This document shows positions 1-64,000 of a stretch of 64,000 nt of DNA, one piece after another. The notes below the pieces were generated by a model. It was not told where the DNA came from, made no database searches, and was given only the letters and a program-made list of their open reading frames with translations. Both the position numbers and the translations under genes were made by a program. How positions within the stretch are numbered: position 1 is the first letter of the stretch; each line of letters opens with the position of its first letter. Source of the stretch: Endomicrobium sp. (GTDB lineage Bacteria > Elusimicrobiota > Endomicrobiia > Endomicrobiales > Endomicrobiaceae); NCBI GenBank assembly GCA_031273925.1, contig JAISQW010000004.1, positions 1-64,000 of the forward strand. Reading direction: 5' to 3'.

Positions 1-102
1 GAATTAATAATGCCGATAGCTATGGAGGAGCAATTAAGATTTGCGATTAGAGAAGGTAGCAGAACTGTTGGTTCAGGAATTGTAACTGAAATTTTAGATT
101 AA
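1..102 (+). CDS. tuf: Elongation factor Tu, C-terminal end (5' truncated by window)
   Basis: Frame 1 reads [33 protein letters not shown], the EF-Tu C-terminus; directly upstream of rpsJ as in many bacteria. Confidence 0.93.
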
Positions 103-163
103 TTAAGAAATATTTTATACAATAAAGAAATTAGTTAGAAAATTAAATAAGGTTAATTATTAT

Positions 164-490
164 ATGGTAAATGAGAAAGCAGTTATCACACAACGTTTAA
201 GAATTAAATTACGAGCATATGATCATAAAATGTTAGATGATTCAATTGCTAAAATAATAAATACAGCAAAACGTACTGGAGCTACTATAACTGGGCCAAT
301 ACTTTTGCCAACTATTAAAAAAAAATATACCGTTAATAAATCTGTTCACACAGACAAAAAATCTCGTGAACAGTTTGAAATGAGAATTCATAAAAGATTG
401 ATTGATATTCGTGATCCATCTTCAAAAACTATTGAAGAATTAACAAAACTAGATTTACCTGTTGGTGTTGATATTGAAATAAAAATGTAA
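164..490 (+). CDS. rpsJ: 30S ribosomal protein S10
   Basis: [16 protein letters not shown]...GPILLPT motifs; first gene of S10 operon. Confidence 0.97.
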
Positions 491-526
491 TCTTAATGAT
501 TAACAAAGTAAAAAAAAAGAGGTTTT

Positions 527-1186
527 GTGTTGAAATTTATAATTGGCGAAAAAATTGGTATGACACAAATTTTCGATGTTAGTGGTAGTGTTATTCCTGT
601 AACAATAGTGAAAGCAGGTCCTTGTATTGTTACTGCTATGCGTACAGTTGAAAAAGATAATTATTGTGCTGTTCAACTTGCTTTTGGTGATATAAAAGAA
701 AAAAAACTCAATAAGTCCATTATTGGATTTTTCAAAAAAAATAATCTTCCTTTCAAAAAAAATATTCGTGAATTTAAAATTCCATTTTCTGAAATTAAAA
801 AGTTTTTGATAGGTCAAGAAATAAAAGTAGATATATTTAACATTGGAGATTACGTTGATGTTTGTGCTTTATCAAAAGGTAAAGGATACGCTGGTGTTAT
901 TAAAAGACATAATTTTAGTATGCAACCTAAAACTCATGGACAATCTGATAAAACTCGTGCTAGAGGATCAAGTGGTGGTCAGGGGCCTCAAAGGGTTTTT
1001 AAGGGCATGAAAATGGCTGGACATCTTGGTAATAAATATGTTACAATACAAAAGTTGCGTGTTGTGAAGGTATTTTTAGAACAAAATATTTTATTGATTA
1101 AAGGTGCGGTTCCTTCGGTCAATACTGGACTTTTGTTAATAAGTTCCACAATTAAAAATTTCAAAAATTTTAAAGTACTAAAGTAA
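527..1186 (+). CDS. rplC: 50S ribosomal protein L3 (GTG start)
   Basis: IGEKIGMTQIF and KTHGQSDKTRARGSSGGQGPQRVFKGMKMAGHLGN; synteny. Confidence 0.97.
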   Translation: MLKFIIGEKIGMTQIFDVSGSVIPVTIVKAGPCIVTAMRTVEKDNYCAVQLAFGDIKEKKLNKSIIGFFKKNNLPFKKNIREFKIPFSEIKKFLIGQEIKVDIFNIGDYVDVCALSKGKGYAGVIKRHNFSMQPKTHGQSDKTRARGSSGGQGPQRVFKGMKMAGHLGNKYVTIQKLRVVKVFLEQNILLIKGAVPSVNTGLLLISSTIKNFKNFKVLK

Positions 1187-1208
1187 TTATTACAAATAGA
1201 GATAAAAT

Positions 1209-1850
1209 ATGAATCTTGAAACAATAGTTTATAATGTAAATGGATTTGAAAGTGGAAAAATGAAACTTCCAATTTTATTTAATACTAAGATTTCGGATGT
1301 ACTTTTACATGAAGTTGTAGTAGCATATTTAAATAATAAAAGGTCAGGTACACATAAAACAAAGTCAAGAGGTGAAGTTTCTTTTTCTGGTGCTAAACCA
1401 TGGAAACAGAAAGGAACTGGTAATGCTCGTGCTGGTCAAAGAAATTCTCCTTTATGGAGAAAAGGTGGCGTTGTTTTTGGGCCTAAGCCTAAAAGCTATT
1501 ATATAAAAATATCTAAACGAAAAAAAAGAATATCTTTAAATATGGCTCTTACTTTACAATTTCAAAAAAAAAACATTATTGTTATTGATTCAATAAGTAT
1601 TGATTCTGCAAAAACAAAAAAAGTTGCAAACCTTTTAAAAAATTTAAAGATTATAAATAATAAAGTTATTTTTATGATATCGCTTAATGATTCTAATTTG
1701 AGATTGGCATCAAGAAATATCAAAAATGTGATAATTGAAAATGCAAAAAACATAAATACTTATCAAGTGCTTTTGGCAGATAAATTAGTTACTACACAAG
1801 AAGCAATTGATTTAATAAATAAAAGACAATCTAGTATAGAAATAAAATGA
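1209..1850 (+). CDS. rplD: 50S ribosomal protein L4
   Basis: KTKSRGEVSFSGAKPWKQKGTGNARAGQRNSPLWRKGGVVFGPKP; synteny. Confidence 0.97.
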   Translation: MNLETIVYNVNGFESGKMKLPILFNTKISDVLLHEVVVAYLNNKRSGTHKTKSRGEVSFSGAKPWKQKGTGNARAGQRNSPLWRKGGVVFGPKPKSYYIKISKRKKRISLNMALTLQFQKKNIIVIDSISIDSAKTKKVANLLKNLKIINNKVIFMISLNDSNLRLASRNIKNVIIENAKNINTYQVLLADKLVTTQEAIDLINKRQSSIEIK

Positions 1851-2125
1851 ATATAAAAAATATTTTAAAAAAATTAATAGTTTCAGAAAAAGCGTCTATT
1901 ATGAAAAAAAATGATAACAAATATACATTTGTTGTTCATAAAAACGCTAATAAATTTCATATTAAACAAGCTATTAAAGATTCATTTAATGTGGAAGTTA
2001 GCAACGTTCGTATTTTAAATTATTCAGGTAAAATAAAAAGAATAGGTATTTATTCTGGATATAAAAGTAATTGGAAGAAGGCAATAATAAAACTTAATAA
2101 AGGTCAAGAGATTCATTTTAATTGA
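1847..2125 (+). CDS. rplW: 50S ribosomal protein L23
   Basis: ILKKLIVSEKASIMKK...KYTFVVHKNANKFHIKQAI; synteny. Confidence 0.95.
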   Translation: MNIKNILKKLIVSEKASIMKKNDNKYTFVVHKNANKFHIKQAIKDSFNVEVSNVRILNYSGKIKRIGIYSGYKSNWKKAIIKLNKGQEIHFN

Positions 2126-2188
2126 CAAAAAGTAAATTTCTATTGTAAAAAGGTTTTATTATTAGTTTATTAATAGGGAAGTATAATA

Positions 2189-3019
2189 ATGTCAATTAAG
2201 GTTTTTAGGCCATATACACAATCAAGACGTCAAATGTCTGTTTCCAATTTTTCAGATATAACAAAGAAAAAACCAGAAAAGTCTTTAATAAAACCTTTAA
2301 AAAAAAAGGGTGGTCGTAATAATACAGGTAAAATAATGGTTCGTTTTAGGGGTGGTGGTAGTAAAAGATTTCATAGAATTATAGATTTTAAAAGAAATAA
2401 GTTTGATATCTTAGCAAAAGTTATAGCTATTGAATATGATCCTGGCAGATCAAGTAGAATAGCTCTTTTAAAATATGAAGATGGTGAAAAGAGATATATA
2501 ATACAACCTTTAGGTGTAAATATTGGAGATTCTTTATTGTCTGGTCCAAATGCTGATATAAAATCTGGTAATTCTCTCCCGCTTATAAATATTCCTATAG
2601 GTACTTTTATACACAATTTAGAATTATCGACTGGTAAGGGTGGGCAGTTGGTTCGTTCGGCTGGAACAGCAGCCCAAATTCTTTCTAAAGATGCTAATTA
2701 TGCTCGTATAAGAATGCCTTCAAATGAAATAAGGTTAGTACGTGTGAATTGTTATGCAACAATTGGGCAGGTTGGTAATTTAGATCACGAAAATATAATA
2801 CTAGGGTCAGCAGGAAGGAATCGTCACATTGGCAGAAAATCTCATGTTAGAGGAACAGCCATGAATGCAGTTGACCATCCTCATGGAGGTGGTAGAGGAA
2901 GGTCTAAAGGAAATAATCAACCTAGAAGTCCATGGAATCAGCCATCAAAAGGATTTAAGACGAGATCTAAAAAAATTTGGGATTGGATGATATTAAGTTA
3001 TCGTAATGAATCTAAATAG
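2189..3019 (+). CDS. rplB: 50S ribosomal protein L2
   Basis: RGTAMNAVDHPHGGGRGRSKGNNQPRSPW signature. Confidence 0.98.
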   Translation: MSIKVFRPYTQSRRQMSVSNFSDITKKKPEKSLIKPLKKKGGRNNTGKIMVRFRGGGSKRFHRIIDFKRNKFDILAKVIAIEYDPGRSSRIALLKYEDGEKRYIIQPLGVNIGDSLLSGPNADIKSGNSLPLINIPIGTFIHNLELSTGKGGQLVRSAGTAAQILSKDANYARIRMPSNEIRLVRVNCYATIGQVGNLDHENIILGSAGRNRHIGRKSHVRGTAMNAVDHPHGGGRGRSKGNNQPRSPWNQPSKGFKTRSKKIWDWMILSYRNESK

Positions 3020-3041
3020 TAATTTTTAGGAGTTTATTATT

Positions 3042-3326
3042 ATGAGTCGTTCTATAAAAAAAGGTCCTTATGTAGATGAAAAACTTTTAAAAAAAATTAA
3101 AAAATTAAATGAATCAATGGAAAAAAAGATAGTTAAAACATGGGCAAGATCTAGTGTAATAACACCAGATTTCGTAGGTCATACATTAGCTATACATAAT
3201 GGCAGAAAATTTATTCCTGTATTTATCACTGAACAAATGGTTGGGCATAAATTGGGTGAATTTGCTTTAACAAGAACTTTTAGAAGTCATGGTGGAATGG
3301 TTACAAAATCACAAGAAATTTCTTAA
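3042..3326 (+). CDS. rpsS: 30S ribosomal protein S19
   Basis: [18 protein letters not shown]...[19 protein letters not shown]. Confidence 0.98.
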
Positions 3327-3388
3327 TTTCAATTTTGTTGTTAATGAAAGAATTATGTAAATAAAAATAAAAATATTAAGGTAAAAGT

Positions 3389-3718
3389 ATGGAAGCTAGG
3401 GCAACAGTTAAATTCGTAAGGCATACATCTAGAAAAATAAACCAGATTCTTATGCTTATTAGAGCTAAAAAGGTTGAAGTAGCATTTGGAATTCTCTCTT
3501 TTATTCATAAATCAGCTTCATTATGCGTTAACAAAGTTTTAAAAAGTGCTGTTGCAAATGCTGGCAAATTAGAGAATTTTTCAAATCTTAAAATAAAATC
3601 AGCATGGGTTGGAAACGGACGCACTTTGAAAAGAATGCGAGCTGGTCCAATGGGTAGAAGTATGCCTATAAAAAAAAGAACATCACATTTAACAATAGTT
3701 GTTACAGATGAAAATTAA
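3389..3718 (+). CDS. rplV: 50S ribosomal protein L22
   Basis: ARATVKFVRHTSRKINQILMLIR...RTLKRMRAGPMGRSMPIKKRTSHLTIVV. Confidence 0.97.
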   Translation: MEARATVKFVRHTSRKINQILMLIRAKKVEVAFGILSFIHKSASLCVNKVLKSAVANAGKLENFSNLKIKSAWVGNGRTLKRMRAGPMGRSMPIKKRTSHLTIVVTDEN

Positions 3719-3823
3719 TGTGCTATTGTTACTATTTTATATATAAAAATATGTAAACATTTTAAAATTAAGAAAAAATGTTATAGAATAAAATATATTT
3801 TTTTTAAATAGATAAGGAGAAAT

Positions 3824-4510
3824 ATGGGTCATAAAGTACATCCAAAAAGTGTAAGATTGGGATATATTTCAGATTGGGAATCAAAATGGTTTAATTTAAA
3901 AGAGATGCCAAATTTTATAGAAGAAGATTATCGTGTTAGGGTTTATTTAAAAAATAAACTTAAGTTAGCATTAGTGTCAAGAATTGTTATTGAAAGATCA
4001 GGTAAATATTTGCGTATAAATGTTCATACAGCTCGTCCCGGTGTTGTAATTGGTAAGAGTGGACAAGGGATTGATAATCTAAAAAAAGAAATAGAATTTT
4101 TAACAAATAAAAAAAGTTTTATTAATGTTATAGAAGTAAAAAAGCCAGAAATTGATGCTCGTCTTGCAGCTGAAAGTATTGCTTTACAGTTGGAAAAAAA
4201 AATTAATTTTAGAAGAGCGATGAAAAAAACAATTGAAAAAGCAATGATAGCTGGTGCCAATGGAATAAAGGTTATGGTTTCTGGTAGACTTGGTGGTGCA
4301 GAAATAGCAAGGACTGAATGGCTTAAAGAAGGAAGAGTTCCATTACAAACTTTTAGAGCAGATATAGATTATGGTTTTGTTGAAGCTTCTACAACTATGG
4401 GTCAAATTGGTGTTAAGGTTTGGATATTTAAAAAAGAATTTTTTAAAAAAACATCGAAAGAATTATTTGAAGAAGTAAAACTTATGGATTTAACAAAATC
4501 AGTTAACTAG
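3824..4510 (+). CDS. rpsC: 30S ribosomal protein S3
   Basis: MGHKVHPKSVRLGYISDWESKWF, KH domain RPGVVIGKSGQGID, GRLGGAEIARTEW. Confidence 0.98.
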   Translation: MGHKVHPKSVRLGYISDWESKWFNLKEMPNFIEEDYRVRVYLKNKLKLALVSRIVIERSGKYLRINVHTARPGVVIGKSGQGIDNLKKEIEFLTNKKSFINVIEVKKPEIDARLAAESIALQLEKKINFRRAMKKTIEKAMIAGANGIKVMVSGRLGGAEIARTEWLKEGRVPLQTFRADIDYGFVEASTTMGQIGVKVWIFKKEFFKKTSKELFEEVKLMDLTKSVN

Positions 4511-4586
4511 TACATCAAATAAAGTTTGCTCGTAAGTATGGATTGTATTATATAAACTTGAATAAGTATATAAAAGGTAAAAATAT

Positions 4587-5000
4587 ATGTTAATGCCAAA
4601 AAAAGTTAAATATAGAAAGATACATAGAGGAAGAATGAAGGGAAAAGCTAAGAGAGGTACTTGTTTAGCTTTTGGCAAATACGGTATTCAAGCACTTGAA
4701 CCTGTATGGTTAAGTAACAATCAAATAGAAGCTGCACGTATAGTACTTTCGAGATCTATAAGAAAAGGTGGTAAGATTTGGATTAGAGTTTTTCCTGATA
4801 AACCGATTACTAAAAAACCCGCTGAAACTAGGATGGGTAAAGGTAAGGGCGATCCTCAATTTTGGGTGGCAGTTGTAAAACCTGGACGAATACTATTTGA
4901 AATAGAAGGTATATCAGAAATTGAAGCAAAAAAAGCTTTTATTCTTGCTTCAAATAAACTTCCCATACACACAAAATTTTTGATCAGAGAAAATATTTAA
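4587..5000 (+). CDS. rplP: 50S ribosomal protein L16
   Basis: [24 protein letters not shown]...[24 protein letters not shown]. Confidence 0.98.
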
Positions 5001-5002
5001 TA

Positions 5003-5212
5003 ATGAAAAAGAATGATTTTAATGCAATAAAAGATATATCAGTGGATGAACTTAGTATGAAACTTAAAGAATTACAGGAAAAACTTTTTAAGTTAAAACT
5101 TCATCATTCGATTGGTAATTTAAAAAATCCTATGGAAATAAGAAAAACAAAAAGAAGTATAGCAAAAATAAAAACAATTATTTTTATAAAGATACATAGA
5201 GTGAATGTTTAA
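5003..5212 (+). CDS. rpmC: 50S ribosomal protein L29
   Basis: LKELQEKLFKLKLHHSIGNLKNPMEIRKTKRSIAKIKT; synteny. Confidence 0.95.
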   Translation: MKKNDFNAIKDISVDELSMKLKELQEKLFKLKLHHSIGNLKNPMEIRKTKRSIAKIKTIIFIKIHRVNV

Positions 5213-5237
5213 TAAAAAAGGCAATAAGTGAGGAAAA

Positions 5238-5483
5238 ATGATAGAACGTAGAAAACGTAAATATCGTGTAGGAGTAGTTGTTGGAGATAAATGTGATAAA
5301 ACAAGGATAGTTTCTGTTGAAAGAACGCATAGGCATCCTTTATATGGACGTATATCACGTATTAAAAGCAAAGTTGTTGTACACGATGAAAAAAATATTT
5401 CTCATGTTGGTAATATGGTTAAAATATTAGAGTCTAGACCTTTATCAAAAACAAAAAGATGGATATTAATTAAAATTTTATAA
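5238..5483 (+). CDS. rpsQ: 30S ribosomal protein S17
   Basis: KYRVGVVVGDKCDKTRIVSVERTHRHPLYGRI; synteny. Confidence 0.96.
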   Translation: MIERRKRKYRVGVVVGDKCDKTRIVSVERTHRHPLYGRISRIKSKVVVHDEKNISHVGNMVKILESRPLSKTKRWILIKIL

Positions 5484-5549
5484 ATATCCTATTTGTTATA
5501 TTGTTCTTATCAAAAATTAGTAAATAAAATTTAAAAGGAAATATATAAA

Positions 5550-5918
5550 ATGATTCAAGAGAGGACTATTTTAAATGTAGTTGATAATTCTGGTGCCAAA
5601 AAGATACGTTGTTTTAGGGTTACAAAAGGATTAAGACGTCGTTATGCTAGTATTGGTGATATAATTCATGCATCTGTACAACATGCATTACCCCATTCAA
5701 ATATTAAAAAGGGTGATATTGTTAAGGCTGTAGTAGTACGCACAGTGAAAGAAGTTAGACGTAAAGATGGTACTTATATTAAATTTGATGATAATGCAGC
5801 TGTTATTGTTAATGAAAATGGTGAACCTGTTGGAACTCGTATTTTTGGACCAATTGCCAGAGAACTTAGAGAAAAGAATTATTTAAAAATAATTTCTTTA
5901 GCACCAGAAGTGGTATAG
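5550..5918 (+). CDS. rplN: 50S ribosomal protein L14
   Basis: [24 protein letters not shown]...[28 protein letters not shown]. Confidence 0.98.
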
Positions 5919-5983
5919 AGATGTTTATCTATCATTAAATAGTAATTTTTAAAAAAAATAATAAAAAATAGGAAACTAAATAA

Positions 5984-6295
5984 ATGTTTAACATTAAAAT
6001 GAAAGATGAAGTTATGGTTTTAGTAGGTAAAGATAAAGGCAAAAAAGGAGAAGTAATTGGCGTTTTTAAGAATAAAAATAAGATTGTTGTTTCAAATATA
6101 AATTTTATTAAAAGACATATTAAACCAACTCGTGAGTATTCAGGTGGAATTAAAGAAATTGAAGCCCCTATTTCTGTTAGTAATGTTATGCTTATATGTA
6201 AAAAATGTGATCGTGTTTTTAGGCCAAAATTTGATAAACTTTATAATGGTAAAAAAATTAGATTGTGTCGTAAATGTGGAGAAATAGTTATGTAG
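5984..6295 (+). CDS. rplX: 50S ribosomal protein L24, with two CxxC pairs
   Basis: MKDEVMVLVGKDKGKKGEVIGVF (KOW); C-terminal CKKCDR...CRKCGE. Confidence 0.96.
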   Translation: MFNIKMKDEVMVLVGKDKGKKGEVIGVFKNKNKIVVSNINFIKRHIKPTREYSGGIKEIEAPISVSNVMLICKKCDRVFRPKFDKLYNGKKIRLCRKCGEIVM

Positions 6296-6372
6296 AATTT
6301 TTGAATTTGCTTTGTTTCCATAATTTTGATACTATAAACCGTTGTTAATTAGAAAGTAGAGAAGGGTATTGT

Positions 6373-6978
6373 ATGATAATTGATAGTGAATGTGCAATGA
6401 AAGAATATAGGTCGCGTCTAAAGTGTTTTTATTTAGAAAATATAGTTCGTGATCTTAAAAAGCGTTTTAATTTTAAAAATATACATCAAATTCCACGGCT
6501 TGATAAAATTGTTATAAATATGGGAATAAGTGAAGCAAAAGAAAATATTAAAGTTTTAGATATTGCAGTATTAGAACTTGCAGCTATCACTGGACAAAAA
6601 CCTGTGATATGTCGTGCAAAACATTCTATTTCAAATTTTAAAATTCGTAAAGGAATGCCGATAGGTATTAAAGTAACTCTTAGAAATGTCAGAATGTATG
6701 AATTTTTAGATAGATTTATTAACATTGCTATTCCGCGTATAAGAGATTTTAGAGGAATTAGCAGTAGTTGTTTTGATGGTCGTGGTAATTTTAATATTGG
6801 TTTAATTGAACAGTATATTTTCTCTGAAGTTGATATTGAAAAGTCAGATAAAGCTAGAGGTATGAATGTAAGTATAGTAACTACAGCTAAAGAAGATGGT
6901 ATTGCAATGGCATTATTAGAAAGTTTTGGAATGCCATTTAAAAAGAATAACAATATAAGTTATTATAAAAAAAAGTGA
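6373..6978 (+). CDS. rplE: 50S ribosomal protein L5 (alternative start 6397)
   Basis: [25 protein letters not shown]-type RBS before 6373. Confidence 0.96.
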
Positions 6979-6991
6979 AAGGTGTTTTTTT

Positions 6992-7177
6992 ATGGCAACA
7001 ATTTCTGCTGTAGCAAAAATGCGCAAATCGCAAAAATTTGCTACTAGACGTAGAAATAGGTGTAGGTTATGCGGAAGATCAAGAGGATTTTATAGGGATT
7101 TTGGAATTTGTAGGATATGTTTGCGTAATTTAGCACGTAATGGTGAAATTCCTGGTGTTACAAAATCAAGTTGGTAA
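6992..7177 (+). CDS. rpsN: 30S ribosomal protein S14, zinc-binding short form
   Basis: 61 aa with [25 protein letters not shown]. Confidence 0.97.
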
Positions 7178-7200
7178 TAAAATTTTAAAGAAGGTATAAT

Positions 7201-7605
7201 ATGGGTGTAATTATGGATCCAATTTCAGATATGTTTGTACGTATTAGAAATGCTGCTATGAAATTTCATGAAAAAGTTGATATGCCATCTTCAAAAATAA
7301 AAATAGCAATAACTAAAATTTTTAAAGAAGAAGGTTATATTTTGGATTATAAGAATATTAATATTAATGGTCAAAATATTTTAAGAATTTACCTTAAATA
7401 TATAACTGATAGCAAAAAAAATGTCATTTGTGGTATAAAAAGAATTTCAAAATCTAGTTTAAGAATATATAGTGGGTATAAAAGCATACCTAAAACGGTT
7501 GGTGGTTTAGGGGTTACTATTATTTCTACTTCTAAAGGTTTAATGACTGATAAACAGTCAAGAAATAAAAAAATTGGTGGAGAAGTAATAGGTTGTATTT
7601 GGTAG
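7201..7605 (+). CDS. rpsH: 30S ribosomal protein S8
   Basis: MDPISDMFVRIRNAAM...TSKGLMTDKQSRNKKIGGEVIGCIW. Confidence 0.97.
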   Translation: MGVIMDPISDMFVRIRNAAMKFHEKVDMPSSKIKIAITKIFKEEGYILDYKNININGQNILRIYLKYITDSKKNVICGIKRISKSSLRIYSGYKSIPKTVGGLGVTIISTSKGLMTDKQSRNKKIGGEVIGCIW

Positions 7606-7648
7606 AATGTATATATTATTAAGAGTTTCTATATTGTGGGGATAAAAA

Positions 7649-8224
7649 ATGAGTCGTTTGAGTAAAAAGCCAATTTCTGTTTCAAGGAATATCAATTCAA
7701 CTTTTAAAAATGGAATTTTTGAAGTAAATGGTCCAAATGGAAAACTTTCATTAGTTATTAATAGTAAAATAACTATAAAAATTTGTGATTTTAATATTTT
7801 TGTTGAAGCTTTAGAGGAATCTCGAAAGTCTAATGTTTTACGTGGGCTTACAAGAGGACTTATTGTCAATATGATAAAAGGTGTTGAACATAGTTTTAAA
7901 AAGGAACTTGAAGTCGTAGGGCTTGGATATAAAGTAAATATAGAAAATAACGAAAATGGTTTTAAAAAACTGGTATTGTCTGTTGGTTTTTCTCATTTAG
8001 TAAATCTTTGTATACCGTATGATATAAAAGTTAATACAAATATTATGGCAAATAAAAATACTATAATTACTGTAGTTGGAATTGATAAGTACAAAGTAGG
8101 AGCATTTGCTGCACAAATTAGATTAGTAAAACCACCAGAACCTTATAAAGGCTTTGGCATAAGGTATCTCACTGAAAATATATTAAGAAAAGCAGGTAAA
8201 GCTGCTGCAAGTATGAAAAAATAA
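7649..8224 (+). CDS. rplF: 50S ribosomal protein L6
   Basis: MSRLSKKPISV...PPEPYKGFGIRYLTENILRKAGKA. Confidence 0.97.
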   Translation: MSRLSKKPISVSRNINSTFKNGIFEVNGPNGKLSLVINSKITIKICDFNIFVEALEESRKSNVLRGLTRGLIVNMIKGVEHSFKKELEVVGLGYKVNIENNENGFKKLVLSVGFSHLVNLCIPYDIKVNTNIMANKNTIITVVGIDKYKVGAFAAQIRLVKPPEPYKGFGIRYLTENILRKAGKAAASMKK

Positions 8225-8277
8225 TCTATGTTATTTTTATCTTTCGTATTTGTATAATTTTTATATTTAATTATAAT

Positions 8278-8640
8278 ATGAAAAATTCAAATAAAAGATT
8301 TAAATGTCGTGTAAAAAGAGTTAGAAACAAAATTTGTGGAACATCAGATAGACCACGTTTATGTGTTTATCGTGGATGTAATCATGTTTATGCACAGATA
8401 ATTGATGACACAAAAGGCATTACTATTGTATCATCGTCAACTTTATCTCGTTATTTTAAAAATAAATCAAATAACTTGAATAATGGCACTAATATTATCG
8501 AATATGTAGGTAATTTTATAGCAAAAGAGGCATTAAAAAAAGGTATAAAAAAAGTGGTTTTTGATCGTAGAGGATATAAATATATTGGTAAAATTAAAAT
8601 TCTTGCCGATGCTGTGAGAAAAAATGGACTAAAATTTTAA
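8278..8640 (+). CDS. rplR: 50S ribosomal protein L18
   Basis: RPRLCVYRGCNHVYAQIIDD...VVFDRRGYKYIGKIKILADAVRKNGLKF. Confidence 0.96.
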   Translation: MKNSNKRFKCRVKRVRNKICGTSDRPRLCVYRGCNHVYAQIIDDTKGITIVSSSTLSRYFKNKSNNLNNGTNIIEYVGNFIAKEALKKGIKKVVFDRRGYKYIGKIKILADAVRKNGLKF

Positions 8641-8721
8641 TTTATTGTTGTTATTTTTTTTTAAAAAAAATAAATATTGAAATTATTAATAAATGATCTC
8701 TGTTGTGGGAGGATGGTATTT

Positions 8722-9207
8722 GTGAGCGGATTATGGAAGAAAAATAGTGGGCTAAAAGAGATAGTAGTTGCTATTAATAGAGTTGCAAAAGTTGTAAAGG
8801 GAGGTAAAAGATTTTCTTTTAATGCTTTAGTGGTAGTGGGGAATGGTATCGGTAAAGTTGGATGTGGCCTTGGTAAGGCTAATGAGGTGCAAGTTGCAAT
8901 TAATAAAGGTATTGTACGAGCTTTAAAATCAATGATTTTAATTCAACTTGAAGGCGATACTATACCACATGAGATAATTGGTATTTTTGGTGCTGGTAAA
9001 GTTTTTTTAAAACCAGCAGCACCTGGGACAGGTCTTATAGCTGGTGGATCTGTAAAAGCAGTTCTTAATGTTGTTGGAATAAAAGATATTCTTACAAAAT
9101 CTATGCGTTCATCAAACCCATTTAATGTGGTTTATGCAACAATCGATGCTCTTAAAAATCTTCGTTCAAAAAATGAAATTATTAAAATTAGGGGGAGTAA
9201 TATATAA
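8722..9207 (+). CDS. rpsE: 30S ribosomal protein S5 (GTG start chosen)
   Basis: Listed ORF starts at 8677 but GGGAGG at 8707-8712 precedes GTG 8722; [41 protein letters not shown]. Confidence 0.94.
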
Positions 9208-9210
9208 TAT

Positions 9211-9669
9211 ATGATTGTAGGTTTAAATAATTTACATCCAGCAAAAGGTTCAAAACATAGGAAAAAGATTGTAGGACGTGGTGTAGGATCTGGCCACGGA
9301 CGTACATCTACGCGTGGTTCTAAAGGACAAAAATCTCGTACAGGTGATGGATCAAAAAAAGTAGGATTTGAAGGTGGTCAAACTCCTATTTTTAGAAGGG
9401 TACCAAAGCGTGGATTTAGCAATAGGCGTTTTTGTAAAAAAAAATATAAAATTATCAATGTTGGTAGTCTTAATAATTTTAATGTTGATTCTGAAATTAC
9501 TAATTCAGTATTAAAAAAAGCAGGATTTATCAAAAAAAATGATAATGTTAAGATTTTAGGAACAGGAAATATTGATAAAGCCTTAATAATTAAAGTTACA
9601 GCTTTTTCTAAGTCTGCGATTCGTAAAATTAAGGCTGCTGGAGGAGAAGCAGTAGTTGTTGGTAAATAA
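9211..9669 (+). CDS. rplO: 50S ribosomal protein L15
   Basis: [42 protein letters not shown]. Confidence 0.97.
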
Positions 9670-9706
9670 TGATAAATAAATTGATAAACTATAAATAATA
9701 GAATAT

Positions 9707-11017
9707 ATGTTTAGAAAAATTTTTAATACACTTATAACATCTGAACTTAAAAAAAAGGTATTTTTTACATTATTAGTAATTTTTACTTATAGAATAGGTG
9801 CAATGATACCTGTCCCTGGAGTAAATACTGAAGCAATGAAGTCTATGTTTAAAGTCTACGGTGATGGTATTTTGGGTTTTTTAAATATGTTTTCAGGTGG
9901 TGCTCTTAATAGAATGTCAATATTTTCTTTGGGAGTTATTCCATATATAAATGCTTCTATTATAATGGGTTTAATCCAAAGTGCCCATATTTTTCCATAT
10001 TTCGATAAACTTTCAAAAGAAGGATATCAAGGTAGAAAAATTCTTACACAAATTACGAGATTTGGAACTCTTTTACTTGGTATAATACAGTCCTTTGTGT
10101 TAGCTATTATGATTAGTAAAATACGTGCTCCTTCAGGTTTGTCTATAGTGGTTAATTTTTCACTATCGTGGATTATTTTAGCTGTTATCACTTTGGTTAC
10201 AGGAACAATTATAATTATGTGGTTAGGAGAACAAATTACAGAAAGAGGTATAGGAAACGGTATATCTATTATAATTTTCTCTGGTATTGTAGAGAGACTT
10301 CCTCATGCAGTTTTTACTACAATAAAACTTATAAAATTAAAAGAATTTTCGATTTTTAACACTTTATTTCTTATAATCGTTATTATGGCAGTTTTGATTT
10401 TTGTAATATGGATTGAAACGGCACAAAGAAAAATTCCCATACATTATACAAAAAAAATAGTTGGTAAAAAAATATATAATAAGCAAACATCGTTTTTACC
10501 AATTAAAGTTGATCAATCTGGTGTTATTGCGGTAATATTTGCTGCATCTGTTTTATCTGTACCTTTAAGCATATCACAATTTGCTCCAGGATTGAAAGTT
10601 TTTGGCTTTCATATAGCAAAAAAGATAGCTGTGTTATTTAATAATGGGTCAATTATATATAATTTAACTTATGCATTTCTAGTTATATTTTTTTGTTATT
10701 TTTATAATTTTATATCATTTGACACTGAAGATATTTCAGAAAATATAAAAAAAGCTGGTGGATTTATACCTGGGATAAGACCTGGTGAGTATACTTCTAA
10801 ATATATAAAAAATGTTTTAGAAAAAATCACACTTATAGGTGCACTATTTGTTGCATGTATTGCGGTTTTACCAGATTATTTGAAAAATATAATTAATGTT
10901 CCGTTTTTTTTTGGCGGTACATCTTTACTTATAATAGTTGGTGTTTCTATTGATACTATTGGCCAAATAGAATCAATTTTTATTATGCATAGTTATGAAA
11001 AGTTTTATAATAGATAA
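9707..11017 (+). CDS. secY: Preprotein translocase subunit SecY
   Basis: RIGAMIPVPGVNTEAM, LGVIPYINASIIMGL, multi-TM; after rplO. Confidence 0.97.
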   Translation: MFRKIFNTLITSELKKKVFFTLLVIFTYRIGAMIPVPGVNTEAMKSMFKVYGDGILGFLNMFSGGALNRMSIFSLGVIPYINASIIMGLIQSAHIFPYFDKLSKEGYQGRKILTQITRFGTLLLGIIQSFVLAIMISKIRAPSGLSIVVNFSLSWIILAVITLVTGTIIIMWLGEQITERGIGNGISIIIFSGIVERLPHAVFTTIKLIKLKEFSIFNTLFLIIVIMAVLIFVIWIETAQRKIPIHYTKKIVGKKIYNKQTSFLPIKVDQSGVIAVIFAASVLSVPLSISQFAPGLKVFGFHIAKKIAVLFNNGSIIYNLTYAFLVIFFCYFYNFISFDTEDISENIKKAGGFIPGIRPGEYTSKYIKNVLEKITLIGALFVACIAVLPDYLKNIINVPFFFGGTSLLIIVGVSIDTIGQIESIFIMHSYEKFYNR

Positions 11018-11052
11018 AAAATAATACTTGTATAGATTTCAAAAAACTGTTA

Positions 11053-11082
11053 TTGACACTTTAACAAATAAGTAAATATTAT
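11053..11082 (+). promoter_or_regulatory. Predicted sigma70-type promoter upstream of adk
   Basis: TTGACA (11053-11058), 18-nt spacer, TATTAT (11077-11082). Confidence 0.5.
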
Positions 11083-11117
11083 TTTTATATTTTGAAGAAA
11101 AGGATAATGATAAAATA

Positions 11118-11756
11118 ATGAATTATATACTTATAGGTCCACCTGGTTCTGGAAAAAGTACTCAAGCTCTAAAAATTACACGAAGATTAAACATAATACA
11201 TTTATCGACTGGTAATATGTTTAGAGAAATGAAAGAATCAAATAAAATTGTAAACAAGTATCTTGCAACTGGACAGCTTGTGCCAGATGAAATAGTTAAT
11301 GACATGATAAGTAAATTTTTTGAGAAAACTGATGTTAAAAGAGGATTTCTTTTGGATGGATTTCCAAGAACTATAAATCAAGCAAAGATGTTAAATAAAA
11401 TACTTAAAAACCAAAAAATAAAAATAAATATAGTATTTTTTTTATCTATCGGTTTTGATGAGATAATTAAAAGAATATTAAAAAGAAAGACATGTTTATG
11501 TGGAATAAATTATGATAACATAACACTACTTTCAATAAAAAATTTGAAAAGATGCAATATTTGTGGTGGAGAGTTTTTGCAAAGAGATGATGATAAAATT
11601 GAAAAAGTAATTAGGACCAGATTGAGTATTTATGAAACTCAAACACAACCCTTAATTAAATTTTATGAAAATTTAGGATTACTTGTAAAAATAAAAGGGT
11701 GTAATGATGAGTTATGTGTATTTAAAGAAATAAATAGTTATTTTAATAAAAAATAA
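11118..11756 (+). CDS. adk: Adenylate kinase, Cys-containing LID
   Basis: GPPGSGKSTQALKI P-loop; CLCG...CNICGG LID cysteines; DGFPRT. Confidence 0.96.
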   Translation: MNYILIGPPGSGKSTQALKITRRLNIIHLSTGNMFREMKESNKIVNKYLATGQLVPDEIVNDMISKFFEKTDVKRGFLLDGFPRTINQAKMLNKILKNQKIKINIVFFLSIGFDEIIKRILKRKTCLCGINYDNITLLSIKNLKRCNICGGEFLQRDDDKIEKVIRTRLSIYETQTQPLIKFYENLGLLVKIKGCNDELCVFKEINSYFNKK

Positions 11757-11842
11757 ATTAATTAAAGTTATTGGTATTTTTTTTCGCATAGAGTATTTTT
11801 CATAATGAATTAAGTGAAAAAGAATAATAAAGGTAACAAAAG

Positions 11843-12631
11843 TTGTTTCTTAAGAAATATAATATAAAATTGAAAACAGCAGAAGAAATAGAAAAAATGC
11901 GAGTTGCTGGAAAAGTTGTTGGTGAAATTCTTTTTGAACTTTCCAGTATTATAAAACCTGGAATAACTACTAAATATATAGATGATTTTGTAGAAAACTA
12001 CATAAGATCTCTTAATATGATACCAGCTTTTTTAGGTGTAGATGGTACGAATTATCCTTTTCCAGCATCTGCATGTATATCAGTTAATAATGAAATAGTA
12101 CACGGAATTCCAAATACTTTACGTATTTTAGAATTTGGGGATATAGTATCAGTAGATATTGGAGTTATTTATCAGAATTATTATTCCGATGCATCAAAAA
12201 CGTATGCAGTTGGTAATATTTCTAATGTTGCATCAAAACTTATTAGGATTACAGAATTATCTTTATATAAAGGGATAGAGCAGATATTGCCAGGAAATAG
12301 AATTGGTGACATTTCTAATGCAATTCAAAAAACAGTAGAAGATTCTGGATTTTTTGTTGTTAAAAATCTTGTAGGACATGGTATTGGTAAAGAATTACAT
12401 GAAGATCCTCAAATTCCAAATTATGGTGAGGCAGGTGTTGGTATTAAACTTTTACCTGGTATGGTTTTTGCGATAGAACCTATGGTAAATGTTGGTACTT
12501 GTGATGTTTGTACTTTAGATAATGGTTGGACCATTGTCACTAAAGATGGTAGTTTAAGTGCTCATTTTGAACATACCGTTGCAATAACTGAATTTGGATA
12601 TGAAATTTTAACAAGGGGATATAATATATAA
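11843..12631 (+). CDS. map: Methionine aminopeptidase type I (TTG start)
   Basis: TAEEIEKMRVAGKVV, VNNEIVHGIP, VGHGIGKELHEDPQIPNYG. Confidence 0.96.
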   Translation: MFLKKYNIKLKTAEEIEKMRVAGKVVGEILFELSSIIKPGITTKYIDDFVENYIRSLNMIPAFLGVDGTNYPFPASACISVNNEIVHGIPNTLRILEFGDIVSVDIGVIYQNYYSDASKTYAVGNISNVASKLIRITELSLYKGIEQILPGNRIGDISNAIQKTVEDSGFFVVKNLVGHGIGKELHEDPQIPNYGEAGVGIKLLPGMVFAIEPMVNVGTCDVCTLDNGWTIVTKDGSLSAHFEHTVAITEFGYEILTRGYNI

Positions 12632-12853
12632 ATGGTCAAGGGAGGGAAAATTATAGTTGAGGGAAAAATTTTAGAATCTTTGCCAAATACAATGTTTAAA
12701 GTTGAAATTGAGAATGGAAATCATCTAATTTTGGCATATGTTTGTGGTAAAATGAGGATGCATTATATAAAAATTCTACCAGGAGATAAAGTTAAAGTTG
12801 AACTTTCTCAATATGATTTAACAAAAGGAAGAATAATCTATAGAGAAAAATAA
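12632..12853 (+). CDS. infA: Translation initiation factor IF-1
   Basis: [46 protein letters not shown]. Confidence 0.96.
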
Positions 12854-12873
12854 TAACGGAGTATTACAATAGA

Positions 12874-12987
12874 ATGAAAGTTAAAGCATCTGTAAAACAA
12901 ATTTGTAAGAAATGTAAAATAGTAAAGCGTAAGGGTATAATAAGAGTTTTGTGTTCTGACCCAAGACATAAACAAAGACAAGGATAG
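12874..12987 (+). CDS. rpmJ: 50S ribosomal protein L36 (absent from the ORF track)
   Basis: Read directly: [37 protein letters not shown] (37 aa); between infA and rpsM. Confidence 0.96.
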
Positions 12988-13092
12988 AAAATAAATGTGT
13001 GATATAAATAGGAATTTTGTACGTATTTTGATATTTTTCAGAAATTAAAGAAAGTATAAAAAAATGGGAGAAAGATTTGGAGGATAAATAAA

Positions 13093-13488
13093 ATGGCTCG
13101 TATAGCTGGTGTTGATTTGCCAAATAACAAAAGATTAGATATAGCTTTAAGATATATTTATGGAATAGGACATGCTATATCAAGCGATATTATTACGGAA
13201 TTAAATCTAGACCCTACAAGAAGAATTTGTGAATTAACAAAAGAAGAACTTAATAAGATCAATAATCTTATTGTTAAAAATTTAAAAGTTGAAGGAGATC
13301 TTAGAAGAGAAATACAAGGAAATATTAGAAGACTTATTGAAATAGGCAGTTATAGAGGATTAAGACATAGAAGAAATCTTCCCGTAAGAGGACAAAGATC
13401 TAAAACTAATGCACGCACAAGGCGTGGTAAGAGAAAAACTGTAGGTGCTGGTAAGGTTTTGAATTCACAAATAAAAAGAACAAAATAA
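13093..13488 (+). CDS. rpsM: 30S ribosomal protein S13
   Basis: [26 protein letters not shown]...[29 protein letters not shown]. Confidence 0.98.
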
Positions 13489-13549
13489 TTTTTATTAAAA
13501 ATATTTATATAACTTATAGTTAAATAACTGACGTGAAACTGGAGGTAAT

Positions 13550-13945
13550 ATGGTGTATGGTAAAAAAAATATTAGTGGAAAAAAGAAGAAATATATGATA
13601 GGTAGCGTTGCAAAAGTTTATATTTTATCAACATTTAATAATACGATTGTTAATATAACGGATGATAAAGGCAATACTGTAGCTTGCAATTCGGCTGGTA
13701 GTTCCGGATTTAAAGGTACCAAAAAAGGCACATCTTTTGCTGCACAAATGACAGCAATAGCAGTTGGTAAAAAGGCAATTGATATTGGTATTAAACAGGT
13801 ATACGTTTTTGTAAATGGTCCAGGTCCTGGTAGAGAAACAGCAATAAGGGGGCTACAAAGTTCTGGTCTTACTATAAAAACTATAAAAGATATCACTCCT
13901 ATTCCTCATAATGGATGTAGACCATCTAAACTTAGGAGAATATAG
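13550..13945 (+). CDS. rpsK: 30S ribosomal protein S11
   Basis: [14 protein letters not shown]...[18 protein letters not shown]...[16 protein letters not shown]. Confidence 0.98.
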
Positions 13946-14111
13946 TAACTGTAAGTAATATCATTTTAATGTTTTTAATATATCATTAATTTAAAATATG
14001 ATCTGTAGTGAAGATTTTTAAAGTATATAATCTGTGTTTATTTTTTAATATTGCACTTTGTTGTCGTGGTGTTATTGATTAATAATTATTGTTAGTGGGA
14101 GGATTTTATAA

Positions 14112-14741
14112 ATGTCACGTTATTTGGGATCAGTTTGTAAATTTTGTCGTCGTGAAAAAGAAAAACTTTTTTTAAAAGGAGAAAAATGTTTTTCAAATTG
14201 TATTTTGTTAAAAAAAAGAGGTAAAAATGTTCCAGGACAACATAAAAATATTAAAAATAAAATATCTGATTATGCAGTACATTTGCGCGAAAAACAAAAA
14301 ACAAAAAGAATTTATGGATTAACGGAAGAACAATTCAGACATTATTATGAAATAGCTGAAAGAATGATAGGATCAACAGGAGAGAATTTACTAAAAATAC
14401 TTGAATTAAGACTTGACAATGTAGTTTTTCGTTTGGGACTTTTTAATTCTAAGAAAATGTCCAGACAAATTATAAACCATGGTAATATTTTAGTTAACAA
14501 TAAAAAAGTGAATATGCCACGATATCAAGTAAAAATTGGAGATATCATAACGGTTTCTGAGAAATATAGATCAAAATCTATTTTTAAGAAAGATATTGAT
14601 ACTACATATGTAAATACTATTCCAACTTGGTTAAATTTTGATAAAAATAAAACTATTGGGAGGGTAATTAGTGAACCATATTTAAAAGAAATTTTATATC
14701 ATATAAACAGTCAGTTGATTGTTGAGTATTATTCAAAATAA
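14112..14741 (+). CDS. rpsD: 30S ribosomal protein S4
   Basis: MSRYLGSVCKFCRREKEKLFLKGEKC...LELRLDNVVFRLGL...S4 RNA-binding domain. Confidence 0.97.
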   Translation: MSRYLGSVCKFCRREKEKLFLKGEKCFSNCILLKKRGKNVPGQHKNIKNKISDYAVHLREKQKTKRIYGLTEEQFRHYYEIAERMIGSTGENLLKILELRLDNVVFRLGLFNSKKMSRQIINHGNILVNNKKVNMPRYQVKIGDIITVSEKYRSKSIFKKDIDTTYVNTIPTWLNFDKNKTIGRVISEPYLKEILYHINSQLIVEYYSK

Positions 14742-14781
14742 ATTAATGTATGAAAGTTTTGTTAAAGTGAGGTCATAACTA

Positions 14782-15708
14782 ATGAAAATGTTAGATTTAA
14801 AAAAAATGTGTAAGCTTACTTTAGATGAAAATACTGCTACACCATATTATGGTCGTTTTACAGTAGAGCCATTTGAGTGTGGTTATGGACATACAATAGG
14901 AAATTCTCTTAGAAGAATTCTTCTTTCAAGTCTTGAAGGTGCAGCTATTACATCTGTAAAAATTGCTGGAGCTTTACATGAATTTGCGGTTTTAGAAGGT
15001 GTTAAAGAAGATATCACACAAATTATTTTAAATTTAAAAAAAATACGAGTAAAAATTCTTTCGAAATCTGATAATAATTTTGAAAAACTTTTTTTAAAAG
15101 TTAAAAAGACAGGAAAAATAATCGCAAAAGATATTGCATTAAATCCTAATGTTGAAATAATGAATCCGGAACAAGAAATTGCCAATTTGGATCATGAAGC
15201 TATATTGGAGATGGAACTCATGGTGTCTTCGGGTAAAGGATATGTTTTAGCTGAAGAAATGAGTCAAAATGAATTGTCTACAATACCTATAGATGCATTA
15301 TTTTCACCTATAAATAAAGTTAATTATGAAGTTGAGAATACTCGTGTGGAACAAATCCTCAATTATGAAAGACTTGTAATAGAAATATGGTCAGATGGTA
15401 CAATAAACCCTAAAGACGCTTTGCTTAAATCAGCAAAAATATTAATAGATAGTCTTGCAATCTTCACGAACGGTTTGAATAGTTGTGAAAAAGAAATAAG
15501 CAAAAAAGATTTCCTTTGTCAATCATTAAATATCATGAATCTTTCTACAAGAATTTTAAATACTTTAAAAAATGCTGGTATTATGACTATTCAGGATTTA
15601 GTAAAACTAAAAGATGAAGATTTATTGAATTTAAATAATTTTGGTAAAAGTTCATTTGAAGAAGTAAAAAATAAACTCGCAAAACTTAATTTATGTATAA
15701 AAGAATAA
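14782..15708 (+). CDS. rpoA: RNA polymerase subunit alpha
   Basis: EPFECGYGHTIGNSLRRILLSSLEGAAITSVKI; C-terminal helix-hairpin-helix domain. Confidence 0.97.
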   Translation: MKMLDLKKMCKLTLDENTATPYYGRFTVEPFECGYGHTIGNSLRRILLSSLEGAAITSVKIAGALHEFAVLEGVKEDITQIILNLKKIRVKILSKSDNNFEKLFLKVKKTGKIIAKDIALNPNVEIMNPEQEIANLDHEAILEMELMVSSGKGYVLAEEMSQNELSTIPIDALFSPINKVNYEVENTRVEQILNYERLVIEIWSDGTINPKDALLKSAKILIDSLAIFTNGLNSCEKEISKKDFLCQSLNIMNLSTRILNTLKNAGIMTIQDLVKLKDEDLLNLNNFGKSSFEEVKNKLAKLNLCIKE

Positions 15709-15729
15709 AGGAGTAATAAAAGTAATAAG

Positions 15730-16080
15730 ATGATAAAAAACTATAATGGAAGAAAGCTTGGAATTTCAAGTTCGCACAGAAAATCTTTACTTCGTAATTT
15801 AGCAATTGAATTGTTTAGATATGAAAAAATAAAAACTACATTACCAAAAGCAAAAGAACTAGCAAGTTATTTTGAAAAACTTATTACGAAATCAAAACAA
15901 ACTAATCTTAGTACAACAAGAGCAATAAAATGTGAAATAAATGACAAAATTATTGCAAAAAAAATATTTGATATCTTTTCAAAAAGATATCAAGGAAGAA
16001 AAGGTGGTTACACTAAGATTATAAAAACTGGTGTTAGACGTGGTGATAATAGTAATGTTGTTATAATAAAATTAATATAA
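15730..16080 (+). CDS. rplQ: 50S ribosomal protein L17
   Basis: [37 protein letters not shown]. Confidence 0.97.
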
Positions 16081-16097
16081 AAAATAGGTTTAACAAA

Positions 16098-17126
16098 ATG
16101 TTCAATTATATTTCTAAATTATTTTCAAATGATATTGGGATAGATCTTGGAACTGCTTCTGTACTTGTTTTTATTAGGGGGCAGGATATTGTTATAAGTG
16201 AACCGTCTGTTGTAGCTTTAGAGCGTGACACAAAACGAATTTTAGCTATTGGAACTGATGCAAAAAAAATGTTGGGCAAAACTCCTGCAAATATTGTTGC
16301 TGTAAGACCATTAAGAAATGGAGTTATTGCTGATTTTGAAGCAACTGAAAAAATGATTAGATATTTTATAAAAAAAGCTAATAACAGAATGATATTAATA
16401 CGTCCTAGAGTAGTTATAGGAGTTCCATCTGGTATTACTGAAGTTGAAAGAAGGGCAGTTAGAGAATCTGCTGAGCATGCAGGTGTAAGGGAAGTTCACC
16501 TTATTGATGAACCTATGGCAGCAGCAATAGGCTCAGGTATACCCATTCAAGAGCCTGAAGGAAGTATGATAGTTGATATTGGAGGTGGTACTACAGAAGT
16601 TGCTGTTATATCCTTAGGAGGTATGGTGGTTGCAAAATCTCTAGATGTAGCCGGTGATAAGATGGACGAAGCTGTAATTCAGTATTTTCGTCGAAAACAT
16701 AATCTTGCAATAGGAGAAAATACAGCAGAATTAGTTAAAATAAAAATAGGTTCTGTATTTCCTCTTGAACATGAATTAACAGTAGAAGTGAAAGGTAGAA
16801 ATTTACTTAATGGACTTCCCAAAACTGTAAGTATAACTTCAAATGAGATTAGAACAGCACTAGAAGATCCTATTGTAAAAATAGTTGAAATTGTTAAAAA
16901 TGTTCTTGAAGAAACTCCAGCAGAACTTGCAGCAGACTTAGTAGATCGTGGTATCGTATTAAGTGGTGGTGGATCACTTGTAAAAGGCTTACCTGAATTG
17001 TTATCTAGAGAAACTGAACTTTCTGTAAATCGTGCTAAGAATCCTCTTACTTGTGTTGCGATAGGTACTGGTGTATATTTAGAGGGATTAATTAATGTAA
17101 AAAAATCAAAGAATAAAATCATATAA
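16098..17126 (+). CDS. mreB: Rod shape-determining protein MreB
   Basis: [46 protein letters not shown]. Confidence 0.97.
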
Positions 17127-17155
17127 TATAAATATTTATATCGAGTTTTTATAAA

Positions 17156-17992
17156 ATGCATAAATACTATAGAATAAAACTTGAAAAAGTTGTATTTGTA
17201 ATTCTTATTTCTATTAGTCTTTATTTTATAGTAGGTAGATTTTCCGATTCAGTGAAATTTATAAAAAATATAGTTTATGAATTTATATATCAAAATTTAT
17301 CTGTAACTGACCGTATTTTTTACTTAACAAAAAATATTTTTGCTTCAATCAAAAATATATCACGTTTACAACAGGAAAATCTTTTATACAAACAAAAGAA
17401 TCAAGAACTTATAAATAAGTTATATAATTATGATTTATTATTTCAAGAATATTCTGATTTATCAAAACTTTTAAACTTAAAAAAAAATAAAAAAACGTTG
17501 CTCGTTTTTTCAAAAATTTTAATTAGAGAGCCAAGTGAATGGTATAAATGGATTATTATAGATAAAGGATTTAATGATGGTTTATACAATGAACTTCCAG
17601 TAGTAATGTTTGATAAATATAATTCTATTTTATGTGTTTTGGGTAAAATAATTGAAACATATAAAAATTCGTCTAAAATTATTCTCATAACAAATTCTAC
17701 TTATAAATTGCCGGTAGAAATTAATGGAATTAAATGTTTAGCTAACGGCATTAATTCAAATTTATTAAGAATAAACTACATCCCTGTGAATGAAAATATT
17801 AAACATGGCGATAAGGTCATTGTTAGCAATTTAAGTTCGATTTTTCAAAAAGGGTTGTATGTTGGTGTTATTAAAACTGTGAGAATATCAAATAAAACAT
17901 CAGAATTCAAAATTGCTGATGCAGAAATTTGTTTTGAAAATAACACTATCTGTAATAATGTTGCTATTGTTCTTCTTCCACAAGTAAAATGA
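17156..17992 (+). CDS. mreC: Rod shape-determining protein MreC
   Basis: N-terminal TM, coiled coil, WYKWIIIDKGFNDGL; next to mreB. Confidence 0.92.
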   Translation: MHKYYRIKLEKVVFVILISISLYFIVGRFSDSVKFIKNIVYEFIYQNLSVTDRIFYLTKNIFASIKNISRLQQENLLYKQKNQELINKLYNYDLLFQEYSDLSKLLNLKKNKKTLLVFSKILIREPSEWYKWIIIDKGFNDGLYNELPVVMFDKYNSILCVLGKIIETYKNSSKIILITNSTYKLPVEINGIKCLANGINSNLLRINYIPVNENIKHGDKVIVSNLSSIFQKGLYVGVIKTVRISNKTSEFKIADAEICFENNTICNNVAIVLLPQVK

Positions 17993-18453
17993 AAAAAATA
18001 ATACGTTATATTATTTTTTATATTTTTTTTTGTTCACTACAGTTTATACTATGGCAATATACAAATGTTTATAATATTTCACCAAATTTCATATTGATTG
18101 CGATTGTATATATTGGAATTATAAAAGGTAAAATGCCTGGTCAATTAACAGGTTTTTTGTTTGGTTTATTTTGGGATACTTTTTCATTAATAGATACTTT
18201 TGGATTGAGGATTTTAATATTTACTGTTATAGGTTATTTTTCTAGTGAATTGAGTAAAAATTTTAATGGTAACAAGATTTTTACTCAATTAACCATAATA
18301 TTCTTTTTAAACATTTTTTATTCATTATATTTTTATTTTATCTGTTATAACACTAATAAAACTCTTTATTTTTTAATACAAAAAAGTATAGAAATTTTTA
18401 CAACAATGCTTATCTGTCCTTTATTTTTTTATATATTAAAATTCTATATATAA
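17989..18453 (+). CDS. mreD: Rod shape-determining protein MreD
   Basis: Small multi-TM protein (GLFWDTFSLIDTFGLRIL) between mreC and the PBP2 gene. Confidence 0.85.
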   Translation: MKKIIRYIIFYIFFCSLQFILWQYTNVYNISPNFILIAIVYIGIIKGKMPGQLTGFLFGLFWDTFSLIDTFGLRILIFTVIGYFSSELSKNFNGNKIFTQLTIIFFLNIFYSLYFYFICYNTNKTLYFLIQKSIEIFTTMLICPLFFYILKFYI

Positions 18454-18466
18454 GTGGACATAAACA

Positions 18467-20230
18467 ATGTGGAGCCAAGAAAGTAAATTTACTTATGAAA
18501 CTTTTCGTAAAAAACATAAATTAATTTTTATATTTTTTATATTTTTATTTATTTGTATTTCAATACGTCTTTTTTATTTACAAATTATAAAAGGAAATAA
18601 ATATAAAATCATTGCCGAAAAACAAGCATTCTATAATATTCCTGAATTTGCAGCAAGAGGAACAATTTATTCTAAAGATAATATAATTCTTGTTAACGAT
18701 AAGTTTAGTTATGTCATACTATATCATTCTTCTGATAATAAAAGGCATCATTTAAGACAAATTATTAAAGAACTTAAAAAAATTTTAAAAAGAGACATAA
18801 AACTTATTGCAACAAAAAAAAACATGAACGGTAATACATTCATAAAACTTTTAGATAATTTAACATTAGAAGAAATGTTTAAGATACAAGAAAAAATGGA
18901 AAACTTAAAAGGTATTTTTGTTACAAAAAAACCGCACCGTATTTATTATTTTCCAGAATCTACTAGTCACATAATCGGTTATACAAATAAAATAAGAGTT
19001 GACGAAATTAAATACTTATCAAGACAAGTTTACAAAATAGAAGATTATGTAGGTAGATGTGGAATTGAACAAACTTATGACAAATATCTACGAGGTGAAG
19101 ATGGAGGTTGGTACACCAAAATAAATGCAAAAAGAAATTTATTAAAATCGTTAAAATATATTTCTCCAAAAAAAGGATCCAATATTTATTCAACTATAGA
19201 TTTGAACCTTCAACAAATAGCATATAATGCGTTAAAAAGGATTGGCGTAACAGTTAAGGGTGCAGTTGTAGTAATTGATGTAAAAACAGGTGCTATAAGA
19301 GTTTTGGTTTCATACCCTGGATTTGATACAAACAAAATAGGACATAAGGATTTTTTAAATTCTTTAAATAAACAAAATTTTTCTTTTTTTAACAGAGCAT
19401 TACAAGGACTTTATGCACCAGGATCATTATTTAAAATAATAACTTTTGCTACTATTATGGATACTTCAAATATAAATATACTAGAAAAAATAGTAGAATG
19501 TAATGGTAGCTTTAAATTGGGTAATAGACATTATTTATGTTGGAATAAACATGGCCATGGTAAATTAAACATTATAAATGCAATGTCACGTTCTTGTAAT
19601 ATTTATTTTTATAAATTAGGATTAGATGTTGGAATAAAAAATCTTGAAAAATATGCAAAAAAATTTTATCTTGGCCAAAAGACAGGAATTGATTTACCGA
19701 ATGAAAAAAATGGATTTATATCTAATTCAGAATTAAAAAAATCTAAATTGAAAATTAAATGGCATAAAGGAGACACAACTATATTTGCAATAGGACAAGG
19801 GGCAATTCTTGTTACACCACTTCAGATGGCATGTATGATAGCCAATATAGCTAATAAAGGTATATGTCATACACCATATATTGTAGAAAAAATTTTAGAT
19901 TCTACTGGTAAAGAAATTTATAAACATAAAATAGAGACTAATAAGAAAATAATTTTGTCAAATAAAACATGGGAATTTCTCAATAAAGCTTTATTGGAAA
20001 CCGTTGAAAAAGGAACTGGATTAAAAGCTAAACTAAATAATATTAAAATTGCAGGTAAAACTGGAACTGCCCAAAATTCTCATGGTAAAGACCATGGTTG
20101 GTTTATTTCGTATGGTCCAGCTGATAATCCTGAAATAGCAATAGCAGTAATTGTGGAAAATGGTGGAAGCAGTGGAATTAGTGCTGTCCCTATTGCTAAA
20201 AAAATATATGAAACTTACTTTAATGTATAA
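18467..20230 (+). CDS. mrdA: Penicillin-binding protein 2
   Basis: SLFK, SCN and KTGTAQ transpeptidase motifs; followed by rodA. Confidence 0.95.
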   Translation: MWSQESKFTYETFRKKHKLIFIFFIFLFICISIRLFYLQIIKGNKYKIIAEKQAFYNIPEFAARGTIYSKDNIILVNDKFSYVILYHSSDNKRHHLRQIIKELKKILKRDIKLIATKKNMNGNTFIKLLDNLTLEEMFKIQEKMENLKGIFVTKKPHRIYYFPESTSHIIGYTNKIRVDEIKYLSRQVYKIEDYVGRCGIEQTYDKYLRGEDGGWYTKINAKRNLLKSLKYISPKKGSNIYSTIDLNLQQIAYNALKRIGVTVKGAVVVIDVKTGAIRVLVSYPGFDTNKIGHKDFLNSLNKQNFSFFNRALQGLYAPGSLFKIITFATIMDTSNINILEKIVECNGSFKLGNRHYLCWNKHGHGKLNIINAMSRSCNIYFYKLGLDVGIKNLEKYAKKFYLGQKTGIDLPNEKNGFISNSELKKSKLKIKWHKGDTTIFAIGQGAILVTPLQMACMIANIANKGICHTPYIVEKILDSTGKEIYKHKIETNKKIILSNKTWEFLNKALLETVEKGTGLKAKLNNIKIAGKTGTAQNSHGKDHGWFISYGPADNPEIAIAVIVENGGSSGISAVPIAKKIYETYFNV

Positions 20231-20274
20231 ATTAAAAAAAATGAAAGTAAAAGGAATTTAAAATTTTTAAACGA

Positions 20275-21639
20275 ATGACATTTTTTCAACATTTCATCTC
20301 TAAAATAGATTTATGTCTCGTTTTTTCTGTTTTAGTTTTAATATTTGTAGGTTTTATTACTATTTATTCTGCTACATATGGTAGTTATTATAAAAATTCA
20401 TTAAAATATATTTCAATACAATTAATAGCGTTTATAATAGGTTTTGTATGTTTTTTATTTTTTGTAAATTTTGATTATCAATATTATAAAAATTCATATA
20501 AAATAATATATATTATTTCTTTGATTATTTTATTATCTGTGTTACTTTTTGGATCAATTAAAAGAGGCACAAAGGGTTGGTTTAATTTTAGTTTTTTTTA
20601 TTTTCAACCTATAGAAATAACAAAAATAATGTTTATTTTATCTTTTGCTTCATTTATTGATATAAAGTCGACAGAAATTAAAAAAATGTCATTTTTTATT
20701 TCTGTTGCTGGAATGATTTTTGGACATTTACTTTTTATAATGATGCAACCTGATTTTTCTTCGACACTTTTTTATTTGCCTGTTAGTTTAATTTTTCTTT
20801 TTATAATAGGAGTTGAGTTTTTTTATATTTTATGTATAGTAATTTTCGGCATTTTGTCCATACTTGTTATGTTTTTCAAAATATTTTTGGATATGTACTT
20901 TAAAACATTCGACATTAGAACTTTTTGTGTTGATATTATAGATTTTTGTAAAACCGGACGTAACGCATTTTATATGATATTTACAATATTATTTTCAATA
21001 TTTTTAATTTGGCTTTTTTTATATAAATCAAAATTTAGATTTCCAATTATTTATATCGTAATTTTGTGTAGTACAGTATTTTTTGGGTGTATTGCTTCGT
21101 TACATATAGAAAATTCATTAAGAAATTATCAAAAAAAACGACTTATAACGTTTTTAAATCCAGAAATTGATCCAAAAGGATTTGGATATAATATAATACA
21201 ATCTAAGATAGCTATCGGATCAGGTAAACTTTTTGGTAAAGGATTAAAAAAAGGCACACAAACTCAGCTCGGATTTCTTCCTGAACAACATACAGATTTT
21301 ATTTTTTCTGTTATCTGTGAAGAAGGTGGTTGGATTATGTCTCAATCTACACTTATTTTATATTTCTTGATGATTTGGAGATCATTTGTTATAGCAAAAA
21401 CTGCTCGTGATAGATATGGATCACTTGTAGCACTAGGACTAGCAACAATGTTTACTTTTTATGTTATAATAAATGTTGGTATGGTAATGGGTATTGTGCC
21501 TGTAATAGGTGTGCCGTTACCTTTTGTTTCATACGGAGGGTCATCAATTATTTCGTCTTTATGTGCTGTTGGTATTTTATGTTCAATAAATGGCAAAAGT
21601 GTATACATTAATAAATCTAAAATTAGGATTCCATATTGA
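20275..21639 (+). CDS. rodA: Rod shape-determining SEDS glycosyltransferase RodA
   Basis: LGFLPEQHTDFIFSVICEEGG; VIPVIGVPLPFVSYGGSS; multi-TM. Confidence 0.94.
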   Translation: MTFFQHFISKIDLCLVFSVLVLIFVGFITIYSATYGSYYKNSLKYISIQLIAFIIGFVCFLFFVNFDYQYYKNSYKIIYIISLIILLSVLLFGSIKRGTKGWFNFSFFYFQPIEITKIMFILSFASFIDIKSTEIKKMSFFISVAGMIFGHLLFIMMQPDFSSTLFYLPVSLIFLFIIGVEFFYILCIVIFGILSILVMFFKIFLDMYFKTFDIRTFCVDIIDFCKTGRNAFYMIFTILFSIFLIWLFLYKSKFRFPIIYIVILCSTVFFGCIASLHIENSLRNYQKKRLITFLNPEIDPKGFGYNIIQSKIAIGSGKLFGKGLKKGTQTQLGFLPEQHTDFIFSVICEEGGWIMSQSTLILYFLMIWRSFVIAKTARDRYGSLVALGLATMFTFYVIINVGMVMGIVPVIGVPLPFVSYGGSSIISSLCAVGILCSINGKSVYINKSKIRIPY

Positions 21640-21681
21640 TTTTGCAGGTAAAAGAATAGTGGATAGTTATTTTTTTAATAT

Positions 21682-21710
21682 TTGCAAAAAGTTGTTAAAA
21701 AATGTAGAAT
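21682..21710 (+). promoter_or_regulatory. Predicted sigma70-type promoter of small lipoprotein gene
   Basis: TTGCAA (21682-21687), 17-nt spacer, TAGAAT (21705-21710). Confidence 0.5.
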
Positions 21711-21754
21711 AAACCCGCAGTTGGTGTGGGTAATTATTAAAAGGAGAAGGAAAA

Positions 21755-21931
21755 ATGAAGAAGTTTGTTGTGTTTTTATTACTAGCTGTGTTTGTTGGAT
21801 TTTCATTTATGGCTTGTGGTAACAAAAAGAAAAATGAAGAAGTTACTACTCAAGAGTCTTCTGAAGTCGATACAACAGTAACTCCAGAAGGGTCAACTGA
21901 GAATGTTTCTTCGACTACAACTAATAATTAA
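21755..21931 (+). CDS. Small secreted lipoprotein, 58 aa (absent from the ORF track)
   Basis: Read directly: MKKFVVFLLLAVFVGFSFMACGNKKKNEEVTTQESSEVDTTVTPEGSTENVSSTTTNN*; AGGAGAAGG RBS before ATG; lipobox F-M-A-C after hydrophobic signal. Confidence 0.8.
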   Translation: MKKFVVFLLLAVFVGFSFMACGNKKKNEEVTTQESSEVDTTVTPEGSTENVSSTTTNN

Positions 21932-21974
21932 TTTTTGGAATCACAAGAACGTTGTTTTAAGGCACAATCTTTAT

Positions 21975-22036
21975 ATCCCCCCTCTTATTATAAATTTATA
22001 AGAATTTTTTTATACAAAAGAGTGGGGGGATAGTAT
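21975..22036 (+). terminator. Long-armed hairpin downstream of lipoprotein gene, containing an internal AT hairpin plus T-run
   Basis: ATCCCCCC (21975-21982) pairs GGGGGGAT (22024-22031); inner TCTTAT (21983-21988)/ATAAGA (21998-22003) followed by T7. Confidence 0.6.
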
Positions 22037-22104
22037 TTTTGTGTATTATATAATTGATGATTATGTAATTTACATTTTATAAAATTTTTGATGAAATAAA
22101 TTAT

Positions 22105-22707
22105 ATGATAAAAGTTCCTGAAGTAAAAGTTAGATTTAGTGACTTACTTACAAGATTAGGTTATTTGAAGTTTAGAACAAGAGTTAATAAAAGAATAGTT
22201 ATTTTAATGGAAGATCTTTTGAATTTTGCACAAAAACTGATTAGACCCAAGGTGATGATTGCTTTTGAAAATATAGAACTAACAAAAAATGAAATATTTT
22301 TTGAAAATGGATATAAAATTAAAAGTAGTGATGTCGCAGCAATGTTGAAAAATAGTTTTAAAGCATATGGTATTACTGCAACTATAGGAAATATGCTTGA
22401 ATATAGAAGAAAGAAATTTTCACAAAATGGTAATATTTTTAATGCTTTAATATTGGATACAATAGGTTCCATTGCTGTAGAAGAAACTATAAAATTAGTT
22501 AATTTACAGATTAAAAATTATGAAAAAAAAAATAATAACATTCTTACAAAAAGGTATTCACCAGGTTATGGTGATTGGACGCTTGAATTTAATAAACATT
22601 TATTAGATTGGATTGGTGCGAATTGTATAGGTATTGAATTGAATGAATGTTATCAAATGAGTCCGGAAAAATCTATTTCAGCTTTAATAGGTGTAGAAAA
22701 ATTGTAA
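22105..22707 (+). CDS. Stand-alone cobalamin-dependent methionine synthase activation domain protein
   Basis: RYSPGYGDWTLEFNKHLLDWIGANCIGIELNECYQMSPEKSISALIG resembles the MetH activation (SAM-binding) domain; directly upstream of metH. Confidence 0.85.
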   Translation: MIKVPEVKVRFSDLLTRLGYLKFRTRVNKRIVILMEDLLNFAQKLIRPKVMIAFENIELTKNEIFFENGYKIKSSDVAAMLKNSFKAYGITATIGNMLEYRRKKFSQNGNIFNALILDTIGSIAVEETIKLVNLQIKNYEKKNNNILTKRYSPGYGDWTLEFNKHLLDWIGANCIGIELNECYQMSPEKSISALIGVEKL

Positions 22708-22732
22708 AATTAATTTTAAAGGATTTATTTCA

Positions 22733-25166
22733 ATGATAAGTAAAAAGACATTTTTAGATAAATTAAAAAATAAAGTTTTAATAATGGATGGTGCTTTTGG
22801 CACAGAAATTCAAAAAAAAAACTATCTTAACGATGTTATAATTCAAGAAGAATTAAATATCAAATTTCCTGAAAGGATAACAGAAATTTATTCTTCATAT
22901 ATAAATGCAGGATCTGACATAATTCTTGCAAATACTTTTGGAGCAAATTATATAAAATTGAAAAAGCATAAACTTTTAGATAAAGCTGATAACATAGTAA
23001 GATTGGGGATAGATTTAATAAGAAAAGTTTCTAATAATGTTATTGTTGCAGGTGATATATCTTCAATAGGAGAATATATAGAACCCTTAGGATCATTATC
23101 TTTTAATGAAGTTTATAATGCTTATGCGTTCCAAGCTTCTTTATTACAAAAATATAATGCTGACATTGTAGTTATTGAAACTATAACTGAAATAAAAGAA
23201 TGCAAAGCAGCGATTCTTGCAACAAGAGAAAATTTTTATGGTCCAATAGTTGTTCAAATGACATTTTTAAAAGATGGTGTCACTGTTACAGGTACGGATT
23301 TAAAAAGTTTTATAACAATGGCAGAAAGTTTGAGAGTTGATGTAATTGGATTAAATTGTTCTATAGGATCTCAAGACTCAGCTAATCTTATAAAAGTTTT
23401 ATGTGATAATACAAATCTTCCAATATCTTTTAAACCAAATGCTGGAATACCATCATTAATTAATCGTGAAACTTATTTTCCCTGAAACAAAAGAAGAATT
23501 TTTACAAGCAAGTTTAAAAGCATATTTTCATGGTGTTAATATGTTTGGAGGTTGTTGCGGAACAACTCCAGAATTTATAAAACTTCTTTCTAATAAATTA
23601 AGGAATAAACCGCCTATATTACGTAAAACTGTGGATAGGTATTATCTTTCTACAAGAACGAAAACTATTGACATAAATAAGCTTAGTAAACCTATATTTA
23701 TTGGTGAGAGAATAAATCCAACTAATAAAAAAAAATTACAAGAAGAATTATTTAAGTATAATTTATCTTCTGTAAAGGAAGAAGCTCGCTCACAAGTACA
23801 ATCTGGAGCTAGTATTTTAGATGTTAATGTTAGCATACATGATGTCAATGAAGAAAAACTCCTCATAAATGCTGTAAATCAAATACAAGAGATAGTTTCT
23901 GTGCCTTTGTGTATAGATTCAAGTAATTTTTGTGCCATGGAACAAGCAGTAAAAAATTGTACAGGAAGACCTATTATAAATTCTGTAAATGGCGAATATG
24001 AAAGACTTGATTTGATACTTCCAATAGCAAAAAAATATGGCACAGTTTTAATAGCTTTGACAAGTAATGATAAAGGAATTCCAAAGACAATGGAAGACCG
24101 ATTAGATATCGCAGCAAAAATTTTAGATTATTCATCTCATTTTGGAATAGAAAGAAAAAATATTATTTTTGATTATCTTGTTCTTGCAGTCAGTTCATCA
24201 CCTGATCAAGTGCAAGAGACATTAAAAGCAATGAAAAAATCAAAAATATTATATCCAGAATGTAAGCTTGTTTTGGGTATATCAAATATTTCTTTTGGAT
24301 TACCTTCACGTCAAACAATAAATTCTACTTTTTTAAAAATGGCTATAAGCGCTGGCCTTGATTTCGCAATTGTTAATCCTCATGAAAATTGGAATATAGA
24401 TAATCCTATTGCTAGAAATTTATTAAACAATAAAGATAAAGGTGCGGTTAAATATATTGAAACATTTGCATCCTTCAAAGAATGTAAATCAAGAACTAGT
24501 ACGAAAAAAATTACATTAAATCAACAACTTTATTATTCCATTTTAAATGGAGATAAAGAATCTGTATCTAACGTTTTGGACAGAATTATAAAATATATTA
24601 ATATCAATGACTTATTTAAAGTAGTGAATGACAATGTTCTTAAAGCATTAAGTGTTGTTGGAGAGAAATTTGCATCTAAAAATTTCTTTTTGCCACAAAT
24701 AATTATGTCAGCTCAAGCTGCTCAAAAAGCTTTTGTTACACTTAAATCTGTTCTTAGTAATAAAAGCAAAGAGAAAAAATATATGGTTGAAAACAAAATT
24801 ATAATGGCTACTGTCAAAGGTGATATGCATGATATAGGGAAAAATATAGTTGGAATAGTATTAGAGAGTTATGGTTTTAAAGTTATAGATATGGGTATAA
24901 ATGTTGATTCTCGATCAATAATAAAAAAAGCTGAAGAAATTAATCCTATTGCAATAGGACTTTCTGCTCTTATGACAACTACAATGTTAGAAATGGAAAA
25001 AATTATAGCATTGAAAAATGCAAATCATATTCCAACAAAGGTGATTGTTGGTGGTGCAGCCTTAACAAAAAAGTTTGCTGATGATATAGGAGCAGATGCT
25101 TATGCTAAAGATGCCATTGATGCAGCACTTTGTATTAATGAATTCGTAAAAATTAAAAATATGTAA
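22733..25166 (+). pseudogene. metH: Cobalamin-dependent methionine synthase (homocysteine, pterin, cap and B12 domains) interrupted by a frameshift: ORF A 22733-23485, ORF B 23466-25166
   Basis: ORF A KVLIMDGAFGTEIQK...GLNCSIG; ORF B GGCCGTTPEF, GERINPTNKK, VKGDMHDIGKNIV. The frames join seamlessly as NRETYFP/ETKEEFLQ by +1 at CCC-TGA (23480-23485). Status (pseudogene or recoded) undetermined. Confidence 0.75.
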
Positions 25167-25378
25167 AATGTAAAAAAAATTATTTTTTTAATTATAAAAG
25201 ATTAAAGTTTGAATGTTGTTTTGTCTTGTTGGTTGATTGTTTTTATTGTTGCCTTATGTTGTTTACGTTTTGTATGTCATTATGATAGTCATTAAGTGTG
25301 TATTGTACTATAGTTCATATATATATTATATGTTTTCTAGTACATTTGTTAATCTTGTTTTTAAATTTAAAAAAAAAT

Positions 25379-26005
25379 ATGCATGTATTATTAAAAAATA
25401 AATATCTCTTTTGTTTTATATTATTTTTAATAATATTATTAAGTTTTTTTATGAATAAAATTTTTATTGTAAAGATAAAAATTGTTGATGTTTATAATAA
25501 AACTAATTTGTCATTTTTAAAAATTGAAAACAGTGGTATTGATGCTATTAAAAATCAAAATAAATATTATGCAAATTCAGTATTCAAAAAACAAAAATAC
25601 TATACCATTAGAAACAATAACAGTATAAGTAAAAACTACTTTAATTTTATCACATTTTTTAAAAAAGCTATAGGTTTTTCTTCAATTGAAGAATTTAGTA
25701 ATCCAAACCAAAAAAAAATTGAAAAAGTTATAAGCATGCATAAAAAAGAATGTTTTAATAAAAGTTTAAAAATATTAAAAGAGATTGAAACATCAATTAT
25801 TTATAGAAATTATAATTATGGACATATTATAGCTTCCGGTTTTGCCAAAAAATTTTATGGTTTTTGTCTAGATTCAACAAAAGTTGGTATTTTTATAGAT
25901 AATATTGATATCTCAAAGAATCTTATAAAGATCATCATAGTATCTAGTAACAGTTCTTTAGCACATGAATTTTCAAATATATTTTTTAAAATGATTTTAC
26001 AATAA
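25379..26005 (+). CDS. Uncharacterised membrane-anchored/secreted protein (listed ORF begins 25298)
   Basis: MHVLLKNKYLFCFILFLIILLSFFMNK hydrophobic N-terminus, Lys/Asn-rich remainder; no family recognised. Confidence 0.65.
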   Translation: MHVLLKNKYLFCFILFLIILLSFFMNKIFIVKIKIVDVYNKTNLSFLKIENSGIDAIKNQNKYYANSVFKKQKYYTIRNNNSISKNYFNFITFFKKAIGFSSIEEFSNPNQKKIEKVISMHKKECFNKSLKILKEIETSIIYRNYNYGHIIASGFAKKFYGFCLDSTKVGIFIDNIDISKNLIKIIIVSSNSSLAHEFSNIFFKMILQ

Positions 26006-26063
26006 TGTTTTTTTCATACAACTTGTATTAAATATAATTAAAATTTATATGCCAGTTTGAAAA

Positions 26064-26345
26064 ATGATAAGTCTACTAAAAATTAAAATTCGTTATATTA
26101 TTTTCATAATTATCTTATTATTTTTAGCTGTTAACAAAAGTAATAGAATTCTTATTAGACGTTTTTTTGAAGCAAAAAAACTTGAATTATCAATTAAAAA
26201 TATTAAATATCAAAACAATTTATTAAAACAAAGAATATACTATATAGAAAACGAACCATTATATTTGGAAAAAATAATTCGTAGAGAATTAGATGTTGTT
26301 GCTAATGGTGAAATAGAATATAAATTTTTATTGAAAAAAAATTGA
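26064..26345 (+). CDS. FtsB/DivIC-like septum formation initiator
   Basis: Short N-terminal TM then coiled coil; ENEPLYLEKIIRRELDVVANGEIEYKF is DivIC/FtsB-like. Confidence 0.7.
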   Translation: MISLLKIKIRYIIFIIILLFLAVNKSNRILIRRFFEAKKLELSIKNIKYQNNLLKQRIYYIENEPLYLEKIIRRELDVVANGEIEYKFLLKKN

Positions 26346-26414
26346 CACATAAAATTATCTTTTTATATACTAATAAGTATAGTATGTTTGTATATCTGTA
26401 TAATAAGGGTTATT

Positions 26415-27377
26415 ATGATAATATTAACTGGTGGAGCAGGTTTTATAGGTAGTTGTTTTTTGTGGAAACTAAATAGTGAAGGAATAAAAGATATTTTAGT
26501 TGTTGATCATTTTGGAAGTGGAGAAAAATGGAAAAATTTGTCATGTAAAAATTATTATAATTACATGGAAAAAAATGATTTTTTAAATGCTGTCATAAAA
26601 AAACAAATTTTGAAACCTGACATTGTTATACATCTTGGAGCATGCAGTTCAACAACTTTTTCTGATGCAAGTTATTATATAAAAAATAATTATGAGTATT
26701 CTAAGATTCTTGCTTTATGGGCATTTGAATGTGGTGCTTATTTTATGTATGCATCATCTGCAGCAACTTATGGTGATGGTAAATTTGGTTTTGGAGATGA
26801 TTTAGAAACAACAAAAAAATTATCACCATTAAATATATATGGTTTCACTAAACATATGTTTGACTTATGGCTTATAAATAATAATTATATTGATAAAGTT
26901 ATTGGGTTAAAATTTTTTAATGTTTTTGGCCCGAATGAATATCATAAAGGCAATATGCGTAGTGTAATTTGCAAGAGTTTTTATGATATTTTAAAAAATG
27001 GGTCTATAAAATTGTTTAAGTCATATAATTTAAATTATTTTAATGGTGAGCAATGTAGAGATTTTATATATATAAAAGATGTTGTTAATGCAATGTATTT
27101 TTTTTTTAAAAATCCTTTAAAAAGAGGTATATTTAATTTAGGTACTGGTAAACCAAAAACATGGAATGATATTGCAAAATCAATATTTATGATACTTGGC
27201 AAAAAAGAAAAAATCAAATATATTGATATGCCAGATTATGTTAAAATAAAATATCAATATTTTACAAAAGCAAATATACTTAATCTTAGAGATAATGGAT
27301 ATAATGAACAATTTATGGAATTAAGGGATTCTATCGAAGACTACTATTTTTACTTGAGAAACGGATTTTTTTTATAA
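26415..27377 (+). CDS. hldD: ADP-L-glycero-D-manno-heptose 6-epimerase (start moved from 26388)
   Basis: MIILTGGAGFIGSCFLWKLNSEGIKDILVVDHFGSGEKWKNL; SAATYGDG; YG(F)TK active site. Confidence 0.92.
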   Translation: MIILTGGAGFIGSCFLWKLNSEGIKDILVVDHFGSGEKWKNLSCKNYYNYMEKNDFLNAVIKKQILKPDIVIHLGACSSTTFSDASYYIKNNYEYSKILALWAFECGAYFMYASSAATYGDGKFGFGDDLETTKKLSPLNIYGFTKHMFDLWLINNNYIDKVIGLKFFNVFGPNEYHKGNMRSVICKSFYDILKNGSIKLFKSYNLNYFNGEQCRDFIYIKDVVNAMYFFFKNPLKRGIFNLGTGKPKTWNDIAKSIFMILGKKEKIKYIDMPDYVKIKYQYFTKANILNLRDNGYNEQFMELRDSIEDYYFYLRNGFFL

Positions 27378-27408
27378 AAAAAATTAAATTTGCGGAGTAA
27401 ATACAAAC

Positions 27409-28392
27409 ATGAATCTTATTGACATTATATCTTCGTTTAGTGGAAAGGTTATTTTAGTTATAGGAGATGTGATGATTGATAGGTTTGTATATGGAAAAGT
27501 AAGAGGTGTTTCTCATGAAATATCAATACCTATTATAGATGTTATTAAAGAAACAGAAACAATTGGTGGTGCAGGAAATGTTGCAAATAATATAGTGGCT
27601 TTAGGCGGTAAAGCAATAATTGTAAGTGTGATAGGTGAAGATATAACTGGAGCGTTATTAATTAAGCTACTTCAACAAAGAAAAATTATTCATAATTATC
27701 TAATTCATGATTATCAAAGACCAACTACCGAAAAAACAAGAATCATATCTACAAATCAACAAGTTTTAAGAATAGATAAAGAAACAAAAAAAACACTAAA
27801 ACCATATATAGAATCAAAAATTCTTAAAAATATAGAAATATTGATAAAAAAAGTTAATGCTGTGATAATTTCTGATTATGGTAAAGGAGTTGTGACTTCA
27901 TTAATTCTTAAGAAAACAATTTTTCTCGCAAGAAAAAATAAAATCCCGATAACAGTAGATCCAAAAATAGAAAATTTTAAAAGATATAAAAATGTAACAA
28001 CAATAACTCCAAATGAAAATGAAGCAATTCAAGGTATGAAAGCAAAAAATATAAAAACTAATGATGATATAGTAATTCTTGGTAAAAGAATTTTAAAAAT
28101 ATTAAAAGCCAATTCTATAGTTATTACACGTGGGAAAAAAGGTATAACTCTTATTCAATCTAACGACAAAGTCGTAAATATTCCAACAAGAGCGAAAGAA
28201 GTTTATGATGTAACTGGTGCAGGAGATACTATTATATCTACTATGACTCTAGCATTAGCAGCAAACGCAGATTTATTAAATGCTGTAGAAATAGCTAATT
28301 TTGCTGCTAGTGTCATTGTTGGAAAGTTTGGAACAGTTACAATAACTCCTACGGAACTTATAAAAGTTATTGAGAGTTTTTATAAAAAATGA
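27409..28392 (+). CDS. hldA: D-glycero-beta-D-manno-heptose-7-phosphate kinase (PfkB fold; kinase domain only)
   Basis: GDVMIDRFVYGKVRGVSHEISIPIIDV...TIGGAGNVANNI; DVTGAGDT; no cytidylyltransferase domain in 327 aa. Confidence 0.9.
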   Translation: MNLIDIISSFSGKVILVIGDVMIDRFVYGKVRGVSHEISIPIIDVIKETETIGGAGNVANNIVALGGKAIIVSVIGEDITGALLIKLLQQRKIIHNYLIHDYQRPTTEKTRIISTNQQVLRIDKETKKTLKPYIESKILKNIEILIKKVNAVIISDYGKGVVTSLILKKTIFLARKNKIPITVDPKIENFKRYKNVTTITPNENEAIQGMKAKNIKTNDDIVILGKRILKILKANSIVITRGKKGITLIQSNDKVVNIPTRAKEVYDVTGAGDTIISTMTLALAANADLLNAVEIANFAASVIVGKFGTVTITPTELIKVIESFYKK

Positions 28393-29111
28393 AGATAGCT
28401 GTAATTATACCATCAAGGTATGGATCCAGTCGTTTTCCAGGTAAATCATTGATTTTAATAAAAGGTAAACCTGTTGTACAATATGTTCTGGAAAAAATTA
28501 AAATGTGTAAGAATATAGATTTTTTTGCAGTAGCTACAGATGATCAGCGTATTTATAATGTTGTTAAAAATCTTGGGTTTAATGCTTTCATGACATTAAA
28601 AAATTGCAAAACTGGTACGGATAGAATAGCTTTTGTTGCGAAAAAGTTTTTAAAAGATTATAATATTTTTATTAACGTCCAATGTGATGAATTTTTGTTA
28701 AATTCAAAGTCTGTTGATAGATTGGCGATTTCATTTAAAAATGATAAACATCTAGAATATGCAACTTTAGCTTGTCATATAAATAAACAATCTGCTATAA
28801 AAAATCCGAATATTGTGAAAGTTGTTTTTGATAAAAATAAGTACGCATTATATTTTTCAAGATTTGCCATTCCATACAATAGAGATATTAAAAAAATTAA
28901 ACATTATAAACATATAGGTATATATGGATATCAAAGGAAAGTTTTATTAAAATTTTCAAGAATTAGAATGTCTTCTTTAGAGATAGCAGAAAATCTTGAA
29001 CAATTAAGAGCTTTAGAAAATAAAATTAAAATAAAAATTATTGTTGTAAGAGATAATAGTTTAAGTATTGATGTTCCAGAAGATGTGCTAAAAGTTGAGG
29101 AAATTTGTTGA
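28389..29111 (+). CDS. kdsB: 3-deoxy-manno-octulosonate cytidylyltransferase
   Basis: AVIIPSRYGSSRFPGKSLILIKGKPVVQYV; ATDDQRIY; HIGIYGYQRKVLLKF. Confidence 0.94.
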   Translation: MKIAVIIPSRYGSSRFPGKSLILIKGKPVVQYVLEKIKMCKNIDFFAVATDDQRIYNVVKNLGFNAFMTLKNCKTGTDRIAFVAKKFLKDYNIFINVQCDEFLLNSKSVDRLAISFKNDKHLEYATLACHINKQSAIKNPNIVKVVFDKNKYALYFSRFAIPYNRDIKKIKHYKHIGIYGYQRKVLLKFSRIRMSSLEIAENLEQLRALENKIKIKIIVVRDNSLSIDVPEDVLKVEEIC

Positions 29112-29116
29112 TAAAA

Positions 29117-29950
29117 ATGGAAAACAAGTGTATTATAATTAATCAAAATATTACTATGTCAAATGACAAGCCTATTGTAATTATAGCAGGACCTTGTGTT
29201 ATTGAAAGTGAACAACATGTTTTAATGTTAGCTACAAGTTTAAAAAAAATAATATCCGAGTTTAAAATGCCTTTTATTTTTAAAACATCTTATGATAAGG
29301 CTAACCGTTCATCATTTTGTTCATATAGAGGACCAGGGGTTGATGATGGGTTAAAAATACTTGCGGAAGTAAAAAGGAGATTAAATTTACCAATTATTAC
29401 AGATGTTCACACTGAGATTCAAGTTCCAAAAGTTGCACGTGTTGTAGATTTTTTACAAATACCAGCATTTTTGTCACGTCAAACAGATTTAATAAAAGCA
29501 TGTGCTTATACTGGTAAACCTATTAATATAAAAAAGGGTCAATTTTTGGCTCCGGATGATATTTTTAATGTTGTAAAAAAAGCAGAAAACTTTGGATGTA
29601 AAAAATTATCTATTACTGAAAGAGGTGTTTCTTTTGGATATCATAATTTGATTGTAGATTTTAGAGGTATAGAAATAATGAAACAAACAGGATATCCAAT
29701 CATATTTGATGCAACTCATAGTGTTCAAATTCCTGGTGGATATGGTACATATAGTGGTGGAAATAGAGAATTTGTTTTACCTCTTTCAAAAGCGGCTTCA
29801 GCAATAGGTATTTCTGCATTATTCCTTGAAGTTCATGAAAATCCAGATAGTGCCCTTTCAGATGGAGCTAATAGTCTTAATTTAGAATGTTTTCGTAAAT
29901 TACTTAAATATATTAAAGATATAGATAACTTAGTTAAGCGAAAATTATAA
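29117..29950 (+). CDS. kdsA: 3-deoxy-8-phosphooctulonate synthase (start moved from 29105)
   Basis: IAGPCVIESE; FKTSYDKANRSSFCSYRGPG; FDATHSVQIPGG. Confidence 0.95.
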   Translation: MENKCIIINQNITMSNDKPIVIIAGPCVIESEQHVLMLATSLKKIISEFKMPFIFKTSYDKANRSSFCSYRGPGVDDGLKILAEVKRRLNLPIITDVHTEIQVPKVARVVDFLQIPAFLSRQTDLIKACAYTGKPINIKKGQFLAPDDIFNVVKKAENFGCKKLSITERGVSFGYHNLIVDFRGIEIMKQTGYPIIFDATHSVQIPGGYGTYSGGNREFVLPLSKAASAIGISALFLEVHENPDSALSDGANSLNLECFRKLLKYIKDIDNLVKRKL

Positions 29951-29960
29951 GTAAAAACAA

Positions 29961-30524
29961 TTGTTGCAAAAAAAAATGAATTTGAATAAAAATAATACTA
30001 TAACCATAAAAGCAAAAAATGTTAAGATTTTAGCTTGTGATGTTGATGGTGTTTTGACTAATGGTAAAATAATAATGTCTAATAATATTGAAGAAATAAA
30101 GATATGGAACGTAAAAGATGGATTTGGATATAATGAACTTGCAAAAATAATACCAAAAATAAAAACTGCTTGGATAACAGCTGCTAAATCTTCTAATCAA
30201 GTTAAATGGCGAGCAAAGAATTTACAAATAGATTGTCTTATTCAAAATTGTTCACACAAAAAAAACGCTTTAGAAAAAATATTAAAAAAAAACAAATTAA
30301 ATATGTCAGAAGTAGCTTACATTGGTGATGATTTACTAGATCTTTGTATTTTAAAAACAGTTGGGTTTTCAATATGTCCTATGGATGCTTCTAATGATAT
30401 AAAAAATATCGTTGACTATGTTTCTAATTTTAATGGTGGTGAAGGAGTTGTTAGAGAAGTAATAGAAATTATTATTAAAGCAAAAGGAAAATGGTGTAAA
30501 ATTTTAAATAAATATACATGTTAA
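29961..30524 (+). CDS. kdsC: 3-deoxy-D-manno-octulosonate 8-phosphate phosphatase
   Basis: ILACDVDGVLTNGKIIMSN HAD motif; VAYIGDDLLDLCILKTVGFSICPMDA. Confidence 0.92.
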   Translation: MLQKKMNLNKNNTITIKAKNVKILACDVDGVLTNGKIIMSNNIEEIKIWNVKDGFGYNELAKIIPKIKTAWITAAKSSNQVKWRAKNLQIDCLIQNCSHKKNALEKILKKNKLNMSEVAYIGDDLLDLCILKTVGFSICPMDASNDIKNIVDYVSNFNGGEGVVREVIEIIIKAKGKWCKILNKYTC

Positions 30525-30572
30525 ATCAAAATTACTATTATAATTTTTATATAGTATCATTATGGATTTTTT

Positions 30573-31115
30573 GTGATTTTTTGTAAGAATTTTTTTATAT
30601 GTATATCATTATTATTAATGATGTTTTTTGTTTTTTATAGTTATAAAACAAGTACAAAAACAAAAAATGTTACTGTCTCTACTGCTACAGTTGGAATTTC
30701 TCATATCATAAAAAATTTTTTTACAATACAAGATGTGGAAAAAGTAAAAATTATTTTAAAAGCAGTATCAGCTGTAGTAAATAAAAATAATAAAAACATT
30801 AATTTAAAATTATTAACTTTAAAATTTCATGATAATGATAAATATGTTTTAACTCTTACTGCAGAAGAAGCTAATATAAATACTATGACATACGACGTTT
30901 TAGGTGTAGGGAAATGTAGTTTAGATACTGCTAGTGGTGAACACTTGGAAACTATAAATTTAAATTACGATGCAAAAAAAAAAATAATTTATAGCAATAA
31001 TAACATTAAAATAATAAAATCCAATGAGATAATATATGGGACAAGTTTTAAATCAGATATTAAATTTAATAAAATTGTTATTAAAAATCAAAAAGTTATT
31101 TTTAATAAAGTTTAA
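30573..31115 (+). CDS. lptC: LptC-like LPS export protein
   Basis: N-terminal TM, small beta-rich protein between kdsC and lptA/lptB; similarity weak, call is largely syntenic. Confidence 0.7.
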   Translation: MIFCKNFFICISLLLMMFFVFYSYKTSTKTKNVTVSTATVGISHIIKNFFTIQDVEKVKIILKAVSAVVNKNNKNINLKLLTLKFHDNDKYVLTLTAEEANINTMTYDVLGVGKCSLDTASGEHLETINLNYDAKKKIIYSNNNIKIIKSNEIIYGTSFKSDIKFNKIVIKNQKVIFNKV

Positions 31116-31761
31116 TATTTTTTTATTAATTTGCATATTTTTTAGTGAATTTTTATTGCTTGGTAAAAACATCGTTTTTACTGGAAATGAAATGGAAATA
31201 ATAAAAGATGTAAAAGTTATTAGTTCTAAAGGTAATTCTAAAATTTTAACGAATGATATTATGATAACTGCTGATAAAATAGTTTATAATAAATCAAAAT
31301 TTGAAATTAGAGCTTTTGATAATGTTAAAGTACTATCAAAAAATTTAAAAGGTGAATTTATTGAGATTTATGGAGATCGTGCAAATTATAATATGAATAC
31401 TCAAAATGGAAAAGTTTTAGGAGATCAGATTTGTCTTAAATATTTTACAGAAATATTTTTCCCAAGTTTTACTTTATATACAAAAAATTTTTTTTTTGAT
31501 ACTAAAACTAAGACATTTAGTGTTTATGGAAATGTTGAAATTTTGACTTCTACTATAAAAATTTATTCTGATAATGGCATTTTTACTGAAAAATCACATA
31601 GTATGATGTTTACAAAAAATGTAAAAAAACCTGTTGCTATTATTAACTATAATAATAAAAGTGTATATTATGAAGCTGATAAGATGTTTTTTTATTATGC
31701 TGAAAATCAAAAAAGAATGGTTATGAGTGGTTCAGTTTATGCTAAAATTGAAATGGTATAA
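31075..31761 (+). CDS. lptA: LptA/OstA-like periplasmic LPS transport protein (start uncertain; listed 31036)
   Basis: Signal-like N-terminus then KNIVFTGNEMEIIKDVKVISSKGNSKILTNDIMITADKIVYN OstA-like repeats; directly upstream of lptB. Confidence 0.75.
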   Translation: MLLKIKKLFLIKFNIFLLICIFFSEFLLLGKNIVFTGNEMEIIKDVKVISSKGNSKILTNDIMITADKIVYNKSKFEIRAFDNVKVLSKNLKGEFIEIYGDRANYNMNTQNGKVLGDQICLKYFTEIFFPSFTLYTKNFFFDTKTKTFSVYGNVEILTSTIKIYSDNGIFTEKSHSMMFTKNVKKPVAIINYNNKSVYYEADKMFFYYAENQKRMVMSGSVYAKIEMV

Positions 31762-31764
31762 AAA

Positions 31765-32484
31765 ATGATATTAAAGGCAAAAAACTTAGTTAAAAAATAT
31801 AAAAATAAAGTAGTTGTAAATGGCATAAATATAACTATAAAACAGGGTGAAATTGTAGGTTTATTAGGGCCTAATGGAGCAGGTAAAACAACTACATTTT
31901 ATATGACTGTTGGTATAATTAAACCATGTTATGGTAAAATTTATCTTGATAATATGGAAATAACTAATCTAGCAATGTATAAAAGAGCAAGAGCAGGTAT
32001 AGGGTATCTTTCTCAAGAACCATCAATATTTCGTGGACTTAATGTTGAAGATAATCTTATATCTATAACTCAAATGCTTCATATTTCAAAGTTTGAAGAA
32101 AAAGAAAAAGTAAATATGCTACTTAAAAATTTTGGACTTATAAAGTTTCGTAAACAATCTAGCTTAAGTTTATCGGGAGGAGAAAAAAGAAGACTTGAAA
32201 TTGCAAGAGCAATGATAACAGATCCTAAATTTTTACTTTTAGACGAACCTTTTGCTGGCATTGACCCTATAACAGTTTATGATATACAAAAAATTATTAT
32301 GAAATTAAAAGAAAAAAAAATAGGAATTCTTATAACGGATCATAATGTTCGAGAAACCCTCGAAATTATTGATAGAGCATATGTGATTTATGATGGTAAA
32401 ATTTTATTTGAAGGTGATTCTAAGGAGTTGCTTAAGAATCATGAGGCAAGGAAAATATATCTTGGAAGTAATTTTAGATTGTAA
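31765..32484 (+). CDS. lptB: LPS export ABC transporter ATPase LptB
   Basis: GLLGPNGAGKTTTFYMTVGI; LSLSGGEKRRLEIARAM; LLDEPFAGIDP. Confidence 0.96.
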   Translation: MILKAKNLVKKYKNKVVVNGINITIKQGEIVGLLGPNGAGKTTTFYMTVGIIKPCYGKIYLDNMEITNLAMYKRARAGIGYLSQEPSIFRGLNVEDNLISITQMLHISKFEEKEKVNMLLKNFGLIKFRKQSSLSLSGGEKRRLEIARAMITDPKFLLLDEPFAGIDPITVYDIQKIIMKLKEKKIGILITDHNVRETLEIIDRAYVIYDGKILFEGDSKELLKNHEARKIYLGSNFRL

Positions 32485-32560
32485 TTACTATAAACATTTA
32501 CATATTTGATGTACAGTTTTATAAAAATTTACAAACAAATTGTGAAATATTTCTTATATA

Positions 32561-32588
32561 TTACAAAAAATTAAAAATATAGTATAAT
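32561..32588 (+). promoter_or_regulatory. Predicted sigma70-type promoter upstream of lepA
   Basis: TTACAA (32561-32566), 16-nt spacer, TATAAT (32583-32588). Confidence 0.4.
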
Positions 32589-32661
32589 ATATCTCAGCAA
32601 TAAAAAAATAGAATGTTTGTTATTTTAATATTAAGTTAATAAAAAAGTACGTTCTTTTATA

Positions 32662-34446
32662 ATGTTTAATATAAGGAATTTCTGTATAATAGCACATATA
32701 GATCATGGGAAGAGTACTCTTGCTGATAGATTTCTCGAGTATACTAAGACAGTATCTCGCAGAGAAATGAAAAATCAGGTTCTTGATGGTATGGAATTAG
32801 AAAGAGAAAGAGGAATTACAATAAAAGCAAAACCGGTAAGAATGAGTTATGTTAGTCAGGATAATAAAAAATATATTCTCAATCTAATTGATACACCTGG
32901 ACATGTTGATTTTACATGTGAGGTATCAAGATCGCTTTTAGTATGTGAAGGTGCGGTTTTGGTAATTGATGCAACACAAGGTATAGAGGCACAAACACTT
33001 GCTAACACTTTGCTAGCAAAAAGGTCTGGTTTAAAAATAATACCAGTTATAAACAAAATAGATTTGTATAATGCTGATGTTAATAGAGTTCATGAACAAA
33101 TAAAAAATATGCTTAATTTGAATATAGAACCTGTTTTGGCAAGTGCAAAAACAGGTTCTGGGGTTGTCGAAATTATAAATTCTATAATTAGGCACATTCC
33201 CCCACCAAATATTTTTATAAATAAACCTCTTTCAGCTTTAATTTTTGATTCCTTTTATGATTCTTACAGAGGAGTTATAATTATTGTAAGAATTTTTGAT
33301 GGTAGAGTTCATAAAGGAATGAAATTAAGGTTTATTAGATCTGGTGTCACACATGATGTCTTGGAAGTTGGTTATATGATGATAAAAATGGTTAAATCAA
33401 AAGAACTAGTTTCTGGAGAAGTTGGATATATAATTACAAATATAAAAAATATATATGATATTAAAATTGGAGATACAGTTACTGAAAATACAAATCTTAC
33501 AAAAAATATTCATAAAGGATATAAAGAAATAAAACCATTACTTTACGCAGGGTTTTATCCTGATAATGCTTCTGATTATAATAGTCTGAAAACATCTCTA
33601 GAAAAATTGAAATTATCTGATTCATCTCTTGTTTATTCTTCTGATATTTCTTTGGCCTTAGGTATTGGATTTAGATGTGGATTTTTAGGATCTTTACATT
33701 TAGAAATAATTAGAGAAAGATTGAAAAGGGAGTTTAATATTAAACTTTTGGTTACAATTCCAAATGTTATATATAAAATAAATGTCAAAAATAAATTGAT
33801 TGTAATAGATAGTCCAACAAAATTTCCTACTAATGTTGATATTAAAGAAGTATTTGAACCTTATGTTGAAGCAACAATCATTTGTCCTTCAAGTTGTTTA
33901 GGATCAATATTGAAATTATGTCAACAGAAAAGAGGGAAACAAATTTTGATAAAGTACATAAGTATTGAAACAATAATATTAAAATATAATATGCCACTTG
34001 CTGAAATTATTATTGATTTTTACGACACTTTAAAATCAATTTCAAAAGGATATGCATCTTTTGATTATGAATATATATCGCATCAAGTTGGTGATTTGGT
34101 AAAACTCGAAATTTTATTAAATTCTAAAATTATAGATGCTTTTACAATTATAGTACATAAAGATAAAGCGTATAGTTTCGCACGTTATTTTACAAAAAAA
34201 TTGAAATCTATTATTCCACGTCATATGATTGAAATTTATATACAAGCAAAAACGCAAGGAAAAATAATTGCAAGAGAAACAATTCCAGCTATGCGTAAAG
34301 ATGTCATTGCTAAATGTTATGGAGGAGACATAACGCGAAAACGTAAACTTCTTGAGAAACAAAAAGAAGGCAAACGCAAAATGAGACAATTTGGTAAAAT
34401 TGGCATTCCATCAGAAGTTTTTCTTGAAATTCTTAAAATGAATTAA
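32662..34446 (+). CDS. lepA: Elongation factor 4 (LepA)
   Basis: NFCIIAHIDHGKSTLADRFLEYT; GITIKAKPVRM; C-terminal GGDITRKRKLLEKQKEGKRKMR. Confidence 0.97.
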   Translation: MFNIRNFCIIAHIDHGKSTLADRFLEYTKTVSRREMKNQVLDGMELERERGITIKAKPVRMSYVSQDNKKYILNLIDTPGHVDFTCEVSRSLLVCEGAVLVIDATQGIEAQTLANTLLAKRSGLKIIPVINKIDLYNADVNRVHEQIKNMLNLNIEPVLASAKTGSGVVEIINSIIRHIPPPNIFINKPLSALIFDSFYDSYRGVIIIVRIFDGRVHKGMKLRFIRSGVTHDVLEVGYMMIKMVKSKELVSGEVGYIITNIKNIYDIKIGDTVTENTNLTKNIHKGYKEIKPLLYAGFYPDNASDYNSLKTSLEKLKLSDSSLVYSSDISLALGIGFRCGFLGSLHLEIIRERLKREFNIKLLVTIPNVIYKINVKNKLIVIDSPTKFPTNVDIKEVFEPYVEATIICPSSCLGSILKLCQQKRGKQILIKYISIETIILKYNMPLAEIIIDFYDTLKSISKGYASFDYEYISHQVGDLVKLEILLNSKIIDAFTIIVHKDKAYSFARYFTKKLKSIIPRHMIEIYIQAKTQGKIIARETIPAMRKDVIAKCYGGDITRKRKLLEKQKEGKRKMRQFGKIGIPSEVFLEILKMN

Positions 34447-34488
34447 AGTGAGATTAAAAAATAATATAGATTGATTTAATGGGGATAT

Positions 34489-35256
34489 ATGGAGTTAAAA
34501 CTTTTTATTTTTGGATGCATTTTTTTTGTTGTTTCTTTACTAATACGATATGCGTTGAAATATTTTAAAAAAATTTTGATCTTACAAAAAATTTATTTAC
34601 TGCTAGATGTTATATGGTCACCACTTATAATAGCTTCTTTTTTTATGTTTTTTTTTATACAAGCTTTTAAAATTCCATCTGGTAGTATGAGAAATACTCT
34701 TTTAGAGGGTGATCATTTATTTGTTAATAAATTTATATACGGATTTAAAATTCCTTTTGTTACCAATAGTAAACGTTATTTTATATTGAGAAAAATAAAG
34801 CGTGGTGATATAGTTGTCTTTAAATGTCCTCCAGAAGCGTTAACGATTACAGAAATAAAAAATAACGAAAAAAAAGACTATATAAAAAGATGTGTGGCTA
34901 TTGAGGGTGATAAAGTTGAAATAAAAAATAAAAAACTTTATATAAATGACATTTATATCGAAGAACCTTATACAATTTTTAACGATTATGTATCTTTAAA
35001 AAGTCCTATTGTAAATATTAGTAAAAAATACTATCAAAAAAATTGGGAAAAAGGAAAATTTGTATTGATGCCAGTATCGTTTGTAAGAGACAATTTTGGC
35101 CCGGTAATTGTACCAAAAGGGCATTATATGATGATGGGCGATAATAGGGATGTTTCTTTTGATTCACGATTTTGGGGACCTCTCAATGATAAATATATAA
35201 AGGGAAGAACATTGTTACTTTATTGGCCAATTAAACGTTGGAAGGTAATATTGTGA
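34489..35256 (+). CDS. lepB: Signal peptidase I
   Basis: IPSGSMRNTLLEGDHLFVNKF; YIKRCVAIEGDKV; MMGDNRDVSFDSRFWGPL. Confidence 0.95.
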   Translation: MELKLFIFGCIFFVVSLLIRYALKYFKKILILQKIYLLLDVIWSPLIIASFFMFFFIQAFKIPSGSMRNTLLEGDHLFVNKFIYGFKIPFVTNSKRYFILRKIKRGDIVVFKCPPEALTITEIKNNEKKDYIKRCVAIEGDKVEIKNKKLYINDIYIEEPYTIFNDYVSLKSPIVNISKKYYQKNWEKGKFVLMPVSFVRDNFGPVIVPKGHYMMMGDNRDVSFDSRFWGPLNDKYIKGRTLLLYWPIKRWKVIL

Positions 35257-35672
35257 TTTTATGGGTTGTATGGTGTAAAATTTCTATAATATTTGTAATT
35301 TTTGAAATATTAACAACTTCTATGATTTTCTTTTGTTTTTTTATTGGTGCAGTAATAGCAACCATAGTATCATATTTCACTAATTCAAATTGTACAGCAT
35401 TCATTATTTTTATTTTAACTGCTATTTTTTCTATATATCTAATAAAGCCGATATCTAAAAGAATCATTAAAAGATATAAAAGTTTAAATTCAAATGTAGA
35501 TGCTTTAATTGGAGCAAACGCAATTGTTATCCAAAAAATTACACCTTTTAACTATGGACTAATTAAAATTTATGGTGAAGTATGGCGAGCTAAATCTGAT
35601 ATTAATATTAATATTGGTGAAATAGTTAGTGTAGAAAATATAACAGGAACAACTTTAGTAGTTAAGAAATAA
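35253..35672 (+). CDS. NfeD-like membrane protein (GTG start overlapping the lepB stop; listed 35238)
   Basis: TM helices then short OB-like C-terminus (ALIGANAIVIQKITPFNYGLIKIYGEVWRAKSD); adjacent to SPFH gene. Confidence 0.8.
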   Translation: MILWVVWCKISIIFVIFEILTTSMIFFCFFIGAVIATIVSYFTNSNCTAFIIFILTAIFSIYLIKPISKRIIKRYKSLNSNVDALIGANAIVIQKITPFNYGLIKIYGEVWRAKSDININIGEIVSVENITGTTLVVKK

Positions 35673-35692
35673 ATTATTATAAGGAGTAAAAA

Positions 35693-36631
35693 ATGGAACT
35701 ACTTATTTGTGCAATGTTAATTTTTGTTGTTGTTTTTATAGCAAATTCTATAAAAATAGTAAGACAATATGAAAAGGGAATAATTGAAACTTTAGGAAAA
35801 TATACAAGCACAAAAAATTCTGGAGCAAATATTATTATACCTATGTTTCAAAAAATATTAAGAGTTGATATGAGAGAGCGTGTTATTGATGTGCCACCTC
35901 AAAGCGTTATTACAAAAGATAATGTTTCTGTAGTTGTAGATGCTATTATTTATTTCCAAGTTACAGATCCAGTAAAAGTTATTTATAATATTGAAAATTT
36001 TGCGCTTGCAGCTTTAAAACTTGCACAAACAAATTTGAGAAATGTAATTGGTGATATGGAATTAGATAGCACATTAACATCTAGAGAAAAAATTAATACT
36101 CAATTAAGAGTTGTAATGGATGAAGCTACAGATAAATGGGGTGTAAAAGTTACAAGAGTTGAAATACAAAAAATAGATCCACCTAAGGATATTACTGACG
36201 CTATGTCAAAACAAATGAAAGCTGAAAGAGAAAAAAGAGCAAATATTTTAGAAGCTGAAGGATTAAGACAAGCTGCTATTCTTAAAGCTGAAGGAGCAAA
36301 ACAAGCTGTTATTCTTGATGCTGAAGCTATAAATGAAAAACAAGTTTTAGAAGCTACTGGTGAAGCTGAGGCAATAAAGAAAGTTGCAGAAGCTGAAAAA
36401 TATAAAATAGAAGTAATATACAATGCTATACATGATGGTAAACCAACTAGTGATCTTATTGCAATAAAATATCTTGAGGCTCTTGAAAAAGTTGCTAATG
36501 GACAAGCAACAAAAATTTTTCTACCTTTGGATACTGTTGGAATTACATCTGCGATTGGTGGAATTGCAGAATTATTTAGAAATATACCAAATAATTGTTC
36601 AAAAAATACTCAATTTACAACTAAAAAATAA
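35693..36631 (+). CDS. SPFH/stomatin-like membrane protein
   Basis: IVRQYEKGIIETLGKYT; RVIDVPPQSVITKDNVSVVVDAIIYFQVTDPVK; Ala/Glu-rich coiled coil. Confidence 0.92.
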   Translation: MELLICAMLIFVVVFIANSIKIVRQYEKGIIETLGKYTSTKNSGANIIIPMFQKILRVDMRERVIDVPPQSVITKDNVSVVVDAIIYFQVTDPVKVIYNIENFALAALKLAQTNLRNVIGDMELDSTLTSREKINTQLRVVMDEATDKWGVKVTRVEIQKIDPPKDITDAMSKQMKAEREKRANILEAEGLRQAAILKAEGAKQAVILDAEAINEKQVLEATGEAEAIKKVAEAEKYKIEVIYNAIHDGKPTSDLIAIKYLEALEKVANGQATKIFLPLDTVGITSAIGGIAELFRNIPNNCSKNTQFTTKK

Positions 36632-36679
36632 ATATTGCATTTTTTATTAAAAAGTAACAAATAGAGGTTAATAAAAAAA

Positions 36680-39271
36680 ATGTTCAAAACCATTTTAAGA
36701 GCGATTTTTGGAATTCAAAATGAAAAAAATATAAAGATGATTAAACCTATAATTGAAAAAGTTACTTCTTTGGAATTTATTATGAAACAACTTTCAGATA
36801 AAGAATTAAAAAATAAAACTACTAAATTTAAAGAACGTTTTTCAAAAGGTGAATCTTTAAGCACTATTTTACCAGAAGCTTTTGCTTGTGTTAGAGAAGC
36901 ATCTATTAGAACAATAGGATTAAGACATTTTGATGTGCAAATAATGGGTGGATGTGTTTTACATAATGGTAAAATTGCTGAAATGAAAACTGGAGAGGGA
37001 AAAACTTTGGTAGCTACGCTTGCAGCATATCTTAATGCTCTAACTGAAAAAGGTGTACATATAGTAACTGTAAACGACTATCTCGCAAAAAGGGATAAAG
37101 ATTGGATGTGTGAAATTTATAAAAAACTTGGACTTACTGTGGGATGTGTGGTACAAGGTATGAGTCGTCAAAGAAGAAAAGAAGCTTATAATTGTGATAT
37201 AACGTATGTTACAAATAATGAACTTGGTTTTGATTATTTGAGAGATAATATGGTTCTTTCACAAAATGATAAAGTTTTACGTTCTTTAAATTACGCTATT
37301 ATAGATGAAGTTGATTCAATTTTGATTGACGAAGCTAGAACACCATTAATCATTTCTGGTGATATCCAAAAATCGGCAGATAAATATTATACTTCAAACA
37401 AGATAGTTTCGTTACTGAAAGGTAAAAAAATTACTGAGGTTGAAGAAGTAAAAGCAAAATATAGTAATATTAATTTATCAAATGATTGTGATTATATGAT
37501 TGATGAAAAAAATCGTTCTGCGGTTTTAACTGATAAAGGGACTAAAAAAGCAGAAAAAATTTTGGGAATAAAAAATATTTATGATGATTTGGAATCGGAA
37601 TGGGTACATCATTTAACACAAGCAATAATAGCCAATGATTTATATAATAAAAATGTTGATTATGTAGTAAAAAATGGTGAAGTTATAATTGTAGATGAAT
37701 TTACAGGCAGACTTATGCCTGGGAGAAGGTGGTCAGATGGACTTCATCAAGCAATTGAAGCAAAAGAAAATTTAAAAATTGCACATGAAAATCAGACTTT
37801 TGCGACAATAACATTTCAAAATTTTTTTAGAATGTATAAAAAAATTTCTGGAATGACTGGAACAGCAGCAACAGAAAGATCAGAATTTTGGGAAATTTAT
37901 AAACTTAATGTTATTGAAATTCCAACAAACAATCCAATGATAAGAAAAGACCATCATGATGTTATATATAGAACTGAAAAAGAAAAAAATATTGCTATTA
38001 TTAATGAAATAGAATCTTCTTGGAAAAAAGGACAACCTGTACTTGTAGGTACACGCTCGATCGAAAAATCTGAAAAATTATCATCAATATTAAAAAAAAA
38101 GAATATTCCACATAATATTTTGAATGCTAAATATCATGAACTTGAAGCAAAAATTATATCTAATGCAGGTATGAAATATGCAATTACAATAGCAACAAAT
38201 ATGGCAGGCAGAGGTACAGATATTATTCTTGGTAAGAATAGCAAAGAAACTGAAGAAATAAAAAAATGTGGTGGTCTTTATGTAATAGGTACAGAAAGAC
38301 ATGAGTCTAGAAGAATAGATAACCAATTAAGAGGCCGTGCTGGCAGACAAGGTGATCCTGGTGAAACAAAGTTTTTTATTTCTATGGAAGATGAACTTAT
38401 GCGTCTTTTCGGATCTGAAAAAATATCTATAATAATGAAAAAAATTGGATTAAAAGAAGGTGAAAATATTCAGCATCCATGGATATCAAAAGCAGTAGAA
38501 AATGCGCAAAAAAAAGTTGAAGGAATGAATTTTGATATAAGAAAACATTTAATAGATTTCGATAATGTTATGAATAAACAAAGAGAAACTATTTATAAGT
38601 TAAGAGATGAAATTTTAAATGGTGATATATTAAATATATTAAAAAGTATGATCAAGGAATCTATAAATGAAAAAATTGATAGTTTTACCAGTATCAAAAA
38701 TGAATACTTAAAGAATTTGCGTATATCAAATATAAAAATGTGGCTTATTAGAGTTTTTGATATTAAATATGAATTTGAAAACGCAATTAAAAAAGAATTT
38801 TTTGATAAAGAAGTAATGCAAAAAAATATTTATGAAAAAATAATTGAAAAATATGAATTGAAACAAAAAGAGGTGTTGCCTGATTATTTGTTTAAAATCC
38901 AAAAAATAATGCTTTTGCAAATGATAGATTCTTCATGGATAGATCATTTGTATGAACTTGATCAATTAAGACGTGGCATAGGATTTACAGCTTATGCACA
39001 AAAAGATCCAAAAATTGAATATCAAAAAGAGTCTTTTATTTTGTTTGAATCTATGATGAAAAGAATAAGAGAAAACAGTATAGAATATGTTTTTAAAACC
39101 AAACTTATCAATAAAAAATATCAAGAAGACGAAAATAATAAACACTTAGTTATCAATAATAGTGATATTGTTCAAAACAACAATGTTAAATTAAAAAATG
39201 AAAAAATTGGTAGAAATGATTTTTGTCCATGTAAAAGTAATAAAAAATATAAAAAATGTTGTGGAAGGTGA
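36680..39271 (+). CDS. secA: Preprotein translocase ATPase SecA
   Basis: AEMKTGEGKTLVATLAAYLNAL; RGRAGRQGDPGETKFFISMED; C-terminal CPCKSNKKYKKCCGR. Confidence 0.98.
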   Translation: MFKTILRAIFGIQNEKNIKMIKPIIEKVTSLEFIMKQLSDKELKNKTTKFKERFSKGESLSTILPEAFACVREASIRTIGLRHFDVQIMGGCVLHNGKIAEMKTGEGKTLVATLAAYLNALTEKGVHIVTVNDYLAKRDKDWMCEIYKKLGLTVGCVVQGMSRQRRKEAYNCDITYVTNNELGFDYLRDNMVLSQNDKVLRSLNYAIIDEVDSILIDEARTPLIISGDIQKSADKYYTSNKIVSLLKGKKITEVEEVKAKYSNINLSNDCDYMIDEKNRSAVLTDKGTKKAEKILGIKNIYDDLESEWVHHLTQAIIANDLYNKNVDYVVKNGEVIIVDEFTGRLMPGRRWSDGLHQAIEAKENLKIAHENQTFATITFQNFFRMYKKISGMTGTAATERSEFWEIYKLNVIEIPTNNPMIRKDHHDVIYRTEKEKNIAIINEIESSWKKGQPVLVGTRSIEKSEKLSSILKKKNIPHNILNAKYHELEAKIISNAGMKYAITIATNMAGRGTDIILGKNSKETEEIKKCGGLYVIGTERHESRRIDNQLRGRAGRQGDPGETKFFISMEDELMRLFGSEKISIIMKKIGLKEGENIQHPWISKAVENAQKKVEGMNFDIRKHLIDFDNVMNKQRETIYKLRDEILNGDILNILKSMIKESINEKIDSFTSIKNEYLKNLRISNIKMWLIRVFDIKYEFENAIKKEFFDKEVMQKNIYEKIIEKYELKQKEVLPDYLFKIQKIMLLQMIDSSWIDHLYELDQLRRGIGFTAYAQKDPKIEYQKESFILFESMMKRIRENSIEYVFKTKLINKKYQEDENNKHLVINNSDIVQNNNVKLKNEKIGRNDFCPCKSNKKYKKCCGR

Positions 39272-39298
39272 GAATTATATAGTTTACAAACATAAAAT

Positions 39299-40468
39299 AT
39301 GAAAAAAAGAATAGTAATTCTTGGATCATCAGGTTCAATAGGTATGCAAACTTTAGATGTAATTTCTGATATGAAAAACGATATTTGTGTTGTAGGGCTT
39401 GCTGTAAATTTTAACATTCAAATTTTAAAAATTCAAATAAAAAAATTTAAACCAGTAGCAGTCTCTGTATGTAATTCTATTGCGGCAAAAAATTTAAAAA
39501 AATGGTGTTTTTTAAACAATATTAAAACTTGTGTTTATAGTGGAAATAATGCTTCTGAAAAACTTGTAGTGATGCCAAATGTTGATATGGTTATTGCTGC
39601 AATGGTTGGAACAGTTGGATTAAAAGCTATAATTGCAGCAATTGCGGCAAGGAAAAATATAGCTATAGCAAATAAAGAAGTTATCGTTATGGCTGGAAAA
39701 TATATAATGAATCTCGCAACAAAAAATAATATTTCCATAATTCCAATTGATAGTGAACATTCAGCAATATTTCAATGTCGTGTTTATGATAAATACTCTC
39801 AAATAAAAAAGATAATACTCACAGCTTCTGGAGGGCCTTTTTATAAGTATAAAAAGGATTTTTCAAAGATAACAGTTAATCAAACTTTAAAACACCCTAT
39901 TTGGAATATGGGTAAAAAAATAACAGTTGATAGTGCAACTCTTATGAATAAAGGACTTGAAGTTATTGAAGCATCTATTCTTTTTGGCATACCTGTAAGT
40001 AAAATAGAAGTTGTTATACATCCACAATCTATAATACACTCAATGGTGGAATATATTGATGGTTCTGTAATAGCTTATCTTTCGAATCCTGACATGCGGT
40101 TACCAATACAGTATGCACTAACTTATCCAGAAAAATTATTTTTAAATATTAAGCCTTTAAATTTTTTAAAAATTAAGAAATTACAATTTTATAAACCTAA
40201 TTTTGATAAGTTTCCGTGTCTTGATATTGCATATTATGTTGCGAAAAAAGGATATACCTTACCAGCAGTAATGAATGCTGCTAATGAAATATCTGTGGAA
40301 GCTTTTTTGAACAAAAAAATAAGATTTACAGATATAGCTAGAATTATTAAAAAAACTGTAATGGAACATAAAATTTTAAAAAATCCAGATTTAAAAAGTT
40401 TTGTTAATGCTGATTTATGGGCACGAAATCATGCAAAAAAAATTATAAAAGCATTATTAAATGAATAA
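39299..40468 (+). CDS. dxr: 1-deoxy-D-xylulose 5-phosphate reductoisomerase
   Basis: VILGSSGSIGMQTLDVI; NKEVIVMAG; DSEHSAIFQC; TASGGPF. Confidence 0.96.
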   Translation: MKKRIVILGSSGSIGMQTLDVISDMKNDICVVGLAVNFNIQILKIQIKKFKPVAVSVCNSIAAKNLKKWCFLNNIKTCVYSGNNASEKLVVMPNVDMVIAAMVGTVGLKAIIAAIAARKNIAIANKEVIVMAGKYIMNLATKNNISIIPIDSEHSAIFQCRVYDKYSQIKKIILTASGGPFYKYKKDFSKITVNQTLKHPIWNMGKKITVDSATLMNKGLEVIEASILFGIPVSKIEVVIHPQSIIHSMVEYIDGSVIAYLSNPDMRLPIQYALTYPEKLFLNIKPLNFLKIKKLQFYKPNFDKFPCLDIAYYVAKKGYTLPAVMNAANEISVEAFLNKKIRFTDIARIIKKTVMEHKILKNPDLKSFVNADLWARNHAKKIIKALLNE

Positions 40469-41498
40469 AATTATTCAAATATTTGGAATTATTTTTGGTT
40501 TTGGTATTCTAATTTTTATACATGAATTAGGACATTTTATAGTAGCAAAAATATATAAAGTTAAAATATTAACTTTTGCTTTTGGTTTTGGTCCTAGTTT
40601 AATAGAATACAACTATAAGGACACTAAATATTGTGTGAAAATCATACCTTTTGGTGGATTCGTATCAATGGCAGGTGAAAATCCAAATGAGTTTACAGGT
40701 ACAGAAGGAGAATATTTGTCATTGAAATGGTATAAAAAAATACTTATATCATTTTCAGGGCCTCTATTAAATTATCTATTAGCTATTATTCTTTTTATTA
40801 TTATTTTTAATATGAAAGGTATAGATGTAGTTTCTATGAATTCCTCCTATATAGGGTCAATTACAAAAGGATCTTACATGTCAAAAGTTGGCATTAAACC
40901 TGGAGATAAGATAAAAACAATAGATGATATAAATATAAATACATGGTACGATTTATATTTTAATATAAGAAATAAAGTTGGTAAACGTATATTCATTTTA
41001 ATTGATAGGAAAGGAACTTTTTTTAATTTAGATATAATTATTAAAAAAAAATCAATAGTAATTACTGATATTATGGGTGCAAAACCATATATAACAAATT
41101 TAAAATACGGATTTTTAAAATCTGTATACCTTGGAATAAAAACTCCAATAAGACAAACAATGATTAGTATTGCATACATTATAGATGAAATTATTTCATT
41201 TAGAAAACCTGAAATTTCTGGGCCTGTTGGTGTTATTCAAATTATGTCAAATGCAGCAAAATCTGGGATGTATGATTATCTAAAATGTATTGCAATTGTT
41301 TCTGTTGCTTTAGGATTATTTAATCTTTTTCCAATTCCTATGGTAGATGGTGGTATGATTGTATTGTTTTTTATTGAGGGAATAATAAAACGATGTATAA
41401 ATATAAATGTAATTAAAATTTATAATACCATAGGATTAATTTTTATACTTATTATTTTCTTCTTTGCAACGTACATAGATATTTTACGTTTAGTGTAG
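40461..41498 (+). CDS. rseP: RseP-like site-2 protease
   Basis: FIHELGHFIVAKIYKVKI (HExxH); single PDZ region KVGIKPGDKIKTIDDI; NLFPIPMVDGG. Confidence 0.94.
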   Translation: MNKIIQIFGIIFGFGILIFIHELGHFIVAKIYKVKILTFAFGFGPSLIEYNYKDTKYCVKIIPFGGFVSMAGENPNEFTGTEGEYLSLKWYKKILISFSGPLLNYLLAIILFIIIFNMKGIDVVSMNSSYIGSITKGSYMSKVGIKPGDKIKTIDDININTWYDLYFNIRNKVGKRIFILIDRKGTFFNLDIIIKKKSIVITDIMGAKPYITNLKYGFLKSVYLGIKTPIRQTMISIAYIIDEIISFRKPEISGPVGVIQIMSNAAKSGMYDYLKCIAIVSVALGLFNLFPIPMVDGGMIVLFFIEGIIKRCININVIKIYNTIGLIFILIIFFFATYIDILRLV

Positions 41499-41508
41499 AT
41501 AAATAATT

Positions 41509-42603
41509 ATGAAATTTTATAAAAGATTATATACGAAAAAAATAAATATTGGCAATGTTACAATAGGTGGTGGCTTGCCTATTGTAGTGCAATCTATGAC
41601 AAATACAGATTCAAGAGATTATAAAGCCACTATAAAACAAATAAAACAACTTGAAGATGTTGGATGTGAAATTGTTCGTATTTCAATTCCTGATATGGAA
41701 TCAGCATATAATATAAATATAATCAAAAAAAATATAAATATTCCGTTGGTTGCAGATATACATTTTAATTATAAAATAGCTTTAGAAACAATAAAGCAAG
41801 GGATAGACAAAATAAGAATCAACCCAGGAAATATTGGATCAGAAACTGACATTGGCATTTTGGCAAAAGAAGCTAAAAAAGCTCATATACCAATACGTAT
41901 TGGTATTAATGCAGGTTCTTTAAAAGAATTTCATAGTTTTATTGATACTCGCTCGCGCGCAGAAGTTGTTGCAAATACTGCAATAAAATATGTAGAAATT
42001 TTAGAGAAATATAATTTTGAAGATATAGTGGTTTCATTGAAAACTTCAAATATTTATACAACAATACAAGCATATAACTTTTTTTCATTTAAAAAAAAAT
42101 ATCCATTACATTTAGGTATAACAGAATCAGGAACTATTTTCAGTGGTACAATAAAATCAGCAGCTGGACTTGGAATAATATTATATAATGGTATTGGGGA
42201 TACATTAAGAGTTTCTCTCACTGCAAATCCTATTGAGGAAGTTAAAGTGGCTTATTATCTTTTACAATCTATGGGCCTTCGACATTTTGGCATCGAAATT
42301 ATTTCATGTCCCACATGTTCTAGATGTCAAGTCGATTTGATAAAAATGGCTTCAAAATTTGAAGAAAAAATTGCTACAATAAAAAATCTAAAACATCTAA
42401 AAAAAAATATAAAAGTAGCTATAATGGGATGTAGTGTTAATGGTATAGGAGAAGCTAATGATGCAGACTTTGGGATAATATGTAAGAGAAATATAGGCAT
42501 ATTATTTAGATGCGGGAAAATAATAGGTAAAGTAAAAACCGAGAAATTGATTCAAAAACTTATTTTTATAATTATGAATTATATTAACACTAATGAGAAT
42601 TAG
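41509..42603 (+). CDS. ispG: 4-hydroxy-3-methylbut-2-en-1-yl diphosphate synthase
   Basis: GGGLPIVVQSMTNTDSRD; IRINPGNIG; CPTCSRCQVDL; GCSVNGIGEANDADFGI. Confidence 0.95.
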   Translation: MKFYKRLYTKKINIGNVTIGGGLPIVVQSMTNTDSRDYKATIKQIKQLEDVGCEIVRISIPDMESAYNINIIKKNINIPLVADIHFNYKIALETIKQGIDKIRINPGNIGSETDIGILAKEAKKAHIPIRIGINAGSLKEFHSFIDTRSRAEVVANTAIKYVEILEKYNFEDIVVSLKTSNIYTTIQAYNFFSFKKKYPLHLGITESGTIFSGTIKSAAGLGIILYNGIGDTLRVSLTANPIEEVKVAYYLLQSMGLRHFGIEIISCPTCSRCQVDLIKMASKFEEKIATIKNLKHLKKNIKVAIMGCSVNGIGEANDADFGIICKRNIGILFRCGKIIGKVKTEKLIQKLIFIIMNYINTNEN

Positions 42604-42988
42604 ATAAGGCAAAAATATATTACAAAAAAGGAAGTTAGAAAAAATTATTAAATAATATTCAAAAATTTTATAAAAAAAAATAACAAAAACAAAGTTGCTA
42701 TTGTCAATAGAGATTTAAAAAAATAGAAAATATTTATAATATGCAAAGGAAAACCTTATAAGTATGTTAATAATTGCATTTTATACAATAATTTAGAATA
42801 AAGCGATAATACGACAAAAAAATACCTGTAAATTTTCTATTATACAGTAATTTTTGAATATAAAGTTAGAAAAGTTAGTTGATGAAAATGTGTAATAAAA
42901 TTTAAAATGTTAAAAATTTTAAATTAATATTAATCTTCTTTTATTTTTATTGTTTGTTTATATTTTAATAAGTTCGAAAGAGTATATT

Positions 42989-44701
42989 ATGTTTTTTTCT
43001 AAATTATTTATTCATACTTCAAGAGAAACATCTCACGAACATAAACGTGAAGCAGTTTCTATAAAATTGATGATAAAATCTGGTATGGTTCATAAGCTTT
43101 CATCCGGATTTTATGAATTTTTACCTATTGGATTAAAAGTTTTACGAAAAATTGAAAATATAATAAGACAAGAAATGAACGTTATAGGTGGTCAAGAAAT
43201 TATGCTACCTTTAATTTCACCTAAAAGCCTACTAGTTGAAACAGGAAGATGGGATATTTATGGTAAAGAACTTTTTAAATTTAAAGATAGAAACGAAGCA
43301 GAATTTTGTCTTTCTCCAACTGCAGAAGAGGTGGCTGTAGATTTAATTAGAAAAAAAATTAAATCATACAAACAACTTCCTATTATGATATATCAATTTG
43401 GGGTAAAATTTAGAGATGAAATACGTCCGCGTTTTGGTTTGATACGTTCTAAAGAATTCCTTATGAAAGATGCTTATTCATTTCATAAAGATGAAAATGA
43501 TTTGAAAAAACATTATCAAATTGTCTTTGACGCTTATGTTAATATATGTTTAAAATGTGGTATTAAGTTTCGTGCAGTTGAAGCAGTTTCTGGTATTATA
43601 GGTGGTTCATTTTCTCATGAATTTATAGCTATTACTAATAGTGGTGAGGAAGAAATAGTTTGGTGTGATTGTGGATATGGAGTGATCAGTGAAAAAGCTG
43701 AAGCGGTAAATGTTGAAAATCAAAAAGAAATTCCTCTTTCTATGGAAGAAATACTTACTACTAATATAAAAACAATTAAAGATGTTGCAAATATTTTAAA
43801 ACTCCCATTATATAAATTCATAAAAACAGTTATTTACGTTGCAAATAATCAATTTGTTGCTGTTTTAATAAGAGGTGATCATGAAATAAATGAAACAAAA
43901 CTTAAATCAATACTTGACGTAAATAAAATAATTCTTGCAAATAAAAACGATATTATTTATTCCATGAATATTCCAATAGGATTCATAGGACCAGTTGGGC
44001 TTAAAAATATAAAAATTATAGCTGATCTATCCGTTATTGAAATATCAAATGCGGTGACAGGTGCTAATAAAAAAAATTATCATATAAAAAATGTAAATTA
44101 TATAAGGGACTTTGTTGTTGATATTGTTGCTGATATAAGAAGGGTTAAATGCGATGATTTTTGCCCCAAATGCAAAAAAGAAAAGTTAAAATTTTCTAAA
44201 GGTATAGAAATAGGGCATACTTTTAAACTTGGTATAAAATATTCGCATTCAATGAATGCTATATATTTCGATAAAAAAGGTAATAAAAAAAATATTGTTA
44301 TGGGCTGTTATGGCATTGGAATTACAAGGATGATAGCTGCTATAATTGAACAATCTCATGATGATAGTGGTATAATATGGCCATGTGAAATTGCTCCTTT
44401 TGAAGTTATTGTTATTCCAGTAAATTTCAAAAATGAAAAAATTAAAAAAATATCAAAAAAAATATATAATGATTTATCTTTAAATGGATTAGATGTATTA
44501 ATTGATGACAGAGAAGAAAGTGTTGGTGTTAAATTTAAAGATGCAGATTTAATGGGCATTCCTTATAAAATAACTGTTGGAGAAAAAAATCTTTCTTATG
44601 GAAATGTAGAATTAAAAGCTAGAAAAGATAAAAAAAATGATATCAAAATTTTAAAAACTGAAATTGCAATACGTGAAATATTAAAAATATTTAAAAAATA
44701 A
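42989..44701 (+). CDS. proS: Prolyl-tRNA synthetase, bacterial type with insertion domain (start moved from 42950)
   Basis: SGMVHKLSSGFYEFLPIGLKVLRKIENIIRQEMN; GVKFRDEIRPRFGLIRSKEFLMKDAYSFH. Confidence 0.95.
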   Translation: MFFSKLFIHTSRETSHEHKREAVSIKLMIKSGMVHKLSSGFYEFLPIGLKVLRKIENIIRQEMNVIGGQEIMLPLISPKSLLVETGRWDIYGKELFKFKDRNEAEFCLSPTAEEVAVDLIRKKIKSYKQLPIMIYQFGVKFRDEIRPRFGLIRSKEFLMKDAYSFHKDENDLKKHYQIVFDAYVNICLKCGIKFRAVEAVSGIIGGSFSHEFIAITNSGEEEIVWCDCGYGVISEKAEAVNVENQKEIPLSMEEILTTNIKTIKDVANILKLPLYKFIKTVIYVANNQFVAVLIRGDHEINETKLKSILDVNKIILANKNDIIYSMNIPIGFIGPVGLKNIKIIADLSVIEISNAVTGANKKNYHIKNVNYIRDFVVDIVADIRRVKCDDFCPKCKKEKLKFSKGIEIGHTFKLGIKYSHSMNAIYFDKKGNKKNIVMGCYGIGITRMIAAIIEQSHDDSGIIWPCEIAPFEVIVIPVNFKNEKIKKISKKIYNDLSLNGLDVLIDDREESVGVKFKDADLMGIPYKITVGEKNLSYGNVELKARKDKKNDIKILKTEIAIREILKIFKK

Positions 44702-44883
44702 ACATGAAATAGTTGTAGAATAAAGATTCATCATTGAATGAGGTTTGTTATTGTATTACTACAATATTGAATAAAAAGATTTTTAAATGTTGAATAATTC
44801 CATTTATTCTGTTTTTTGAAATGTTATTATATTATATTTTTGTTTATAAGTTTGATATTTTTTTAATTTAAAGGATAGAAAAT

Positions 44884-46254
44884 ATGAGTTTAAGAAAATA
44901 TGACATTCTTATAATAGGGTCTGGTCCTGCAGGATTTTCTGCAGCTGTAAGAGCTTCTCAATTAGGTGTAAAAAGAATTGCATTAATAGAAAAAGATTTA
45001 ATAGGGGGAACATGTTTAAATTGTGGATGTATACCAACCAAATTTTTGTGGTTGTCACTAAAAACAAAACTAAAAATTCAAAAATCTTACGAATATGGTA
45101 TTAAAGCAGTTTTAGATACTATTGATTTTGTAGATGTAATTAAAAAAAAAGATAAAGATATAGAAAATATTAGAAAAGGAATGAAATTGACATTATTAGC
45201 ACATTCTATTGATATTATAAATGGTATAGCCTTATTTAAAAATAAAAACACAATTATAGTTTCAGATTTAAATAACGATCGAAAAATAGAAATACTAACT
45301 AATAAAATTATTATTGCCACTGGGACAAATCCTTCTATTATAGAAGAATTTAATTTTAATAACAATAATATAATTAACTCAACTGATATTTTAAACCTTA
45401 AAAAAATTCCAAAAAATATGCTTATCGTTGGTGGTGGAGCAATAGGCATTGAAATGGCAACAATATTTTCTGGATTTGGTTGTCGTATAACTTTAATTGA
45501 AAAAGAAAATCATTTACTGCAATACGAAGATTTTGAAATATCAGAACAAATAAGAAAAAATTTAGTAATACAAGGTGTTGAAGTTTTAACATCATATACA
45601 AAAATGCACGATATAATAAATAAATATGAAAAGATTCTAGTAGTTACTGGCAGAGCACCAAATAATATTTTAAAATTTGAAAACGTTGGCATAAAAACAT
45701 CTGAAAAAGGATTTATTAAAACAAATGATTTTTATCAGACAAACATAAGTAATATATATGCAGTTGGCGATATTATAGGAGAAAATTTATTTGCATATAC
45801 TGCTCAGAATGATGGAATTAAAGCTGCAGAAAATGCTGTTAATGGTAATTTAATTCAGATCAACAGAAAGAAATATATAGTTCCAAAAGTTGTTTTTGCT
45901 ATGCCACAAATTGCTTCAGTTAAAGTTAATAATTTTTTTGAATATAAAAATTTAATTATTGGAAAATCTTCTTTTTCATCAAATTCAAGAGCCTTTATAG
46001 AAAAAGAGCGTGCAGGATTTGCAAAATGTGCTATTGACATTGTAACAAAAAAGCCAATAGCTTTTTGGATTATAGGCGCTCATTCTGATGAATTAATAAA
46101 TATTGCTTCCCAAATTCTTAAAAATAATATTACTTACATATCAAGGGAAACTATATTTCATCCATCATTTAGTGAAATTTTACTTAATGCTTATGAAGAT
46201 GCAATTAATAAAACTATTTATAAAAATAAAAAAGATAGGTGTAATAATTTATAA
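44884..46254 (+). CDS. lpdA: Dihydrolipoamide dehydrogenase-like flavoprotein
   Basis: ILIIGSGPAGFSAAVRASQLG; GGTCLNCGCIPTKF; NMLIVGGGAIGIEMA; IYAVGDI; HPSFSE. Confidence 0.9.
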   Translation: MSLRKYDILIIGSGPAGFSAAVRASQLGVKRIALIEKDLIGGTCLNCGCIPTKFLWLSLKTKLKIQKSYEYGIKAVLDTIDFVDVIKKKDKDIENIRKGMKLTLLAHSIDIINGIALFKNKNTIIVSDLNNDRKIEILTNKIIIATGTNPSIIEEFNFNNNNIINSTDILNLKKIPKNMLIVGGGAIGIEMATIFSGFGCRITLIEKENHLLQYEDFEISEQIRKNLVIQGVEVLTSYTKMHDIINKYEKILVVTGRAPNNILKFENVGIKTSEKGFIKTNDFYQTNISNIYAVGDIIGENLFAYTAQNDGIKAAENAVNGNLIQINRKKYIVPKVVFAMPQIASVKVNNFFEYKNLIIGKSSFSSNSRAFIEKERAGFAKCAIDIVTKKPIAFWIIGAHSDELINIASQILKNNITYISRETIFHPSFSEILLNAYEDAINKTIYKNKKDRCNNL

Positions 46255-46340
46255 TGTAATATTATATAAATTTGTAATTACATATATTTTAAATTTTACC
46301 ATAACACAAAGATATAAATAGGAGGTATAAAATATAAATT

Positions 46341-47399
46341 ATGAAAAAAACTGATTTATATAATGAACATGAAAAACTTGGAGCAAAATTTATGGAATTT
46401 AATGGATGGAAAATGCCAATTAAATATACATCTATTATTGATGAACATAATGCTGTAAGGACAAATATTGGTATTTTTGATATAGGACATATGGGTGTTT
46501 TTACAGTTGTTGGAAATGATGCTGAAAAATTTTTAAACAGTGTAACTCTTGGTAATGTATCTGGACTTATTAATAAAAAAGCAAGATATTCCATGATTTT
46601 AAATGATAATGCTGGTATAAAAGATGATATTATAATTTATAAAATTGATAAAGAATATATGATTGTTGTAAATGCTGTAAACTTTGAAAAGGATTATATT
46701 TGGTTAAATAAACATAAAACTAACAATGTCGAGATAAACGATATAAGTTCTGAAATTTATATTCTTGCTATACAAGGATGTGGTGCTCTTGATTTATTAC
46801 AAAGTATTTCTTTAACAGATATTTATATTATGAAAAAATTTACGATATCAAATTTGCAATTAAATGGTATAAATGCAGATTTTTGTAGAATAGCAAGAAC
46901 AGGATATACCGGAGAGGATGGTTTTGAAATATTTATATCAAAAAAACAAATAATTAAACTTTGGGAAAAATTCATGACGCTTCATGTAAAACCATGCGGG
47001 CTTGGATGCCGTGATACTTTAAGAAGAAGCATGCCACTATATGGGCATGAAATTGATGAAAGTATCAATCCTATTGAGGTAGGATTTGAAAAAATAATAA
47101 ATTGGGATAACAATTTTATAGGTAAAAATAAACTTTTATCGATTATAAAGACTAAACCTTTGAGAAAATTAGTAAATTTTGAATGTATATCTGGTAGTAT
47201 TGCTAGAAGTTTAGATGAAGTTTATGTAAACAATAATAAAATTGGTTATGTAACAAGTGGATCTTTTTCGCCAACATTAAAAAAATCAATAGGTAGAGCA
47301 TTGATTAGTACTTTTGCCGATGAAAATAAATTAGAAGTTAATATTCATAATAAAATGAAAAAGATAAAAGTAGTTTCTGGCCCATTTTACAAAAGGTAA
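46341..47399 (+). CDS. gcvT: Glycine cleavage system aminomethyltransferase (T protein)
   Basis: EHEKLGAKFMEFNGWKMPIKYTSIIDEHNAVRTNIGIFDIGHMG; RTGYTGEDGFEIF; YGHEIDESINPIE. Confidence 0.94.
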   Translation: MKKTDLYNEHEKLGAKFMEFNGWKMPIKYTSIIDEHNAVRTNIGIFDIGHMGVFTVVGNDAEKFLNSVTLGNVSGLINKKARYSMILNDNAGIKDDIIIYKIDKEYMIVVNAVNFEKDYIWLNKHKTNNVEINDISSEIYILAIQGCGALDLLQSISLTDIYIMKKFTISNLQLNGINADFCRIARTGYTGEDGFEIFISKKQIIKLWEKFMTLHVKPCGLGCRDTLRRSMPLYGHEIDESINPIEVGFEKIINWDNNFIGKNKLLSIIKTKPLRKLVNFECISGSIARSLDEVYVNNNKIGYVTSGSFSPTLKKSIGRALISTFADENKLEVNIHNKMKKIKVVSGPFYKR

Positions 47400-47507
47400 A
47401 ATATGAGTTTATTATTTTAATATGTGTTATTTTTAACATAAATTATATCTATAATACGTTTATTAATTGGTTGTTCCTTTTATAAGGAGACAAAAGGAGT
47501 AAAAGAA

Positions 47508-48167
47508 ATGTTATTTAATTTAGAAAATATAAATATACTTAATATAAGTGAGTATATTTTTTACATTATTTTAGTAATTTCAATATTTTCAGTAGCAGTT
47601 ATTTGTTTTAAAATTTTTGAATTTTATAAAAAATCAAGGATTAAAAGGGATTATTTTATACCTAAATTGATAAAAAAAATTAAAGAAGATAATATTGATA
47701 GTGCTATAGATTTTTGTAATTCAATAAATTCTCCTATGTCTAGTGTTTCTTTAGTAGGACTTATTATTTTTAATAAAAAAGGAGAATATGGCACTATTAT
47801 TAAAGCTATGAAAAGAGAAATAATGATTCAGGTAATTAAACTTGAGAAATTTGTTAATATTTTAGGCATATTTGGTAGTACTGTTGTTTATGTAGGTTTA
47901 TTAGGTACAGTTTTAGGAATTATAAAAGCTTTTCATAATATCTCCAAAGTAGGATCCGGTGGTATAAATGTTGTTATTGGTGGGGTTTCAGAAGCTCTTA
48001 TTGCAACGGCTGCAAGTCTTTCCGTTGCAATACCAGCCACAGTAGCGTATAATATCTTTTCAAGAAGTATAGAGAAATTTATTATTAATATGGAATATTG
48101 TATATCAACACTTGAAGATATTTTTAGAAAAAAAAATGATTTATCAAAAAAGAAATATCAAAATTAA
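47508..48167 (+). CDS. exbB: ExbB/TolQ-type proton channel protein
   Basis: LGIFGSTVVYVGLLGTVLGIIKAFHNI...GGVSEALIATAASLSVAIPATVAYN. Confidence 0.92.
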   Translation: MLFNLENINILNISEYIFYIILVISIFSVAVICFKIFEFYKKSRIKRDYFIPKLIKKIKEDNIDSAIDFCNSINSPMSSVSLVGLIIFNKKGEYGTIIKAMKREIMIQVIKLEKFVNILGIFGSTVVYVGLLGTVLGIIKAFHNISKVGSGGINVVIGGVSEALIATAASLSVAIPATVAYNIFSRSIEKFIINMEYCISTLEDIFRKKNDLSKKKYQN

Positions 48168-48531
48168 TTCCAATATTAATATAACACCATTTGTTGATAT
48201 TGTACTTGTTCTTCTTATTATTTTTATGATAACTACATCCATTGTATATCAAAATATAATAATAGATATTGCAAATACAACAAAAGTCATAAATAATGAT
48301 ATTGATTTGGATATAGAAATTTTTATTTCAAAAGAAGGATTTATTTACATAAAAAATAAACTAATTCAAAATCATAAACTTGAAAAAACTATGCGAAAGT
48401 TATTTACTGCTTCTTCTAATAAAAGTAATATAGTTATAAATGCTGATGAAATGTGTGAGTATGATTGTATAATGCAATTTATAAACAAAGCTAAAAAAGC
48501 TGGAGCAAAAAATGTTATATTACGTACATAA
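48136..48531 (+). CDS. exbD: ExbD/TolR-type protein (start moved from 48112)
   Basis: INSNINITPFVDIVLVLLIIFMITTS with TM Asp; C-terminal region SNIVINADEMCEYDCIMQFINKAKKAG. Confidence 0.9.
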   Translation: MIYQKRNIKINSNINITPFVDIVLVLLIIFMITTSIVYQNIIIDIANTTKVINNDIDLDIEIFISKEGFIYIKNKLIQNHKLEKTMRKLFTASSNKSNIVINADEMCEYDCIMQFINKAKKAGAKNVILRT

Positions 48532-48556
48532 AAAATTAAGTTTTTTTTGTAAATAA

Positions 48557-48585
48557 TTGACATAAAAATAATATTATTGTACAAT
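48557..48585 (+). promoter_or_regulatory. Predicted strong sigma70-type promoter of infC-rpmI-rplT-pheST
   Basis: TTGACA (48557-48562), 17-nt spacer, TACAAT (48580-48585). Confidence 0.65.
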
Positions 48586-48673
48586 CTATAGTCGATAAGT
48601 AAAAGTATGCGATTAAAGTTTAGTTTATTTGCTTATAATTTTTTTTTGTTTTAATAAATTTTAGGTATTTAAA

Positions 48674-49210
48674 ATGGAGGGAATTGTAGAAAAAAGAAAA
48701 TTTTGTATAAATCAGTTTATTAAAGCAATTGACGTAAGACTTATTGATTCTAATGGCACAATGATAGGAATAGTAAAAACAAGTGATGCTTTGGTTTTGG
48801 CACAATCAAAAAGTTTAGATTTAGTTGAAATTTCTCCACGAGCTAATCCGCCGATTTGCAAGATAGTTAGTTTTGCTAAATTTAAATATGAATTAAATAA
48901 AAAAAATAAGGAATCAATTAGAAAACAAAAAATTTCTCATGTTAAAGAAATTAGAATTAGATCGCGTATTGGTTGTCATGATCTGGAAGTTAAAATTAGG
49001 CGTGCTAGAGATTTTATAATTAATGGAGATAAAGTACAAATTACTGCTATGTTTTCAGGTAGAGAAATGCAGCATAAAGATTTAGGAGTTAAAGTTATGA
49101 ATAAAATGGTGGCAGCATTATCTGATGTTGCAGAATTAGATGGAAAAATTTCTTCGATAGGTACGAGGGTATTTTTAGTTTTGGGTCCAAGAAAAAATAA
49201 AAAAGAATAG
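48674..49210 (+). CDS. infC: Translation initiation factor IF-3
   Basis: VRLIDSNGTMIGIVKTSDALVLAQSKSLDLVEISPRANPPICKI. Confidence 0.97.
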   Translation: MEGIVEKRKFCINQFIKAIDVRLIDSNGTMIGIVKTSDALVLAQSKSLDLVEISPRANPPICKIVSFAKFKYELNKKNKESIRKQKISHVKEIRIRSRIGCHDLEVKIRRARDFIINGDKVQITAMFSGREMQHKDLGVKVMNKMVAALSDVAELDGKISSIGTRVFLVLGPRKNKKE

Positions 49211-49248
49211 TATTATGTTTTATACTGCTATAATTAAAAGGATATATA

Positions 49249-49440
49249 ATGAAAACACATAGTGGAGCAAAAAAACGTTTTAGAATTACTAAAATGAATA
49301 AAGTAAAATACAAAAAACCTGGACAAAGACATCTTATGATAGGTGATTCTGGCAATCAAAACAGAAAATCTAGGAAAGCTGTTTTTGTTACAAAAGCTGA
49401 CATGAAAACAATGCTTAAAATAATGCCATATAGTTTTTAA
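49249..49440 (+). CDS. rpmI: 50S ribosomal protein L35
   Basis: MKTHSGAKKRFRITKMNKVKYKKPGQRHL; between infC and rplT. Confidence 0.97.
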   Translation: MKTHSGAKKRFRITKMNKVKYKKPGQRHLMIGDSGNQNRKSRKAVFVTKADMKTMLKIMPYSF

Positions 49441-49470
49441 TAGTATTATTTTAATTAGGAGATTTTGTAA

Positions 49471-49821
49471 ATGCGAGTAAAGAATGCTGTATATACAAGA
49501 CAAAGAAAAAAAAGAATATTTAGACTTGCAAAGGGTTACTATGCTTCAAAAAGAAATCGTTGGAGAATGGCTGTACAACAAGTAGAAAAATCACTTGCTT
49601 ATTCTTATTCTGGGAGAAGAGATAAGAAGGCTAACTTTAGAAAGCTCTGGATAGTTCGTTTAAATGCTGCAGTGAGAGAGGAAGGGATATCTTACAATAA
49701 TTTTGTTTCATGTCTAAAAAAAGCTAATATAATAATAAATAGAAAAATGCTTGCAGAAGTGGCAGTTAAGGATGCGTTAGTATTTAAAAATCTTATACAG
49801 ATTATAAAACCTAAACTATAA
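49471..49821 (+). CDS. rplT: 50S ribosomal protein L20
   Basis: RQRKKRIFRLAKGYYASKRNRWRMAVQQVEKSLAYSYSGRRDKKANFRKLWIVRLNAA. Confidence 0.98.
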   Translation: MRVKNAVYTRQRKKRIFRLAKGYYASKRNRWRMAVQQVEKSLAYSYSGRRDKKANFRKLWIVRLNAAVREEGISYNNFVSCLKKANIIINRKMLAEVAVKDALVFKNLIQIIKPKL

Positions 49822-49931
49822 ACATATTTAGTGATATTAGTTTTTGATTATCGTTGTTTAGTTTATAAAGTAATAAAATAACATCAAAAATATGTTAAAT
49901 TTAAAAGTATATTTTTTATGGAGAGAGATTT

Positions 49932-50984
49932 TTGGATATTGTAAATATTAACGAGTTGATAGGTAACATTGAATTATTTGTTAACAAAATTTGTGGTAAA
50001 ATAAAAAAATCTGACATTAAAGAACTTCGTATTTTAAAAACTAAGTGTTTTGGTAAAAATGGAATAATAACTAATTTTTCAAAATCTTTGCCACAGTATA
50101 ATGTAAGTGATAGAAAAAAATTTGGATTACAATTAAATAAGGCAAAAAAAATTCTTGAAGATGCTATAGTAAAAAGAATAGAAAAAAGTAAGAGTGTTTA
50201 TCGTGATAGTGAACCACATCATGAAAAATTAAGTTATTCTAAGGATTTTTGTTTTCCGTTTCCTAAAGGTAGTCTTCATCCTATTATTCAGACTATACAA
50301 GATATAATCGCTATATTTAAATCTCTAGGATTTGCAGTAGTTGATGGCCCTGAATTGGAAACTGATTGGTATAATTTTGAAGCATTGAACATTCCTGAAG
50401 ATCATCCATCAAGAGATGTACAAGATACCTTTTATCTTAATGAAAATGGCATAAAAAAATTACTAAGAACACATACTTCACCTGGACAAATACATATCAT
50501 GGAAAAACAGTTGCCTCCTATTAAAATTATTGTTCCTGGAAGAGTTTATAGAAATGAAACATCGGATGCTTCTCATTCATCTATTTTTTATCAGATTGAA
50601 GGGCTTGAAATTAGTGAAAACATAACTTTTATGGATTTAAAGGCAGTACTTGTAGAATTTATAAATAGATTTTTTATGTCAGAGTTAAATTTGCGTTTTA
50701 GACCGTCATACTTTCAATTCACAGAACCATCTGCAGAAGTTGATATTCAATGTAATTTTTGTAAAGGAAAAGGTTGTAAAATATGTAAAAATTTGGGATG
50801 GATGGAAGTACTAGGTTGTGGAATGGTACATCCTAATGTTTTAAAATCTGTTAATTATGATTTTCAAAAATATATTGGATATGCTTTTGGAATAGGTGTC
50901 GAAAGAATAACAATGTTAAAACATAATATAAATGATATACGTTTGTTTTATGAAAATGATTTACGATTTTTAAAACAGTTTTAA
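49932..50984 (+). CDS. pheS: Phenylalanyl-tRNA synthetase alpha subunit
   Basis: HPIIQTIQDIIAIFKSLGFAVVDGPELETDWYNFEALNIPEDHPSRD; LLRTHTSPGQI. Confidence 0.97.
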   Translation: MDIVNINELIGNIELFVNKICGKIKKSDIKELRILKTKCFGKNGIITNFSKSLPQYNVSDRKKFGLQLNKAKKILEDAIVKRIEKSKSVYRDSEPHHEKLSYSKDFCFPFPKGSLHPIIQTIQDIIAIFKSLGFAVVDGPELETDWYNFEALNIPEDHPSRDVQDTFYLNENGIKKLLRTHTSPGQIHIMEKQLPPIKIIVPGRVYRNETSDASHSSIFYQIEGLEISENITFMDLKAVLVEFINRFFMSELNLRFRPSYFQFTEPSAEVDIQCNFCKGKGCKICKNLGWMEVLGCGMVHPNVLKSVNYDFQKYIGYAFGIGVERITMLKHNINDIRLFYENDLRFLKQF

Positions 50985-51030
50985 AAATCGTAAATTGTAT
51001 ACATTAATATCAAGAAAAATAACATAAAAA

Positions 51031-53394
51031 ATGAAAATATCATACAATTGGATTAGAAAATTTACTAATTTTAGAATAACACCTAATGAACTTTGTAGTT
51101 TACTTATTTCTATAGGATTTGAAACATCTATTGTTTCAAATAAACGTTCTTGGACAAATATAGTTTCAGCAAAAATAATAGATATATCTAAACATCCTAA
51201 TGCAAATAAATTATTTTTATGTAAAGTGACTGATGGTAATAAAGAATATTCTGTAATATGTGGAGCAAAAAATATTGCTATAGGACAAATTGTACCATTT
51301 GCAAAAATAGGTGCTACTTTAAAAGACATTAAAGTAAAAAAAAATAAAATAAGAGGATTAGATTCTAATGGCATAATATGTTCTGCTGAAGAATTAGAGT
51401 TAGAAGTATCATCAAAGGGAATTTTAATTTTAAATACAGATACAAATTTAGGTGAACCTCTAGAAAATATTTTTGATAAAAATGACACAATCTTTGAGAT
51501 AGAAGTAATGACTAATAGAGGTGATTGTTTAAGTCATTTGGGTATAGCTAGAGAAATTAGTGCTAAATTACAAAAAAAAATATTTTTACCTGCATTAAAA
51601 GTATTTAGTGTTCCACGTGTTATTCAGTCATCTATTACTATTGAAGTAAAATCTGATTTGTGTTTACGTTATATAGGAAGCTTTATAACGGATGTTAAAA
51701 TTAAAACATCTCCTAATTGGCTTATGTGTGCTTTACAAAAAAATGGCCTTAAATCAATTAATAATGTAGTTGATATAACTAATTATGTTATGTTAGAATT
51801 AGGGCAACCATTACATGTTTTTGATGCATCTAAACTTTGTTCGAATAAAATTATTATAAGAAATGCTATTGATAACGAAAAAATATTTGCTCTTGATGAT
51901 AAAGAATACATTCTGGATACTGAAATGCTTGTGACATCAGATTTGCAAAAACCAATTGCTATATCAGGAATAATTGGGGGTAAATATTCAAGTGTTGATA
52001 ATAAAACTACAACCGTGTTTATAGAGAGTGGAATTTTTGATGCTAATTCAATAAGAAAAACTTCAAAAAAATTACATCTTTCAACTGATTCTTCATATAG
52101 ATTTGAACGAAAATTGGATTGGAATATGTCTAAATTTGCTATGTTGAGAGCAATAAGTTTAATAATTGATATTGCTGGTGGAAATCTAAAAATATTGAAA
52201 GATATTAAAAATATTAAATATAAGAAAACGCAAATTATTTTAGAAATCGATAAAATATTCAAAGTTTTGGGATATACCATTGAAATAGATGAAATAAAAA
52301 AAATTTTAATTTTTCTCGGTATAGATATACAGTTAAAAGGTAATATTTTTTTTTGTACTGTTCCATCTTGGCGTAATGACATAAAGTTTGATGTAGATTT
52401 AATTGAAGAGATAGTAAGAATAAAAGGTTACGATACTGTACCATATGTAAAAAACAATAAATATTCAACGTATATTGTAAATAATGCATTTATTCCAACA
52501 ATTATTGAAAAATTAAGAATAAAATTGAGCGAGCTTGGATTTAGTGAAGTTTTAAATTATACCTTTGTTGAAATTAGAGATTTAGAAAAATTTGATTTAA
52601 AATATTATTATAAAATTTTAAATCCTGTATCTAAAGAAAATGAAGTTTTAAGACCGTCTTTACTTTTGGGTTTATATAAAAATTTATTACTGAATATTGG
52701 ACATGGATCTGAAACTGTGACTTTATTTGAATATGGCAAAATATTTAATAAATTTGGTGAAAGAAAAGCATTTGCGATGATAATGTATGGTAGAGTATGG
52801 CAAGAGTGGTGTTTTTGGACAGAAAAAAAAATTGATTCTGTGTATGATTTTTACTTTGGTTGTGGTGTAGTAAGAAAAATTTTGCAATTATCAAATAAAT
52901 TTATTATTACTAAAAATTCTTCCATAAAAAAATATTTTCGTTCTGAGCAAACAGCAGCTATTACTTATAATGGTAAGAATGTTGGACAATTTGGTATTTT
53001 AAATCCTTTTATTATTGATAAAATGAAATATGATATATTTTATTTTGAAATTTTAACAAATGAAATTGAAGAAAATTATACTGAGGAAATAGTTTTTTAT
53101 AAAACGTATTCTAAATTTCCTATAGTAAAAAGGGATATTTCGATTGTTGCAGATAAAACTTTGAAATTTGAAAAAATTGAAAGTATATTCAAAAATATTG
53201 TTGATACAAATAATATTTTAAAAACATATTCGCTTTTTTCTATTTATATATTAAATAAAAGTAAGTTATGTTATTCATTCAGACTATCTTATGGTAGTAA
53301 TAGTAAAACATTGACAGATAAAGAAGTTACTGAAGATATGAATATGTTGTTGAAGAAATTAGATAAAGAATTAAAAGTAAAATTAAGAAAATAA
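51031..53394 (+). CDS. pheT: Phenylalanyl-tRNA synthetase beta subunit
   Basis: MKISYNWIRKFTNF; NRGDCLSHLGIAREISA; NNVVDITNYVMLELGQPLHVFDASKL. Confidence 0.96.
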   Translation: MKISYNWIRKFTNFRITPNELCSLLISIGFETSIVSNKRSWTNIVSAKIIDISKHPNANKLFLCKVTDGNKEYSVICGAKNIAIGQIVPFAKIGATLKDIKVKKNKIRGLDSNGIICSAEELELEVSSKGILILNTDTNLGEPLENIFDKNDTIFEIEVMTNRGDCLSHLGIAREISAKLQKKIFLPALKVFSVPRVIQSSITIEVKSDLCLRYIGSFITDVKIKTSPNWLMCALQKNGLKSINNVVDITNYVMLELGQPLHVFDASKLCSNKIIIRNAIDNEKIFALDDKEYILDTEMLVTSDLQKPIAISGIIGGKYSSVDNKTTTVFIESGIFDANSIRKTSKKLHLSTDSSYRFERKLDWNMSKFAMLRAISLIIDIAGGNLKILKDIKNIKYKKTQIILEIDKIFKVLGYTIEIDEIKKILIFLGIDIQLKGNIFFCTVPSWRNDIKFDVDLIEEIVRIKGYDTVPYVKNNKYSTYIVNNAFIPTIIEKLRIKLSELGFSEVLNYTFVEIRDLEKFDLKYYYKILNPVSKENEVLRPSLLLGLYKNLLLNIGHGSETVTLFEYGKIFNKFGERKAFAMIMYGRVWQEWCFWTEKKIDSVYDFYFGCGVVRKILQLSNKFIITKNSSIKKYFRSEQTAAITYNGKNVGQFGILNPFIIDKMKYDIFYFEILTNEIEENYTEEIVFYKTYSKFPIVKRDISIVADKTLKFEKIESIFKNIVDTNNILKTYSLFSIYILNKSKLCYSFRLSYGSNSKTLTDKEVTEDMNMLLKKLDKELKVKLRK

Positions 53395-53447
53395 TTTTTA
53401 TGAATTATATATTTATTATGGATTGTTTTTTTAAAAAAATAAATTAT

Positions 53448-53476
53448 TTGACAATTTTGCATAGAAATTGTAAAAC
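53448..53476 (+). promoter_or_regulatory. Predicted sigma70-type promoter of coiled-coil/zapA operon
   Basis: TTGACA (53448-53453), 17-nt spacer, TAAAAC (53471-53476); ATG at 53483. Confidence 0.45.
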
Positions 53477-53482
53477 GAAAAC

Positions 53483-53716
53483 ATGGGAAATGATGTTGAG
53501 GTTCTTTTTTTAAAAGTTAAAGAGACTATAGTAAAGTTTAGAAAACTTGTAAATGAAAACAATAAGCTGAAACTAGAATTGGAATATTTAAAAAAGGAAA
53601 AGGAAAAAACCAAAAAACAAGTTGCTGAATACTTAATGTTTAAAAAAAATATTGATGAAGTTGTTATGAAAATTGAGAAAATTATAAGAAAAATTGATGC
53701 AACAAAAAGTTTATGA
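53483..53716 (+). CDS. Short coiled-coil protein upstream of zapA (possible cell-division coiled-coil protein)
   Basis: 77 aa, almost wholly predicted coiled coil (NENNKLKLELEYLKKEKEKTKKQV); overlaps zapA ORF. Confidence 0.7.
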   Translation: MGNDVEVLFLKVKETIVKFRKLVNENNKLKLELEYLKKEKEKTKKQVAEYLMFKKNIDEVVMKIEKIIRKIDATKSL

Positions 53717-54009
53717 TTATGAATAAAATCTATGAAAGAGTTATGGGAAGAGATATAGAGTTTAATGTAGAAAACATAGATAGATTAAGTTTTGATGGTG
53801 TTGTGAATTTTGTAAATGAAGAATGGATGGAAGTAAAAAAAGAAAATTCAAGTATTCCTGACACACAAAAAATAGCGGTTTTAACAGCTGTAAAAATAGC
53901 AATGAAATTATTTAAGCTAAAAGATTTGCAGAAAAATAATGTTGATAACTATGAAAAAAAAATAGATGATCTCATAAAACAGTTGGATGATTTATATCAT
54001 ATAAGTTAG
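53713..54009 (+). CDS. zapA: ZapA-like cell division protein
   Basis: VMGRDIEFNVENIDRLSFDGVVNFVNEEWMEVKK...TQKIAVLTAVKIAMKLFKLK matches the ZapA pattern. Confidence 0.8.
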   Translation: MIMNKIYERVMGRDIEFNVENIDRLSFDGVVNFVNEEWMEVKKENSSIPDTQKIAVLTAVKIAMKLFKLKDLQKNNVDNYEKKIDDLIKQLDDLYHIS

Positions 54010-54074
54010 TTATTCATTAATTCTTTTATAGATTTTATTCATATCTTTACAGTATCTTTCCAATTTTTTGTCAT

Positions 54075-54101
54075 ATAAAATACTAATAAGCAGTATTTTA
54101 T
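54075..54101. other. Intergenic perfect hairpin
   Basis: ATAAAATACT - AATAAGC - AGTATTTTAT, 10-bp inverted repeat. Confidence 0.5.
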
Positions 54102-54118
54102 CTGTTATTTTAATAATA

Positions 54119-54139
54119 TATCTTGTAAAAAACAAGGTA
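54119..54139. other. Second intergenic hairpin
   Basis: TATCTTGT - AAAAA - ACAAGGTA, 8 bp with one possible wobble. Confidence 0.4.
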
Positions 54140-54337
54140 AGATTTATATAATTATTAGAGTGTACTAATAGTATTTTTGGTATTAAATAACAAAAAAGTT
54201 CTGTAAAACTGTTTTCAAATAAAGATACTTAAAAAAAATTAAATTTTAAATTAATGATTGAAGTCTTATTTGCATAAAGATTTTATAATGAAACTGTTTG
54301 TTAGATCTTTTTTATTTATAAAAGATAGTAATAAAAA

Positions 54338-54931
54338 ATGTTTATGTACGAATATTCAAAATTTAAAAAAAGTAAAATAAGAGCTAAATTTTTGAGCTTA
54401 AGGAAAAAAATAAGTTTTATCTCTGCTATTGAATCTAGTATTGATATTTTTTTTAAGATCAAGAAACTTTCTTTATATAAGAAAGCAAAAGTGATTATGT
54501 TTTATGTATCTTCCGGTTTTGAAGTCATAACTGATTTTATGATAAAATTATCTATTAAAGAAGGAAAAAATATTGTTGTACCAATTATAGTAAATTCTAC
54601 AAACAAACAAATGTTGTCTATAAAAATAACAAAATTTGAAGATTTATTAAAATCAGTTTATGGCATTAGACAACCAAAAATGGATTTTAATAATATTATA
54701 GAAAAAGATTGTATAGATCTAATTTTTGTACCTGGTGTTGTCTTCGATTTGTTTGGATATAGAATGGGTTACGGTAAAGGTTATTATGATAGATGGCTTA
54801 GGGATATACCAATTTCAAAAACAATAGGGCTTGCTTATAGTTTTCAAATCATAAATAAACTACCTATTGACAAACATGATGTACCAATAGGTATGATAAT
54901 TACTGAAAAAAAAGTTATTATTAGAAAATAA
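54338..54931 (+). CDS. fau: 5-formyltetrahydrofolate cyclo-ligase family protein
   Basis: DLIFVPGVVFDLFGYRMGYGKGYYDRWL; GLAYSFQI; PIDKHDVPIGMIITE. Confidence 0.93.
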   Translation: MFMYEYSKFKKSKIRAKFLSLRKKISFISAIESSIDIFFKIKKLSLYKKAKVIMFYVSSGFEVITDFMIKLSIKEGKNIVVPIIVNSTNKQMLSIKITKFEDLLKSVYGIRQPKMDFNNIIEKDCIDLIFVPGVVFDLFGYRMGYGKGYYDRWLRDIPISKTIGLAYSFQIINKLPIDKHDVPIGMIITEKKVIIRK

Positions 54932-54945
54932 TATGTGTTTATTGT

Positions 54946-54974
54946 TTTACATATAAAATATTTCAGAGTATAAT
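54946..54974 (+). promoter_or_regulatory. Predicted distal promoter P1 upstream of rny
   Basis: TTTACA (54946-54951), 17-nt spacer, TATAAT (54969-54974). Confidence 0.5.
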
Positions 54975-55000
54975 TAATATGAAAATAAAATAGGAAAATC

Positions 55001-55029
55001 TTGTGCATCATCTGTACATCTTGTATAAT
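55001..55029 (+). promoter_or_regulatory. Predicted proximal promoter P2 upstream of rny
   Basis: TTGTGC (55001-55006), 17-nt spacer, TATAAT (55024-55029). Confidence 0.5.
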
Positions 55030-55062
55030 TAGCAATATGTAATATATAAAAAGGGGTACGAT

Positions 55063-56565
55063 GTGATGAAAAATTTAACTGCTATTATAATTGCTTTTGC
55101 TATAGGGTATATTGTACGTTTTATATATGCAAAATTATATAAAAAATCTTTAGAACGGCATTCAGAAAAAATTATAAAAGAAGCAAATTTAATAATTGAT
55201 AATAAAAAAACTGAATTTGAAAACGAAATGAAAGAAAGAAAATTATCTATACAAAATATGGAAAATAGATTAACTCAACGAGGAGATAATTTAGACCGTA
55301 AATTTGAGATTATTGATAAAAGAGATAGAGACCTAATATGTAAAGAAAAAGAATTTTTAATAAGAGAAAAGTCTCTTATGAAAGCACTTGCAGAAATAGA
55401 TAAAATAAAAGAAAATCAAGTAAAACTTCTCGAAAAGATTTCAGAAATGACAAAAGATGAGGCAAAAAAAAGCATAATAAATGAGATAGAAGGAGTAGCG
55501 AAACGAGATGCTGCAATTTTAATACAAAAAATTGAACATGAAACTCGTGAAAATGCCACTAAAAAATCTAAAGAGATTCTTTCTATTGCAATACAACGTG
55601 TAGCTGTGGATCATACTTCAGACATTACTACTTCAACAGTTCAAATTTCAAGTGATGAAATTAAAGGAAGAATCATAGGCAGAGAAGGTAGAAACATAAA
55701 GGCTTTTGAACATTTAACTGGTGTTGATTTAATAATCGATGATACTCCAGAATCTATAACACTTTCAGCTTTTGATGGTGTAAGAAGACAAATAGCAAAA
55801 ATTGCATTAGAAAAATTAGTTAATGATGGTAGGATTCATCCTGCAAGAATAGAAGAAATTATTGAAAAAGTAAAAAAGGATATGGATCAACATCTTAAAG
55901 AAGTCGGTGAACAAGCTGCACTTGATGCTGGAATACTTGGTCTTAATTTTGAAATTATTAAATTATTAGGAAAACTTAAATATAGAACCTCTTATGGCCA
56001 AAATCAATTACAGCATACTTTAGAAGTTTCATGGCTTGCAGGTGCTATAGCTGGTGAATTAGAGCTTGATATAATGTTTTGTAAAAAAGCAGGGTTGTTA
56101 CATGATATAGGTAAAGCTGTTGACCATGAAGTTGAAGGAACTCATCATCAAATTTCTGCTAATGTGGCTAAAAAATATGGTGAATCACCAAAAATGATAA
56201 ATGCAATTTTATCACATCATGAAGGAATAGAAATACCATTGAGTCAAGAAGCTTTTGTTGTAGCAGCAGCAGATGCAATTTCTGCATCAAGACCAGGTGC
56301 TAGAAGAGAATCAATTGAGCATTATATTAAACGTCTTGAGCAACTCGAACGAATTGCAAAAAGTTTTAAAGGTGTTTCTGTTGCTTATGCAATACAGGCT
56401 GGTAGAGAAGTTAGAATACTTGTTGAACCTAATGATATTAACGATGAACATGCTCAAATTTTGGCGCGTAATATAGCAAAAAAAATCGAACATGAACTTG
56501 AATATCCAGGACAAATTAAAATTACTGTGATACGTGAAATACGCGCTCAAAGTATATCTAAATAA
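55063..56565 (+). CDS. rny: Ribonuclease Y (GTG start, or ATG at 55066)
   Basis: N-terminal TM and coiled coil, [33 protein letters not shown] domain [22 protein letters not shown]. Confidence 0.96.
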
Positions 56566-56691
56566 TGTTTTAAAGTATCAAATTTGATTTTTTGTTTGTG
56601 ATATGTTTATAAATATGAATAATTACTAAAATTTAATTAGATAAAAAAATAAATCTTTAAAAAAATTAAATCATTATTACAAAGGATTACT

Positions 56692-57573
56692 TTGAAAAAT
56701 TTTCTTAACAAAAAAGTAAATTATATAAATTCAGCACTAAAAGAATTTTTACCAAAAGATAATTCTATTATTTCTAAAGGTATGCGTTATAGTGTATTAG
56801 CAGGCGGGAAAAGACTTCGTCCAATATTTTTAATATTATCAGCAGAGCTTTTTGGTGGTAAATCTCATGATGTACTTCCAGCTGCTTGCGCTATTGAATA
56901 TATACATACATATTCATTAATACATGATGACTTACCAGCTATGGATAATGATGATTGGCGAAGAGGTATTCCTACAAATCACAAAAAATTTGGAGAAGCA
57001 GTAGCTATCTTATGCGGTGATGCTCTTCTTACAGAATCTTTTAGTCTTATACTGAAATCAAAAAGTAGTCCTAAAAATATAAATGAAGCAATAAGAATTC
57101 TTTCTAATTATGCTGGCTATAGAGGCATGATTATGGGACAAGTTAAGGATACATTACTTATAAAAGATTTATATAATAATTCCACAAAAATGTTTTTAAA
57201 ACGTAAATTAAAACTTATACAAATTCAAAAAACATCAGCACTAATAATTGCAAGTTTAAGAATGGGTGCTATTCTTGCAGGCGCTGATAAAAATAGTTTA
57301 CAAATTCTTGAAACTTATGGTACTGATATTGGCATAGCTTTCCAAATTACGGACGATATTTTGGATGTATATGGTAATGAGAATTTTTTTAATGAAAAAA
57401 GTAATGATTTGAAAAACAAAAAACTTACCGCATTATCTTTGTATGGTAAAAAAAATGCTACTAAAAAAGCTTATGAATATATTGAAAAAGCTAAAAAAGC
57501 GATATCCGTGTTTGGTAGTAAATCAAAAATATTTATTAGAATTGCAGAGCATATTATCGATATGACACATTAA
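56692..57573 (+). CDS. ispA: Polyprenyl (farnesyl) diphosphate synthase
   Basis: MRYSVLAGGKRLRPIFLILSAEL; SLIHDDLPAMDNDDWRRGIPTNHKKFGEAVAILCGDALL; QITDDILD. Confidence 0.94.
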   Translation: MKNFLNKKVNYINSALKEFLPKDNSIISKGMRYSVLAGGKRLRPIFLILSAELFGGKSHDVLPAACAIEYIHTYSLIHDDLPAMDNDDWRRGIPTNHKKFGEAVAILCGDALLTESFSLILKSKSSPKNINEAIRILSNYAGYRGMIMGQVKDTLLIKDLYNNSTKMFLKRKLKLIQIQKTSALIIASLRMGAILAGADKNSLQILETYGTDIGIAFQITDDILDVYGNENFFNEKSNDLKNKKLTALSLYGKKNATKKAYEYIEKAKKAISVFGSKSKIFIRIAEHIIDMTH

Positions 57574-57639
57574 AACTTAGTAAAATATTTTAATAATTGT
57601 TTTGAAGAAATACTTATTAACCAATTGTGTAATAAAATA

Positions 57640-59505
57640 ATGAGTTTACTAAATATTATTGATAATCCTGAAGATTTAAAAAAAGTTAAAAAAGAAAAAT
57701 TGGAAATTCTTGCAAAAGAAATAAGAAATGAAATACTAAGTGTAATTTCAAGAAATGGAGGCCATTTATCCTCTAATCTTGGAGTTGTTGATTTAACTAT
57801 TGCAATACATTGGGTATTTAATTGTCCAAATGATAAAATAATTTGGGATGTTGGACATCAATCTTATACTCATAAAATTCTCACTAACAGAAAAAATAAA
57901 TTCAATACGATAAGGACATATGGTGGATTAAGTGGTTTCCCAAAGAGATCAGAATCTGAATATGATGCTTTTAGTACAGGACATTCATCAACATCTATTT
58001 CAGCAGCTTTAGGATTTGCAGTTGCTAGAGACATAGCAAAAAAAAATTTTAAAATAGTTGCTATTATTGGTGATGGTTCTATGACAAACGGACTTGCTTT
58101 CGAAGGATTACAAAATGCAGGACTTTTAAAAAAAGACATATTAGTTATCTTAAACGATAATGAAATGTTTATTTCGCAGAAAATTGGTGCAATTGTGGGA
58201 TATTTTGCAAAACTTTTAACTATAGGAATGGCGAGAAAACTCGAGGAAAAAATTATGAAAACTGTTAGTAGATTTCATAATTTTGGGAAACCATTTAAAA
58301 AATTTATAAGAAGAATGAAAGTTATGCTTTTTCCGGGCATGCTTTTTGAAGAAATGGGTTTTACATATATAGGACCAGTTCAAGGACACAACATATGTAA
58401 TTTGATTACTGTATTAGAAAAATTAAAAGATATGAAAGGTCCAGTGTTATTTCATGTTACTACAAAAAAGGGCAAAGGATATATTCCAGCTGAAATAAAT
58501 CCTACAGAATTTCATTCTGTAGGCAAATTTAACATAAAAACAGGGAAAATTTTTCAACAACATATGATTACATATACAGATATCTTTTCTGATATGTTAG
58601 TAAAATTAGCTTATGTTAATAAAAAAATAATTGCAATAACAGCCGCTATGCCAAATGGTACAGGTTTAGATAAATTTGCAAAAATATTCCCTAATAGATA
58701 TTTTGATGTTGGGATAGCTGAAGGGCACGCTGTAACATTTGCTGCAGCACTTGCTGCACTTGGCATGAAACCTGTATGTGCAATATATTCCACTTTTATG
58801 CAAAGAGCTATTGATAATATTATACATGATGTTGCTTTACAAAAGCTTCCAGTAGTTTTTGCATTAGACAGATCTGGATTGGTAGGTGAAGATGGAGGAA
58901 CACATCATGGAGTTTTTGATTTGTCGTATTTAAATTACATACCACAATTAATTATTATGTGTCCTTCCAATGGCAATGAATTGCAAGACATGCTTAATAC
59001 AGCATTAAGCTTAGATAAACCATGTGTAATAAGGTATCCAAAAGGAACAGTTACTAATACTACGTTAAATAAATTTAGTTCTACATTGCAAATAGGTAAA
59101 GCTGTAATTTTAAAAGATGGCAATGATATTTGTTTCCTAGGAATAGGAAATCATGTAAATACATGTTTAAAAACTGCAGAATTACTTGCAAAACAAAATA
59201 TAAATGCTTCTGTAATAAATATGAGATTTTTAAAACCTATTGATATAAATATTTTAAAAGAAATGATTTCAAAAACTAAGAACTTTATCACAGTTGAAGA
59301 AAATGCTTTGATAGGTGGTTTTGGATTAACAATAAAAGCTATTTTATGTAATTATGATGTTTTTGTTGAGTGTGTTGGTATTCCTGATAAATTTATAGAA
59401 CACGGAAATTTAAATATTTTAAAAAAAAAATGCGGTATCGTAACAGAAGATATAGCTGTTATAGCATTACAAATGCTTAAAAAAAATAAAAAAGGATTTT
59501 GTTAA
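57640..59505 (+). CDS. dxs: 1-deoxy-D-xylulose-5-phosphate synthase (start moved from 57625)
   Basis: IIWDVGHQSYTHKILTNR; AIIGDGSMTNGLAFEGLQNAG; AEGHAVTFAAALAALGMKPV. Confidence 0.96.
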   Translation: MSLLNIIDNPEDLKKVKKEKLEILAKEIRNEILSVISRNGGHLSSNLGVVDLTIAIHWVFNCPNDKIIWDVGHQSYTHKILTNRKNKFNTIRTYGGLSGFPKRSESEYDAFSTGHSSTSISAALGFAVARDIAKKNFKIVAIIGDGSMTNGLAFEGLQNAGLLKKDILVILNDNEMFISQKIGAIVGYFAKLLTIGMARKLEEKIMKTVSRFHNFGKPFKKFIRRMKVMLFPGMLFEEMGFTYIGPVQGHNICNLITVLEKLKDMKGPVLFHVTTKKGKGYIPAEINPTEFHSVGKFNIKTGKIFQQHMITYTDIFSDMLVKLAYVNKKIIAITAAMPNGTGLDKFAKIFPNRYFDVGIAEGHAVTFAAALAALGMKPVCAIYSTFMQRAIDNIIHDVALQKLPVVFALDRSGLVGEDGGTHHGVFDLSYLNYIPQLIIMCPSNGNELQDMLNTALSLDKPCVIRYPKGTVTNTTLNKFSSTLQIGKAVILKDGNDICFLGIGNHVNTCLKTAELLAKQNINASVINMRFLKPIDINILKEMISKTKNFITVEENALIGGFGLTIKAILCNYDVFVECVGIPDKFIEHGNLNILKKKCGIVTEDIAVIALQMLKKNKKGFC

Positions 59506-59578
59506 ATTCTAAATAACTTATTGAAAATTATTTATTTTTTATTTGCTTTAAAAATAGAAAATATGGAAAAGAGGAATA

Positions 59579-62026
59579 ATGAAAAAATATAATTATTTCG
59601 ACATAGAAAAAAAATGGCAAAACAAATGGAAAAAGGAAAAGGTTTTTGAAAGTAATGAACTATTAGATAAAAAAAAATATTATTGTTTAGTTATGCTACC
59701 ATATCCATCAGGTGATTTACATATGGGACATGTAAGAAACTATACTATTGGAGATGTTGTTGCTAGATTTTACAGAATGCAACAAAAAAATGTTTTACAC
59801 CCAATGGGATGGGATGCTTTTGGATTACCTGCTGAAAATGCAGCTATAAATAATAAAATTCATCCTGTAAAATGGATAAAACAGAATATATTTCGTATGA
59901 AAAAACAGTTACAAAATCTTGGATTTTCTTATGACTGGAGTAGAGAAATTAAAACATGTGATCCAAAGTATTATAAATGGAATCAATGGTTTTTTATAAA
60001 GATGTGGGATAGGGGGTTGGTTTTTAAAAAAAATGCATATGTAAATTGGTGCAAATCTTGTAAAACTGTTTTAGCTAATGAACAAATTTCTGATAATACA
60101 TGTTGGAGGTGTAATACTAATATTAGTCGTAAGAAATTAAATCAATGGTTTCTTAAAATTACTGATTATGCTGATGAATTATTAAATGGACATAAACAAC
60201 TTTCTGGTTGGCCAAAACAAGTTATATCAATGCAAAAGAAATGGATAAACAAAACTTATGGTATGGAAATAAGTTTTACCTTATCAAAAATTAACAAAAA
60301 AATAAAAATATTTACTACAAGACCAGATACTCTTTTTGGCGTGACATTTTTGGTTATATCTCCTGAACATGATTTTATTGATGAAATAAAATCATATATT
60401 GAAAATTATAGTGAAGTTGAAATGTATATACATTCAAATAGAAATAACATTTTAAATAAAGATAAAACTGGTATTAAATTAAATGGTATTAGTGCAATAA
60501 ATCCATTGACAAATGAAAATATTCCAATTTACACATCTGATTATGTTTCAGTAGAACACGGAACAGGTATAATTATGGCTGTTCCGGCTCACGATCAAAG
60601 AGATTGGGAATTTGCAAAAAAGTTTAATATACCTATTAAAGAAGTTATAAAAAGTGAAACAAATTTTGTAGATATCAGTAAATGTGCTTATGAAGATGTA
60701 GGTATTCTTATAAATTCATGGCAATTTAATGGAATAAAATCCGATGAAGCTGTAAATATCATTTCAAGGTGGGTTGAAAAAAAAGGAGTTGGTAAGAAAG
60801 TTGTAAAATTTAAACTTAAAGACTGGCTTGTATCAAGACAAAGATATTGGGGTACACCAATACCAATGATCCATTGTAAAAAATGTGGCATTGTTGCTGT
60901 GTCTGAAAAAAAACTACCAGTGTTACTTCCAGAAAAAATTAATTTTGTTGATGGGTATGGATCATTATTGCAACAAAACCAAAATTTTATCAATGTCAAA
61001 TGTCCAAAATGTGGAATAGATGCAAAACGAGAAACTGATACTATGGATACTTTTATTGATTCGTCTTGGTATTATCTTAGATATTGTGATATTAATGATA
61101 ATATAGTTTTTGATATTAATAAAGTAAATTATTGGATGCCTGTTGATCAGTATATTGGTGGTATAGAACATGCTTGTATGCATTTATTATATTCGAGATT
61201 TTGGTATAAAGTTATTAGAGATTTGGGACTTGTAAAACATGATGAGCCTTTTACAAATCTTTTAACTCAAGGCATGGTAACGTTAAATGGTACTGCAATG
61301 TCAAAATCAAAAAAAAATATTATAAGTCCTGATGAAATGTTGAAAAAATATGGTGCAGACACTACAAGACTTTTCATTCTTTTTGCAGCACCTCCAAAAA
61401 AGCAATTCAATTGGACATATTGTGGTTTAATGGGATGTTGGAGATTTATAAATAGAATATGGCAGCTCTTAGACATTGTGAATAATAGAAGTAAAAAATA
61501 TGTTTCTACTAATAATGATGACATAATTAAAAAAGAAAAGATAAAGCTTCTAATAGCAATGCATAAGACAATAAAAAAAGTTACTGAAGATATAAAAAAG
61601 GAATTACAATTGAATACTGCAATTTCTTGTATTATGAAACTTGTAAATATTTTATATTCTTATAGATATCACTCAAACGATGATGGAATGTCTCTAAAGG
61701 TATATGAATCTGTCATTCTTTTAATGGCACCATTTACACCACATGTTTGTGAAGAAATTTGGGAAAAATTAGGACACAAAAAATATATATCAACCTATAC
61801 ATGGCCAACTTTTGATGAAAATATAATTAATGAATCTTTTGTAGAATTACCTATACAAATAAATGGCAAATTAAGAGGTAAAATAACAGTTTCAAAAAAT
61901 GCAAAGGAATGTGATATTAAAAGTGTTGTTGGTATGGATAACAAGATTTCAATACAATTACAAAATAAAAAAATATTGAAATTTATATATATAAAAAACA
62001 AAATCATTTCAATAATTGCAAAATAA
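59579..62026 (+). CDS. leuS: Leucyl-tRNA synthetase
   Basis: VMLPYPSGDLHMGHVRNYTIGDVVARFYRMQ; HPMGWDAFGLPAENAA; MSKSKKN. Confidence 0.97.
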   Translation: MKKYNYFDIEKKWQNKWKKEKVFESNELLDKKKYYCLVMLPYPSGDLHMGHVRNYTIGDVVARFYRMQQKNVLHPMGWDAFGLPAENAAINNKIHPVKWIKQNIFRMKKQLQNLGFSYDWSREIKTCDPKYYKWNQWFFIKMWDRGLVFKKNAYVNWCKSCKTVLANEQISDNTCWRCNTNISRKKLNQWFLKITDYADELLNGHKQLSGWPKQVISMQKKWINKTYGMEISFTLSKINKKIKIFTTRPDTLFGVTFLVISPEHDFIDEIKSYIENYSEVEMYIHSNRNNILNKDKTGIKLNGISAINPLTNENIPIYTSDYVSVEHGTGIIMAVPAHDQRDWEFAKKFNIPIKEVIKSETNFVDISKCAYEDVGILINSWQFNGIKSDEAVNIISRWVEKKGVGKKVVKFKLKDWLVSRQRYWGTPIPMIHCKKCGIVAVSEKKLPVLLPEKINFVDGYGSLLQQNQNFINVKCPKCGIDAKRETDTMDTFIDSSWYYLRYCDINDNIVFDINKVNYWMPVDQYIGGIEHACMHLLYSRFWYKVIRDLGLVKHDEPFTNLLTQGMVTLNGTAMSKSKKNIISPDEMLKKYGADTTRLFILFAAPPKKQFNWTYCGLMGCWRFINRIWQLLDIVNNRSKKYVSTNNDDIIKKEKIKLLIAMHKTIKKVTEDIKKELQLNTAISCIMKLVNILYSYRYHSNDDGMSLKVYESVILLMAPFTPHVCEEIWEKLGHKKYISTYTWPTFDENIINESFVELPIQINGKLRGKITVSKNAKECDIKSVVGMDNKISIQLQNKKILKFIYIKNKIISIIAK

Positions 62027-62034
62027 ATTTAATT

Positions 62035-62586
62035 ATGAAAAGAATTCTTATTATTTCTTTTATGTTGTTTTTATCATTGTTTACAATATATTGCATATCA
62101 GATTGTTGTGATTCAGTTTTGTCAAAAGAATTAAATGATAGTAATCGTACTAAAAAAATATATATAAAACCTTTTGTTAATAATACTGATCAATATGGTA
62201 TTGAAGTAGAATTTGTAAACGCAATTGTAAATGAAATAATAATGGATGAACGTATATCTTTAGAAAATAGTGAAACAGAATCTGATGTAGTTATTATTGG
62301 TATAATTGAGAAATATATTTTACATCAGTTGTTTTATGATATAAGTACTGCTTATGAACAGTATAAACTTTTTGTTGTATTAAATATTTCATTAATAAAC
62401 AAAAGCGACGGTAAAAATTTATTGAAAAATTCAAAAATAGAAGGCTTCCAAATTTATACTGATAAAACAAGGATGAAAATTATTAATGGTATAAAAAATA
62501 ATGACAATGATGAAGAAATGGCTAGAATGCTTCTTTGGAAAAGAATGTCTAAAAATATTATAAGATCAGTTGTAAGAGTTTTATGA
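62035..62586 (+). CDS. LptE-like LPS-assembly lipoprotein candidate
   Basis: Signal-type N-terminus with Cys; IYIKPFVNNTDQYGIEVEFVNAIVNEIIMDERISLENSETESDVVIIGIIEKY resembles the LptE pattern; between leuS and holA. Confidence 0.65.
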   Translation: MKRILIISFMLFLSLFTIYCISDCCDSVLSKELNDSNRTKKIYIKPFVNNTDQYGIEVEFVNAIVNEIIMDERISLENSETESDVVIIGIIEKYILHQLFYDISTAYEQYKLFVVLNISLINKSDGKNLLKNSKIEGFQIYTDKTRMKIINGIKNNDNDEEMARMLLWKRMSKNIIRSVVRVL

Positions 62587-62655
62587 AATATTAGATAAAT
62601 ATTTTTTTTATTTGGTTTATAAAATTTTTAACATATTTTTACAGGATTTTATTTA

Positions 62656-63690
62656 ATGCAGATTTTAAAGGTTCATGACTTTAACAAATTGATATTGAAC
62701 AAACATATATTCCCAGTATATTTATTTATGTGTGAAGAGTTATATCTTTTTGAAATGTGTCTTAATAAGCTAAAAAAACAAATTGACATGGATAGTAGTA
62801 ACAATGTTGATCAAGATTATTTTTATTTGCCAGAATCCTCTATAGAGAACATTGTAAGTACTGCTTATACATCTCCTTTTTTCAATAAAAAAAGGATTAT
62901 TATTGTTAAAGGTATCAATGAAATGAAAGGAGTAGATATTGAAAAATTTACAAACTATTTATTAAATATTACAAATGCTAATACATCATTACTTGTTTTA
63001 GTATATTTTGGTAATTTCAAAAATGATTTGAGTGTAAAAAGAAAAACATTTATCAATAAATGTATTACTTCTCAAAAATGTATTTGTGTTAATTGTGAAA
63101 AACCATGTAATGAAGAAGTAAAAAAATTTATAAAAACTGAATTTATAAAAAGAAAAAAAATAATTTCTGATGATCTAATTTCGAGAATTATAGATAAAAA
63201 TGGTACAGATTTATTGAATCTTTCAAATGAAATAGAAAAAATTGCACTATTTTTAGGCAAAAATCAAAAAATTAAAGATGAAGATTTAGAAAAAATTTAC
63301 GGATATGTTAAAGATTCAAACATCAACAAATTGTTATATAATATTGATAATAAAGATTTTAAAAATAGTATATATATTTTAGAAAAACTTTTAAATGAAA
63401 ACGTAAATTGTACTATGATACTTTCAGCAATTTCATCAAATATTAGGAAAATGATTATTGCGAAAAGTATGGTTAAAGAACAAAACATGTCTATTAATGA
63501 AATTGCTTCTTCAATTAGGATTTCTAATTCATATGTGAATATTTTTTTTATAAATCTAAAAAAACATAATGTAAACACGCTAAAGAGAAGTTTAAAAATG
63601 ATATTAGATGCAGATATTGCAATAAAAACTGTTTGTGGAGATATAAAATTCTCTCTATTGAGAATTATATTATTGATTTGTGGTGAATAA
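62656..63690 (+). CDS. holA: DNA polymerase III subunit delta
   Basis: PVYLFMCEELYLFEMCLNKLK...NGTDLLNLSNEIEKIALFLG; C-terminal KRSLKMILDADIAIKT. Confidence 0.88.
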   Translation: MQILKVHDFNKLILNKHIFPVYLFMCEELYLFEMCLNKLKKQIDMDSSNNVDQDYFYLPESSIENIVSTAYTSPFFNKKRIIIVKGINEMKGVDIEKFTNYLLNITNANTSLLVLVYFGNFKNDLSVKRKTFINKCITSQKCICVNCEKPCNEEVKKFIKTEFIKRKKIISDDLISRIIDKNGTDLLNLSNEIEKIALFLGKNQKIKDEDLEKIYGYVKDSNINKLLYNIDNKDFKNSIYILEKLLNENVNCTMILSAISSNIRKMIIAKSMVKEQNMSINEIASSIRISNSYVNIFFINLKKHNVNTLKRSLKMILDADIAIKTVCGDIKFSLLRIILLICGE

Positions 63691-63724
63691 TATAAAAAAA
63701 GAAACATTTATGATATCATGTTAA

Positions 63725-64000
63725 ATGATGAAAAAACAAAAACGTTTCTTTATTACGATTGAAGGTGGAGAAGGTTCAGGTAAGACAACACAATCTTTTT
63801 ATTTAAGAGATTATTTTCAACAAAAAGGGTATAAAACGTTACTTACAAGGGAGCCTGGCGGTACAGTTTTAGCCGAATGTATACGAAATATACTTTTAAA
63901 TCCAAATTTAAATTTGCTACCATTGAGTGAGCTTTTCTTATATGAAGCTGCTAGAGTTCAACATGTTAAAGAACTTATTTTGCCGGCTTTAATGTCAGAA
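63725..64000 (+). CDS. tmk: Thymidylate kinase, N-terminal part (truncated by window end)
   Basis: Read directly: MMKKQKRFFITIEGGEGSGKTTQSFYLRDYFQQKGYKTLLTREPGGTVLAECIRNILL...; P-loop and TREPGGT motif. Confidence 0.95.
   Translation, partial: MMKKQKRFFITIEGGEGSGKTTQSFYLRDYFQQKGYKTLLTREPGGTVLAECIRNILLNPNLNLLPLSELFLYEAARVQHVKELILPALMSE

Follow-up and report, generated by a model that had tools for sequence, protein, structure and literature searches.

The gene for the vitamin-B12-dependent methionine synthase, metH, is split into two open reading frames within the window, that is, the whole stretch of 64,000 nucleotides that was analysed (Table 1). The host assembly amounts to 535 kb in 5 contigs and is 80% complete. 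Among named relatives, the closest metH genes belong to Endomicrobium and Candidatus Endomicrobiellum MAGs from termite guts, and the host genome is that of an Endomicrobium/Endomicrobiellum-type termite-gut symbiont. ORF A matches the Pfam family S-methyl_trans (PF02574) over positions 1-242 (E 9.5e-48), and ORF B takes up the same family at positions 244-282 and continues with Pterin_bind, B12-binding_2 and B12-binding. At the end of ORF A, CCC occupies 23480-23482 and TGA 23483-23485; the letters at 23470-23489 are AACTTATTTTCCCTGAAACA, and the remainder of metH reads on in the next frame, up to 25166. An initial annotation of this DNA had described metH as split at TTT-CCC-TGA with no part of the enzyme missing across the halves. 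The split is correct in all sequence details that were checked (ORF coordinates, Pfam, alignment), and the completeness is borne out by the Pfam positions and by the alignment to intact relatives, in which the halves join with zero overlapping columns and zero loss. The GLNCS cysteine falls in ORF A and GGCCG in ORF B, as had been claimed.

Table 1. Features of the split metH locus and of the prfB site of the same genome
Feature	Position	Strand	Remarks
MetH activation-domain gene (MetH2-like)	22105..22707	+	intact, directly upstream of metH; PF02965 match partial, below Pfam's gathering cut-off
metH, whole split gene	22733-25166	+	
metH ORF A	22733..23485	+	250 aa, C-terminus ...LINRETYFP*, stops at CCC-TGA; most of the homocysteine S-methyltransferase barrel including the GLNCS cysteine
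A10 run in ORF A, in frame	22812..22821	+	more usual place for an indel, yet the break lies elsewhere (about 660 nt downstream)
metH ORF B	23466..25166	+	566 aa, open from GTG 23466; rest of the homocysteine barrel with GGCC
Frame break TTT-CCC-TGA, next base A (UGAA)	23477..23485	+	+1 base relative to all congeners
prfB +1 frameshift site	L145:865-880 (G000:C2 ~148.7 kb)		

Since ORF B is open ahead of the ORF A stop, one might think of a split enzyme made from two separate polypeptides. However, no ribosome-binding site was seen at the first ORF B starts, which leaves ORF B without a good start of its own, the presumed zinc ligands are separated by a cut within the barrel, and no relative is split here; we regard such an enzyme as highly improbable.

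The activation-domain gene finds full-length matches at about 49-59% identity in Endomicrobium relatives and is intact in many of them; the presence of MetH together with a separate MetH2 has been described for Endomicrobium (PMC8809381). Further upstream, between rodA and the activation gene, the window holds a short lipoprotein-like ORF (about 21752-21935; MKKFVVFLLLAVFVGFSFMACGNKKKNEE...) with an AAGGAG site, and a C6/G6 inverted repeat lies 3' of it.

Relatives, constraint and partner genes

Among 35 genomes of the same genus, PF02574 is matched in 21 and finds no match in 14, several of which are 94-99% complete; metH is thus dispensable in the genus. The frame is unbroken at the site in all 21 metH-bearing congeners and in seven order-level relatives. 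In the congeners the site mostly reads TTT-CCT-GAA or an equivalent F-P-E, with a few F-L-E and one F-S-G, and the order-level relatives carry F-P-G. The comparison of the site in relatives, which had been called for, was thereby made at genus and order level, and the break is absent from all of these relatives. Because 21/21 metH-bearing congeners pass the site without a change of frame and the window has an additional base, the break is a singleton, and the same additional base relative to every congener rules out a chance juxtaposition of two ORFs. In the gene tree, the metH under study groups with that of the nearest relative, G022 (support 0.993), on a branch of ordinary length (0.21).

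Both halves of the gene have retained their conserved positions. Indeed, of the columns that are invariant in the other congeners, 2/86 differ in half A of the gene and 5/176 in its half B, and the intact congener genes deviate at 0-5 of 84-89 and 0-9 of 144-180, respectively; at conserved positions, metH is no more eroded than in intact congeners. In parallel, frame breaks were scanned for in 223 kb of the genome (the window plus sampled stretches), 151.5 kb of which are matched by homologous genes of the relatives; the references were limited to non-overlapping genes, which removed nearly all false stops arising from shadow ORFs. The metH break is the sole frame break in this conserved coding sequence. 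Two residual in-frame stops were unconvincing as lesions, one (C3:1213) being an apparent shadow ORF and the other lying at the extreme end of a primase-like gene. As a separate observation from the same genome, only 243 of the 12,710 bases of contig G000:C5 (12.7 kb; L078) matched reference genes of relatives at >40% identity.

Neither the frame scan nor the invariant-column comparison found further lesions or relaxed constraint in metH. The partner genes are likewise intact: besides the activation-domain gene, metF, whose product MTHFR supplies the methyl donor of MetH, is present in a single frame. Taken together, the sole frame break, the retention of conserved positions and the intact metF and activation genes reject a long-decayed or established pseudogene, and the earlier proposal that any lesion is young is supported. 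Any decay must be very young, as no second lesion is present, conserved sites are kept and metF is intact.

The two genes metH and metF go together within the genus. Of 23 genomes, the present one included, 12 have both, 2 have metH only, 9 have neither and metF never occurs without metH (Fisher p=7e-5), and metF is absent from 9/9 metH-less congeners tested, which suggests that the two may have been lost jointly across the genus. A second metH or a metE was not found in the assembled genome (80% complete), nor was a PLP-family enzyme of Cys/Met metabolism. Since neither metE nor such an enzyme was found in the assembly, MetH would mainly serve homocysteine recycling. The lack of the PLP-family enzyme, the reduced genome and the metH-less congeners also lend themselves to a plain null pseudogene, in which the insertion would be real, slippage negligible and metH on its way to being lost as in those congeners. 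This is unlikely in our judgement, as the retained conserved sites, the still intact metF and the missing second lesion speak against it.

By contrast, the same signs of constraint suit a different possibility, namely that the extra base arose as an error of sequencing, assembly or strain consensus, with metH unbroken in the living symbiont. In the genus the break is a singleton, both halves are fully constrained, and metF and the activation gene are intact; moreover, singletons in a survey of frame transitions were put down to indel mutations or sequencing errors (PMC3711429). On the other hand, the gene contains an A9 run in frame besides the A10 run, and the break sits instead at a run of C2/C3, where a homopolymer error is unlikely. 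Nor is the assembly riddled with errors, as no other break occurs in about 151 kb of conserved coding sequence, and a published study of Endomicrobia MAGs used Illumina sequencing (PMC11257099), a platform that may not be that of the present assembly. We consider an error a serious possibility, albeit not the one that we favour.

The homopolymers at the break are T4 and C3 only, with none of at least 8 nucleotides, so transcriptional slippage of the kind reported to restore the frame in insect endosymbionts, at poly(A) runs, is not expected here and is rejected. The AT-rich, reduced genome and the A10 run in metH would be in its favour, but slippage at a run so far upstream would shift the frame of the barrel portion in between, and this explanation is scarcely credible.

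Programmed recoding and the possible capacity of the host for slippage

The host itself offers a positive control for a maintained +1 site. In its prfB the canonical RF2 signal is present, AAGGAG-ATCT-CTT-TGA with a 4-nt spacer, after which RF2 resumes in the +1 frame (AAGGAGATCTCTTTGA). The metH break shares with such sites a shift-prone codon directly before the stop (CCC-TGA, 23480-23485). However, no Shine-Dalgarno core lies within 30 nt upstream, in agreement with what had been noted before, no unusual stimulatory structure was found downstream (z -0.07 and -0.70), and the CCC-TGA break is conserved in 0/21 metH-bearing congeners. When one-base duplications were simulated in the metH of intact relatives, about 1% placed CCC, CUU, UCC or CCU before UGA at the lesion and 0.2% gave CCC-UGA, a statistic that was devised after seeing the site and was not used to raise the claim for recoding. 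Thus, although UUU-CCC-UGA-A is genuinely shift-prone, such a site seldom arises by duplication and the host uses +1 recoding in prfB, programmed and maintained frameshifting that regulates MetH is rejected for want of conservation, Shine-Dalgarno sequence and downstream structure, and we hold it to be very unlikely. The initial annotation had left a pseudogene, an error and +1 recoding side by side; of these, a recent lesion of one base, or else an error in the consensus, is supported and programmed recoding is not.

Unprogrammed slippage is a different matter, and the view that CCC-UGA is mechanistically prone to slip has firm backing in the literature (PMC5009743, PMC3617221, PMC7022156). 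The break reads UUU-CCC-UGA-A, with Phe ahead of Pro as in the pheL type (PMC5009743, PMC5373646). According to a review (PMC5009743), the +1 shift at the CCC_UGA of E. coli pheL depends in part on the penultimate Phe and reaches about 15% in K-12, against 1.9% in Salmonella; the CCC_UGA of the Listeria phage tsh gene also slips measurably (PMC5009743). In enterobacteria, the UGG tRNA slips +1 at CCC more often once the GGG tRNA-Pro (proL) is lost (PMC3617221; PMC7022156), and in E. coli a +1 insertion in rpoB is tolerated via slippage at CCC, improved by proL mutations (PMC7022156).

In the present genome, 42 tRNA genes were found, among them Pro UGG and Pro CGG, and a tRNA-Pro(GGG) was not found among these 42, a gene that in an 80%-complete genome could sit in a gap. 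The set is otherwise nearly complete, with Ile-GAT and Ala-TGC also missing, possibly together with an rRNA operon. The GGG tRNA is present in seven congeners (G004, G005, G014, G016, G017, G020 and G025); in the sampled parts of G022 no Pro tRNA of any kind was found, which makes this nearest relative uninformative on GGG. The slippery context, known from other systems, and the tRNA-Pro(GGG) that was not found make a leaky rescue plausible.

Two features of the host disfavour a strong rescue. First, no match to a CmoB-family protein (PF08003) was found in the 80%-complete genome, where other U34 pathways are possible, and in a Salmonella proL mutant the UGG tRNA hardly slips any more once cmo5U is removed (PMC3617221). 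Second, the RF2 of the host reads RASGAGGQ and, by residue mapping, appears to be the efficient Ala246 form; with the RF2-B of E. coli, no extended products of pheL were observed (PMC5373646). In addition, the genome encodes TrmD, the enzyme for m1G37. This modification guards the reading frame.

CCC is a rare codon in this genome (42 of 63,623 codons), and among 198 ORFs only the one considered here terminates in CCC-TGA. An avoidance of CCC as the result of selection against slippage is unconvincing, because other C-ending codons are rare too and CCC/(CCC+CCT) is 0.056, close to the 0.066 of G029.

Interpretation and comparison with known systems

The assembly carries an extra base in metH that is absent in all intact congeners, and the flanks and partner genes are intact. 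The leading reading, which we put forward tentatively, is one recent +1-nt insertion, unprogrammed and perhaps weakly rescued by slippage, in a metH that is functional and constrained apart from it; its main rival is a consensus error, and under both metH lacks a designed recoding signal. According to the former, a single nucleotide would have been inserted recently into the metH of an Endomicrobium-type symbiont and would be real in the living genome. While UGA awaits RF2, the peptidyl-tRNA-Pro(UGG) may slip from CCC to CCU, and a minor amount of full-length MetH would result, so that the gene would at present be weakened rather than silent. That unprogrammed leaky slippage gives some whole MetH is plausible on these grounds. 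A further version, in which the loss of tRNA-Pro(GGG) would act as a standing +1 suppressor at CCC and the insertion would persist in metH as an intrinsically suppressed frameshift because slippage provides sufficient full-length enzyme, is rather doubtful.

If the base is real and slippage works, this metH would represent a wild counterpart of the E. coli rpoB case, with the loss of a tRNA gene making frameshift mutations tolerable, and might point to one way in which reduced genomes could hold genes that look broken and still function. Otherwise the case is that of a common singleton frameshift, and this metH would have to be flagged in annotations as a possible pseudogene or error.

Among known systems, the CUU-UGA site of prfB in the same genome likewise relies on a P-site codon that re-pairs one base forward directly before UGA, but it is conserved widely and accompanied at a fixed distance by a Shine-Dalgarno-like stimulator; the metH site lacks both the conservation and the stimulator. 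The pheL gene of E. coli and the tsh gene of the Listeria phages PSA, A118 and A500 share with metH the CCC_UGA, the UGAA stop context and the penultimate Phe, which is important in pheL; the putative shift in metH would compensate for a lesion, whereas those shifts are incidental or double the products. The insect endosymbionts with poly(A) slippage (reviewed in PMC5009743) likewise keep frameshifted genes in AT-rich reduced genomes, whereas the metH break has no long homopolymer. In E. coli rpoB (Huseby et al. 2020, PMC7022156), a +1 insertion also lies at CCC (CCC-AGG), is relieved by tRNA-Pro slippage and is strengthened in its rescue by loss of the GGG tRNA (proL). There, the rescue was proven by mass spectrometry and the pause is set by a rare Arg codon, whereas in metH the rescue is inferred and the pause would be set by a UGA stop.
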